From the NCBI GenBank assembly GCA_034440635.1, contig JAOTON010001570.1, forward strand, positions 1 to 64,000: a stretch of 64,000 bases of DNA, read 5' to 3'. The notes under the pieces are model-generated. The model did not search any database and was not told where the DNA came from. It saw only the letters and a list, made by a program, of their open reading frames with translations. The DNA is from Lepas anatifera (taxonomy: Eukaryota; Arthropoda; Thecostraca; Lepadidae). Made by a program: the position numbers and the translations under genes. Of the stretch, positions 1 through 64,000 are shown piece after piece (positions within the stretch are counted from its first letter, which is position 1; each line of letters opens with the position of its first letter).

Positions 1-1795
1 GTATTTTGTTAAGCTATTAAACCGTTGCGTAGCCATTAGCCAAGCTGAAATGTTTTTTTATACCAGTTACCAACTGCTTTTAGAGACACAATGATTTTGT
101 GGAGGTGACAAATTGATGTTGCGGGGCTGGGCAATGTCTCTGGCCGGGGCGCCTCCGTCGGGAAACCTGTCCAGGCTGGTGCTTCCCGGAATTCTCATCA
201 CAGTAGCAGCTGCATGAACAGACTGTATTATGAATGAATGGGTCAAACTCAGAGATTGATTACATAGACCGGAAGCGAAAATTCGCAGTTGATTTGGGTT
301 GATCTGTATGTACATCCCGCTGGAATACTCCAACCTGGAGCTAGTCAAATGTATCATTACCAACCGTAATTTCGTCGTTAAAAGGAATGTGGCTCCTACA
401 TAGTGGGGTTCGAACTGAGATAGCCATGTAATAGAGCATACCAAGAAACCACGTAATCGATATTTTTGTCCCAGAACTTACTGTTTGCGGAGAAAGGGGT
501 GAAAATTATTCCCCCTATCGGCCCCTCCTCGCAGAGGGGTCACGTAATATGAGGTAGCCTTGGGAAAGTGATATGTTGCTCAAGCCCTGCTGCGCGGACA
601 AATTTCCTTGCTAGGACCTCTTTAAACCCTACGTGCTAACATCGCTTGGGTGCTGGCGATTTTAAACGCGTATGATTTGCTTTATCTACTAGTTTCAACC
701 GTGAATTATATTTTAATATATGGCCATTTCAGGGCCTCCGATGGTCGATTTTGAGGGGCAAGTATGGCCTTGCCACCGGGATCCGCCTATGCTCACAGCA
801 GAGTAGAAGAGCAAGTTTCTGCTCTTAGAATTGTATCTTGAGATTACAGTTTTATTCATGTTAAAAGTCAATTTGTTATCATCATTTTGAGTGTCATTGA
901 TGGCTCAATTTTTTTAGAGTCATCATTCAAACAAACAAAAAAGTATGATAATGGCTTATCGATTTTACTTTTCTTCGTTTCTTGACGTAATGTGTCTTTC
1001 ACTTTGGCTTGCCTTGACAGCTCATTTCATCCATTCCCCAATACCAACTCAGTTATATCTGACATTTAATGCAATCCTAAAATCGATGCGTTGGGCCCAA
1101 ATATCATGGACAGCTTACGAGGGTTCTGGATATTTGAATTTATTACAATCCCCATGGCGGGAAGCCGCCTTACATGCCCCCGATCTGACTCGGTGGAGAG
1201 AGTCTTTGAACATCCACGCCAATAATCCCGGTAATTTGACGAGTATTCCTTTTGGGAGTGGCTTTAATAAAATGAAAATATAAAACTGCTCCGCGGAACT
1301 TCCGACCCTACCAAAAACACTTATACTACAAAACGGTCACTAATTTCTGCTTTCATTTTAGCAGAATGGCTAGTTACACATGGCTAGTTACAATCAATTT
1401 TTTCTTCAAATACCATCGATTCGCGCTGCTAGGTTTGCAGGCTAGAATTTTGCAGTGGTTTTGGAATAAAGACGATGCATTAAATATAAAGCAATATAAG
1501 TGCTGGAAATTCCGGTGTATTTGCTCCGATTTAACAGTAAAATATAGTATGAGCCTGTGCCAGTGGTGGATCTATCCGGTAGTTTTTTTTGGGGTAAGCC
1601 AAAGTCGAAAATAAAAAAAGCATCACGCGGTGAAAGATTTTGCTGCAAATTAGCTAAACTGAAGGTTTTAGGGGAAAAATAAAAAGAGACTTCATGGGAT
1701 GAAAGATGTGGCCACAGGATGTTTGTTGCTGCTATCCAAGGGTCAATGATTACAATGAAGTCGACTGATTCTGTTTGAAGGTGAGAGTCGAAGCA
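1..1795. other. No gene seen
   Basis: The reading frames here are short and show no recognisable domain or matched splice sites. Around 747-790, read on the minus strand, there is a GGCGGATCC motif followed by a GC-rich inverted repeat, GGTGGCAAGGCC. It resembles the end of the hAT-like elements described at 1796 and 47397, but no partner end or target duplication was found. Confidence 0.5.
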
Positions 1796-1959
1796 TCAAA
1801 ACCTTGCCTATAAACCTAAAACAAGTCGGTGCAAAAAGAATGTCGACAGCTTTGGGGTGGGGGGATAAAAACATAGTTTTGCCCCGAGCTTTTCTGTTTG
1901 GGGAGGTGGGGGGGGCAAATGCCTTTTTGCCTCCCCTCTGGATCCGCCACTGGTTGCCA
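1796..1959 (-). mobile_element. hAT-like MITE fragment
   Basis: Read on the minus strand this starts CAGTGGCGGATCCAG, followed by a G-tract/C-tract inverted repeat. About 130 bp further in it shares the blocks CCGACTT and GTTTATAGGC with the element at 47397-47637, so the two are one family. No far end and no copy of the 8 bp next to the CAG end could be found, so this copy looks truncated or degraded. There is no coding capacity. Confidence 0.55.
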
Positions 1960-2154
1960 AGATGTAAAGATCAAACGTCCTGTTTGAATAAACTCAGAAA
2001 CGCTACAAACTTCAAAACGAGTTAAAATACAATACGGCGATGGGATGACATGGGTAAACTACATCCAACTCTGGATCTAAAAATTTGTTTATTTGTCACC
2101 TCGTGGTGGGCGAAAACCGGCTCTCGGCTACAGTTCGAGCTGATTTTACACAAA

Positions 2155-2235
2155 AAAATAAAATAAAAAAAAAAAAAATTTATTATAAAAAAAAAAAAAA
2201 AAAATTTTATGAGAAAATAAAAAAAAAAAACAGAT
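2155..2235. repeat. A/T-rich simple sequence
   Basis: Low-complexity runs of A interrupted by short T runs. They lie about 100 bp upstream of the tRNA-like SINE and could be the tail of an older retroposon, but nothing proves that. Confidence 0.7.
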
Positions 2236-2327
2236 CACTCGGTCACCCAGCCCTGGGCGGCTAGACCTATTTATGTATGCCTGGCCCGGGCTTGAATGTT
2301 GTAAATCCACATTTCGAAAACTGTATT

Positions 2328-2505
2328 GGGGGATGTGTAGCTCAGTGGTGGGGGACCTCCCTCCCGAGCCTCAGGTCCCGGGTTCAATGCCCGGCGGGTT
2401 CTCTTAATAGGTGTAACCTGACCCAAAAACCCTCCCAACAGGGTGGAGTTGGCGAGGTGGTATAACTCGGTCAGTTCGTGTGTCGTTAAACTCTAACAAT
2501 TATTA
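2328..2505 (+). mobile_element. tRNA-derived SINE
   Basis: The first 75 bp look like a tRNA. There is an A-box-like TAGCTCAGTGGT at about 2339 and a B-box-like GGTTCAATGCC at about 2380, the RNA polymerase III internal promoter of tRNA-class SINEs. A non-tRNA body follows, with ACCCTCCCAACAGG and a GTGTCGTTAAAC block, ending in AT-rich sequence. The body recurs at 6618-6690 without the tRNA head, which supports a dispersed SINE family over a functional tRNA gene. A folded tRNA cloverleaf would be imperfect because the acceptor ends do not pair convincingly. Confidence 0.75.
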
Positions 2506-4241
2506 TGATATAATCTAAGTCCTAGCGTTCATTTACGTGATGTTAATTATTAGCCTTGTTTCTCGTCTATTTAGTCCTAGTGTTGTCTTATTTACGCTCC
2601 AAGTCTTGCATGGGGGTTTTGAGAGGTGCGCTGGCTGCACAATTTTTAGGTGTAATGGGGCAGCTGGTAGGCTTTCATTGAGATCTAATCTGGATATCTT
2701 AGCTCCAGGAGTGGTGGAGCCCAAACAAAAAGAAACATCCAGCGCTTATCCCGGGGCTTTTGCTAAGCCCAGACCTGTAGACCGTTCCTGCTCAGCTTAC
2801 GTGTCTCATACCCTGCAATCGGCACGTCTGAAAACACAGCCGAAAAACAAACCGGGCACAAATGCTGCTGGACATCAGATTAGCCTTACCTTGCATGGCC
2901 GTGCCTCCTTTCATTTCGAGGCAAATTGTTCATCGATTAGGAGCTCCGCAAAATAGGTCCGTGGTCTGCGATTAAGGTTTGATATGTTCCCGGCGGACCA
3001 AGTTTTCCATAGCTAGCAATCAGCGGCAGGCAAACAGCGGCTCTGCAGGCGGCTGGGTCCCCTGCAGGCCTGTGGCCTGCAGCTGCAGCCGGCGGGTCCC
3101 TGCAGGCCGCTGGGCTGCGGCTGCAGTTTGCAGCGCCGCGCCGCCTCGGTTCCGGCTCCGGCGGCCTGCATTGTGTGGATTGGCTGTAAATCAGCGGCGC
3201 CAATTCTGAGCCCAATCCCGTGCTGGCTGCGGCGGCGGCACGGCCCGCCGGCCGTCTCGCCGCTGTCTCTGGGGAGGATGGAGCCAGCCCACCAGCAGAC
3301 GGAGACGCCATTACCTGACCCCATTACCAGGGCTCGGCCTCAACTTCCGCACATAACAATGCCCGTTATCGCACGGCGACGGGCTATGATTATTCATAGG
3401 TGTGTGCATACGTATTGAAACCGCGGACTTGTGCACCTGTAAAGAAACAATCAAAATGGATATTCCAAGACATGTGTACTTATTCCGTCAAAATTCGTTG
3501 CTAGAGCACCGCAGCATTTCATGAGTTATACTTTTGAACGAATTGCCGCTCATTTTCATATGCCTTTGTAGCTGCCATGCATTTTAGACGGCTGGCTTAA
3601 CATGGTATGGTGCCAGCGACTGCTGCATTATGCAGGAGGACATCTGCCTGCTGAAATATTCAGCCGGAGGGAGTGTGCCGGCGGAACCGTCCACAAGTTT
3701 ACGTGTCGGCTCACCAGTGGGCTCAGCCGCGAAAGCGGAACGCCGTCGCTACCGCTTGTTTGCGTGGATGTTAATTCACAGGCCGGAAACGACACGGGTG
3801 TCTCGTGTGTCAGCCAAACAGCACCCTTTTCGCCACGCCACGCCGGGTGCCGTCGAGCAAATCGACACCTTTGTACCACCTGTCCGGGGCCCAGTGGGCC
3901 CTGTGTATCTTTAGCCCGTTAGCCAGGTTTGACGGCTGTTTTTCCTTGTGTTGTATACCTGACTTCAGGCTTATTCTCGTGAAGGCTGGCGGCCTGCCAG
4001 CAGGGTAGCTGGTATCTCGCTGTCGTTTCGGCTTAGAACGTCGTTTTTATCGTCAGCCATCGTTAGAAACATGCAGTGTGTGTACTCTAAATAGGTCTGC
4101 CGCTTGCCATTGAATTCGTCATGGATCCCCGCATTGTAAGTAAATCGGGTCAGACAAACCGGAATACTCGGATAATTTGGATCCGAATATAGGTCTCGGG
4201 TTCTGATTTTCTGTCAGTTTATGGTGTTTCTCGGACGTCAA
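2506..4241. other. GC-rich, no gene identified
   Basis: Between about 2990 and 3330 the DNA is very GC-rich, with many CTGCAG and CCTGCAGG words in near-repeated order. The reading frames there, on both strands, are low-complexity Ala/Pro/Arg translations. A second GC-rich stretch at 3600-3930 also has open frames without a recognisable domain. A CpG island or promoter is possible, but I see no supporting exon. Confidence 0.45.
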
Positions 4242-4331
4242 TTGGACTGTTGACAATCACGGTGCTCTGTATTGGACTGTTGACAATCACGGTGCTCTGG
4301 GTTGAACTGTTGACAATCACGGCACTCAGAC
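4242..4331. repeat. 30-bp tandem repeat, 3 copies
   Basis: Three head-to-tail copies of a unit starting TTGGACTGTTGACAATCACG. The first two are almost identical and the third has several changes. It is not in an obvious reading frame. Confidence 0.9.
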
Positions 4332-4564
4332 GGACTGGTCGGATTTTCCGGGCAAGCTTCCGCCGCGAGTCCGTTGGGGCAGACTTGTCCTTACTGTGAG
4401 TACCCCAGCTCGCTGTGATCAGGCCAGGCGTGTTTCCTCACTGACTGTGAACGGTGTTTGCAGGGGCTTCGCTCCCGACTGGTACTCCAGCGTGTACGGC
4501 CAGCAGTGTGCCCAAGAACTGGCGACGCTGAGACGGGTCCTCTGTCACCCCGCCGACGGCCCCG

Positions 4565-4773
4565 AGAGTCGCGTCTGAGTCGCCGGGAATCGCGTCTGAG
4601 TCACCGCGAGTCGCGTCTGAGTCACTGAGACCGAGTCACCGCGAGTCGCGTCTGAGTCACCGAGAGTCGCGTCTGAGTCACCGAGAGTCGCGTCTGAGTC
4701 ACCGGGAGTCGCGTCTGAGTCACCGAGAGTCGCGTCTGACTCACTGGGAGTCGCGTCTGAGTCACCGGGAGCC
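4565..4773. repeat. 21-bp minisatellite, about 10 copies
   Basis: About ten copies of a 21-bp unit containing GAGTCGCGTCTGAGTCACC, with single-base variants and one shortened unit near 4625. The 21-bp length keeps any reading frame open, but no ORF with a start or domain uses it. From 4776 to about 5060 a looser repeat of roughly 48 bp (around GAGAGTTGCCAGGCCC) continues the same repetitive style. Confidence 0.9.
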
Positions 4774-5060
4774 AGTCAGTCAGTTGCCAGATCGCTCCTT
4801 ACACCATGATACTAATCGCCGAGAGAGTTTCATCTGAGTCCCGAAAGTCTTGGGCTATCACACCTCTCCCCACAGCCCTGAGGGCTACTAGAACTCTTTC
4901 TCTCAGACCTGAGAGCCGCCATGCCTCTCCCCCCGACCTGAGAGTTGCCAGGCCCTCATTCTGCTGCGTGCCGGCGCTTCTGAGATTTGCCAGGCCCCTC
5001 GCTCAGCTGCGCGCCGACGTTTCTGAGAGTTTGGTCTGAGCCGTCGGGAGTCAGTTCCGA

Positions 5061-6600
5061 GAGCTGCTGAGGAATTGATCTGAAGACTGAGTGAGTGCAG
5101 GCTCCGAGTTGCAGCTTTCTGAACTTTGAATCACTGTTGGCTTGTGCTGTTTTAAGATTGAGTTCTTTGAATGTGATTACGAATGTGGTTTCTCGGTTGA
5201 ATTATCGGTGCTTGGATCGACGCGGGCGAGCTTAAGATCTCAAAACAGTATCTCATATTGTTGATTGTGGTATCGGGGAAGGTAGCTATGTGAACATGAA
5301 GACTAGCTTGCCCCTCGGTAGCTTTATGGTGTTTTCATCACACTGTGTTATGTGTATATTTAATTGAACGCATTTCTGGAGGCCAACTAACTATGTTGAA
5401 TATCCTATATTAAACATTATCGACTGCGATCATACGACAGTCGTGCTTGTTGCAGATCGGCGGTAGGATGACGCTGTTTTGTCTTTTTGTCGGCTGCTCA
5501 GCTGTTGGCCGATGGCAGCTGGCAACGGTGGCGGTGCTTACTTGTTTCATTGTGTTCAGACTCTGAAGGAGGAATGTGCAGTTAAAGTGAAATGGCAATG
5601 TGCTGTGATAATTGAATGGCAGTTGCATGAGGCAGGGAATTCCCAGGATAGCAAAATAAATCGCTTTCCAGGCGAGGTAACGATCTTAGGGCGAGTGAGT
5701 GCTGCTATTACATTTTTCACGCCTGCCGAGGTCGGTCCTTTCTGGAAACGGTGAATTTCTGGAAACTCCACTGCTCACCAAACCTAGCGCAATTCGTATT
5801 GCAGTCGGAGAGTGGGAGACGTATAGAGCGTTGCGCGCTTGGAAGCCTCCATTGCGCAGTGGTTTGATGTCGGGATGGAGCTAGGATCAAACATTCCAGC
5901 GGACTTCCACGCGTTCTGGTATTGTGGCGTCACGCACATCACAGCAGAGTATAGTCGAGTCGTATCTTCTCCGCCTGACAGCTCTGTGCCAAGCCCCTGG
6001 GACGGTAGAACCAAGTCTTGCATTCGGCTGACGTAGACAAATGATGAATATATGCTATCCTATGCATAAAAGTTTGCCTCGGAGGGGCGGGACTTACATA
6101 TCTACCATGCTGTTACATGGCTAGATGAGAATTGACGACTGCTGGGGAAGCCAGGGCGCCGCCGTAGCTTTCCCAGCGATGGGAGGGGAAGATCTGGTGA
6201 TGTTTACACAGGTCCAGTTTTTTTATCTAACTTGAACTGAGAGACCATCGCCCTTCTTTATGAAAGGGGAGAGGCCCGACGCTTGGGTGGCGACGCCCTC
6301 AGTTCTAACAAAGAGAGACATGCTGACGGAAATGGATCTAAACAAACCGTTGGGGGAGGGTTGGCAAACCGGCTGAAACCCCGTGAAGAAAACACCGTGT
6401 TTTCAAGAAATTTGGTCAAAACCGGACACAATTTGGCCATCTTGTGGGAACATGACCAGATGAAATGCCTCCTAGCATCTTTTCTGCATAACGGGGTGGA
6501 CATCAGTTATAATCTACTACAAATGAACCATTTTCTGTGAGATACGAGTGCTCAGGGACGGTTTTTTCTCTTAACCATGTATCGGCGGGTGTTCTGCACA
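5061..6600. other. No gene seen
   Basis: Only short unrelated reading frames occur. I find no splice-bounded coding block, RNA gene or intact element. Confidence 0.5.
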
Positions 6601-6609
6601 ATTTTTCGA

Positions 6610-6690
6610 TCCCCACAATACCCTCCCAACAGGATGAGAGCTGGCGTCACCATACAACCTCAACAGTCGTTGTGTCGTAAAGCCCCAAAG
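6610..6690 (+). mobile_element. SINE 3' fragment
   Basis: This stretch repeats the body of the SINE at 2328-2505, including CCCTCCCAACAGG and TTGTGTCGTAAA, without the tRNA-like head. It is a 5'-truncated or degraded copy in the same orientation. Confidence 0.6.
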
Positions 6691-6950
6691 TTACATGACC
6701 AATGGCAAAAAGCGACAGGGTCATTGATTCCCCCTCCACTGATTCTCCATTTGACAGGAAAAAATAATATCCCTAGAAAGAATTGGAATATTTGAAGATT
6801 GAGAACATTTGAACACACAGTAGACATTGCAAGATTTATATTTTTTGCTATCTGCTGCACAGGCTGATCGCAAAACCTAATTTTTTCCGAATTAGCCTGA
6901 CACGAGTATTGGTTCTGAAAGTGAGCGCCAGGCCCCGGTATCCTCAGCAT

Positions 6951-7085
6951 GTACCGCACTGATTTGCTAACGTAGCTTGTCCCGCACTACAGCCCTGAAG
7001 TACTAGACTGTTCCGCACGACAGTCGGAAAGTGGTAGACTGTCCCGCACGACAGTCTTGATATGGTAGGCTGTACCGCAGTACAA
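6951..7085. repeat. Degenerate 31-bp tandem repeat
   Basis: About four degenerate units around the word TGTCCCGCACGACAGTC. The two central copies, beginning near 7009 and 7040, are the most alike. Confidence 0.75.
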
Positions 7086-7135
7086 TTCTGGCCCACCCAG
7101 TCGAGGACGGCGCTCAGCTTCAAAGTTGGAACATT

Positions 7136-7190
7136 TCCGGTGGCGGATGCAAGGGGGCTAAGGGACTCAAGCCCCGCCCCGAAATGGCAG
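7136..7190 (+). mobile_element. Possible hAT-like element end
   Basis: TGGCGGATGCAAGGGGGC is followed by a short inverted AGCCCC block, the same design as the ends at 1796 and 47397. No opposite end or target duplication was found, so only a solo end is claimed. Confidence 0.35.
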
Positions 7191-9750
7191 AGTGTTTATA
7201 GAAAATGCATAACCGGAGCCTGTTAAGAGGCAATAGCGTAAGAGGCCTGATCTCGAGTAGTTCTGATGTGCGTAGTATAGATCCTGGTAATACCTAAGAA
7301 AATGTACCATCTAACAACGACAATTGGGGAGTTTTGAAACAAAATCAGTAGCCATCAACAAGACTCTTGCCTCTGTACGAAAACACCTTATTCTTCCCAT
7401 GGACAGTGCAAAGTAGAAATATTTTTAATGCTGAAGATTAGCCCGACAATAAATGACTCAAAAACGTCCCAATGGACTTTTGAGCTGGGGAAGGGGACGG
7501 CTCAGACCCCGTTCAGTTGTTTGGCAGCATTACGTCATCATGGCTGGAGGGACACTACAGTTACTATGCGGGCATAGGGAAATTGCACTTTTCGAAGCTC
7601 TAAATAACATATTTTAGAACTGTATCAACAGAACTTATATGGTTGAACAGAAAGCTAAAAGATTTTTATTTGTGAAACCATCAGACGTTTTGCAAAAACT
7701 CCAGTGAAGAATATTATTTTTACAAATTTTCCAGAGCGTGTCAAAATAAGGACAGGTTCAGCACTAACAGCTGTTTGCAGTAAGACTAATCTCGATTTTG
7801 ATTTGCTGTTGATTTCTGACCTTTGATTGGCTGTTGGTGGTACCTGCAGCAGAAGACAATAAACATTGGTGATCTCTTGAGCGAAGGTAAATTTATTTCT
7901 CTCGGCTATTAAGTAGGCCTGAGTTGATCAAATAAATGCATGCCCTTTCAACAAATTCTTTGAAGTGTTATAATTTTTTCATTAGATTTACGTAAAATAC
8001 GCTGCTCGCCGTTGAGATCAAGGTTACTGTCAAATGGGTGAAACAAGTTGATTTCGATTTATACTAGATTGGTGCCAAATACGCCCAAACTTGGTATGTT
8101 CCAGCTGATCCTTCCAAAAACTTAGTAGAATCTCCTATAACTTAGTAGGAAGGGCGGTGACGTCATCATGGGAGGACTATATTTAGTAGGAAACTTGGTT
8201 GTACCCGTAGTTAAAGTACCCTGGGACGGCTGACCAAGCGATAGAAGATGAATCTTTCTCCGCGGCCATTCGTCGGGATCGGGTGCAAAAAATGTTTTAT
8301 GGCATTAAGCAACGCCGCCGCCTCATGCAAATAGTGCAATGAAAATGTATGATATGAATCAGACATCGGTGACACTTTAAGTGCAATGATTATCTTCATA
8401 AATGCATTCTTATTCAAGAGTGGTGCTGCCCTCCCCTCTTTCTAGAATGCGCAGCAAGGACGGAATTTGTAATGGTAACGATGCCCTGGTACAATACATT
8501 GGCTTGTGAAAATACAATTCACAGAAGTGAAGACACGAGCCAACGTTTTGGCGCATGGTTTATAGTGGTTTACCAGTTCTTTTAAACTAAAATATTAGAA
8601 GCTGCTACCACCCCGACCAAATTATTTGTAAACTTGGATGTCTGCCAAAGTGGTCATGAAAATAAGCTTAGGGATTCATCTGAACCTATAAACCGGCTTA
8701 ATTTGGTCGCACCTTGTACAAATTTTTCTAAACTATTTGATACAGATTAAAAAATAGTAAATAAACTAAAACAGGTCTTATCCACCTGACAGACCACTTA
8801 GTAAGTGGATCTATATTATTTCGCAACATCCATCCATCAGACAGGACAGGCTAGTGGAATATTGTGAGCATAAATAGTGACCCCTCTAGATAACGTCACG
8901 AAAATAATCAAGTATGCACGACGAACTAGAATAATTCATTCTGTTGGAACATGAATAAGATAATCTGACGTTTAATTTTTTACAGTTTTCCTTCGGGGCC
9001 CAATCCTAAAGGACAGGAACAGGACATTTTAGGTTCGAGAATCAGGAATAAAAGGCTGAATAATGTTATGAAATACATTATGTCTGGCTGATAACCAAGA
9101 CATGCACCAGAACACAGGTAGATCAGTGAAAGTGGAACTACTAAATAAAACTATTGTCGAGGGCGGTTTGGTTGATTATTTAGAACGAAAGGGATGATGA
9201 TAAACTTTTTACCACAGCATTATCCCAAAAAAAACAAAGCAGACTGACACTTATCGGGAGTTTCAGGCAATGGTTGCCTCTGCTTGACGAGTTATACAAG
9301 AATGACATAATAAAATCCCTCCTTCAGCCTTTGGATACATACTCGTTATCAAATGTCTTAAAATGGAAATTTGAAAGCTCCTTAGTCATATGCGATTTAT
9401 TTTAGTCCAGTTAGAAAGAAAAGTTTAAATTTCAATCAATCCTCCCAGCTTTGGAAATAATTGCATTGAAAAGGAAAACATTTTGAGGGAATATTAACAA
9501 ATACGATTTTGGATCTTGAAGTACCTATGATCACTAAACAACAGTTCTGGAAGTTTTTTTCACGAGATTATGAAGCTGCTCCTTGGGTCTGAAAGCTGGG
9601 AATGAGCCGCATATTAGAGGTGAGGTCTGAGTGTTTTGGATGGGCCATTTTGGACGCTCTGAATATTCTACAACATTTTTATTGGGCTGCTTACATGATG
9701 TTGTGCCGCAAAAGAATTAATATTCCCATAGCCATGGAGAGATAAAGAAT
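7191..9750. other. AT-rich, no gene seen
   Basis: AT-rich sequence with almost no reading frame above 60 codons on either strand. No repeat array or element ends were recognised. Confidence 0.55.
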
Positions 9751-9770
9751 TACACCCATGCATGGGTGTA
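9751..9770. repeat. Perfect 20-bp palindrome
   Basis: TACACCCATGCATGGGTGTA is its own reverse complement. A dyad binding site or a chance palindrome are both possible. Confidence 0.9.
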
Positions 9771-10124
9771 GCTCCTAACATGACATATATTATACATGCG
9801 AATCAATCTTTTAAGGCTGCTGTGCCGTGTCTTTTGAAATTTTGGTTGAAATAATTTTCTAACGATAAGACTTTTTGCACCATTTTTTTAAGTTTTCCAT
9901 TGCGAAAAGAGATATTCATATCTTTAGAGCTAACCATTATCAGGAAGTTTGGGGGCAGGAGTATTCTAGGGTGTTCTAATTGAGATAGACTGAGCTAGAT
10001 TCCAGCGATTCTAGAGTCCAGCTAGATTCTAGATCTCCTCCCAGTGTGACAAGAATGGTCAATGCGGATCTTCGAAATTCTGAAAATCCGTAAGAGAGGT
10101 AAAAGTAAGCTTCCTAAAAGAAAT

Positions 10125-10220
10125 AGAAGCCAGACCTTGAGATGGCATGCCTGGCAGTGACCTCTGAGATGTAGAAGCCAGACCTTGAGATGACATGTCT
10201 GGCAGAGACCTCTGCGATGT
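10125..10220. repeat. 48-bp tandem duplication
   Basis: Two adjacent 48-bp copies beginning AGAAGCCAGACCTTGAGATG, differing at a few bases. The minus strand stays open through both because 48 is divisible by three. I see no sign that it is translated. Confidence 0.9.
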
Positions 10221-10907
10221 GAACACAGCAGCTGGAGCGGAACTTCAAAAGCAACAGCTTAGTGCTGGACCAATGCAATTCAAACAGGATCACTTCTAGC
10301 ATCACCCTAAGTCAGGCTGAAAAGAGTAACGATTTCCATTTTCGTCAAGGCAACTCATTTATTCATTCTTGCTTTCTTTCCCACCGGAGAAAAGACACTG
10401 TCCTCAGTTAGAGACAAGACACTTTTTTTTCTAAAAGGAGACACATCTAACTATTCCTCGGAACTCCACCACTTGCTAATTCACTGTTGCTGAAAGTACA
10501 AAAATACTGAATGAATATGCAGACTCGCGTGTCGACCGGCCTTTGATATCCAACACGTGGCTTCAAAAGCTAACGACCAGCCCAAATAGTCCACTTCATC
10601 CATTCTTTTGGTCTTGGGCGCCAAACTAATTACAAACACTTGCTGGTGGTAGCAACCCGATGCGATATGATCTAATACAATAGCAGCACCTAATACCGGC
10701 TTGTGTATGCCTGTACGTTATGACCCGAGGGGTTCACCATGTATAGCGCTGGGTTCCGCTTGCAGTTTGCTAATTGGCTTGGCGGGCGGCGTCCGGCGTT
10801 GCTTCCGAATGGGCTGATCCTGACTTTTTAATGACTACATTAATCTTAGTTTAAAATGGCAGTAGCAAAAATAATATGCCCCGTTGTAAATTCTTATTTA
10901 GCTCTAG

Positions 10908-11206
10908 CCTGGGGCCAGAGGCGTAGCCAGAATTTCGCTCAGGGAGGGGCGGAGCCCCAAAAAGGGCCCCTGCGACAGCGCCAAAAGGGCCCTGATGGGT
11001 AAAAAGGGCTCTGCTTGTTACAGAATAGAGTGCTGAAGAGAGTTGAAGAGGGCCCTGTCTGGTATAAAATGCCAAATTTTGTCACAGAGCATAGTGCAGG
11101 CGAGCCGCGCTTCGCGCGGCTCGTGTCCTCGGAGGGCCCTTCGGGCCTTCAGGGAGAGGCGGCTGTCCTTGCCGCCATCCCCCTTGGCTACGCCCCTGCC
11201 TGGGGC
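10908..11206. mobile_element. hAT MITE with 8-bp target duplication
   Basis: The element (10916-11198, 283 bp) has inverted ends CAGAGGCGTAGCC and, read inward from the right, CAGGGGCGTAGCC. It is flanked by identical 8-bp repeats CCTGGGGC at 10908-10915 and 11199-11206. Eight-bp duplications and CAG..GGCGTAGCC ends are typical of hAT transposons. The interior is GC-rich with short inverted repeats and no transposase, so it is a non-autonomous MITE. Overlapping frames on both strands are shadows. Confidence 0.88.
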
Positions 11207-12673
11207 ATAAGAGGTTTTACAGACTAAAAAGCAGTCATTCTGTGTCAATGTTTTGTAGGGGTAGGGCGTATTTTTTCAGACTCCTGAAAAGAGGCTAATT
11301 TTCCGTTTATAACGGAGTTTTACTGGTCATAAGTGGGCACTACAGTGAGGTAATGTAATTTTCTTTCAAACAATCACAAATTTATGCTGATTTAATCAGC
11401 ATATCCCAAAGAATAAGATGAAAGAAGTTTGAAGATTTGGAAAAAGTGAGAATCCAGACATTTTGCCGGTGTGGAATTTTTGATAATATTGTTTGATTTC
11501 CTGTCGTACCGCGAGAGGCATTATTATAAGAGTGAACCTCCTGGAGAACGCTTCTTTGAAAAAGTGAAAAACTCAACGAAATTATCTCAGTTAAGAAAGG
11601 AGGAAAAGGAAGGAAGAATATTTCAGTGCGTTTGGTGCAAGTCGCGGATGAAATAGGGCTCCATACTTACCAAGAGTGTTCTGTAAAACCTGTGTGCATC
11701 CAAATTTTAAGCTTATTTCTTTATTTGACTCATGAATAGCTGGTGCATGAAATGTGAGGTTTTCCCTGGATAATATAAACAGTTTTAAACACTTGTTTTT
11801 CTTCCCGGTAATTGATCCATTTGTGATCCTTATCACAAATGTATCCTGAAAAGCTTTGTCTAATCAACCGGCCTAATAAGTGAGGACATGAAGAGGACTG
11901 AAGAGAAAAGTAATTACGAATACATTATTAAGAAATAAGACCTGAGAAACGAAAACGAGGAATCACAAAGACAAAAGCGAAGAATGAAAAGAGAGAATAA
12001 CCGACAAAGAACGAGAATAATTCCTCATCACCTTCATCGTCACGCCTTATTTGTTTGTTGTTGTCCATGTTTTTTTCACTGGATCCCTTCATCAAGTCCA
12101 CACTACCTCACTCCATGGGTTGAGCTCGGCGCCTGTGGCGACCCTCCCCGTGGATAATACTTGTCCTTCCCCATCAACCATCCTATCCTTATCCTTATCC
12201 TACAGTGTGTTTTTGTTTAAGTTTGTCATTTATGTCCCTCATCTTCATTACGACCGGCGTCAGAATAGCCACATGGATAGTGGAGATGCTGTGTATGGCA
12301 AATAAATGTGCGGTTAAAAGGCTTAACTATGTTTTTCTGAGGCAAAGCATTAGAGAACGAATCCGGAGCATCTAGCCGTTCAAGGATGCACACCTTTATG
12401 ATAGGCTTCGAACTCAGATAGAATTCTCGTCAAGCCTGAATAGAAATATCGTGTATCGGCGTATCGGTTCGCTCCAAACCATACAGTTCCCTGAGAAATA
12501 AGTATTTTCACTGCTTAATGCTCTTCTTGTCTGTTAAACACTATTCCTGCTGCAGCATAACATATCTGAAAACGTATTATTTCTATGGATATCGTGATCT
12601 CCAAATCGATCATGCCAAACTGTCAATCATACTGTCCTGCGTGTTAGGCCATCCCGCACCAGGTTCCCTTCTG
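11207..12673. other. No gene seen
   Basis: Several 60-85 codon frames occur on both strands but none is recognisable or bounded by convincing splice sites. Confidence 0.5.
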
Positions 12674-12805
12674 TTTTCCGCCGACCTTTCCCGAAATTCT
12701 CAGTCGACCGGCCCCTGTTTTCCGCCGACCTTTCCCGAAATTCTCAGTTGACCGGCCCCTGTTTTCCGCCGACCTTTCCCGAAATTCTCAGTCGACCGGC
12801 CCCGC
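12674..12805. repeat. 44-bp tandem repeat, 3 copies
   Basis: Three nearly identical 44-bp units beginning TTTTCCGCCGACCTTTCCCG. The near identity suggests recent expansion. Confidence 0.92.
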
Positions 12806-13609
12806 TCGCTAGCTTTATTTGTTCCGCGCTTGTTTTGCTCGACTGAAGCCTATGATTTCATCGCTATGTGTCATTGATGATATTTCTAAAGGAATAATCA
12901 TATGTGGCATTTTTGTTGGTCAGAAAAAAACGGGCAGCACCTCAATGTCTTGTCTGTTTTACAAACAGGGAATATGTGTGTGTCACAAAACCTAAGCAGT
13001 TGCCAACAATGAAGCCACATAAACCATTCGTCATGGGCCATTCGCCTGATTTCCCCAGTTTTTCTCAACACCAAAAGCATTCCCGGGGTGTTTATTGCCG
13101 GCTGCCAAGGTAACGGTCAGTCCACAGTACCGGCTGTCACTTTCCGGCCGAAATGAAACAGTATAGATACATAAAGTAGACAACAATGTCTCATACTGCA
13201 CTAGCTGATATGTTGCTTTGATATGTCACCTAACAGCCACTGTTTTCTCTTGGGTGGCCGCACCTGATGCCCTGTACCGGCATGTCTGCATTTCGCAGTG
13301 CCCGAAGACACGTTACACGACAGTTAACACCTAGTCACCAAAATATGCACCTTGCACAGTACAACAGCAATAAGCTTCCAGCCACAAACACAGCCATCCA
13401 GTAGCGGAGCCAAGTGAATTAAGCAGTAGGATTGTTCTTTTGAACGTGACAAACCCATTTGGTGGATATGTATTTGCGGGCGCGCTCTTTACCTGCTACA
13501 TTCAGCTGGGTCCACGACTGGAGGAGTACATATCACAAAAAGTGTGGCTCATTTTCAAACCACTGCACTTTTCACAGGAATAGGGAGCTAAGATTTGAAA
13601 ATTCAGGGA

Positions 13610-13710
13610 AATAGAGAGAGAGGGGGAGGAGAGAGAGAGGGGTAGGAGAGAGAGGGAAAGAAAGAAAGAGAGAAGATGACAGGATTGAGAGAGAATGAAA
13701 GAGGAGAGGA
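13610..13710. repeat. GA-rich microsatellite
   Basis: Imperfect (GA)n/(GGA)n purine tract on the plus strand. Confidence 0.85.
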
Positions 13711-16461
13711 GAAGGGATATTTAAATTAATTACGACAATGTTTCACTTGGTTTCACCAGTTTGTGAACGGCAGATGCTTCATTATCATTCTGAGCTCAGG
13801 CGAATCCGGAAATGATTTTTTCTTCTTAAAACAGATTACTAGGCACCGATAAAATCGACCAGAAGTGGTCTGCATTTTCAAAGGAACACGGTCGCCTCCA
13901 CTGTGTGATTCAAGACTGCTGACATTGTGCGATTGGACATACACATAAGCGTTGTCTCGTTCTCTACGAAACCAAGGACCCTCAAAGCCGAGACCAGTAC
14001 TGCCTTCTCTGATCAAATAGAACTTGGGTTCCAATCAGGCCTACCTTCGCTCTATGTTGTTTTCCAGGCCTCCCTGGAGACAAAATGGAAATGAATTACA
14101 TACAAGAGTGGAGCAGGAATTGGTGCGTGAAAAGTGGCCAACTCTGTGGGCTGCAGCCAAAGCAAATCTGAGGTTGACTCACTTGATTCATCGAGAAAAT
14201 TAGTACTATTGTTTCCTTCGTTTTTTTATTGTCTCAAGTAAGGCCCATGGGCAAACGGGTCAAATTATCGCCGGAGAACACTTTGTGATTGCATTTCATA
14301 AAATATTTTATTCAAAAAATTTCTGCGGCAAGACAGGGTCTTTAAATATAAGGCATGAAGCTCAGGAACCAATGTTAAGAAGGAACTAAGCGTTGCAAAC
14401 AGACTTGTTGAGCCGTGGGTCTGATTCGGCGTTGTTTCTGACTCAAAGCCTTTTTTCTTTTATTCCGACTTGAGTCGGCTCACTTCAGAAACTTTGGCGA
14501 TTTAGAGTCGACTCACCAGCTTGACAGGATGAATTGAGTCAGAAACAGAGCTGGCCGCTGATCCGAAATTTAGAGCTGAGCTATCAACGTGCCTGGTGGA
14601 AAGTTAACGATGAAACCCTTTACAAGCGTCCGGGACTCACTTTTCAGGAGACTTACAATTTGAAATGGAATGATCTCTAACATAAGAAGTTAATCGGCTT
14701 GCAAATTAAGTCCAATCGCTTAAGAATATGTGTTGCACCTTCAGGCATCAACTTCTCTATAGCTGAAGCTGACATTTGCGAAATTTCAATTACAGCGACC
14801 TTTATCAGAAGCAATACCCTAATGTCTAAAAAAACTCTTTGAAAATTGCATCAGAATATACAGCCACAAACACAAACTTAAATCTTAGATAGCTTACCAA
14901 CTAATGCGCAGTCTTAGCAAATGATATTATGCTCTGTTTGCATGTTCCAACCACGCATCCTTCTACCAGAGTAGAATATTTCACCGACTTTGCTGTAGCA
15001 ATACATATCAGTGTACACCGTACAGTCCACGGAGGATTTATGATAAGCTAAATCATATATTCGCGTAATTTCGTACGACGGAACCTTTCCACGAAGCGAG
15101 AAATTTTTAGCCGCACGTGAGTTGAGTCGGAAGCGTAAGAGATTACAGAAAATCGAAACGCTGTATGTCTTATAGTTCCAGCAGTTTTTAAAACTGCAAT
15201 CGGGATGCGATATCCTCCTGGCGCACTATTTCCGCAGATCTGGCGCCTGTGTCTGCCGTACCATCAGAGCGGTGGGGAGCAGACGAACGGCAACAGACTC
15301 ATACCACGCAGCGATAGCTTATGGCCATTGGTGGGCGGTAGGCCATACTGCACTGCCGGGTATTTCTAGTGGGCATTCGATGCGTTCGGGAGAGGTACTG
15401 TTGACAGTAAATAATCTAGAACGCACAGTTAGTATTATCGAAACGAAAGCACCGCGTTGCGATTCTTTCCGAACCGTCGATTTCCAGCGGGACTGCTGTT
15501 GGTGATTAGAGAGAGAGCTGGAGCAGCGAGGACGGCAGCTGGACCAGAGAGTCGTCGACGGCGGAACGGTGCTGGGTGCCCGGCGATGGGAACAACCAGG
15601 CTCCGAACAGCTTCAGACGCTCCACCGAGCCTGCCAAAGGTCAGTGGTCTCCGGCACGTGCAGATGATGCGATACACACAGAAACATCACACAGAAACGA
15701 CACAGACTGCACTCCACGTGAGATGTCAGCCTTACTTCGCACATGCAGTTCAACCTTGCTAGCCAAAGTGGGAGTTTAGGGCAGTCGATGGCTTATCATT
15801 GCCAAAGTTCTGCCGGAACGGCACGTCACCTGGTTTCCGTTCTCACCATAGATTGTGGGCTTCCGTGTTCCGATTGGCCCGGTGAATATCTTTAGACAGG
15901 CCCTTTAGTTTAAGCCCCTGTCCCCCCTGGGTGGACTTCTAGCACGCTAGGATGGAAATGGGAGGCATTAAAACTGCAGCTCGCGATGGGAAATATCCAG
16001 GGATAAAAAACAAAGTCTGCCATTTGATTTATGAAACGAGCGACTGGTAAAAATTATTCAAATGCTTCAGTTGACTTCGTTGCCTTATAATTTTTCACGC
16101 TCAATTCTTTACTCGAAATGCAGAAGAAACAAAAACACTTTAGAACTAGGCCATAGCGGTCCGGACCATCTAATGTGTCGGTAAAGTGATGTGTTTGCTG
16201 GGATGGTCTGGCAGCAGGTCTCTAGGGAAATCTATCCTCCCGCACCGAACTGACCACTGAGCTAGCCACGTAACCTCAATAAATGAAAACAGAAAAAATA
16301 ATCGGGGCATTTAACCATGTTCAGATCCTGGATAAAAACAGTCCAGGAAGCTAGCCTGAAAACGTTTGAGATCGTGGCAATCGGAAATGGATTCCAGGAC
16401 CAAAACAGAGCCGTTCGTTTGGTGTCAGAATCGAAACAGCCGAAGCAGCGCACGTTTCTCA
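13711..16461. other. No gene identified; 3' flank of Hog gene
   Basis: Apart from a GC-rich patch at about 15440-15660 with short overlapping frames, I see no exon. The region lies just 3' of the Hog gene. If that gene has a further exon, such as a sterol-recognition segment, it should be here on the minus strand. I looked for an exon in the right phase and did not find a convincing one. Confidence 0.45.
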
Positions 16462-16667
16462 TCAGTGAGCGGCCGCTCTGGCCCGCCTACCTCTGGGGCC
16501 GTCGTCGTTGCCGTCGGCGAGACCGTCCAGCGCCTGGAACAGCGTCGGCAGCCAGCGGAGCGGTGTCGTCAGCGCGTGCGACCAGTCGTGATCGAACGAC
16601 GCGTAGCAGGAGGCCAGAACGCCGTCCACCACGATTGTGCCCTCCGCTGTCAGCGGCACGTAAGCGC
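16462..16667 (-). CDS. Hog gene exon 7: Hint C-terminal end
   Basis: After a C-rich acceptor (CCCCCAG) the frame reads AYVPLTAEGTIVVDGVLASC then YASFDHDW, almost the hedgehog consensus (APLT.EGTI.V..V.ASCYA). The Cys of ASCYA is the conserved late Hint cysteine. Reading through gives a stop after RRARAAAH at 16462. Alternatively a donor AGAG/GTAGGC at 16490-16489 could lead to another exon with the sterol-recognition helices (GIHWY.. in hedgehogs). I found no such exon. The plus-strand frame at 16317-16970 is a shadow. Confidence 0.88.
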
Positions 16668-19600
16668 CTGGGGGCGCGCCGGGTCAGAGAGGTCACAGCG
16701 CACAGTCGGGGGAGGGATCACCAATCTTTGGCCATTGCCGTGTTCAGGCTGTGTGCAGATGTTTGTCTGTTACCTGAAGTGGAAAATATGAGGCAATCTT
16801 TAAGAATGGCATCACATAGTTTTTCTATTAAATGCACTGGCTCTAAAAGGCTGAAAGATGTCTTTGCTCGCGTAAGACTATTGACCGTGTGGCATGGCAC
16901 ACGTCAGAGGCCCTTCAGGGCTGCTTTGATCTTTCATGCAAACAGCGCTGACATTCCCGCTAGTGCATAAAGGTTTGCTAGCGAATTTTTCATGAAGGTT
17001 TAGTCCCTACAGCGGGGTGACCATTGAGCCGATTACGCCACAATCTAGACTATCCCTCATTAAGAGCCAGCTCTAATACATTAGTGGCCAATTACATCAC
17101 GGATTTTCAATGATAGCGAACATTTGTTGTAGGGCTTGCTTCGGGTTGCGAGAAGCTTGTTTTAAAATGCAAGTTCTTAGCAAACACCCTAGCGTCGTCA
17201 TTGGAATAAGCCTTTTGTGTACAGAACGTTTCATCGTAGAGCAGACCTCTCTCCGATAAACTTCCGGATGCCCTTTCACCCACCATGCAGCCTACGCCTA
17301 TAAACAATAGCCATAGCCGAGCATTGCAGCTCATTCTTTATGATGATTCGTGCTGAACCTGCTGCTACCCGCCTCCCGGAAATGTCAGCCGCGCAGGCAT
17401 TTTCCTAGCTGAACTTCAAAGTTAAGGGTCAGATCAGACATCGCCCCCGCAGCGCACGTGTCTGTGGTAATGAGGGCGTCAGAAATAGGGCTGGCCTTTC
17501 AGAGACAACTCCCTACGGCGCTGCCGCTGTGTTTATGATGATATTTCAACATCTAGCTTTGATGGTTTTGCCTTTATCATAATATAAGATAGCGTTTCGT
17601 CCATTTTGATCACAAGTTTCACTTTAATACGCCTCGCTCTCTCACTCTCTGGCTCTGGCTCTGGCTCTGGCTCTCTCTCTCTCTCATATGTGTGCATGTA
17701 TAAGGGTTTGTGTACACACGCCTGTGGCGCGTCGCTGTTTGCGTATCACGCGTGTGTTCACCCACCAGTGCCGAGAAGATGACGCACTGCCACAACAGGA
17801 GACCAGAGCTCCTGATGGGCCGAGGTAGCCACCTTGAGGACGTCTCCGATGTGCACGTCTCCGGCGAAGCTGCAGCAATTCCAAAGGTATGGGGACTCCA
17901 CGGCTTCAAGTGCTGACTGGATAGGAATTTAAGGAGCAATAACTTTTTCATCGCAAGACTTCGGCACTCACAAGCAATGAGAGATTTAAAGGACAATCTG
18001 CTAGAGTGGATTTCTCTGTTTTAAGGTACGTGCGCAGCTACATCAAGTGTCTTGGAAGCTCCAAGTAGAAATAGCAGATAGAGAGAATGCCAAAGTTTTG
18101 GAGGTCCGTAAAATATACAAGCGTGGCCACCATTGAAAAGTGGGAGGTCAGCCAATCAAACCTGCTGCTAACAAAAATCTTTAACCTCTGTAGTCAACAC
18201 CTCGCCCGATTGGGCTCATTATTTGCTGCTATGCTAGCTGCTTTCACAACTTTCCGCTTCCTTTCCAGTTTGATGGAAGTCTGGAAATGTTTATGATAAG
18301 CGGAGGGGCCAGGTCCCTTGGGCGCTGTTCCGACATGTACGCTAGATTAAAACAAGGCTCACATGATTAACCGGCACAATCCTTCATCACTGAGAGGGCT
18401 AGTTTTTTCGGTCAACAAATGAGTAACTAGAATTATGCGTAACTAGAATTTCGCAAACACATCTAAGAATGACAAAGATAGGAGAGGACCATTAAGCAGC
18501 ACCACTGACCGTGAGACGAGTTGGTCCCCCTCTCTGACGAGCATCACATGGTTGGAGGAGAGTTGGACCCTCTGTCCAGCCTGCACCTGCACCTCCAGGT
18601 AGGCTGTGGTGTCGTTGGACCGCTTATCCAGCCACATCACCACCGGACTGAATACAAGCTGGCCAGAGCGGCGAGCTACCGCAGAGGAGACGTCGTCAAG
18701 GACGGAGCGGGCATGGCACAGTCATGTTGAAACGAGATGAAGAGGGAGATAAAAGATTAAGGTCAAATAATTGCATAACAGTGGTTGTTAGATATTAACA
18801 CTTAAACCAACACAGCAGGCAGATTGGCGTTTCGACAAAATTGTCTTTTCAGCATCTATGGTAGGAGGGATAGGAACCCGTCATCAAGACATGAGCGTTT
18901 TATCGTTTGGTTTTTGTGAAATTAGCGTGCAACAGAACTGTTTTTCACCAAAAATTATATCAAAAATTAAAATTTTGACAAAAACCAAGCGATGAAACTG
19001 CTGCATGTCTTGATGACGGGTCCTTATCCCTCCACCATAGATGCTAATTTTGTAAACGCGTTCTCGTGTTTTTAAGTATTAAGGTCAAAATAAAATTAGC
19101 GAACTCAGAAGCAGGATGATACTCGTGAGTTTTCTACAAAGATCTGCTGGTCTCGTGTTCTGACGATGTAATAGTATCATGGGTCGATCCCAGATTTCCG
19201 ATTGAGGGAAGTACATGGTCGGGGGTGCATGGTTTGGGGGATGCCATCCGGAGTAGGGGTCGACACTTTTGGACTACAAAACCTATCGTGTGGGCGTCAA
19301 ATCTTGGGGCAGGGGTGTCGATAAGATGTGGGGCATTCATCTAGGTGGCAAGCACAATTTCAGGTGGCACCATCGACCTTTCAGGGACGCCGTGGCCATT
19401 TCAGGGCGCACCGAGGGTGCATCGGGAGGGGATGGGGCAAGTGCGCTCACATTCCCCCTGAATCCCCCTATGAATGGTGTCGCTCTACAGGGCTGACTGG
19501 CCTCACCTGCTAGCACCCGGTCCTGCAGTCGAAGCTCCGACATGCTGATGACGTCACCAGACTCCTTTAGAACCTGGCCACTTCCTGCCAGCAGACACCA

Positions 19601-21273
19601 CAATCTGTCAGTGGCAGCTCCGACATTCTGATGACGTCACCAGACTCCCTCAGAACCTGGCCACTTCCTGCCAGCAGACAACACAGTCCGTCAGTGGCTG
19701 AAAAGCTCATCCCTGCGTGTTTCTTGATGCCATGAACAGTGCATTTTTCTCAGATCAACGGAGAGAAATATAAATATCCCATTTGGGGCATATTTGATTG
19801 CGGCAGTAATAAGCGTTGTTAGCGGATAAAAGTGAGAGGCCAGTAATTCACTGTTTTGTATGCGTGCTGCTGGCAAGAAGTTCTCTAAAAGCAAAAAAAC
19901 TCGTCGATTCTGGCTCATTGCTGTACTCCGCACTGGCTGGTTACAAAGTCTTTCGATTTATTTCCGGTTTGTCTGAAGTTAGGATATTTTTAGATGGAAA
20001 GTTGGGAATCAGGTCCCCTCCCCCCCTCCTCTGCTATTCTCTCATATATACCGACAGCACAAAAACCATGTGTTCATTTTAAAAGTATGGTAATATGTGA
20101 CCACGCCACGAACCGCGTCCACAGAGCGACACTGACTGTTAAAGCTGTCTCCAACTCAAATTCTGACATAAATGTATAATATCTTTACTGCTACTTACGA
20201 TTACGACAAATCACAGGGAGGGACACTAAGATGCCAGGCTAACAAGGTTCCCAGTCGACGTGGAACCGGCGGAGTGCAACAGCGCTGCGGACCGCCGCGC
20301 TGACCAGTGACTCCACGCGGAGCATGACCTGCGCTTTCTGGGATTGGTCAGCACACATCGGGAAAAATACGCATAAATCCAGCCAATCGCATAGCCGGAC
20401 GAAAGGACTGTCGGTCGGCAGAAAATATTTTTGATTATTTTTGCGGTTGTTCCCGAATATTTCAACTATAGGAGATACCAGTACAGTTGTGCTGTTTATC
20501 TGAGCAATTGATTTCTATTTTTCGAGACCACTTTAACTTTTTCAAAAGCGCATGCAAAAAAACTGACAGAACGCATCTATAGGTGATGTTTAAGTTTTTG
20601 CCAAATTTAAGAAACTTCCAGAACTTTTATATTTTTAGAGCCACAAGTCCTTCAGACTACCTTGTCAACCTGCACTATTGTGAGCAACGGGCAAATAGAG
20701 CGAATAAGAACAAATGGAAGCGATGTGCTTTTATTCCTACTTAAGTTTCTAGTCGGGTGATAGTTATATTAGTCGCGTATTCCAACATCAAGCGGCCCGT
20801 GTAGCTCGGGGCTGAGAATAAGGGCTAGGTGTAGCCCGGGACTTGGGCGTTTTAATCTTGTTTAATAGGTCTAGCTATCGGTGGAAGCTAGGCGCTTAAA
20901 TGCAAAATAAGGCTACGAGGCTCTAATTCAACAGTAGGATTATTTGTATTTTTGTGCTCTCTTCGTTGGCTAGATCCACGATCCACGGACAATTATCATT
21001 CTTTGACTCGATATTAAATAATAAGGGCTTCATAAAGGTGGGTGTAGCTAACACGCATGCATAAATCACCAAATTATCTAGTCCTACATTTTCTTGAGTG
21101 GTTTCACCACATCAAAATTAATTTAATTGTCTTTTTGGTTTTATTCTCTCACCGGCAGCTTTTCTGATGTTGCAATCCTTTTTGCTCTTTTTTAGCCCAG
21201 ATTAAGTCATTTTCTATTGTTGCGCTGACATTAGGGAGTAAACCGCAGAGAGCAGAGCCCCCTCTCTCTCTCT

Positions 21274-21304
<31 letters not shown>

Positions 21305-22728
21305 CCTGGTGTGCCTATCAAACACTTTTTACGTCCGAGTCACCCACCCGATGAGTTTATTTGCATCCGCCACTGAGATCTGGATTATCGTGCGTGGCAT
21401 GCAGTCACACATTATGCAAATTTATACAGTTGATTCCCGAGAGGGTGAACAAAAGTCTGGAGAAGGAAATTCAAGTAGGCTAAAATAAAGAAGTTGAAGA
21501 GGAAAAATATGTTACCTACAGAGAAATGTTTATTTTAATGCTGTACGACACTGGTTAGTAGCAGCAGTTTTTGGAGGTAAGCTGTATATATGCATAGCTT
21601 CCGAAATTAAAGGCTGAACCTGAATTCAGAGAATAGATACCAACGGCTTTGTTGCTATCTGCTGAATGAAATCAGCCAAATGATTCAGCTCATACAGCCC
21701 TGTTTCATCCTGTTTTATAAGCGTTGCCTCCACCCAGCAGTCTTCTTATCTTCTGCGTCTCCCAGAGTTAAGGAGACACTTCAGCGGCGGGCACGCACCA
21801 GCCGCACATAACCAGCATTTTCACAACAGCTGGGCCCCGGGCCGCTGCTGGCTGAGCCCTTGAGCCGCAGCCTGAGTGGTATTGATCCCCACAGCGCAAA
21901 CTTCAGACAGATATTGCCGCGGGCTATCGGAGTCGAAATTCCGCACCACGCCCTCATCGCTCCCAGCACCTTCAAACGGCCACGGAATCTGGCCTTTTGC
22001 CACTAGACTGCAAATAAAGCAGCAGCGACAACCGCACCTGGGCCCCCGGGGATTCCACGCGACGGTCCGGCGGTAGTGTACATACACCGCACAGTGCCAA
22101 TATGGCGCAGCGCTGCTGTGCTACGTTGTGATGTTATCGTTTCATGTAGCAAGCTTATTACAGACGGGGAAATAATTTCATTGGCTTAAAAACTATGTTT
22201 TCCAGAGTAAATTTAATTAGCAGCGAAAACAGACAAAAGCAAATAAGGAAAATGTTCGGTTCGTGTAGCATTTTTCACCTTACGCGTTGCTTAACTTTTG
22301 AATTGGTGTTTGTTGAAACTTGCAATTTTGGATATCGGTCAAAAAAGCCTTGACGTTATATCTTGACAGTATTTGATTCTTGCGATGTTACAAACTACAC
22401 TTTCTTCTACAGCTACTGGTGAAGAGAGACGTGCAGTGGCAAAGATTTCAAACTTGACCAGGTGGCTTAACCTTAAACTTAAGTTAAAACTTAAGCCAAT
22501 TTTTTTTTCTAAACGTAAATCAAACACACTAATACTACACTCAAGTAGTGGAAGCAGCAATATACCAGCGATTGTATTGGAAATTCCTATGGCTTGTAGG
22601 TATAAGGCGGTGCAACAGCCCTTGTAGACAGAAGCCGTAACAGCTCTACTGTTTCTTTTTGAGGTGTTGTAAAGTAAGGTAGAAATAATATTGTCGCATG
22701 AATATTCAATGAATCGAAACAGGGACAA

Positions 22729-22763
<35 letters not shown>

Positions 22764-25700
22764 GAGAGAGAAAATTGTTTAGGAAATTGAGATATCCCAT
22801 CGGTGACTTTATCATCGCAGTGCACAGCTCAAAGTGGGAATACTGGTTTACCTTCGAACATATCAGAAGCTTAAAATATTTGCAGTGGTATAATATTTAG
22901 TTCGCATGTACGGGAGGTAGCAAAAATTAAAAGTGGTTTATTAAGACGCAGCTCTTTGTAAATAAATTTTAAAATTTTCGAAAGATATCATCGATGCTCA
23001 AAAGCGTGGTCTCCGTGGACTTCTATCCTTCTGTTCTGGTACAGAACTAAGTATAGCCACACAAACAAAGAGGACCAACTCCTCAAGCCGTAATGAATTA
23101 CCCTTAGTGATGGAATCTTCTTTGGCTTTTCTAGAAATGTTATATAAAATGGTTGTACAGGGAACAAGCGGCGGCCGCGGTGCTGGTGTTGAGCTAACTT
23201 GGGTCTAGGGGCTCAAGACGTCAGATTTTCAGAATCAGAATTCCTGTATTCAAAATAATTTTCCCTCCTGCGCTTCACGGCCATCATACTTGGTATAGCT
23301 TATTCTTAATTAACTGCACAAGCTTTAAAAAGAAAATTGGGTCATCTTAGGATGTGAGGTCAAGATCAAGGTCATCTGGTAAAGTGTGTAGTTTTTCACT
23401 GTTTTTTTTCAATTGGTCAGGTGTTTCAAAAATCGTAAAACATTCTGAGACTTTGTCAACTAGCGGACAACCAATCAGCTTCATTGACCACTCACCTGGA
23501 AAGCAGCCGGGCGGTTTCCCACAGGTTCCGCAGAACTCCGACTTCATACGCTTGCTGTAGTACAGGCACTTGCCCTGAGCGTAACAGTTCCCTGCGCCCT
23601 TCCGCACCTGCAGTTTCCCACGCTTTAAATCATTCACCAGCCCAACCGATAATACTAGCGTAAATGAGAGAAAGGCATAGCCAGGAGATGGCTCATGTTT
23701 AAATGGGATACAATCTTTGCTGAGGTTAATGACACGGAAATCATCAAAATTGACGTAGGACCAAAATTTACAGAAGCAGAAAATATCCCTTGAAACAAGC
23801 CCAGTATCGCAAAGATTCATGTGTCATTTCCCTGCACAACTAGAAGCTGAGAAGACTGACGCGTAAGATGTAAACTATTCGCCTAAGACTGACGAGACAT
23901 GTCCATGCAGCGCTAGTTCAGGCTGCCGTCCGCTGCTCTGCGGAGTGCCCCGCCATGACAAACACCAGCAGTGCTTACCCTGGCCATGAGAGTGCGAGCA
24001 GCGTCGATATCGCTGGCGGGGTAATCGTCGGCGTAGTCCACGCCGCCGGCGAAAGGTCCCAGTTCTGTAGGCACACCTGCGTCAGTGCCGCCGCCCACCC
24101 GCTGCTCTATGCAATCTCCGGCGGCCGAGTCGGACACGCGACCCGGCCGTCGGCGCCGTACGTGCAAGCAGCCGTACGTCTGTTTGGGTTTCAGTCAGTG
24201 TTTCTCAGTCTGGTGCTAGTGCTAACCCTACAGCTACTCTTGAAAATCGGCTCTGTTGAATGAACTTTCTTTAATTACATTGCCGACTTGATTTCATGCT
24301 GCTCGTTTTTATTATTATTACGTGACTTGATTTCTTCTGGAGGAAACAGTCATTTGAGCGGTGAGACAATCCCAGGTCCATTCTTCATTTGAAAAAAGAA
24401 AACCTAAGCATCAGATCTGCATCTTCCCATTGACTCTAACGAGAGGAGATGCATGTATGTTCAAGTCGAGAGGGGACTACTTGCAAAGTTCGAGAGGGAT
24501 AAGCCTGCTTTCAGGACTAGGTTTGTGGGCAATGTAAGCAATTGTCTACGAAAAATTATTGACGTACATTTCAAGCCCCATAGTCTATGATCAAGAACTG
24601 GATGAGGGAGAGGGGGAGAGGCAAGACAAATTTAAGCAAACCGACTGAAATCGTAATAGATTCACCCTCTAATGAAAAAAACAGCCAGTTGGAACACCAC
24701 GTTCGGACAGCCTCACCCAAATTGTAAGACTCCCGACCAGAGGGGTTAGGGTATATCTGCGCTTCCCTCCCTCCACGCTCCCATTACCACGTCCGCCCCT
24801 GCTAGCACACGCGTGTGTTTTAGTAATCGATTCTCACGTCTCCTGCGCAGTATTTGTGCCCACATTATGAAGAGTTATGATTACTAGGCATCGTAACGGA
24901 AGCGTGAATGAGAGTTGGTGGAGGTAGAGCCGGCAGTGGTTGGATATCATCGCTTTCGTTTCCGGCATTCAAAGCAAGGCTGTTTGGGCTGAAGCCGGTT
25001 GGAGGATTTAAGTTTTCCCGGAAAAGGGTTTTAAAGAGCATTGATGTTATGCGGGCTCTGTGTCACGTATTTTTCAGCACTAAAAATATGTTATAAAATT
25101 TACAAATGCTAGGAAGCGACAAGTATTATGCAGTATGTGTGTTTTTCATCTTTATTTAGTTTTTGTTTATTTATTCTGGTCAACAAAGCGTATGTCACGA
25201 CTGACTGCAACACATCTAGGTCTGGAAATAATTTTTTTCTCCCAAATTATGGTAGTGGATAGTCCTAATTTGACAGCTCCATGATTTTACCATGCGTGAA
25301 ATTTGTGTGTTAGGACTTTGAAGATGCAAATAAATACAGGCGGATATGGTTTAGTATGATAATATACCACTCCATGCAATGAAATTTTTGAACAGCTCTT
25401 GGAAACCTATTTAGGCTCAGATAGGGGCTAGCAAATTTTTCAGAACCTTAATATTTCTTAATAATAACAATAGGTGGAATCCAGCTTGTTCTGCTTAAAA
25501 AATGTGACAAGGATAAGAGTGTGACCACAGTGAGACACAATGAAGAAGGAGAGGTGAATTTGATACGGGTGTAAAAAATAAGAGACAGATTCTGTAGCGT
25601 CGGGGGTATTTTACCAGCTCTGTTCTTTACTTCGGGAAGTCGGTCGCTAGATCTGTCAGATTTGGTGCAAAGGTGCGGACCTGAAAGCCTGAGCATGCGG

Positions 25701-28700
25701 CTGCCTACTAAAAACGGGAGCATGCGACTGCTTATTAAAAACGGGAGCATGCGACTGCTTATTAAAAACGGGAGCATGCGACTGCTTATTAAAAACGGGA
25801 GCATGCGACTGCTTATTAAAAACGGGAGCATGCGACTGCTTATTAAGAACGGGAGCATGCGAATGCCTCCTAAAAACATGGAATAATATCTCTATTCCAT
25901 GGCTAAAAACGGGAGCACGCAATTGGCTACTAAAAACGGGAGCGCGCAATTGGCTACTAAAAACGGGAGCATGCAGCTGCCTGCTAAAAACGCGGGAGCA
26001 TGCGGATGCCTACTAAGAACGGGAGCACGCAGTTGGCTACTAAAAACGGGAGCATGCAACTGGCTACTAAAAACGGGAGCATGAGGCTGCTTATTAAAAA
26101 CGGGAGCATGCGGCTGCTTATTAAAAACGGGAGCATGTGACTGCCTGCAAAAACATGGAATAATATATCTATTCCATGGCTAAAAAACGGGAGCACGCAA
26201 TTGGCTACTAAAAACGGGAGCATGCAACTGGCTACTAAAAACGGAAGCATGAGGCTGCTTATTAACACGCGCATTGACGGGGGCCTGAGCCACCTTCGCA
26301 TTGACGGGGGCGGGTACTCGCCCCCCTAAGATCTCGAGAACCACGGTAGGTAGCAAAAAACGGTAAACGGCGTTGGGCTGCCCATCCACTTCTCCATCGA
26401 AAATATTTGTACCATTTTTTTGTCAGGTCACATTTAAGGTCACGAGAGGTCAAAACATGCCCGTCATAGGGATAACATGTAAATTCAGTTTTTCGGCCAT
26501 TACATCTGAACAAGTACAGATAGAGCAAAACGACTTGAACTGTATGAATCCTCTTAGCAAGCCGAATCGAATGATATATAATTTGACCTTGCTAGGTCAA
26601 ATCAAGGATTTGAGCTGACCTGAGGTCAGGTCAGGGTCAAATTATACAAAATTCATATCATTAGAACCGCAAAGCCCAGGCGAGTCTAATGCAGCTAAAA
26701 TAAATGCTCTATCACCATCCGTTACTGAGTTATTCCGTAAAAACCATTTTTCCCATGTATTTCCAATGGAGAGGTCATGCCTCGTACCTGACCTTAGGTC
26801 ATCGATATCAAAAATACCGGAACATATTTTAGAGAACTCGGTGGGACCATTATGTGATATGAGTTTCAATCGGATAAGTTCACCCTGCTTCGACTTATGC
26901 TATCTTAAACTTTTTTGAGGTCGGGTCGCTTGACCTGTACTGGTGACCTGACCTGAGATGACCTAACCTTAACATTTTCACAGAAGCTGTAAAAATGATG
27001 AGGGTAAAGGTATACCAAGTACGGCGGCGCTACGCACCGCCGTTTTTCTACTGTCTCCGAAAAACCCGAGGGGGCGGGTACCCACCCCCCGTCAATGCGC
27101 GTGTTAAAAACGGGAGCATGCGGCTGCTTATTAAAAACGGGAGCATGCGGCTGCCTACTAAAAACGGGAGCATGCGGCTGCTTATTAAGAACGGGAGCAT
27201 GTGACTGCCTGCAAAAAACATGGAATAATATCTCTATTCCATGGCTAAAAACGGGAGCACGCAATTGGCTACTAAAAACGGGAGCACGCAATTGGCTACT
27301 AAAAACGGGAGCATGCGGCTGGCTACTAAAAATGGGAGCATGCGGCTGCCTAGTAAAAAACGGGAGCGCTTTCAGTGGGAGTGGGCATTCCACTAATAAG
27401 GTTTGTAAATATTGTATTTCTAATCCTGTAATGGGCGAGGTAATAAACAATTTGCCGATCATTAAACACATAGTGAATTTAAAAAGCAAACTGCCAGAAT
27501 TACAGGCTTGCAAGCCCCTATTATTTCATCAATTTCTACTTTCATCTCTTGAAAGGGGCTTTATGGTAGATAAAGATAGGCTGCGTATCCCATACGCGGT
27601 TTCTGGCAAACTAACTTTATTTAATCTTATTCATTTTTCTCTCTCACACACTTTTTTAAATTTATTTATACCACATCGTATACCGCATCGTATGTGTGCA
27701 TGGCCACCTACTCGCTGCTCTGACCCGCCTGCGCCTGCCCCTGGCCTGCTGGACCGTGGGGCATCGGTACCACCATGTGCGTTTTCTTACCTCGTCATCT
27801 TTTTTACCTCATATGCCCGTTTTGTAACCCATGTGTATTGTGTGCTTCTGTTTCTGAATATATACATGGATGTAAAGCAAGCTCTATGACGCTTGGTAAA
27901 ATACTTTTACTTATTTACATAAAAATGTCGAGGCAAACTGTTCCAGACCTAATAAGCAGGTCAAATGTTTAGTTTTGGTGTTAACGGACAAGCGAATCTG
28001 AAAACCAGTGTAATAACTATTAGTGGAAAGATTAACAAATTCAGCGGATTAGTAATTGGCAGAGAAATGAAACACTCGCCGACGCGCAGGTTTAGTTTTG
28101 AGGTTAATCGGTTCCGCAGCCCGAGCAAAAGAACTTCACTAGGGCTCACATTTACAGCCTAACATACCATCTATTCACGTGGTCTTCGAGTTTCTGAGCA
28201 TGCGCTGCGGAAGGTTACCAGACAGTGACAGTATGCAAGTAAAGCCTTCGTCCTCTTGAGCAGGTAATGTGTGACGGCATGACTTATTTGGATGTTTTGG
28301 TGGATACGTCTTCTTTTCGTCATCTTTTGAACGAGGATAAGCATAAACAAGTCCATTAAGAAACGAGCGTGAATAAATCAACTAAAACACGTAGAACAGG
28401 TATTTTGGATGATGCAAATAGACAAAAGTAGAAGCCACTAGAACAGAAAGGTATTTTACCAATGCAGTATTGCCGAGGACGAACTTTTATAACAGTGAGA
28501 ATGACACAAGTGTTCTTGGAATCGACGCGGCACCAGCATGTCGCAGCTCAGCTGTAGGAAATCGTCGGATGAAATGAACGAGCCCGCAGCTAGCATTTCA
28601 TGAACAATGATAAAGTGAGGTATGCAATTTACAGCACGAAATCACGCCAGGGATTTGGCGCTAAGGCTGCACCTGGCCGAAGGTCATTGGCCTTTATCGG

Positions 28701-29919
28701 ATTTAATGAGTGACAATTGGCTTAGTAGATCATCTTTGTAGCGTCATTTATTTTCTTTGTACCAGTATTGTCACTGAGTTGTTGGGTATGAACAAAGTAG
28801 CAGTAATAAAACAAGACTCGGAAATGCCATTGTCCCCATGCATGCACCACCATAAATTTCAAGTAAACTTCAGGGAACATGCATTGCCATGCAGTCTAGG
28901 GCTGCCACTTTGAAAATCATGCATTTAATGGACATACATAGAGTTTGCTTGTGATATGAGTAACGCGATACCACAATGTATTCTCCGACAAAGAAAAATT
29001 ACATGAATAGCTCGACTGGTGGTGAACCCATCCCTTTCACTCGTTGGTGACCCATGTTTGTAATATTTGTTGAGATAAATATTGACTATTTAAATCTGGA
29101 GTGTGATGCGGGGCCTATAACATTAGTTTCAAATGCATGAAGCTATCCTGCGTCATCACCAGCAAGCCAGGCGCTTATGTTTCCAAATCGGCGCTGAGTA
29201 CCAATAGTGGGACAAAGCCGAAGTTTTGGGCGCCCTGACTCCACGAATTCTGATGGCTTGAACTTCAGGCTTATTGGAATTCTGGGCAGCGCCACCGGTC
29301 TGAAAGCTATGGAAACAACTTTTGTCGACCTGCCAGTGATGGCAAGGGGCTTTTGATTGGATCCTGAGACTTCATTCAGTGTACGTGCCCAGGCAAGGTG
29401 GCAATAAGCAGCACTATTAAGCAGGAGACCAGTTGAAACAATACCAAAATAAGCCCTCTGTAGCTTCTGAAGTTACAGCTTTGGATACAAAAATACTATT
29501 GAAACTGAATGAAACAAAAAGTGCACTCAAAATATTGCTACGAGACACATGTTAAGGCAAAGTCACTCACGGTAAAATGTTAACAAATAAAAAATATGTA
29601 TAGATGTAGCAAGGGAAAATCGTGAGGAACAAGACTTTTAACATCATCTATCTGAAAGTTACAGCAAATAAAATAAATTAAACACGTTAAAAGTGAGATC
29701 TTTCAACAAGGTTTCCTTTTTGTGATGGTATTTTGTGTCTTTTTACAAAATGACCATCAACAAGCATATATTTTCAGTGGGTCGGAACCAGTTTTTCCCT
29801 GTCTCCGCAGTCACATACTGCCTTGTTTCTTTTTGCATCGAAGCTTATTTGAGTTCTCTCTCTCCCTCTGCTTCTTTCCCTCTATTATTTCCTTCTCACT
29901 CCTTTTCCGCAACCCTCCA

Positions 29920-29950
<31 letters not shown>

Positions 29951-30086
29951 ATCTACATCCTTCTCTTTCCCTCCTCTCCTACTTGCCTCTCTCCCTGTGT
30001 AGGTCAGCCAGCAGTTCGTCCAAGTTGACCTCCGCTGAGAGGCAGAGCACCGCCCCCAGAGACAAGGTCAGAACAGCCCGCAGCAT
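16462..30086 (-). CDS. Hedgehog-type Hog/Hint autoprocessing protein, 7-exon gene model
   Basis: The exons are 29987-30086, 23979-24106, 23496-23607, 19507-19584, 18510-18675, 17766-17869 and 16462-16667. Their lengths sum to 894 bp, that is 297 residues plus a stop, and every junction is in phase. Predicted order: signal peptide (about 1-18), N-terminal part to residue 110 with cysteines spaced C-x5-C-x11-C-x2-C, then the Hint domain from C111. In hedgehog proteins the Hint domain cuts the chain before this Cys and links the N-terminal fragment to a sterol. Here CFPG, the Asp of WLDK (156), His182, and the Cys of ASCYA (250) match the known catalytic positions; the TxxH Thr is Ser179. The N-terminal part does not resemble the hedgehog signalling domain, so this is probably a hedgehog-related Hog gene, possibly akin to the family called Lophohog. 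Exons 3-7 are secure; exons 1-2 are inferred. Confidence 0.8.
17636..17690. repeat. CT/CTCTGG microsatellite in Hog intron 6
   Basis: (CT)n with an embedded run of the 6-bp unit GGCTCT, about 75 bp downstream of the exon 6 donor on the transcribed strand, where it reads as GA-rich. Confidence 0.85.
17766..17869 (-). CDS. Hog gene exon 6: Hint continuation
   Basis: A 104-bp exon with acceptor TTGCTGCAG and donor ACTG/GTGGGT. It encodes FAGDVHIGDVLKV followed by ELWSPVVAVRHLLGTG, matching the hedgehog Hint segment F...I..G..V.V.......L....V..V. Phases 2 in and 1 out fit exons 5 and 7. Two longer overlapping frames in other registers, at 17619-17996 and 17684-17884, are shadows. Confidence 0.88.
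18510..18675 (-). CDS. Hog gene exon 5: Hint core
   Basis: Acceptor GCGGTAG, donor CACG/GTCAGT, phase 1 in and phase 2 out. It encodes GQLVFSPVVMWLDKR, then a strand ending in LSSNHVMLV. Hedgehog Hint domains have ..G.LVYS..L.FLD.. and ..LT..HL..V at these places. The Asp of WLDK and the His of SSNH correspond to the residues required for sterol transfer and for thioester formation. The usual Thr of T-x-x-H is Ser here, a conservative change. The join with exon 4 gives DRVLAARRSGQLVFS without a gap. Confidence 0.9.
18849..19047. mobile_element. Inverted-repeat MITE in Hog intron 4
   Basis: Two arms of about 70 bp face each other. The left starts AGCATCTATGGTAGGAGGGA; the right, read on the minus strand, starts AGCATCTATGGTGGAGGGA. 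Both continue with CCCGTCATCAAGACATG and end near TTGGTTTTTGT. The arms differ at roughly one base in ten. The short centre is AT-rich. No target duplication is clear. Confidence 0.8.
19507..19584 (-). CDS. Hog gene exon 4: start of Hint domain
   Basis: A 78-bp exon with acceptor CTGGCAG and donor AG/GTGAGG, phase 1 at both ends. It encodes SGQVLKESGDVISMSELRLQ then DRVLA, matching the hedgehog Hint N-terminus where a G..V pattern is followed by LR.GDRVLA. It completes CFPG from exon 3. The exon and its acceptor are partly duplicated just upstream, at 19616-19699; see the repeat entry. Confidence 0.88.
19533..19699. repeat. 83-bp tandem duplication of the Hog exon 4 start
   Basis: Copy 1 (19533-19615) holds the 5' two thirds of exon 4 with its acceptor. 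Copy 2 (19616-19699) repeats it upstream on the transcribed strand, with an intact acceptor at 19668-19669 and GSGQVLRESGDVIRMSEL coding potential. Copy 2 has no donor. Because 83 is not a multiple of three, using its acceptor and reading on hits a stop inside copy 1. Copy 2 is therefore a duplicated decoy acceptor or dead exon. Confidence 0.88.
21258..21305. repeat. (CT)n microsatellite
   Basis: Pure and near-pure CT repeats with short C runs, inside Hog intron 3. Confidence 0.9.
22728..22775. repeat. (GA)n microsatellite
   Basis: Near-perfect (GA)n run in Hog intron 3. The overlapping frames owe their RERER and SLSLS stretches to it. Confidence 0.9.
23496..23607 (-). CDS. Hog gene exon 3: four-Cys module and autocleavage site
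   Basis: Bounded by a CTGCAG acceptor and a strong CAG/GTGAGT donor (phase 1). It encodes NCYAQGKCLYYSKRMKSEFC followed by GTCGKPPG and CFP. The cysteines lie at C-x5-C-x11-C-x2-C. The second half loosely recalls the end of ShK-type cysteine motifs (a Met eight residues before a C..CG pair), but the spacing differs and I do not assign that family. G/CFPG is the hedgehog autocleavage signature; the Cys is the thioester nucleophile. The donor splits the Gly codon exactly where exon 4 resumes. Confidence 0.85.
23979..24106 (-). CDS. Hog gene exon 2
   Basis: This exon encodes an acidic, glycine-rich linker with VDYADDYPASDIDAARTLMA near its end, and finishes at AGG/GTAAGC in phase 0, which fits the phase-0 start of exon 3. 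The 5' limit is uncertain. The acceptor GCATAG at 24107-24108 gives phase 1 and joins exon 1 in frame. A second acceptor five bases downstream (start 24101) would be phase 0 and would not fit exon 1. The stretch before the acceptor is only weakly pyrimidine-rich. No known domain is recognised. Confidence 0.6.
24107..25694. other. Part of Hog intron 1, no exon seen
   Basis: AT-rich sequence between the tentative exon 2 and the 27-bp minisatellite. No coding block with splice sites was recognised. Confidence 0.5.
25695..26261. repeat. 27-bp minisatellite with hairpin-bearing higher-order unit
   Basis: Tandem units of AAAAACGGGAGCATGCG plus a 10-bp variable part (GACTGCTTATT, GCAATTGGCTACT and others). 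The 27-bp length keeps all frames open, which explains the long repetitive frames on both strands. At about 25873 and 26152 units are interrupted by a palindromic block, CATGGAATA..TATTCCATG, giving a higher-order repeat. Most units contain TTAA, the target of the element inserted next to it. Confidence 0.95.
26262..27107. mobile_element. TTAA element A (non-autonomous), inserted in the minisatellite
   Basis: 846 bp including flanking TTAA. The left end is TTAACACGCGCATTGACGGG; the right end read inward is the same 20 bases. Subterminal GGGTAC palindromes occur at both ends. The left end contains a second copy of GCATTGACGGGGG after the spacer GAGCCACCTTC. The interior is full of AGGTCA/TGACCT half-sites and has no transposase. 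Removing the element and one TTAA restores a normal 27-bp unit (GCTTATTAAAAACGGGAG). TTAA duplication is the signature of piggyBac-type transposition; the family name is an inference. Confidence 0.88.
27108..27366. repeat. 27-bp minisatellite, second block
   Basis: Continuation of the array at 25695-26261 after the TTAA element, including a third copy of the hairpin block at about 27218. It breaks off near 27366 in CGGGAGCGCTTTC. Confidence 0.95.
27367..29914. other. Part of Hog intron 1, no exon seen
   Basis: No recognised exon. The frame continuing out of the minisatellite to 27889 contains a stretch after 27370 (with KVCKYCISNPVMGEVINNLP) that looks less repetitive, but I recognise no domain and find no supporting splice sites. 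Confidence 0.4.
29915..29960. repeat. (CT)n microsatellite
   Basis: Pyrimidine tract on the plus strand, so GA-rich in the Hog transcript. It starts about 30 bp inside intron 1. Confidence 0.9.
29987..30086 (-). CDS. Hog gene exon 1: signal peptide (tentative)
   Basis: The frame begins MLRAVLTLSLGAVLCLSAEV, a short basic start, a hydrophobic core and a small-residue cleavage region typical of a secretory signal. It then reads through LDELLADLHRER and stops two codons later unless spliced. The only good donor is a GC type, G/GCAAGT, at 29986-29985, which leaves phase 1. That is the phase the next exon needs. A GA-rich tract follows inside the intron. Assignment to the Hog gene rests on strand, order, phase and the need for a secretion signal; the link across 5.9 kb is inferred. 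It could instead be the first exon of another secreted protein. Confidence 0.55.
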
Positions 30087-31825
30087 CCTGGTGGTGTTGC
30101 TCAAACTGCCGGCACGGTGAAGACGGAGGGTAATCACATCGTTCACAAAGCTTTTGAATTAAGATTGATGTGGTTGCGCAAGGAGAAAGGATACACATGA
30201 GAGAGTCTCCAGCCAAGGGCCCATGTTACGCTGGTCAATATACAAGAATATGCGTACTGTAAACATTGTTTTATGCATTTGTTTTGTTTTTATTTGTTTT
30301 GTTTTTGTTTTGTTTTTTTGCGTGGTATCTCCCACGACGAGGGAGAGGTAGAAGGATGGGACTGGGGCAGAGTGCTCAGTCCTGGTTCTGGACGTGCTCC
30401 ATCCCGCGTCCCTTGGTTCACGCATTTGTTTGGAACGGTGAGAGAGTGGTAAAATTATTTCCGGTGGCATGGAAAACTACAAAACATGAAAACAGATGAA
30501 GATGCTTATAGAATTGACCACTTATGCACAGTTCAGACAACTTCCATGCAAGGCCTCTCAAAACCAGTGTATTCAGTTAACTACTATTCATTTACGTCGA
30601 CTTCAGATCTTTTATTCAAGAGTCACCGATGACATGAATATCAAACACCCAACGCAGGAAATATAATTCATTTAGAGGATGGGAAGAGAACGTTTACTGA
30701 AATTGTAGAGTATATTATCCGAGACAACACTCCGTGCTCCTCAGTCCCCACGGACGCCCGTCCACTTTCCGCCCAGTTTCCCAGCGTTACTGACTCAGCA
30801 GTTAGGCGGGACAGTTCGCACAACCCGAAGGCACCACGGCACTGGCTGCACGCGTCGTTCTGTGACGTAACTAACAAAACGGCGTAAAGTCAGTCAGCCA
30901 AGTGAATTGAAATGCACTATAAAGCTCTTCGGAAAATAAATGTACGGCGTTTATTTTAAGGACAATAGGCTCAAGCAGCTATGGAATTCTGCTCCAACAG
31001 GTGGAGGCATTCACCTGACATTTACACGGTGTGTCGGTTTTGCGATGTCTCTTTTAAAATAAAGCTACTTTGCCCTCTTTTCTCACTTCGCTCCGAGGCT
31101 TTACTGTACTGTGAAAGAGCGCACTACGGCGTAGCCTAGTTTCAGAAGAAGCATTGCGGCTCAGTCTAACTCTCACCGTCAATGTATTGCGGCGCAGTGC
31201 ACCAATGCCGGGACTCCCGCGGCTTCAAGACACTAGCTTTTTTGTCTTCACCCGTGGCGAAACCTCTATCCCATGGAGCCTACTAAGTCGAAGGCTCCAG
31301 ACCGATTTCTTTAACGCATGAAGAAAACGAAAAGAAAGGCCGTTTGATCACTGGGTTGTCCACATATGAAAGTGTTCTTCAAACAACATGTGAAGGCTTA
31401 GTGCTACATAAGACATCCGCTCTTTTATTCATATTTGAGAATTTAGCAGAACAAGTTTGTATAAGGAGCAATGCACTTAATTTTCTAAGCGTGTTCATCT
31501 TTTGTGCAAATCCTGAAACTTAAATTGTAAGATGATGAGCTTTCTGAGACGATTGCCTGAGCATAGCCTTGTCTCGGTTCCTTTCCTCAATTAGGTAGGG
31601 ACGCATCACCAGAAAAAAGACAATTCGGAAGACTTGACGAGCATACAGACTTTAGACCAGCTATTGTTTGCGGTAGGACGGCACCCGATTTGAAATTCAG
31701 AAATCCGACTGAAACCGGATTTGTCTGATTTGATTCTCAACTGCGACCAGATTTAGAGTTTCCTGAGAGTCTACAGTGGGAAATGCTCGACATGTTATCA
31801 ACCACAAGAATCGACAAGAAAATTG
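30087..31825. other. Upstream of the Hog gene model, no feature resolved
   Basis: This is the 5' flank of the tentative first exon. I see no convincing TATA box, and no exon on either strand. A short T-rich (TTTTGTTTTG) stretch lies at about 30278-30318. Confidence 0.45.
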
Positions 31826-31985
31826 AATTTTTATATAAGCGCAGCAATAACGTGGGATGTTTTCCGAGTCTGAGAGCGCATATGAAGAGAGGAAGAGTAA
31901 ACCGTTACCAAGGAATAGAGAGAAATCGTTCTTTCCTCGCCGCAACCACCAGAGACTTGTACTTGTGCTTTCTATTGTTACGAAT
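31826..31985 (+). repeat. Dispersed repeat, copy 1
   Basis: About 160 bp resembling 34436-34600 in the same orientation, sharing ATATAAGC.CAGCAATAAC, GTTA.CAAGGAATAGAGAGAAAT and GCAACCAC.AGAGACTTG. Both copies can be read in one frame as YQGIERN followed by AATTRDL, but they carry no recognised domain. An old transposon fragment is the simplest explanation. Confidence 0.75.
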
Positions 31986-34435
31986 TGACTGAAAGGTTCA
32001 CAATTATCTTGATAATTCCAACGTTTCTTGTATTGAAGACTCGGTCAGATACTAATTCAGTGACTAGCACCTGGAGTTAATTTTTTGGGAAGACGTAAAT
32101 GTATTCATCCATTCCTTGAATCGATCTATTTTTGTTTGTTCATGACTTTTGTCAATAAACACCAAAAAAACATATTACTTATGAGTTTTCATTTGTTCAT
32201 AAGTAGAACTTAAGATGCTGTTACGGCTGTGGCTATGTTACAGCTATGGCCTAAAACTATTTGTTGTAAATAGTATAAAAGGGAAAAGTTGCTATCGCTT
32301 CACTGTTTTTGGTGCACAAGGTAACTTGCAGAATTTCCGAATAAAAATCTGACAAATCTGACCACCGAACAAATTTCAAAAGGTGACTGGCAATCCGGAA
32401 AAATTATCAGGGCTCCAAAACTGGTGCAGCCCAAGTCTGTAAGGATATTTTCCACAAATAGTGTTTGTTTGGCGACCCCATTACCTACCCGGTGTTTCCG
32501 AGTCACAACACCTGCAGCGTGACCACGGAAAATCAATTCTGACAACAATGACTTGTTTACGGCCACGGAGAGGAGATAATGAATGGCGGGAAGCAGGCTG
32601 TCGTCACGGATTTTTTACTGGGGCCTCACACTGGGTCTGGGGTCGGCCCAAGGTCCGAGGAAAACAGCGGTCGAACGTGCACATGGACTGCCTTAGAAGA
32701 CGCTGCTGTTGTACAGGGTGAGCGCCAAAATTTGGCAACGTCCTCGTAGGTCAACGCAGGTGATAGGAAGAAAATGCCGTGTGAATATTGCTCGGCCTAC
32801 CTGTCCTCCGGGACATGCATCATACTGTTGTGTGCTGCCTCAATACATGTGTATGGTCTAAAGGGGAAAAAGCTTGGGTGGAGTGTCAAATGCCCGCTCG
32901 CGTCACAACTGGAGGGCGCGCCACTCCGTTCTTCTCTTCGCTTTCAATGAGCATGGGAAGGCTTCGAAAGTATTTGAAGATAGTTTTCCATAAGACGGGT
33001 GAAATGAGAAAACCACAAACAGTTATAACACTTCAGATTGTTTATAAATAGTGGCTTCTTCGTCCGTGCAGTTATACTGAAGCTGACCTGCCCTTGATTT
33101 TACTCCTGGAAATTTTTCAGCTTGCTTTCAATGATTTGGCAAGACTTGGCATTTCAGACAAGTGCTTCCAGAGTAAAGGCCAAGCACGACATTAAGTGAG
33201 CTCATGTTTTCAGAGGGACAGGACTGCCTGTCACCGGTGATGCAGGGACTCATTAGCGACGATCAAACTCAGTCAGCTGATGCGATGAGTGTCGATGAGG
33301 AGGTGCTAAACATGCAAGCCTCAATATCGCACCATTGATCACTCGGCTTGACAAGACTTCGAAAGCTGAAGCTATCATGCTGACAAAGACATTGTGGTTT
33401 TATTCATTTGTCAGCTCATCTTCATGACTTGATGTAAACGGAAGTCCCTTTTCATGACCGTTTGCTCGTTCTATAGTCAGATTGTTATCTTTTTGATGAT
33501 CTCGAGAGCTAGTTCTGGCTTATTTAGATCCAAATAGGTAAATAGACTCGAGTTCGTCGTGACTTATGGTGTTTTCCAGCAAAATATTCATGTTTCTCGC
33601 CGGTTCATGAGCTGTATTTCAATTGCTTCCTGCTTTGGTACAAATACTGTTGACCTTATTTGCACAAGGCCTAGCACTAAATTTGTGACGGTTTCCACCG
33701 CTATGCCCGCATTAAGCTACAGCTCAGCCCGACTCTATTTCTGTTCACCATTCTAGTGCAATTTAATTCCGATAATGTGCCGGCACCCGCCTGCTGCAGT
33801 GACATACGGCCGTCGTAACTTCCACAGCGACGTCAATTACGTATTCATTATACCTCGGTGCTCAGTTTAATCGGCATTCATTGACACTGGTATACTGCTT
33901 GTCCAAGCTCCATCAGGTCTGGGGGAATAGACGATGTGCCATTTTGTCTCGTAATTCCCCTGGTATTTCTTACTCTTGTGGTCCTTTTTACCACCATTAT
34001 GTACGGGGCTTTACTAACTCTATAGTCACTCACCTGATCGATGTGGAACCTAATACCAGTGTTGTACACGTCCAAAGGAGTAAACACTGCAGACTTACAA
34101 GCGTGTACTAACGAACTATTTCATAAAAGCGATACTCAGTAAATATCGTGCTGTTAAACTCAGGAACTGCTCCAGACTTATTACGTTACTTTATACCGTG
34201 TGTCTCTCCCGAGCTCGTGCTCTGATTAGTCGGTTTGGCGCCATGGAATCAGCTGGCTTTGGAACCAATTACGTAGCTTAGATACTCGGTTTTTATTAAG
34301 TCGAGTGGAATTGTTATGATATTTTATAAGATTTATTTTTAAGACTTATCCCCTGGGGTAGCCATAGATATAAGATTCAATAATAGTTATTGATCACGAT
34401 AATATGGTGTCAATCACTAGAATTTACCAGAAAGG
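31986..34435. other. No gene seen
   Basis: Short frames only. No splice-bounded coding block or element was recognised. Confidence 0.5.
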
Positions 34436-34600
34436 TAAATTTTCATATAAGCACAGCAATAACATCAATATATTTTCTGAGTTTGAGAACACATATCAAG
34501 AAAAGAAGAGTGGACTGTTATCAAGGAATAGAGAGAAATTATTATTTCTTTGCTGCAACCACTAGAGACTTGCACCCGTGCTTACTATCTACTTTTTTGA
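34436..34600 (+). repeat. Dispersed repeat, copy 2
   Basis: Second copy of the repeat at 31826-31985, about 75% similar by eye, same orientation, 2.6 kb away. Confidence 0.75.
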
Positions 34601-34635
34601 ATAGTTAGTTTATTTGAAGTACCTGAGTAAATAGT

Positions 34636-34935
34636 GGTAACTATTTACTTAGCTAAACAGTATGTACTATTTACTGAGCTAATAGGCGGATCCGGGGGCA
34701 GGGGGACGTGCCCCCGATCGCCCTCGGTGCCCCTGAGGTCGATGGCGCCCCCGAATGTGCTTCCTCCGGATCGAGTGGCGCCCACCGCGGATTTGGCGCC
34801 CCTGATGGTTTTGCCGGTCAGAGGCGCCCCTGGTCGGATGGGCCCCGGATGCCCCTGATCGGACCTGGGTTGTAGCTAAATATTATGTACTATTTACTGA
34901 GCTAAATAGTATGTACTATTAAATGGTAAGCACTG
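34636..34935. repeat. AT-rich tandem repeat split by a GC-rich block
   Basis: Units of TATGTACTATTTACTGAGCTAA occur at 34650-34681 and again at 34880-34915. Between them, 34686-34865 is strikingly GC-rich, begins GGCGGATCCGGGGGC and has repeated GGCGCCCC words. The block looks like an insertion, and its left end resembles the hAT-like ends at 1796 and 47397, but no matching right end is clear. Confidence 0.6.
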
Positions 34936-37137
34936 TTTACTGCGAACTTTATGAAATTGATCTCTAAAGTCGAAATGTAATTCCCAGTGCTTAAAAATCC
35001 CCATCCGAACCAGTTAGAACTTGAAAACCCGTTCGAAATCGTCAACACTAAAATTCCTTTATTTGTTCCTTACTTCCTGAACACTTTAGGACTGAGCTGT
35101 CCTCGAGACGCCCAGCCAAATATGTTTACTTTCAAAACGAAACAATAAAAACGCACTGTTTCCCAGTATGTGCCCGGAGTGAAGTCTTCGGACAGCTACA
35201 TTTGAATAAAAACATTTTCACGGGAATGTTATGTGGCTGTTGATTGAAAATACGAAATTAAAAAAAACACGAAAAGCAGGGAATCTCCATGGCCTAAATT
35301 TATTTCATAGCACTGGCCAACAGACGCAATCATTCTGGCATGGAAGCACTCCGGTTTGCGGTTAAGTTCGTGGTGGTAATCTAGAATTTGAAGTTAGTTT
35401 TTTGGAAATCAGGCCACATTTTTGCAGAATTCTTACATTTCCGGTGCTCTGCTCAGACTCAGCTTTTGCACTAGTGTTTCTGGGCTAGTTAAGTCCTAAT
35501 AAGGTCATTTGCATGAATAAGAATATCAGCAAGCGATTATGATTGATTGGTACTTGGTCGGTAAGTGGTGTCGCAGGTCATGGCAGACGTGATAAATTTT
35601 CGCGAAAGTGCAATACTTCTTTAGAGGGACTTCATGACAAAAAGGTTGGGATAAAACTTAATCTCCTAGGTGGGTTTCTGACCTGGTTTAGTAAAAGTGA
35701 CACACCCTCGTATCTTAAAGAGAATTTCACAGCTGTGAGCTATGCGCCGGGGGAGTTCAAACTTCCGTGATGGATGGAATCAAGCCTAAATAGGAGTTAG
35801 AATGGCCTCCAAGCCAGAGAAACTTGGGAGCGAGCTGGAAACTAGTGCTCAAGACTGATATCAACTTGACTGAAGTTCGCAAAAAGTGACCTCAGCATGT
35901 CACTTCACTGGTCTGACGTAACTCTGTCTGATCTATTCGACCTCACCATGTGAATTATGCCAATCAAAACAAGAGCTAATAAATCAATAAATGGTAATGA
36001 ATACGGTTGATGAAGGCAGAATGTTGGCTTTTCGTACACAAAACTTATATCCATATGCCTGGGCTCACCGCTGAATGACCACTAGAAACTATATTTATGT
36101 GCACGTATTTGGAACTAGTGTGGCACAGGCTGGAAGCCAAACCAGCGTAACGCCATATATGAACAGCTTCAAGGGTCAACCTTGGTAACCAAGCAGTAAG
36201 CGACATTTGATCAATCCTAGTCATGCACAGCCACGAATCGACATTCCGGGAAAATGAGCCGAGGAGCCTGATTCGTCACTTAGACTTTCGCCTTTAGCGT
36301 TGGTCATGTTATAATCATACATACATACATACATACATACATACATACATACATGCGTACATACATACATACGTGAGGCTCCAGAGACCAGCCAGGGCCA
36401 AACCAGGTCAGATATATAGCTTGAAGGTGACCTCACGGCCTCTGCTCCATCACGTGTCAAGTCCAGATCAGCCTGAGCCTTGCCGTCAAGTTTACCCGCT
36501 CCCAGGCGACTGTCACCCGGGCCCATTAAACAGATGGCTGGGTGTGATTGGACCCCTCGCTGCGATGTGAGCTTCCCCTACCTAGCTGTGAAGTTTAAAA
36601 CCTGAAACAAGCGTTCAAACAATGTATAATTTGACGGGCTACGCACATAAGCAGTTTAGTTTTTTATTTAAAACAAATTTTGGCCAGATCAGACCGAAGT
36701 CTGCAAGAAATATTGCACACCTCCGGTAAAAAAATCACGATTTTGATATTTCACCAGGTCTATGACGTCACTGAGAGGGCCACCTGCCTGAAAGTGCGGC
36801 GCAATGCTATAGCTGGAAGTCTCAGATACGCCTCTAATTTAACTGGCGCTGACATCGCTTTATTAGCAACAAACTATGCCCCAGAAACGAGTTGTTGGCC
36901 TGAAAAGTAGAAAAGTTTTAATATCTCTAAAATGAGGCCTGACAGTGAAAAGCAGACTTGAGATTTGATACCACAACCGGATGCGCACATTCACATGCCG
37001 GTTCATTTTATGGTCTCATGTTTTGTCCCGCGTCATTCAGGGAGTAGCGCTGAATGCACCCAGCTCGGAGAAGGCCTTCCTCAGCGGTCGCGACAATCCA
37101 TTGGTCACCATCAGCATTTATTTTTGTTTAGAGTTCT
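34936..37137. other. No gene seen
   Basis: Short unrelated frames. The only structured sequence is the tetranucleotide run listed separately. Confidence 0.5.
36319..36373. repeat. (CATA)n microsatellite
   Basis: About 13 tetranucleotide units with two G interruptions. Confidence 0.95.
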
Positions 37138-37946
37138 TTAACACGTGCCGGTGCGGGGCAGATACCAGTCCACTCGGGTTTTCGCAGATAGCCAAGAAAC
37201 AGTGGCACGCAACCCGCCGTACATACGTTATACCTGTTACCTGGTCTTTTTGTGACTTCTGACCCAATTTTAGATCCAGGTCCTATCGGTGTCGCCCAGG
37301 TCAGTGTCCGACCTTAAAATGTTTATAAGTGCATCAATAAGAGCAGACTTAACAAATCGATCTGGTATCACACGGGGTCCCCAATTAAATTTGTGTTTAT
37401 GGCGAGGTGTGGGACCTGCCTCCAATTGGAAAGGTTCGGGAAATTTGTTTAGGTTCGAACACTTCGCAGAGAATAGAGATAGAGCGTTGGTTTGGACGGC
37501 ATCGTGTTTATCTTGTTACTGTGGTTCGAATAGCATGAATTATGACTTGTGCTGGCCTCGACTTTGCCTTAGGTCAAGCCAGGTCAGGCCCAATTTAGGA
37601 TTTGGCCTGACAGGGTCGCATGATACATCCTTCAATGGGGGATTCCAATGGCGCTAGTTTCTTTTCTACGGCTCTGCTATGTCAGCCATTATGACCCAAA
37701 ACACAATTGCCATTGCATTCCTATGAAATAAACTTGGACCTCTAGTGACCTTAAAATGAACTCACCAAACCATTTTATAACACGTTTTCTGGAGAATCCA
37801 GACGGGCTATCTTACAGTTCTGCCCGTTGCTATTTATCGTAGTTGGTGCTGATCGCAGTTCCTGAGATGGTAGGGGGGTAGGGGGCTACACGCCACGCCC
37901 CCGTACGTGCGAGGGTGACGCGGAGTCCCATAACGGCGCGTATTAA
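37138..37946 (-). mobile_element. TTAA element E, reverse orientation
   Basis: Flanked by TTAA at 37138-37141 and 37943-37946 (809 bp). The left terminus TTAACACGTGCC runs into CTCGGGTTTTCG, the same as the right-type end of elements A and B. The right terminus, read on the minus strand, is TTAATACGCGCC and contains GCGTCACCCTCGC, the counterpart of the GCCACCTTCGC spacer of element A. It is therefore inverted relative to A. The interior has several AGGTCA sites around 37565-37620 and no recognised protein. Confidence 0.7.
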
Positions 37947-37971
37947 TAGGAGTTGACGCGAACAGCTACGC

Positions 37972-38144
37972 CGGATACATAAGCAGCGTTAGAACACGTC
38001 CATTTACGTACCAGCCGCGGGAATGAACTTATCAACTCATGCGACCGGGAGTCTCAAAGGGGGACTTCCGGTTACATGAGTTGACAAGTCCGTTCCCGTG
38101 CTTGGTACGTAAATAGAGCGTACTGAAGCTGCTCATGTATCCGC
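37972..38144. repeat. Long hairpin, about 80-bp arms
   Basis: The left arm (about 37972-38051) and the right arm (about 38065-38144) are imperfect reverse complements. They share CGGATACAT, ATTTACGTACCA, CGGGAA and TCAACTCATG in mirrored order, with a spacer of about 13 bases. It lies only 26 bp from the right TTAA of element E. It could be a foldback MITE or a transcribed hairpin. Confidence 0.85.
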
Positions 38145-38705
38145 TGTAAACGGAGGGACTTGTATACAACGTTAAGAGGGTAAAATTCAAGTGTCCGGCA
38201 AGCTAGCAGATTCGGCGGAATCTACGGAATCACGTGTGTTTCCTGTTCGATCCTGCAATAGGACAGCTGGGGCATTCCACGACAAATCGACCAAGCGATA
38301 GCACCCTACACCTCAGATTTTGATGAAAATTTATGGAAGGGGTTGTTCAGGGCGCAGATTAACGCTTTCATATTTTTTTATTCGTCCGTCTGGTGGTTTT
38401 TTAGTTATGGTCTCAGGCGGTTTTTGGGCCCGTGAGAAACTCTACTTTTTCAATATCCTCGAGACTTTCCATGATCATTATATAAAGTTATAGACTTACA
38501 GAATCGGTAAGACCTAAATAAAAGTTTTGTTCTGTCAAAATTCAAAATGTGTTACACATAATCAAATTTTACATTACACCTAAGTTCAGGTCACGTGATT
38601 TGATCATGATGGCACAACAATGTGATACTTTTTTCCTTGCCCAATTGAGTTTGGGGTGTTACCATTACTTTGTAAAAAAACCTGGATACACGTTTTTTTC
38701 AATTG

Positions 38706-39689
38706 TTAAACCGCGCCCTAGTGGGCCTCCCAGCCACCTTCTCCCTGATGGGGGGGTGTTTGAACACTTCACCCCCCCTCGAACTCCGCTCCTTTGCGGG
38801 ATAGCAAGAAATGTGAAGGCTGGTGGATAGCTCATACAAATACATGAAAAAACTACAACAGTCACTTTTTGCCTCAGGTCAATATTGAGGTCATGGCAGG
38901 TCAAAGAAGGTTGCATGTTAGGATAGTGTTTTTCTAGCTCTGGCGTTTGACAGAGTAGAGTTATAATCGTTGTTTAGGCACCATTCGCTTCCTCTCGTCA
39001 GGGAAGATTGAATGATGTATAATATGACTATGATAGGTCAAAACACAAACATGGCCTGACCTCAGCTCAGGTCAAGGTCACTTTCCGACCTAGCATAGTC
39101 AGTATGCATATCTATTGACTCGCAATAGCAATAAAAACGTAATGGCATCAAAATAAAAGCCGGATCATCATTTCTAGTAAAGTTATTGACCCAAGTCTGA
39201 AAACAGCTCAAGTAGCCCCAGATGATCTCTCAGAAGTCACAGGTCAAAACATTGAACCATGAACCTGGAAGGGGGCCCACGATACTACGATTTAGAGAAT
39301 ATGAAGGGTTTCTCAGCTGTATCTACAAAAATACAGCTCAATTCCTATTTTCGCCATGTATTTCCAGTGGAGAGGTCATGATCCGTACCTGACCCTGGTC
39401 ATCGATATGAAAAATCCCGGAATACATTTTGTAGCACTCGGAAGGGACATTATGTGGTATGTTTCAATCCGATAGATTTACCCATTTCTTACTTGTGCCA
39501 CCTTAAATATTTTTGGAGATGAGGTCACTTGACCTGCACTGGTGACCTGACCTGAGGTAACTCAACCTTAAAATATTGGGGAAAGTCGCGAAATTGATCA
39601 GGCATAATGTGTTGGTATATATTGTGCTAAGTACGGCGGCGAAAAACCCGAGGGAGGTGTTCAAACACCCCACCCGGGGTGAGGGTTAA
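38706..39689 (+). mobile_element. TTAA element B
   Basis: 984 bp between TTAA at 38706 and 39686. The left end starts TTAAACCGCGCCC, contains CAGCCACCTTC, then GGGTGTTTGAACACTTCACC. The right end, read inward, starts TTAACCCTCACCCC and has the same GGTGTTTGAACACC palindrome, preceded on the plus strand by GGCGGCGAAAAACCCGAGG. The interior is dense in TGACCT/AGGTCA and has no transposase. Its orientation matches element A. Confidence 0.8.
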
Positions 39690-42059
39690 AGTGCATTTTT
39701 AAATCAGTGATGCAAGTGCATTAGGCCTAAGCATTGTAGCCTGTTCATCCTAATAGGCCTCGATGGACCTGGTATGGGAATAAAATTTTCAGAGATGGCC
39801 TTCAAATAATAAGGCAATTCATAATATAGCTTTATCTTTCAACTTTCTGATGATCTAAGTTAGGCATGGGCATATACTAGCTTCATCGTCGAGGGCAGGC
39901 ACATCGACCAGGTCTCGACCAGGTAGTACCTCAACGCAGTGCGGTGATGTCGGGAACTTGATCAGAAGGTCCCTCTCCCCGTTTGCTTACTCTGAATTCG
40001 TCCTTCACATCCTTGATGCCAGAACAAATGTTGACTTGGCAGGTAACTTTCAATAGAAAAGCCAATTGTATACGGTGCTCCGTATTTGGATAGCACGAAG
40101 GCGTACATGTAATTGGTTTAGGGTGCCCAGTTCAAAATGCTGCTTCTAGTGCGTAGCGAGGCGAATATACTAACAGACTTACGGTCTCATCACAAGTTTC
40201 TTTTGTACAATGAGCCCAAAACACACCATGTTAATGTATGTACCTGCAGCGCAAAGGAAAATGGTATCTCTCATTGCTAATGCATTGGAGACACCCTTTT
40301 TCTTTGCACAGCTGATATCACCGTAGATATCACCGTAGTAACAAGTGTGAGACATTACACTTTGCCATATACGTACATGTATACGAGCCAGACTTTTAGT
40401 CCCTTCCCCCATTCAACAGTCATTGCTGTGTAAAGACTAAAACCAGCCTTATGTTCAAATTCCATAAAATAATCCAGAAAAGGATATGTTTGTGTATAGT
40501 ATGAGCATGAGTGTAATATGAATTATCTCCTTCATCGCAATGTTCAAAAAATCTCTCCGAAACGTCAGGATTCTACCACTCCTATTCATTACTCGCCAAC
40601 ACAGAATGGCATGCTAGAAAAAGTCATAGCATGCTCTCATCAATCGGAGTAAGCCTGAGGAATAGAGTTCCTTTTACTGGTTGGGCCCCATGAAAACTTT
40701 CTTGAAGGGCTTCGTCGACAACGATGAATTTAGTTTTGCTCATAAGAAAGGACTGAACGTTTGAAATAAACTTTCTGACCAGAAACGTGTTCATTGTCTC
40801 CGCCGATAATATCTGATCATAGGCGTGGTGCCTCTTTTTCCTGCATCGCTTTTTGCTTCAGCGTCTCGCCCACGCCATCACAAGCGTTTTTGCCGTGGAA
40901 TGTTGCAAAAAAATACACTACCATTCAATGCCAGCATCAGCTTCGTGAAAACAAAGATTAACGCTGTCGGACCGATTTATTATATTGGCCCGCATATCGA
41001 TCGGGAAAAATAATGAACATGCCCTGGGCAGTCACGGAATACGGGACCGCAAAGTCGGGGCTAAATGCCACAAAAGGGTAGGGACTGGCGCAGCGTTGTG
41101 TTTCAATGGATCTGGAACGAAGCACATGCTTTGCTAGGCTGTCCTGTTTATTTGTTTCCAAAATGCCACGAACCGGTGAATCCTGATTTGCAGTGCACCT
41201 CAATGGAATCTTCGACATTCATTCTGTACTTTACATGCGCAGGTGTAAAAAAGTCGCCGACTTCTAAATCAGATGAGGCACAAAAGGGTGTCCTTACGTA
41301 CCAGCACATTGTTGACCGTCTGTTTTATGAATTTATTTTGTTGACCGTCCTGAACTTAATGATATTGTAACGGATCAGTGCAATAACCGCGCACCATCCT
41401 ACTGCAGATGATGCCATTGGTGATTCCTTTCAGTGCAGAGCCAGCAGGGCGCTCACCTCTCCGTCACCCCCCGGGATACAAGAGCAGCCTCAGCGCTGAC
41501 TATTTCTGTAAGGACCGTGGGAACCGACCAATCGACTCATGTATCCGGGAGCCTGGTGCGTTTTTGCCACAAGTTTCATCAAAGTCTGAGATATTGGGTG
41601 TTATTTTGATATATTTTGGGTCGTTTTATCGTGGAATGTCCTAACTATTTTCGTATTACTATTTTACTTCCATCTATTGCAAAAGTCAAAAGCCCAAAAA
41701 ATTTACTCCTGTTTTTGTTCCGTACAAGGCTAAGTTGGGATCAAAGATGGAAGTGAGGTATGGATCATAGCTCAAGACATTTTACTACATCCACCAGAGC
41801 CACAGCACAACATGTCGCAATATTCGTAAGTTTAGTAAATATAAATATTCCTTCGGGCTGATCATCCTGACCAAAACCGACGCAAGCATCGCAAAAACCT
41901 ATTCATAGAAGCTCCTGTTAATCCGCTGTTGAAAACACTCTTTTATCATATCATCACAAAGCACGATGGTTTGAAAAGTTCAGGGAAATTATGCTGCATG
42001 TAATTCGGCCCAGTTCGAAAACTCGCGCTCTCCCTTGTTTTCCGTGCGACCGTCTCACT
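39690..42059. other. No gene seen
   Basis: Short frames without recognisable domains. I see nothing I can support. Confidence 0.5.
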
Positions 42060-42360
42060 CACCTGAAACGGAGAGGGTCGGCTGCGACTGTCGTTCGCTG
42101 CTGGACTTCCCTCCCGCAGATCTCACCCGGGACAGCTCTGACCTGTTCAGCCCACCGACCGTCTGAATACAGCGGCGACAGGCCCGGCTCTGAAGAGGTG
42201 TCGGAGGGATGGACGGTGCGGCGCAGGACTCGAGTCCGTGCCCTGGTGGCGTGGAAAGACACCAGACGCGTTCGCCCGGCGCCGCCCAGTGTTGCCTATT
42301 GACGGATCCCCACCGCAGCTACTGTCGCCGCCGCCGCCGCCCAGTGACGTCACTCTTACG
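42060..42360 (-). other. GC-rich block with a strong splice donor, candidate exon
   Basis: On the minus strand a GC-rich stretch open in more than one frame ends at CCGTTTCAG/GTGAGTGAG, close to the ideal 5' splice site, at 42061. It could be the first exon or 5' UTR of an unidentified gene. No frame gives a recognisable protein and no downstream exon was matched. Confidence 0.3.
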
Positions 42361-42924
42361 TCATCAACTCCCATCACGACGTCACCCATCAAAAGGCACC
42401 CCTGGGGTGTGCCACGATAGGTCGACCACTTTTCTGCATATAAAAACCTCACGTCACTGGTTTTATATAACTTCGAATATGGGGTTCCCTGGGGGGATAG
42501 ATTCAGCCGTCAAGTTTTCACTCCATCTCGTCTACTGTTATTCAGGTATAACCTTGGGCATTTCGTCAGGTCGCCAGACAGAGGCTATGTTTGCAGGCCT
42601 CTAAACCCGGCTAAATTCATCAAAATGTGTAAAATTCTACCACAACGAATCGAAATAGGATCGAATTTGAAGAAAAAAAAAGTGACCAAGAAAGAGGCTT
42701 GCATTCAATTCTTGTTCAGAATAAATCACCTGTATTTATCACCAGTACATTTCATGATAAGTGTAACCTTCTATACCTATCATGTTATGATAGTTCCAAA
42801 AACTACATAGGTACATGCAATTTGAGATTGTTATTCATAACCTGAAATCAGGTCGCTTCCTTGATGCTCCGTATTAGTATATGAAGATATTATACATAAT
42901 AATTCTTTTTATTTCATATTTTAT

Positions 42925-43400
42925 GATACTTATAAGTTGATATGGTGTTCACTGGCCTGTCCCCTCGAATCCGGATATAAAAAAAACACTGAAGAATGCA
43001 TATTCGGGCGCAGGCCCTTCATCAGAATCATGTAGTAGATATAAAAAATTATCAGTAATAGTGTAGCCAGACCTCGAATTGAGCTTCACAGAAATGCCTT
43101 TTAGAATGAATTGTTAAAAATTGGATGTCGTGACAACATCTTCGAATATGAGTTGCAACTGGTTGTGAGCTGCAATATCAGTTGCATTACAATATGAGTT
43201 GCAACTGTTTTCTTTAACAATTCATTCTAAAAGGCATTTCTGTGAAGCTCAATTCGAGGTCTGGCTGCACTATGACGGAAATTTTTTATATCTTCTACAT
43301 GATTCTGATGAAGGCCTGTGCCCGAATATGCAATCTTCAGTGTTGCTTACATTTCCGGATTCGAGGGGACAGGCCAGTGAACACCCTATCAACTTATCAT
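42925..43400. mobile_element. Foldback element with about 195-bp inverted arms
   Basis: The left arm (about 42925-43120) and the right arm (about 43211-43400) are reverse complements at most positions. They share GTTGATA.GGTGTTCACTGG, TCGAATCCGGA, AGAATGCATATTCGGGC, and CTCGAATTGAGCTTCACAGA in mirrored order. The spacer carries repeats of ATATGAGTTGCAACT. There is no coding capacity. It is a non-autonomous foldback or long-TIR MITE; the superfamily is not clear. Confidence 0.9.
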
Positions 43401-43499
43401 CACGCTCCTCGCCGCAGCACTCCAAAACCTATAAACGTTTATGATACCTATGTTTGAATAGAAAACACCCCGCTGAATTTGTCGCAATTCACGGGGCGT

Positions 43500-43559
43500 T
43501 TTCTATTGATGACGCCCCGTGGGACGTCATCAATAGAAACGCGTTCAATGATTGAACGC
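43500..43559. repeat. Two adjacent perfect hairpins
   Basis: TTTCTATTGATGACG (43500-43514) pairs perfectly with 43525-43539 over a 10-base loop. It is followed by the palindrome GCGTTCAATGATTGAACGC (43541-43559). A GGGGCG/CGCCCC pair overlaps the first stem. This could be a transposon end or structured RNA. Confidence 0.85.
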
Positions 43560-44290
43560 GCCTCCATCAATCAGCGGCCAAGATCAGTTGCTTACCCGCG
43601 AGGCACAGAGGTCAGATAGGTCACGGCCGCGGGGTGGCAGCTGAGAGTTAATGCGTTAGTGGGGACGGGTAGCGTGGCGGGATATAATACCCACGTATAC
43701 CCTATCTGGAGATGTCCTGTTGGTGCGTGCTGATTGATGGAGGGATAGGTGTAAGGGGCATTTATTACAGGCATGTGAGTGCTATGACTAGGCATCTGGG
43801 CGAAGTGTTTTTGTGAGGTGGGCAAGGGTGGTGGTACGGGGAGACAAGTGTCAGTTCAGAACAGTGGGAGAACTCGTCGGGGCTCTAAAAGTTATAGCAT
43901 TAGATGACCACTTCGCAATTGGTCAGAAAACGTATTTCCAGCCAGATTGCATCTCCCGAATATAATGTACCAGTCTCCAATATTTTGGCAAACATAGCCC
44001 TTTTCTGCGCGAACATCTTCGGGCCGCGGCATCATCTGCAAATACTACCCATTTCAGGTGCATTTAAATCAAATGCCAGTTAAATATATTTAGTTCGCAC
44101 CTAGTTCCGAAACAATCTGGGCGGGGCGAAAACGTGTTCCCGGGATCCGATTCTCAATACACGGTCGGCGGAGCACTCCCAGCACTCCTGTCGTGAACGC
44201 CGACACGTGCCTGGGTCATTCCGCGTCGTATCAATACAAATTTACATTTTCGTGCCAAACCCCTCAGAACTCGATGGAACTTGGTGCACC

Positions 44291-44529
44291 CGTAGAACCA
44301 TAAGCGTCGCCGCCGGCAAAAAGTGGGGGGCAGCCAAACTTCAAACTGACGCTGACAAAAACTTTCCACGTTAGGACCAAATACTGTTCGAATTTGGGCT
44401 CCTCGTTGCCTTCTGCAGCGGCTGGTTATAAGGATATCCGGGTTTCTCCCATTTTGACTGGGATCAGGAAATTTTTGGCCAAAAAGTTGGGGGGCCAGGC
44501 CCCCCGGTGGCGACGCCCCTGCGTAGAAC
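44291..44529. mobile_element. hAT MITE with 8-bp target duplication
   Basis: The element (44299-44521, 223 bp) has ends CATAAGCGTCGCCGCCGG and, read inward from the right, CAGGGGCGTCGCCACCGG. It is flanked by CGTAGAAC at 44291-44298 and 44522-44529. There is no transposase. Next to the right end lies the inverted GGGGGGCCAGGCCCCCC. It sits inside the longest non-repetitive open frame of the window (minus strand 44154-44972, 272 codons), which has no recognised domain. Confidence 0.88.
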
Positions 44530-46005
44530 CATGTGAAGGAATACCACACATAAATGTCCAGCCCGGAGTAGCGCTTGAGGTCAGATCTAAGGGCAGCGGC
44601 GCAGTAACCATTTCCATGTTGTGAGGTGAGGGGAAATGTTGTAGCCGCTACAGGGGCCAGTGGTGGTTCGGCCATTTTTAATGCGAACATTTTCCGATTT
44701 TGGTCACTTTGGAACACAAAATCAAGGGAAATGGTTGGAAAAGTGACAACAAGCAGAAACCTTAATTGAGGTTTATGAAGTGAAAGTTTTCTAAAGATGC
44801 TTAACAATAAATATATACAAAATACCACAAATAACATCAATAGCAAAACAACTATCACCGACCACCTTTTTCGCCTCTCCCACGCTTTAACCGATGACAG
44901 CAATATTGAGGTGACAGCGTTGACGTTGACGGCGACAGCGACGATCTTGTCGAAGGCCCTGAACTTTGACAAGAAAATGTCTGTGGAATACTGGAACCCT
45001 TCGGCAGAGATACTTCAAGTTGTTTGTAGAAGGTGCAAGAAGTAGAATCACCCTGCTTTCCAGTACCCTCCCAATAACGGGTGTTTATTCAATGCCATAA
45101 CTTGGCCTTGTCCTCCATTGCCCCCGCTGCCTTGGCACGCTCGCAAACCCCGCAAACCCCCGATCAACTATTTGATTACACCTTATTGCCGGCCGCATGC
45201 CTTCCTCCGAATTTTTTTTCGCCCTTGGCCAAGTACCTCTCAGACCAAATCTGAAACCTGTTATCTTCTTCCTGTTGGAACTTAAAACGATTACCACTAT
45301 CAGGATTAAAACCCAAAATAGGCGTGGACGATTTGCCTAATAAAAGTCCTTACAGAACTTGGGTCAAGAGTGCAGTCAGATATTCAGTACGGAGAGCTTA
45401 CCGCCTCCGAAGAGCACTGTTCGAAAATGGGCGTTTGGTTGAGACCCCAACACACGTCAGATTTGAGCTTATATCGATTTGCTGAGCAAGTTCGCCGTAT
45501 ATTACAGCCGTCCGAACAACTAGGCTCTTTGTTAGGTAATCTAGCGTCCCAGCTAATCTTCTTTGAAAATAAAGGCCTGGCACGCAATTCTGCGGTGGGG
45601 TCAAATAACCCGTGGATGCAGGAAATCTATGACTATCAGATACATTAGCAGACAGTGGGACGCTTCCCACGTCTTGTCTACACCCACAATAGGGTTGAAA
45701 TTGCATAGGGGGCGGGGGGAGGGGGATATGTAATCAGATAGTTATAGAGAAATGACGATTGCCCCAGAGCAGGGACCCCAGCCTCTCCAGGTCAGGAATA
45801 CCGACTCTGCTCGAATGTTCTCACTGACAGCAAGGTTTCCCCGCTCTCATGGAGGACAGGGTTGGCTTAGAGGTAAGCACAGCTGTCTGGATTATATACT
45901 GGATTTTAGTATATTTCGGGCATGAGGAACGCTACAGAAGCACAGAGGAGTCCGTAGCGAAATAATGGTGGCTCTCAGCTCGACAGCTAAAACTAGGTAT
46001 CATTA
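44530..46005. other. No gene identified
   Basis: Includes the upstream part of the 272-codon minus-strand frame. That frame has a hydrophobic segment (VIVVLLLMLFVVFCIYLLL) but no known domain, and it runs through a MITE, so I do not call it a gene. Nothing else is supported. Confidence 0.45.
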
Positions 46006-46640
46006 TTAACACGCGCAGTGGAGGGGGTCCTAAAGTGCCCTCCCCTTGAGATCTTGGAAACCAAGAGGGTTAGAAAAACGCCCGTTTGGGAGCGTGTGGA
46101 AGCGACGGCGATCTACATCAAAGCTACGTTTCATTGACCTAGCCCAATATCTTCAAGGTCAAACGAGTCAAATCTAAGCCGTGCTGAAGACCTCTTGGAA
46201 ATACCGCGATTATGCGGGAAAAGTCGGGACTACACAAAAAAGCGGACTTAGGTCATAGAGGGAAGGTCCCAAAAATGTTCTCAGAAAGTTTGAGGTGAAT
46301 GTCATTGAAGGTCACAGGCCTATGACGTAACAATATGATCTTCCCAATAATGTACACTATACCTGACACTATAGCAGCCTTTGGGCAGGAAATGAGGGTT
46401 GAACCTTGAAAAAGACCTTTGGCCTTAGCCTGTTACCTTAAATTCGACATTGAGCAGCCTTAACTATGACGTCATAGCATGACATACGCCATGCTGAATA
46501 ATGCCATCTGAGCGGAATATTGAGGTTAATTACCTTGACCTCTGACCTTGACCTTCGTGTTTGGGGTGAAACTGGCATCCCGATTACATCACGTTCACCA
46601 AATCATCCTGATTATATGACGTTATGACGTCACCACTCGG
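46006..46640 (+). mobile_element. TTAA element F, left end only
   Basis: TTAACACGCGCAGTGGAGGG starts like element A. A GGGGGTCCTAAAGTGCCCTCC inverted pair and then AGGTCA/TGACCT-rich sequence follow, as in the other TTAA elements. No right end with TTAA was recognised, so the 3' limit is approximate and the copy is probably truncated. Confidence 0.55.
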
Positions 46641-47388
46641 TCTACTGTGAAGGCGAACTGAGGCGACCGCGCGATTGCTACGGCCCCAAAACATAGATCT
46701 GACTTTGAAAGCCAATCAGTAAAAAATACTGACCGATTTGTTAAAAATTATTCGCAAATCGACGCACTCTTGAATTCTCTCCAATGTAGCAGAGTAGCGT
46801 TTTCCGGCGGCGAAGGTTTTCCGGCCACATCGGAAAAATAGCTGGAAGCATTTTAGTACCCTCTCCAATGCTTGTGTTAAACGGCTCAATCTCCATCGAA
46901 CAATCTCGATCTGCTATTTTCCACCATACCGCACGTATGTGCCCGATATGAGGTAGGTAATAGCACAATCAGATTTTATGGTGCAGATTTAGACGTTGAA
47001 AAACGTTTCAGTTTTTCCCGTTGAGCCGAAACCCGCCATGACTTCAATTGTGGCCTGTACGGCTGAGCAGATCACGGAGCAGGCGTAAGGTACTTTCGGC
47101 CCCGGACCATGTGGACTCCGGAGGTGCAGGATGTAGCAGAATTCATCGGCTAGGAAGCACTCTCAGAGAGCGCATGTTCAACGATAATAGAAATTTGGCG
47201 GCCGAAGACACATTCAACCTTAGGGCACATACACAACGGACGTGCAAATGTCAGCGTCAAGGTCACTTCAGAACCGGGGGAACATGCTCCCTGCGGCCCG
47301 GGCCCAAGTGGCATACCTATTCGTGTCGCTGGGTTCACCATCCCCGTAAAGTCATGGAGCTGCCAATGTTTCTCCCTTGGAAAATTCA

Positions 47389-47645
47389 ATCCACGACAGT
47401 GGCGGATCAGGGGGGCAAAAGGCAATTGCCCCCAACGGAAGTGGGGCAAACAGTTTTGCCCAAGCGATCGCCCTTTTTCCGACTTTAAGTTTATAGGCAA
47501 CATTTTGGTGCTTTATCACTACGGACGTTGTTGTGTTGGGCTTTGGGGAGGATTGGCTTTTTTGGTGGTTTTTGTTTGTAACACCCGTCGGTTTTTTGGG
47601 TGCGCGCGTTTTTGACTTTGGTTGCCCTAACCGGCGCATCCACGA
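47389..47645. mobile_element. hAT-like MITE with 8-bp target duplication
   Basis: The element (47397-47637, 241 bp) starts CAGTGGCGGATCAGGG. Its right end read inward is GCGCCGGTTAGGG, a degraded match. ATCCACGA occurs at 47389-47396 and 47638-47645. The interior shares blocks with the fragment at 1796-1959. Frames crossing it, such as 47048-47488, are chance. Confidence 0.7.
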
Positions 47646-50013
47646 TGCTGACGATAGCTGGACAATACCTACGCAAATGCTAGAACCCGAGGCCAATTGC
47701 TTAAATCAACTCAGTGTTCGGGAACTCTCACTGTTTTCTGAAAATATCACCTACCGCAGGCTTTGGTACGGACATTTGTTACGCTCCGGCATCGGCTCAA
47801 AGTTGGGGAGGGGAGCCTATCCCCACAGCCAGACAGTTGAGGGTCAACCACCTCTTCTGCTCCCACAATTCCTGCGTCTATGTCTAGGGGTTATCAAAGG
47901 TCACGTTTTAATGATGAAATTTGCGCCGACAGCAGCAAAATATTTGTCCATTCTGAGCATGTACAAAAAATGGACGTCAACCATATCTGACCCCTGACCT
48001 AAGGTGAACATTAAATATGTATTTGTTACCAATTTTTCCCAATCCAAATGCCATTGAACTTTGTTCCGCACATTTGTTGGTGAACAGGTACTGTACCTAG
48101 CGCCACCTATCCTCACCACATTAGGACAGCTGGGGAAATTGGGCAAGCCCTATTCCACCCCCCGCCCATAAGGTGACCTTGGGTCAACCACACGAAAAAC
48201 GGATGAGCACATCATTACCCCCACCGTACCGACGCAGGAAAGCTAGTTCGCTGAGGTCCCCGTCAAAAGCTGTAGCATTCCCCACAAGGCGTCCGTGCGT
48301 TTCAACCCTTTCCGATCAGTCATGCCCTCGCGCGATCTCGAGCAATCAACGCCGAAATCTATGCAGAGCGGCAACAGGCCGACCTTCGCCACGGAGCCCG
48401 GATTTGACGTGTTCTGATTGATCGGGCAGGCACGGCGGGTGCCGGTCCATTAACTGTCGCCCGCTGGTGCGCTCGCCTGTCGCGGCCACATTAGGCCGGC
48501 GGGGGCCAGCGGCGGCCAGCGTGTTCAATCATGCCCTGCCGTAGGCGCCGCACGATACGGCGGACGGGCAGGCAATCGCCGGTCGTCTGCATTGTTTATC
48601 GGGGCTGGCAATGACGGGCCGACGCGCCAACTGCACCCGCTTCGAATACACATATCGTTTCGGAAGGGTAAAACGCAGCCTGCGATCGATCAAATAATAA
48701 GAGGTCCAGTAAGCGTACATACTAGCGGGCTTTTGTATCAGGGTCTTAGGTGGTTCACCTCTCATGTGCAGTGGATTGGGTATGATAGTGCGGTGATTGA
48801 ACCGACGGTTACTGACTGGAGGAAGGTTGTGAGCGTCGGGATGTAGGCGTACCCGGCTGAGATCTCCACTATAGTACACTCCTGGCTCGATATTCTAGAG
48901 TCAACGGTGGCCACAGGACTGAGAGCAGCTTCTCTAAACTCCCTATTCCCCCAACGCAACCCCTCTCCTAACCAGCGGTCTCAGATTTCCAACAACAGAG
49001 CGTCGCGTGAGCGGTGGAGCAGGGTTTATTCCGCGGGCTGGCAGCTCTACCTGACACGGACAAGACCACACAGTGAGCGCCACCGCAGAGCCGGCGCGCG
49101 GCACCAATGCCCAGCCTGGCCTGAACACGTTAGCTCCGTACTAACACGGTCAACTGCCCACCGGCACACCTGCTGCCCCCGCCGTACTAACACGGACCGC
49201 CCGAGGCCAAGGTCCGGCGGGAGGTCACTGCGGCCGCAGAGACGGGCTCACATGTGTCGGCTACCGCGACCTGTCCCCGCCACTCGACGGTCGGGGCTCT
49301 GCTCCCAACCGCATATATACATACGTCATCCGGGCACAAACAGCTCACCGCTGAAGGCGCCCGGTAGTTTAGTGAGCGCTCACGCCCGGTTCTACGGTAC
49401 AAATAGCCTCGCTACATGACCCCGGCAGCCACACTCATCGCTTCAAAGCGCTCAATTTCCTATCACGTCACAAAGAACGTTACAATCACAATTATCATCA
49501 CGCAACAGATCAACAAAAAAATAGGCGGGCACTGGCAAAGAGCGGCGACGGCCGGTGCAGCCACCGCCGCTGGGACTACCGCACGTCTGGCTCTGTGCAC
49601 GACATCGCGTCATCAGTTTAAACTCCGGCACACACACACACACACAGATCCAGCGTCCACAGCATGCCTGCACGACATACACACATACACACACGCTTAT
49701 CACCTGTCGGCCAGCTCGCCGCTGCGCAGTGCCACGTCACTAGTCACGTGACGGAGGGTAGGGGTAGCCGGGCCCGACGGGCACCACCCGGTCTCCCAGC
49801 AGAACCTGTCAGGCACCGGAGACAGGTCAGGGCGACCGGGCTGATTCACACACGAGAGCAGAGAACACACGCGTGACTCCTTGACAGCGGACTTTACACA
49901 GAAGCCGGAGAATCTCCGGCCGGCTTCTGTTTCGCCCCTGCATACGGCGAGAAGACACAACAAATTATCGTCCGCTCACCCCACCATTTCGCCAGACACA
50001 AGACCACAGGTGA
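47646..50013. other. GC-rich 3' flank of MTCH, no gene identified
   Basis: From about 48220 the DNA is GC-rich with overlapping 60-170 codon frames on both strands, none recognisable. At 47980-48200 a few TGACCT sites recall the interiors of the TTAA elements. A (CA)n run lies at 49628-49647. Confidence 0.4.
49628..49647. repeat. (CA)n microsatellite
   Basis: Short pure CA run; a looser one follows at 49675-49695. Confidence 0.9.
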
Positions 50014-50016
50014 TTA
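50014..50016 (-). CDS. Possible MTCH last exon: stop codon only
   Basis: On the minus strand TATTCACTCCCGCAG/TAA forms a good 3' splice site whose first codon is a stop. Joined in phase 0 to exon 5 this ends the protein at GPQ. Other acceptors further downstream cannot be excluded, so this is only a suggestion. Confidence 0.3.
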   Translation of the reverse strand, partial: 

Positions 50017-53000
50017 CTGCGGGAGTGAATACACAGCTGCGAAGCCTGGCTCCATGTTTGGGTGGAGGCACGAGTGACCAAAGTGAGACGCTTCTTTCGC
50101 GCCGAACTGAGTCGGCGGCACCGACTGCCCTGCCTCACCGCCTATAAAAGGCGGCAATATTGACTGTGGGCGAGAGTTCGAAGCCCCGTTGACGGGGCAG
50201 GCAGTAAAGACCGACAGTCTCATCTGAGAAAAGACCAGTCCAGCCTCGCGTCGCCACGCTGGCAGGGGTCCCCAGGCGGCGGCCGTCACTACCAATTGCC
50301 GACACACGGGACAAAACAACGTCCTCAGCCATACCGCAGCTCGGGTAAATACACCACTGACCACCGCACTACTGCCATCTACCGAGCAACGACGAAGCTC
50401 AAGTGCCAGACAGGCGCCAGGGTCGCTCGTTTCACCTCTGCGTGCGGCGGCAGCCACTTACCTGGGGTCCGGTGTAGTAGCGGAAGAATATAGAGCCGCC
50501 GCGTTTGAGCTGGTTTCCAGCGCGGAGGTCGCTCCAGCAATCTACCCACGAGCTGTAGACCGGCATGAAGGGAGGCGATCCCGCCGCCAACCTGCGCAGA
50601 CCGCGCCGAAGGCTGGTTATACCACCGCGACGGCCAACCGTCGCAAGCCAACACGTCAAGTCCCGTAAACGGTCGCAAGCGGACACTTAAACCAGCAGTA
50701 TTCTACCGTACAAAGGAAAAGTAGATGGCCAATGAGGAATGCCTTTTATGCAGAGCAACATCACTATTGGTCACAAACCGGTAACCTTAACAATCTGTTC
50801 GTACTCATTCTAATAGAAAATGGCATACAGTGTTCTCGTTGACTCTAAGATATAACCATTCATTCACTATTTGGGTTTCATGGCGTGCCCCCCATTTTGT
50901 TCATACAGCACTCATTAAACTTTCACCAATATCACACCTAAAAATGACACGACTGTGTGTATACATGCACCGTGACGTAAGGAGTCATGACTCCGGGTCA
51001 CATTTACATACACCATGTATACCAAACGAAAGTGTGGTGATTTAAATATAGCTGAAGTGTTACTGCATGTAATGATGTGTGCGAGCGTGTGTGCACGGTG
51101 CAATGTGTGTTTACCTCTAGATGATGCTAAGGACAATTTGTATCGCTATAAATAAACACATACATACATGCATATAATAAATGTTATCACCAGCATCACA
51201 CGGAGCCCGAGACAACGGAGCAGATCTACACTTGCCCGGAGCCCGAGCAGATCTACACTTGCCCGGAGCCCGAGCAGGTTACACTTACCCAGAGCCTGAG
51301 CGGAGCAGGTTACACTTACCCGGAGCCGGACGGAGCATGTTACACTTACCCGGAGCCCGAGCAGATCTACACTTACCCGGAGCCCGAGCAGGTTACACTT
51401 ACCCGAAGCCCGAGCCGGTTACACTTACCCAAAGCCCGAGCCGGTTACACTTACCCAAAGCCCGAGCCGGTTACACTTACCCGGAGCCCGAGCAGGTTAC
51501 ACTTACCCGGAGCCCGGAGCAGGTTACACTTACCCGGAGCCCGAGCAGGTTACACTTACCCGGAGCCCGAGCAGGTTACACTTACCCGGAGCCCGAGCAG
51601 GTTACACTTACCCGGAGCCTGAGAAACGGACAGGTTAAACTTACCCAGCCTGAGCACGGAGCAGGTTACACTTACCCGGAGCCGGCACGGGCAGGTTACA
51701 CTTACCCGGAGCCCGAGCAGGTTACACTTACCCGGAGCTCGAACAGGTTACACTTACCCAGAGCCTGAGACGGCGGAGCAGGCAGCCACGACGTGGAAGG
51801 GATACATGAGCGCTGAGCCGACGTAGGCCATGGTGGAGGCGGTGTAGCTCTTGAGGTCGCGGTCCTCCACCACGTAGTTGTTGACGACAAAGGTGAGGCT
51901 AGCCACCAGCAGTGCTGACAGCAGGTCCCCCAGCAGACGCGGCACCAGACCGGAGAAGAAGCCTAGTACACCGTTCTCCCGGTAGATGGCAGACAGCGAG
52001 GACATGACGCCGCTGAAGGCCGTGGAGGGAGAGCGAATACGGTGTTAGAGAGGCGATTCGACTGGTGACGTCTTGAAATTGAACCGTTTTCTAATTGGAG
52101 AAGATTAAACATTCCGTGAAGGGAGGAAGAGGTGGACGGGCCAACATTAAGTTGTGAGCGAACTACGTTAGGTTCGCCAACATTAAGTTGTGAGCGAAGG
52201 ACGTTAGAAAGCAGAGGTCATTCCCAATGTGTCGTTGTGTATTGGAAAGAATTTGAAAAATCACACTTTATATCTTGGTAATGCGTTGTTGTAAGTCCAG
52301 ATTTTACAGACCGGTGCATTAACAGTCAGTATCTATCATATTTGTTTGTAAGAAAACTGCAACGCTAGAAGACAGTTCTTGTCTGGAGTGTTGCCAACCG
52401 TGGATCAGCACCACTGCTGATCTGTGACGCGTGACGCGTACTGCTGCTGCTGAGGCAGTACGCGTGCTCTCGGTATATTCATTGCAAACAATACATGGCA
52501 ATAGAAAAATACAACCCCAAAATCAGCACGGCCATCTCACAGAGCGAAAGCAAGAATACGAATCTCCTGCTGTCTAATGAGACGCCTTTCCTTCAGGGGG
52601 CGTTTGATGACTGTGGGCAGTCAGCACCCTCTCACACCACTCCATGCATCTGCTCCCTGGCCCGAGCTCATTTCCAGCACCCACCGACGCAACAATCTGC
52701 CAGAGCACGGGATCTACCTCAAAGCTGGCACGTCCAAAACCCAATCTCAACAGAGGGGCCGGCTGCGCTGACCTGTACTGCGTCTCCTGGCCTACGAACT
52801 GTGCCACGGTGCGGGTCTTCACCACGAAGAGCGGCTGGGTCAGTACGATGCAGGCCAGCCGGCCGCCCAGGTCACGCAGCGTGGACATCATGAAGAGAGA
52901 GCGCACCTCCTCCTCGCTGAGGTCCTCCTCCCTCTTCCGCCGCAGCCGGTCCTCCTCCTGACAGAGCGGGGCGTCTCACTGGTCGGTCCCACCAATGGTA

Positions 53001-56000
53001 GCGTCTCACCCCTAGGCATGCGCTCCGCTCACGCATATACATACGATGTCAAGGGGCAACAAAAACTATTCCCAGTATCCGGTCTCCAAAGAACAGTGTT
53101 CCTAAAAAAAATTTGTTTGGGGAAAATAGTGAATCGAAAAGCGAAACAGGACTGCGCAACTAATTAACGTTCTACGCACTTCCACTTTACCGGCAATGAA
53201 AAATAGGGCCTTATAAAGCTGGATTTCGTGTTTCAAATTCCACCTTTTAACTCGCTTTTCCAGCTTTAACTCATCTCGTTCGCACACAACAATTTTTTTC
53301 AAATACCAAAATTTGCACATGGATTCACTTTTGATGTATTTCATAGTTGCGCAAACCCATAGTTGTCAGCAAAAGGTGTTTAGGTCATAGATACTGGAAT
53401 TACTAAGCAGTCTTGGTAGGATGCCTAACACGATGGTTAGTGGTGGTGAGTGTAGTCATTGGGTTGCCCTGTTGGTCCGCACCGCCCTGTCGGTTAGCCT
53501 CGGCAATGTCACCGACGAGGCGGTGTCGGTACCCAACATGGGCCCTATTTCATCAGATTCTAGTATTCCCACACCAATAACAAATCCCACTCGATTTGTA
53601 TCGTACTTGGTTGTACAAGAATTGGCCAATGGATCTATCTGTCCCCGAAATGGCCGATTAAAAATGTCTTAAAGCAAACTATGAATCGCCACTGCAACAT
53701 CCACTTACGGGTAACCACCGCAGGCTGATAAACGACAACATATGTACAAGCACTTCACTTGACATTCAAGACCTGATGAAAATCATGGTGTATCCAGGCC
53801 AAAGCCGCAAGACTAGTACCTACGCGGTCCGAAACATGTCCCAGAATTACGGGTCTGATCATCCCATTTATTAATACGCGTCAGAGAATGGAGACCGGGG
53901 ATGTGGTCTCCTAATGTTCATTAAAATATTTCCTGATTTGAGAAAAATGGGAACAAATAGAAAATCTTGTGGCAAACGAAGTCCGATTATCTGTTATTCC
54001 CCGAGGGGGAGGTTTCATGTCGGCAGCAGGCGTAGCATTGGCTGGCCCCTCACTTTTCAGCCATCGCACATGACTCGGTTTCCGCTGGAACCGGTTCCCA
54101 ATGAACGCCCCTAGTGTTTGGTGGGCTGGGCTGCGGACGTCAGTATCACAGCCTAGGCCCGGCCGCCAGGTGAGCGTGACCGCCGTATTTTAACCGGACC
54201 GCGAATCACCAGCTTCACATCGGTAAAACCACCTGAAGGAAGTGCTCCACTTTTGCGAACTGTTCAAAAAAATTTTACGGGCAAAAAATTGAAAATCGGA
54301 AATAATATATTTTCCGCCTTAAAACACTCGGAAAAATATCACACCTTTTTTCTAGAAAGGTCCGCCATCCATTTAAACGGGTAGCCAGGCGTGCCCTCCG
54401 CGATCCCAACGACAACAGTACCCTTACGTTAACACCACCAGAACATAAAATATTACAAGTTGCAGCACGCCCTGCTAGGAAAAGAAAGTAACTTAAAGAA
54501 AGCATAATAAATATCATACTATTAGTAAAAACTGTTAGTAGTAGCTCCTGTAAATATACGGAGCAGGAATACAGGTCTATTTAGGTTAAATGCACAATAA
54601 TTTAGTATTACCAGTTAGATTGTTAGTTTTTTCAAACGGGACTACCCAAAACTGAGATTACGTTAGCCCACTTTGTAACAAATCGTGACGTTACCAAAAC
54701 AACACTTTTAATCGTCTGCGAAATAATAAGCTCGGTGCAGGCACAACACAGACTCGCAGTGACTTGTGCTCGAATACAGCCCACCACTGGCATTTCATGT
54801 TCAGTGATAATCTTTTCCTCCGAAATTCAAACCCAAGGGTGAGAATGACAAAGCAATTGATGCCATTCGTTTTTTATGTACAGAAAGATACCCCTCGTGT
54901 CCTTCGAGTTCGCTGACATGTGACGCTGGTAAGTTAAATAATACAGCAGGCATGGGTAAGGATGGCTCACTCGCTAGCATGGTATTTTTGATGGAGCGCA
55001 TAGGATTGAGAAATATTGAATTGTTGGAACCTGATGAAAGGGAGCTCCATCGGGGTTTAAATAGGGTTTAGTGCCTTTGATTTTCTATAATATGCGTACC
55101 GTGAGAAGACACCACAGTGCGGCTTGTCACTGGGTTCCGTGGGCGTTATAACCACAGGTTGTGCGCCCTTGCCCATAAACAATCAATCACTGGGTTCCGA
55201 ATCACGGAAATGTTCGATAACCGTCGTACGTTGATGAACGCACAATTTAATTTAGACAAGTTACCAAAGGAGGCCAAGGGACATATTTCAAGCTACTTTA
55301 TCTTGAATCATATATTTTTCAGAATTTCGATACTGGGAAGGCTAGAGTAAAAATGAAACATTTGTTTCTCGACACGCTCTAACGAACTGCTATTTCAACT
55401 CAAAACCCATTATAAAAGTGAAAAACTCTCCATAAGTGATCTGGAATGAAATATTTAACAGGGATCTGCTTGTTTTGCTTCATCTACGATTACACATTTA
55501 TACTTATTGCTCTGGAAATTTTGGCCGTATTTTAAGTTCACTCTGCCCTGAATTTCCACATCATACTTAATAGATGGAGCAAACTATTACAAACTATTAC
55601 ATAACAGCAAAGATAGCAGCCGTGTAAAAAGCGGCGCAACGGAGAGCTTCTCGGAATTGGAGTGCACCGTCACCTTGCGACACCCATTCCCAGAACTCTC
55701 AGCGACGTCACTGGGCGGCTCAACTCCTTCAGGTCAGGACTATCGGCGCAGAGTGCTGAGTCAGCACCCTCGCAGGACCGGTGAGTCAGGCCCGACACCC
55801 TGCAACCCCGGCTCTACAGGCTAAACCCGTCCCTCTGTCACATAACCATGACACGGCGACATTCTATCTGAATTAACTCCACTACTGCATCGTGACACTA
55901 CAATCCTGTTCGATTCACATGAAATCAGCCACGGCCAAGCCACAGGAAACACGTCACCCTTTAGTTCTGCACAAAGATAGACAACACAGTTGTTGTACGC

Positions 56001-57824
56001 TATATTTCTGGTTGGCTACAGCAGAATTAGAACAGTTGTGGTGTCATTATATCGTAACATGGAGGATAACAGGCTGCCCTAAATCGTCAAAGTACGATAT
56101 TAGTCAAACTCGCATTTTAAGCAAACGAGCTCCGTAGTCATTCGCATCGCATGCGTGCATATATTGGGTTATGACTGTCACTCCTCGCCAGACAAATGCC
56201 CGCTTTCTTGAGCTCCAGGTACCTACGGCAGATCCACTTCAAAACATCACGTAGGCCACCTTCGTAGTCTTCGACATGGAGCGGCGAACGGTGATTCAAA
56301 TCTTCCTTGGATGTTGTCATTCTCTCAGGTTGGCTGGCACTAGGCAACGTTTATAAAAAAATCACACAGGTCAGAAGAACAGGAGCAAGTTGTCTGATCC
56401 GAATTCTTACAGCTGGACGTGACTAGCGACATGGATCACTGCATGGCGTTGAAGGTGATTCAGTTGGAGACCTGATACTGACCTGGAAGGTGATTTGACT
56501 CGTGACCTGGAGTATGATTTGACTGGTGACCTGACAATGACCTGGAAGATGACCTGACACTGACCTGGAAGGTGATTCGGCTGGTGACCTGGTGGAAGGT
56601 CAGGCTGGAGAGGAGCTGACAGGCCATGCGGGAGGCGGTGCCGCGGTACAGGCCCCAGAAGCCGTCCCTCTTCTTCAGGTAGGCCATGTAGGTGAAGACA
56701 TTGGGCAGGCCCAGCGCAGGCCGCATGAACAGCGTCTTGGTGGGTTTCGGCGGGATCGGCTCAAACCCAATCTGCGGAGTCGCCCGGTCAGCCGCACCGT
56801 CGTACAAGCCAGTCCTAGCCGAATACCGATTACCTCAACGCAGAATCAAAAATGATACTAGATACCCAATAACTTCAAATAAAGGATGTCGTCAGTTCAC
56901 AATCTGATACAAAAGATCGCCACAAAGCCACAAACTGGGAGCGTAACCGCATACGACGAACAGGTTCCTAGCTAGGAGCCTACCTGCCTGATCTCAAGAA
57001 TTGATGTAGTTTTGGGTTTGGTCGCTGACTGTTCCACCCTATGGCGTCCTTAACTCTGACTTGGATGTTCACGGACGGACGGAGCTGGATTCTAGCCCAC
57101 ATCATTTTTTGAGCATTTAGGCATAATTTGACAACATTCAGCAACAGCATAGTTTTAAGTAGGCTTAGTAATGAGCTGTCTGGACTTGGAGAAGCAATAC
57201 ACTTAAATAGAAAATAGCAAGGCCTTTATATCTTGTGACAGTTCAATAATTTAAGTCATCTGTGGTCATGTATTTTCTGAAATAGGTAAATAAAAGGAGA
57301 CGAGACAAACAAAACGTAGCTTTAGCCTCCCACTGCACAAGTAAACGTGTCCCATCGCTCACGTACATTTTGATTCGCCGACCTTACGACATCAGTTATG
57401 CCAGAAGTGTCGCCACTGAGACGGATAGGAAGGGGACAGGAAATCAACCTATTTCTCATCACAGCTTTCTTTACTCTAGCTAAACGAACTGTGGACTTCA
57501 TCAGAAACATGTCAGCAAGGCAAGAATAAAATTCACCCCAGAAGCCTTGTTTAATGAGGAGCAGGCACTGATGAGAAGTAGAACACCCAGAGACGGTCTG
57601 CCCTCAGCTTCCTCCCTGCTCTCGGCCGTTAGCAAGACTCAAGGGATTCAACAGTCACTCGCCTGCATCAGTATTTTTGCGTTGTCGATGGGGGAGAGGG
57701 CAGCGCTGAGGGCCACCTTGCAGCCCAGGTGGTAGAACGACACCTCCTCATAGTGGTGGTTGGTGGCGGGCGCACCGTCCGACATTCCCTTCCGAGACGC
57801 ACCGGAAAACGCCGACTGTGACAT
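50014..57824 (-). CDS. Mitochondrial carrier homolog (MTCH1/MTCH2 family), gene model
   Basis: The exons are 57663-57824, 56589-56771, 52773-52957, 51758-52012 and 50462-50591, with all phases matching (0, 0, 2, 2, 0). They give 305 residues; vertebrate MTCH2 is about the same length. MTCH proteins are divergent SLC25-type carriers of the mitochondrial outer membrane. MTCH2 is known as a receptor for truncated BID and as an insertase for tail-anchored and signal-anchored proteins. Diagnostic segments here are ILMQ/IGFEPIPP, RGLYRGT-like GLYRGTASRM, VAQFVGQETQYS, GVLGFFSGLVPRLLGD and SSWVDCW followed by RGGSIFFR. A possible last exon consists of the stop codon alone at 50014-50016. I cannot say MTCH1 or MTCH2; many invertebrates have one copy. 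Confidence 0.9.
50143..50150 (+). promoter_or_regulatory. TATA-like motif in a palindrome
   Basis: TATAAAAG sits in CCGCCTATAAAAGGCGG in GC-rich DNA. It could be a plus-strand core promoter, but no downstream gene is recognised. It lies in the putative last MTCH intron. Confidence 0.2.
50462..50591 (-). CDS. MTCH exon 5
   Basis: Acceptor GCGCAG and donor CCCCAG/GTAAGTG. It encodes GLAAGSPPFMPVYSSWVDCW, then LKRGGSIFFRYYTGPQ, matching the MTCH C-terminal region (GL.GG.PPYSP.Y.SWIDCW.....G...RG.SL.FR). Phase 2 in, phase 0 out. Confidence 0.9.
51204..51775 (-). repeat. 26-bp minisatellite of 5' splice sites
   Basis: About 20 units, counted by eye, of GTAAGTGTAACCTGCTCGGG plus CTCCGG on the minus strand. 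Nearly every unit contains GGGTAAGTG; the two most distal units read GGGCAAGT. The first unit is the genuine donor of MTCH exon 4, and the exon tail (GGCTCTGG) is part of the repeat. The 195-codon plus-strand frame is a by-product of a 78-bp (3 x 26) reading cycle. Confidence 0.95.
51758..52012 (-). CDS. MTCH exon 4
   Basis: Acceptor CCTTCAG. It encodes LSAIYRENGVLGFFSGLVPR then LLGDLLSALL, the most conserved MTCH segment, and a transmembrane-like stretch ending YPFHVVAACSAVSGS. The donor CTCTGG/GTAAGTG at 51757 is an ideal 5' splice site. It is the first unit of a 26-bp array that repeats the same donor downstream. Reading past the donor hits TAA at once, so unspliced or distal use truncates the protein. 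Confidence 0.92.
52139..52210. repeat. Tandem duplication in MTCH intron 3
   Basis: Two adjacent copies of about 37 bp containing GCCAACATTAAGTTGTGAGC and GACGTTAG/CTACGTTAG. Confidence 0.85.
52434..52465. repeat. Hairpin in MTCH intron 3
   Basis: ACGCGTACTGC (52434-52444) pairs perfectly with 52455-52465 around a 10-base CTG-rich loop. Confidence 0.85.
52773..52957 (-). CDS. MTCH exon 3
   Basis: The acceptor TCTGTCAG is followed by a charged stretch, EEDRLRRKREEDLSEEEV, then RSLFMMSTLRDLGGRLACIV and TQPLFVVKTRTVAQFVGQET. The last matches the MTCH segment HP.HV...R...QF.G.E..Y. Donor ACAG/GTCAGC, phase 2. Confidence 0.9.
52958..56459. other. MTCH intron 2
   Basis: About 3.6 kb between exons 2 and 3. 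No exon, RNA gene or clear element was recognised. Short frames on both strands are unremarkable. Confidence 0.5.
56460..56590 (-). repeat. Minisatellite at the MTCH exon 2 donor
   Basis: Degenerate units around GACCTGGAAGGTGATTTGAC, about 5-6 copies, run from the intron up to the exon 2 donor. On the transcribed strand several read TTCCAGGTCA, so copies of a donor-like CAG/GTCA recur next to the real one. Confidence 0.8.
56589..56771 (-). CDS. MTCH exon 2
   Basis: Acceptor CTCCGCAG. It encodes IGFEPIPPKPTKTLFMRPAL, then an N-terminal carrier repeat with RDGFWGLYRGTASRM and ends LSSLTFHQ. The donor CAG/GTCACC at 56588 keeps phase 0. Eight codons further on, a stronger donor CAG/GTCAGT (exon end 56565) would add VTSRITFQ in frame. 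The frame continues into a minisatellite beyond that point. Confidence 0.88.
57663..57824 (-). CDS. MTCH exon 1
   Basis: The start at 57824 is the first in-frame ATG after an in-frame TAA just upstream (taa ggc gct caa ATG). A second in-frame ATG at 57785 would shorten the protein by 13 residues. The exon encodes YEEVSFYHLGCKVALSAALS then PIDNAKILMQ. It ends in CAG followed by GCGAGT, so the intron starts with GC, not GT; no GT donor fits the join to exon 2, which is ILMQ/IGFEP as in vertebrate MTCH2 (LIQ/VGYEP). Confidence 0.85.
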
Positions 57825-58016
57825 TTGAGCGCCTTAACTGCAACCACCTGCAACACAGAAGCCAGCGTCGTCTCTCCTTCCATATTAACTCGTGCGAGGG
57901 TAGATATGCTCGATTTCATTGTCCAGCAATATTCAAAGTAAAAATGAAGTGCAGAATATCATAACATATCAAAACATGTTCAAAAACTACCAGTCATCCG
58001 CTTCGAAGATTGTTGG

Positions 58017-59037
58017 TTAACCCGCGCCCCACCGGGGGTCCGGCGCCACCTTCGCCCCACCGGGGGCCATCGATGCCCCTCTAACTCCGAAAATACGGGC
58101 GTTAGCAAAAATCTGCAAAGTGCATTAGAAAGCTCGCGTGAATTCAGTAAGAAATTACTTCGCATTTCTAAGCGATCAGGTCAATGGTTTGACCTCCAGA
58201 GGTCAAGTTAGGTCACAATAGGCTATTTTCATTCAAATATGCAATAATTAAGCAAACTGGGCATAACTCTTATGCAATTAGAGCTATTGAGATCTGGTAA
58301 AGTATATTTGATAGGAAATTGGCAGACCTATTTTTGCTATGTGGAACGTTAAGACCTCAGGCAATGTTTGACCTCCAGAGGCCACCTCGTGACCTTATAT
58401 GACCTGAGGTTACAAAAGGTCCGAAGGTGACCTTGCCAGATATCAAATGTAAGCCGGTGACAAGGCATACACGATGGTGTTTGATTCAGTGCTCTAGATC
58501 AATTAGGTCAAAAGTTAGTGTCAAAATACTGTTTTTGGCCCCAGGTGACCTTGGATGACCTTGAAGAGGTCAAAGGGCAAATATGGCCCCTGGGATCCGT
58601 GAAAGGGTGTCCAAGAACGCTTTTCTGAGCAGGCTGAGCATTTTCAATCATTTTTGTGACTTTTAGATCATAAGACAACTTTTCCCCATGCTTTTTCAAT
58701 GGGAGAGTTCACCTCGTGACCTGACCTCAGGTCACGAAATCGAAAAATCCCAGATTTACATCGGGTAGACCCTGGAAGGGTCATAAAGTGTACGAAGTTT
58801 TCATTTGATCGACTAAGAAATGTAGCTCTTATAGAGCTCAGAAGTTGAAGTGAGGTGACCTTGGTTGACCTCACCTGGTGGCCTGAACTTGGGTGACCAG
58901 GGGTAAAAAATTTAGGGATGGTGGGAAAATGATAGGGTGAGAGATAGAGCTCTCAACTGTGGTGCTACGCCTCATCGTTTTTCTGTTATCACGAAAAAAC
59001 CTTGGGGCATTGATGCCCCCGGTGGGGCGAGGGTTAA
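58017..59037 (+). mobile_element. TTAA element C, just upstream of MTCH
   Basis: 1021 bp between TTAA at 58017 and 59034. The left end is TTAACCCGCGCCCCACCGGG, with a second CGCCCCACCGGGGG after the spacer GCGCCACCTT. The right end, read inward, is TTAACCCTCGCCCCACCGGG. Both have a GGGGGC-AT-CGAT/CAAT-GCCCC palindrome. The interior carries many TGACCT/AGGTCA sites, including AGGTCAAAGGGCA at about 58566. No protein. It begins about 193 bp upstream of the MTCH start codon. Confidence 0.88.
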
Positions 59038-60536
59038 TAAAGAAAAACGAAAGTAGCAGTATTAAAGTAGTAATGCATTGAAGTCCCAATTGTGATGGCT
59101 TTTCACCCTTAAAAACATCATGCAATAGAACAGAAAACACAATAACATATCATGGTTCCTGTAATCATAATAATTTTCAAAATATCTAAATCCTCTTATC
59201 CTGTGATAAGACACATCTACAGTTAGGCAATGCCTTAGTTTCTAAGGCAAATAACAGCTTAAGATCAGGCAGTCGATCAGGATAGATTGTGGAGTCATTG
59301 ATTAGTTTTCATGGATAAGAGGCGATCAGGATAGAACTGAGAATCAGGATACAGCAATCACAGTTTCTCTGACACGTTAGATTAATCATAACATTTTCCG
59401 TCCCAACTGCTGTCTACTTTTCTGGTGCACCAGTGAAATTTCCCTTCCTTCACTTTGTTTTCACCCAAATTTGCAAAGAAATTTATAACCTCTGCAGTTT
59501 AATCTCCTCTGTACTAGGTACTGTGAGGAGAATGTTTCCCATCACCCTTACCATTTTTTACTTTTTAGTTTCGTTTACTGTTTACATTCTTATCATGACT
59601 TTTCCTGTGCCTTTTTAATAAATAACAATGAAAAATTACGATATTCATGGGAAAATTGAGCTAAATGAATAGCAAAAGCAGTGTGGTAGCAGGATAAGAC
59701 AGCAAATGAACCATGGGCAGATACAGGGAATAAGCAAAAGATCATCCCACCTTCTCCCAGAATCCTGATCAACATGTATCCTGATCAAGAGTCAGGATAA
59801 ACTATTCCAATCAGGATCACATTTAAGTCATGGAACCTAAGTAGGTATATGACAGATCTAAAGCCAAGCACATGTATTAATTTACCTATCACTCAGGAAC
59901 AGCCTAGCAAAACTCGCACATGTACCTGGAGGGACAGGTACCAAAATGAAAATGAGATCACCCAAATCTATACAAAAACATCTTAAACCTCGATATGCAA
60001 GGTTTAATTCACAGACAGACCCAAAATATATACAAATATATTTTAAACACAAACCAAGAGCGACACAGACCCATCACAAATGCTGAATATCAGTTCTACG
60101 GTTCCCACTCCTCACCAGTCTACTTTGGAGGACAGCGTCGCTCACGACCGAATCCTTGCGAATGAATGAACACAAGTGACACCGTAGATATAGAGCCCCT
60201 GTAATATATATTTAACAAAACCACACGCCACGCCGCGCCGTCCACTCCTCTCTTTCTTCACGACCACGGCGCCGACAATTTTCGACTCAGGTCCAGGACT
60301 GTTTTTTTCCCTGGTCTCAAAATGGACTAATTTGCAAGTAGTGGGAATTTTCTCTAATGAAAGTATCGCTTGTATCCTCACTATTAATTTAATTCACTGT
60401 TGATTCGATTTTATTACCTCAATAGATAAAAAATAATTACTAGATCAATATGTTTTTGTCACGGGTGCGTTGCTTTCAATCTATTTCTCAAGAAAGGATT
60501 CAAAAAGTTTCAAAGAAAGCACAATGATCTGTAATT
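59038..60536. other. No gene seen
   Basis: AT-rich sequence with short frames. Several GATCAGGAT-type words recur between 59270 and 59820, without a clear unit. Confidence 0.5.
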
Positions 60537-60576
60537 TCAAGAGATAGAGTTCCATTCTTTGGCTTAGTTTGAATAA
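60537..60576 (+). repeat. 40-bp direct repeat, copy 1
   Basis: A 40-bp stretch with GAGTTCCATTCTTTGGCTTA, identical to 61096-61135. Confidence 0.92.
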
Positions 60577-60911
60577 GAAATAAAAAATTTATTATTTATA
60601 ATGATGGTTGATTTTTGTGACCATTGATTGAAAACAAGATTTCATTTTAAAAACAAATACTCTTGTACATTTGGCAAGTGGTTGTCAGTCGTCAAGTCAA
60701 AGCAATACCAGGAGCAATACAACAAAAACATCTGGAGGAAAAGAAAGGGACGGTGGGTGGACTTGTCTCATTTTTCCGTCAATGGAGCTGTTCCTCAACA
60801 TCATCTGAAAAACGTGAGAGAGAAACTGTCTCTTTTTCACCAAATACCCCAGGCGAAATGAAACAAATAAATGCATATAAATCCGGTAATGGACAATCAT
60901 GCCGCTTTTGT

Positions 60912-60985
60912 TACAATACCATTAGTACCAATACCATTTGTACCAATACCATTTGTACCAATACCATTTGTACCAATACCATACC
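60912..60985. repeat. 15-bp tandem repeat, about 4-5 copies
   Basis: Units of ACCAATACCATTTGT, nearly perfect. Confidence 0.92.
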
Positions 60986-61095
60986 GTGATACCCTTGAGC
61001 TTTAAACTGGTTGTTATTTGCTGACAAAAAATTGTAACACTGACTTCCATCCATGGTCAAAAATTTTCAACTCTCTCTCAACTTTCTACCCATGG

Positions 61096-61135
61096 TCAAG
61101 AGATAGAGTTCCATTCTTTGGCTTAGTTTGAATAA
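61096..61135 (+). repeat. 40-bp direct repeat, copy 2
   Basis: Identical to 60537-60576, 559 bp away, and ending just before the LINE remnant. Confidence 0.92.
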
Positions 61136-61145
61136 ATGAACTTCC

Positions 61146-61492
61146 TGTCGGAGTGCCTGGGAAACTATGGAGCACCTCTTATTCGAATGTGAAGAGCTGA
61201 CGGAAGAGCGCATGTGGGCGCAATATCGGTATGGAGTGACACTGAGGAGGAGTATGACGGCGGAGAGTCTCATCGTGAGCGCAAATGACGGAGAGAGTCT
61301 TATGATACACTGCATTTACACAGCAAGGGTGCGGAAGGAATTAGCGGGAAACCCAGTCATAAGCGGTCGTCCTAGAACCTTCCTTCCCCTGACGCATGGC
61401 ATGCTGTGGTGTATGTTTGGTTAAGGCTGTCAAAGTGTTGACGTTGCATCGAAAGGATGGAGCCGACCACCCAAGTATCAAGTATCAAGTAT
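61146..61492 (+). pseudogene. LINE ORF2 3' remnant with short-repeat tail
   Basis: The frame 61146-61424 reads CRSAWETMEHLLFECEELTE and on to a stop. The C..(E)T.EH.L.EC pattern is the cysteine/histidine motif near the C-terminus of many non-LTR retrotransposon ORF2 proteins. A short 3' UTR follows, ending in about three AAGTATC units, as in LINEs with simple-repeat tails. Reverse transcriptase and endonuclease are missing, so the copy is severely 5'-truncated. I cannot name the clade. Confidence 0.65.
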
Positions 61493-61859
61493 CATGGTCA
61501 AAATACAGTCTTCCTCCATACATATATATTCTTACAATAAACTAACGAATGAAACATACACAGGCATGGGTTAAAACAGACATGGATTAAAAACAGCAGG
61601 ATGACACGTGAAGACAGCGCCTTCAAAGACCCCTGGCAGACTAACCTATGAGGCGGGGATGGCTCACTCAAGTGTGTAACACATCAGTTTCCATGATTAG
61701 ATGTGGCAACAGACCTAGAGCGACATGCGATAAGAGCTCAGAAGAAAAAAGGTAAAAAAAGAAGTCAAAAATGTGAAAAGATAAAAAGTTAAATGAATTT
61801 ATGGGTTCGAGGTTGATAATCACCGAACTGAGGCTGCCCCCGGTGCACATCTGATGTTT

Positions 61860-62905
61860 GTGGCGCACCAGTAGCGCCACCCAGCACTAGTGCCACCTGC
61901 CGGGCACAGCAACACCACCCAGCGGCCTCAGCAGCACCGCCCAGTGGTCACAACAGCGCCACCCCAGCAGCCACAGCGGTTCCACCCGCGGCCGTCCCCA
62001 CAGCACACCGGGCGGCACACGTTCCCAGCCTCCACCACAGCCTCGCGACACCGGGGATTGGTCCAGAGCCGGCTCAGTGGTACCTCATCAGCAACACAAA
62101 GGCCAAGCCGCACTGGCACACCTGGAAGGCCAGGCACCAGACTCAAGAAAGCACCACCAGGCTGAGGTCAGTGGGACCGGCAGGCGCGCACAACACTACC
62201 GAACCTCAACAGTCCCCATTGGGCCGGGCCAGCAGTTCCAGCAGGCATCAGGAGGCCGATACCACAGGAGCCGCCCAGCCGGAAGGCGCCGCCATCCTCG
62301 AGGCCCAGCAGGCGGCGCAGAACCGATCCCACGCCGACAGATGAAGACCGCCCCGGTCAAAGGCGCCATCGCCCCAACCCCACCACAGGAGAAGTCAGCC
62401 TCCGCAGACCAGCGACTGGGACAACGCCAGGTCCAGAGGACCACCGGCAACAGCAACCAGCAGGCGAGGGAAGACGGGCTCCAACGCATCTCATGTCGAG
62501 CGGCCGCCACGATAGAGGTCCCCACCTCTCCAAGGAGAGCGGGGCGGCGAGCTGCTGGCAGTAGGGCAGCGAGTCCAGGTGCAGACGGCAGGCAAGCCAG
62601 CGGTGACCCAAGACGACCGTCATCAGGTGGAGAGACGGCCACAGCGCAGCGTCGGCATCGCGACTCTCCTCGAGGTCGCATGGCGAGAACCCCGACAACG
62701 GCAGCTCCCAGTCGGGGTCCCGTCCGCCGCAGGCTCCACTGGGCCCAGAGGACCACCAGTAGCAGTCAAGCGAGGAAGACAGGCTCCCACTTTTCTAAAA
62801 TCGAGCAACCATCACGATTGAGGTCCCCGCCTGCCCACAGAGAGCGGGGTGGCGAATTGCTGGCAGAATGGCAGCAAGTCCCGGGAGCAGAGGCTGGCAG
62901 ATGGG
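61860..62905. repeat. GC-rich block with about 310-bp internal duplication
   Basis: Very GC-rich. Sequence from about 62432 (CCAGAGGACCACCGGCA) to 62600 recurs diverged at about 62743-62905, including GAGAGCGGGG.GGCGA..TGCTGGCAG. Long open frames on both strands (291, 186 and 113 codons) are biased in composition and unrecognised. I treat this as a repeat and not a gene. Confidence 0.6.
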
Positions 62906-62948
62906 TGGTGCCACCCATTGCAATTAATTGTATTTCCTGTAATGTTTA

Positions 62949-63976
62949 TTAACACACGCTCCGCTGGGGGGCGAAATTCGGCCCCCTCCCAGTTTTTCAC
63001 AGATGACGCAAAAACGAAAAGGCGCAGGAGAACGAAACTTACTGTACCTTATCCCTGATCAATTTTACGCATCTGACCACATTTTTTAGGTCAATTCATG
63101 TCAGGTCAAGGAGCTATTCAAGGTCAAGTGACCAGACCTCAAAACCCAAAATCACGAGTTTGAAGCAGTGCCTAAGGAACATCAATCAACCAATCATTTT
63201 CAAACTTTCACCATATGATACGGTCATTAAGGTCTACAAATCTGCTATCTCGGAAGTTTGAAATTGTTGACCTAAGGTGGGGTCAATATTTTGGTCACCC
63301 TATTATAAGTCTATGGTGAAAAATAGGGCTCGTTTTTAGTAAAAAGTGGGTAGATAAAGCGGAAAATTCTCAAACCGTGTATTCCGTGTATTCTTGCAAC
63401 AATCTTGACCTTATAGTTGAGTTTTTAACCATCTGACCTCTCAAAGTAGGTCATGTCAGGTCACAGGAACATACAGTGATTGTTTTGCCAATAACTTCTC
63501 ACTGGATTGAGATAAAGGTCCAATTTTGCTTGCATTGTGCTTATATTGTCACGGGGAGTCGATTGATATGCAACATGGCCATACCAGGTCACCATGTGAA
63601 CTTGACCTAGCTCAATTTGAGCTCATTTTCAAAATTTGACCTAGCTAGGTCATATTATACATCATTTGATTTGCCACGATGAGAAGAATCCAATGATGCA
63701 TGACATTTTCAGCTTCACTGAGTAAAAATCTAGAGGGGTAAACGTACACCACCTTGTTGTAAGCCTATGGAACCTTCTTTGGCCTTTGCTGACTTCAATA
63801 TTGACCTTGACATTAAAATACTTTGTATAATTTCTCTTCGTCTCGTCAAGAGCTTTCGAATGTCCTCCTTAATTTTCCTTTAGCTGTCCTGGGAAATGAG
63901 ATACGGAGGGAGGACGAGAAACGCCCCCCCCCAGTGGGGTGCATCATGCCAGGGACCCCAGCAGGGACCGTGTTAA
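62949..63976 (+). mobile_element. TTAA element D
   Basis: 1028 bp between TTAA at 62949 and 63973. The left end is TTAACACACGCTCCGCTGGG, followed by GGGGCGAAATTCGGCCCC. The right end, read inward, is TTAACACGGTCCCTGCTGGG. The interior is rich in AGGTCA/TGACCT (for example 63090-63125 and 63560-63650), like elements A-C. No protein. Confidence 0.7.
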
Positions 63977-64000
63977 TGTTTGTTCCACAAAGGGCTAGCG

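Follow-up and report, generated by a model that had tools for sequence, protein, structure and literature searches.

Barnacle proteins predicted to join a four-cysteine module to a hedgehog-type Hog domain

We analysed a stretch of 64,000 nucleotides from the barnacle Lepas anatifera (the window). On its minus strand lies a gene, here called member A, whose eight exons run from 30086 to 15506 and span 14.6 kb. Reading phases agree throughout, and the predicted protein is 319 aa long. All introns are of the GT-AG type, except that the donor of exon 1 is GC. The predicted protein consists, in this order, of a signal peptide, a linker, a four-Cys module, the CFPG sequence and a complete Hog domain. 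Of its seven Cys, four belong to the module and one to the signal peptide; the other two are the nucleophile C101 and C240.

Exon 1 (29987..30086) holds the start codon, the putative signal peptide MLRAVLTLSLGAVLCLSA, which was assigned by eye, and the start of the linker. Exon 2 (23979..24076) continues the linker and ends in LMAR. Exon 3 (23496..23607) encodes the four-Cys module (VRKGAGNCYAQGKCLYYSKRMKSEFCGTCGKPPG) together with the CFP at the cleavage site, and exon 4 (19507..19584) the start of the Hint part (GSGQVLKESGDVISMSELRLQDRVLA). The Hint part continues through exon 5 (18510..18675), with the Asp equivalent to D303 of fly Hh (D146) and the SxxH motif (S169, H172), and through exon 6 (17766..17869). 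It ends in exon 7 (16491..16667), which also contains ASCYA (C240). The adduct-recognition region is shared between exon 7, with its first half, and exon 8 (15506..15630), with its conserved end and the stop codon. In a tblastn comparison of six family proteins with the window, exons 1, 3, 4, 5, 6, 7, and 8 were matched with best E values of 3e-6 or lower. These were 6e-21, 1e-6, 8e-23, 4e-7, 1e-24, and 2e-9 for exons 3 to 8, respectively, whereas exon 1 was matched by only one of the six queries (P0001, 50% identity over 40 aa, E 2.7e-6). Exon 2 was not matched in this comparison. It uses the sole donor of intron 1 that yields the M-x-R end of the family in the right phase, and it has four possible acceptors, so that its acceptor position is less sure; no such exon end with a GTRAG donor arose in 30 shuffles.

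A preliminary description of this DNA had proposed seven exons. All seven do lie on the minus strand and agree in phase, and exons 3–7 do carry the Hint domain, but exon 8 had been missed; it was found because five relatives share a conserved tail. The last exon had been extended to a stop at 16462, giving a first model of 287 aa. That stop proved to be intronic, and exon 7 ends at 16491 with the donor CCAGAG/gtaggc.

An 83-base tandem duplication (19526..19698, minus strand; 79 of 87 bases identical) comprises the exon 4 acceptor and the first ~60 bases of the exon. If the first acceptor copy is spliced, a stop follows and the protein is truncated. Given the duplicated acceptor, two products may arise from the locus, or it may be weakened. 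The duplication, together with the branch in the Hint tree, which is longer for the window protein (0.45) than for P0001 (0.11), makes it possible that this copy is weakened. The same two features and the GC donor could also be expected of an artefact that combines exons of different genes, or of a dying pseudogene at a disused locus. We consider this explanation very unlikely, as the eight exons are in frame and the same architecture recurs in relatives and at another locus of this genome. Chance is untenable for member A because other barnacles have proteins of this architecture and because that other locus has exons 3-6 of the same lengths.

Two 27-base minisatellite arrays lie in intron 1 (25691-26265, ~21 copies; 27105-27367, ~10 copies), and a 26-base array of ~20 copies occupies 51218-51769. 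A 353-codon open frame at 61891-62949 had no Pfam match, and a long frame overlaps it on the other strand. None of ten large ORFs of the window matched Pfam at E 0.01, and neither Rfam nor ARAGORN yielded a match in the window.

The proteins closest to that of member A among 5.8 billion searched were P0001 (67% identity), a protein of Pollicipes pollicipes (63%), two proteins of Amphibalanus amphitrite (60 and 65%), and P0005 (49%). All five lack the Hedge domain. Within the best 120 of 231 matches, identity falls to 38% or less after these five, and the other named proteins are vertebrate hedgehogs; weaker arthropod relatives may stand beyond the best 120. The question had been raised earlier whether the gene belongs to Lophohog or to one of the nematode families. 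The named relatives point elsewhere, since Pollicipes and Amphibalanus are thoracican barnacles (Thoracica), and a lophotrochozoan origin was rejected on this ground. P0002, P0003, and P0004 are public barnacle proteins named after desert or Tiggy-winkle hedgehog ("desert hedgehog protein-like" in Pollicipes, "Tiggy-winkle hedgehog" in Amphibalanus), yet no Hedge domain was found in them. P0001 (321 residues, on a contig of 1431 bases) and P0005 (306 residues, on one of 1594 bases) are probably transcripts. Because the reading frames of both are uninterrupted, as opposed to the eight exons here, transcripts of the relatives probably join module and Hint. A further protein with the module, P0121, had no Pfam Hint match and reads past the exon 3 donor; as it leaves the family exactly at the CFPG donor, it can be read as an unspliced genomic frame. 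Judged by sequence, member A belongs to a barnacle Hog family that is also present in other barnacles.

The preliminary description had recognised a hedgehog-type Hint domain with a G/CFPG cleavage site, and both were confirmed. Pfam Hint matched the window protein at E 2.8e-40 (138.6 bits versus a cut-off of 29.7) and was also above the cut-off in all five of P0001-P0005. Only four PDB sequences were matched at E 0.001, all of them hedgehog entries, fly and sonic. The residue preceding the cut is Gly in four of the six family proteins, Ser in P0003, and Lys in P0005. Key positions reported for fly Hh in the available text of PMC9163320 are C258, D303, T326, H329, C400, and an HWY motif. Of these, C258, D303, H329, and C400 correspond to C101 (the nucleophile), D146, H172, and C240 of the window protein, and these four residues are conserved in 6/6 proteins. 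TxxH is replaced by SxxH in all six and also in paralog C, a conservative change in which the His is kept; the fly T326A mutant is described as greatly impaired (PMC9163320). HWY is replaced by GPRxxVE in 6/6 proteins, whereas the two true hh genes of the same genome retain it. The Hog domain has two Cys, the nucleophile and that of SCYA, in five of the six proteins and three in P0003. From SCYA onward, the tail aligns with that of 97 hedgehogs (hhalign 96%, 57 columns including the SCYA end).

With these residues in place, cutting by the Hog domain of member A appears highly probable. In fly Hh, D303 is reported to be needed for full cholesterol transfer and not for DTT-driven cutting (PMC9163320, available text). 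As the Asp serving sterol transfer is kept in the barnacle proteins, we favour self-cutting with a lipid acceptor, and a lipid adduct on the member A peptide seems reasonably likely. Sterol as this adduct is less secure because the HWY of the sterol-recognition region is absent; we put its chances slightly below even. Alternatively, the protein might cut itself without a sterol, by hydrolysis or by transfer to another nucleophile, and release a soluble peptide. The loss of HWY and the T to S change in 6/6 proteins are consistent with this, as is the residue before the cut, which is not always Gly. On the other hand, the D303-equivalent Asp, with the role described in PMC9163320, is kept in 6/6 proteins and the family members have a conserved tail, and we regard cutting without a sterol as unlikely.

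The four-Cys module is the best conserved part of the family proteins. That of member A (RVRKGAGNCYAQGKCLYYSKRMKSEFCGTCGKPPG) is identical to those of P0001-P0005 at 31/38, 31/38, 32/38, 26/37, and 30/38 positions, respectively, compared with 96, 82, 86, 79, and 55 of 130 positions for Hint. Its spacing is C-x3-G-x-C-x11-C-x2-C, the first gap being x5, and the C-x5-C-x11-C-x2-C given in the preliminary description is exact. Separate profile searches of the two parts of the protein, as had been proposed there, matched the Hint part to Pfam Hint and gave no significant Pfam match for the N-terminal part. Specifically, the N-terminal parts of six members, compared with the models of Pfam, yielded two non-significant matches (E 0.1 in one member and 0.19 in another); Pfam holds a Ground-like model. 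The module had no significant match among PDB sequences either, the search with the N-terminal profile giving a single chance match (RAD26, E 1). The structural model of the module (mean pLDDT 68.6, low confidence) has a short helix and a hairpin. Foldseek found no significant fold match for it, and the top match was an EGF/TGF-alpha chimera. In its C-x3-G-x-C and hairpin, the module resembles the inner part of the motif of EGF-type growth factors. An assignment as an EGF domain was rejected, as the module has four Cys rather than six and no Pfam or significant fold match. The AlphaFold whole-protein model of P0002 (pLDDT 43.7, low confidence) was used solely for its Hint part, which matches 1at0.

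Basic residues flank the module. RVRK stands just ahead of it in 6/6 proteins, and the last module Cys is followed by a basic pair in P0001 and P0002 (CGRR), in P0003 (CGKR), and in P0004 and paralog B (CHRR). The protein could accordingly be imagined as a prohormone in which the module is trimmed at RVRK before and at GRR, GKR, or HRR after it, perhaps amidated, with Hog as a carrier only. However, the second basic site is not conserved: the window protein reads CGKPPG, without the basic pair of P0001-P0004, and P0005 reads CGTRQK. Such trimming would also remove a sterol, and a stand-alone module precursor was found in none of 2929 candidates of 0.55-1.75 times ~100 residues at E 10. We find processing of this kind improbable. 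Among proteins of 158-502 aa, all five candidates matched the module (P0001, P0002, P0003, P0005, and P0121); this search missed P0004, and its sensitivity is thus limited.

In the whole assembly (1.04 Gb, 2126 contigs; match counts are lower bounds), at least seven Hint matches were detected. Complete Hint exons lie on contigs C1269 and C1911, and the remaining five matches belong to the window gene (two), paralog B on C1577 (two), and paralog C on C1710 (one). HH_signal matches numbered at least four, and those found were on C1269 and C1911, two Hedge exons each, in an order and on a strand that match the Hint exon of the same contig. The Hedge exons of C1911 were also found by tblastn. Those of C1269 precede the Hint exon by 85 and 181 kb, with none inside the 45 kb first examined. 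We infer that the exons on each of the two contigs form one hh gene. The three coding exons found on C1269 (413277-595189) span ~182 kb. A search for the true hedgehog elsewhere in the genome, suggested at the outset, thus returned two hh genes. As for the possibility raised then that the window's Hint exons join a Hedge domain located elsewhere, the Hedge exons found are on two contigs other than the window's, and both of these contigs have a Hint exon of their own. On present sequence, the genome has two ordinary hedgehog genes and what appears to be a small family of module-Hog genes.

Paralog B was located from exon 2 to exon 8, the first exon being absent from the located set, and its module reads CYARGKCLYYSKRLKTEFCGDCHRRQG. 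The lengths of exons 3-6 (112, 78, 166, and 104) are identical in the window gene and paralog B. The last exon of paralog B (C1577, 1270051-1270178) departs from the family frame near its end, which is either an assembly error or a real shortening. Paralog C (C1710, about 1621.7-1624.4 kb) reads CEERGECTCYSAKTHAAFCCDCEWGSCFPAAALVTM and has four Cys at the family spacing plus two more, i.e., six in the module. Its start was not located; module and Hint start share one exon, and FLDRR and LSTNH are kept. Paralog C has SNYA where the family has SCYA, given which its lipid-transfer activity is possibly different or lost. Of 22 residues compared, it shares eight with A and ten with B, with mainly the cysteine frame kept. 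In a register chosen by tblastn, 0 of 20000 shuffles of C reached an equally good match to B. Module copies without Hint could exist in this genome. The paralogs may have some connection with the whole-genome duplication of barnacles, which is described in the available text of PMC11331182 together with an enrichment of the Hedgehog pathway among expanded barnacle gene families.

The absence of a Hedge domain from the N-terminal part, also stated in the preliminary description, was confirmed in several ways. At E 0.1, HH_signal was detected in neither the window protein nor P0001-P0005 (P0004 without its start), while the control P0006 was matched at 4.8e-87. A search of the window with 95 Hedge queries revealed no Hedge exon (best E 0.61). 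The N-terminal profile compared with 18 hedgehogs gave a probability of 0.6%, with the signal peptide alone aligned, and the module as a Hedge remnant is unsupported by this comparison. A Hint phylogeny, likewise envisaged from the beginning, was built from 23 rows, none of them nematode or Lophohog. It took in 12 non-family proteins from the best 120 of 231 matches, left out P0024 for its very long branch, and superseded an earlier tree of 18 rows from which P0072 (no CFPG) had been dropped. The tree is unrooted, and paralog C and fly Hh, the latter a partial sequence, have long branches. The eight Hog-family proteins formed one clade (100/99), Hog B grouped with Pollicipes (91/83), and barnacle Hh grouped with fly Hh (96/86); in this unrooted tree with long branches, the Hog clade was not nested in arthropod Hh. 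These data bear on the idea that the family arose from an hh duplicate whose Hedge domain was replaced or decayed, its N-terminal part degenerating into the module. A phmmer alignment does extend weakly over the Hedge end of sonic and fly hedgehog. The 18-hedgehog profile comparison and, long branches allowed for, the position of the Hog clade outside the hedgehogs both argue against such an origin, as does the Hint part, which is in one exon in the true hh genes of this genome and split over several in the Hog family. We consider it highly improbable.

Our main reading, to which we give a probability of roughly two in three, is that the product of member A is a secreted, self-cutting precursor from which a four-Cys peptide carrying a lipid is released. 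The secreted, cut, and lipid-modified ligand proposed earlier is therewith still plausible. The signal peptide would take the precursor into the secretory pathway, where the Hog domain would cut the chain ahead of Cys101. The N-terminal part, of ~82 residues with exactly four Cys, would be passed to a lipid nucleophile which, going by the kept catalytic residues, would probably be a sterol. The product would be a small, disulfide-bonded extracellular peptide tethered to membrane or matrix, with the module as its presumable working part. Hedgehog-type palmitoylation is not expected, because no Cys directly follows the presumed signal peptide. Barnacles are moulting, shell-building ecdysozoans, and this lifestyle would suit a peptide that is a component of cuticle, cement, or shell epithelium rather than a signal. 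Several nematode Hog-related proteins offer an analogy: in the available text of PMC11304992, cuticle matrix roles and perhaps signalling are described, and some of these relatives appear structural in precuticle and cuticle. We hold a matrix role to be possible, if on the unlikely side.

With Hedgehog, the barnacle proteins share a signal peptide, a secreted part before G/CFPG, and a Hog domain in which the C, D, and H of the catalytic site are present along with SCYA. They differ from it in lacking Hedge, the palmitate Cys after the signal peptide, and HWY, in having S for T in TxxH and introns inside Hog, and in coexisting with two hh genes. Unlike nematode Hog genes, the family lacks the nematode-type pair of Hog Cys (two Hog Cys in 5/6 proteins). 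Its N-terminal module has no significant Pfam match. The family resembles nematode Warthog, Groundhog, Quahog, and Xhog/Short-hog/Enop-hog in combining a lineage-specific secreted N-terminus, often with Cys, with a Hog domain and an altered adduct-recognition region (PMC2362128, available text). In Lophohog of molluscs and Capitella, which also stands outside hh proper, Hog is likewise joined to a unique N-terminal domain (PMC9695228, PMC5103448, available text). Lophohog is set apart here by taxon, the named relatives being barnacles. Hog with a lineage-specific, often Cys-bearing N-terminus is thus already known (available text of PMC2362128, PMC9695228, and PMC5103448). The architecture is of a known kind (Warthog, Quahog, Lophohog), and the proteins are already public under vertebrate hedgehog names. 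In the literature searched, whose coverage was partial, so that absence from print is not implied, we found no description of a four-Cys module with Hog or of an arthropod member. In the available text of PMC2362128, arthropods figure as one of the lineages in which hedgehog-related genes would have been lost.

Tentatively, barnacles may possess, alongside true hedgehog, an arthropod line of secreted peptides that carry a lipid, arise by hedgehog-type self-cleavage, and are built on a new four-Cys ligand module; the module is possibly an EGF-like hairpin ligand and the lipid possibly one other than cholesterol. The module-Hog family could be an unrecognised crustacean signal or surface protein. 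If this is true, arthropods too would carry proteins that use the hedgehog machinery for other cargo, hidden under vertebrate hedgehog names. The barnacle family would be a test case for Hog function without Hedge and without HWY, and it would offer a candidate for a signal at the surface or a matrix protein in a group of animals that is studied for settlement, shell, and cement.
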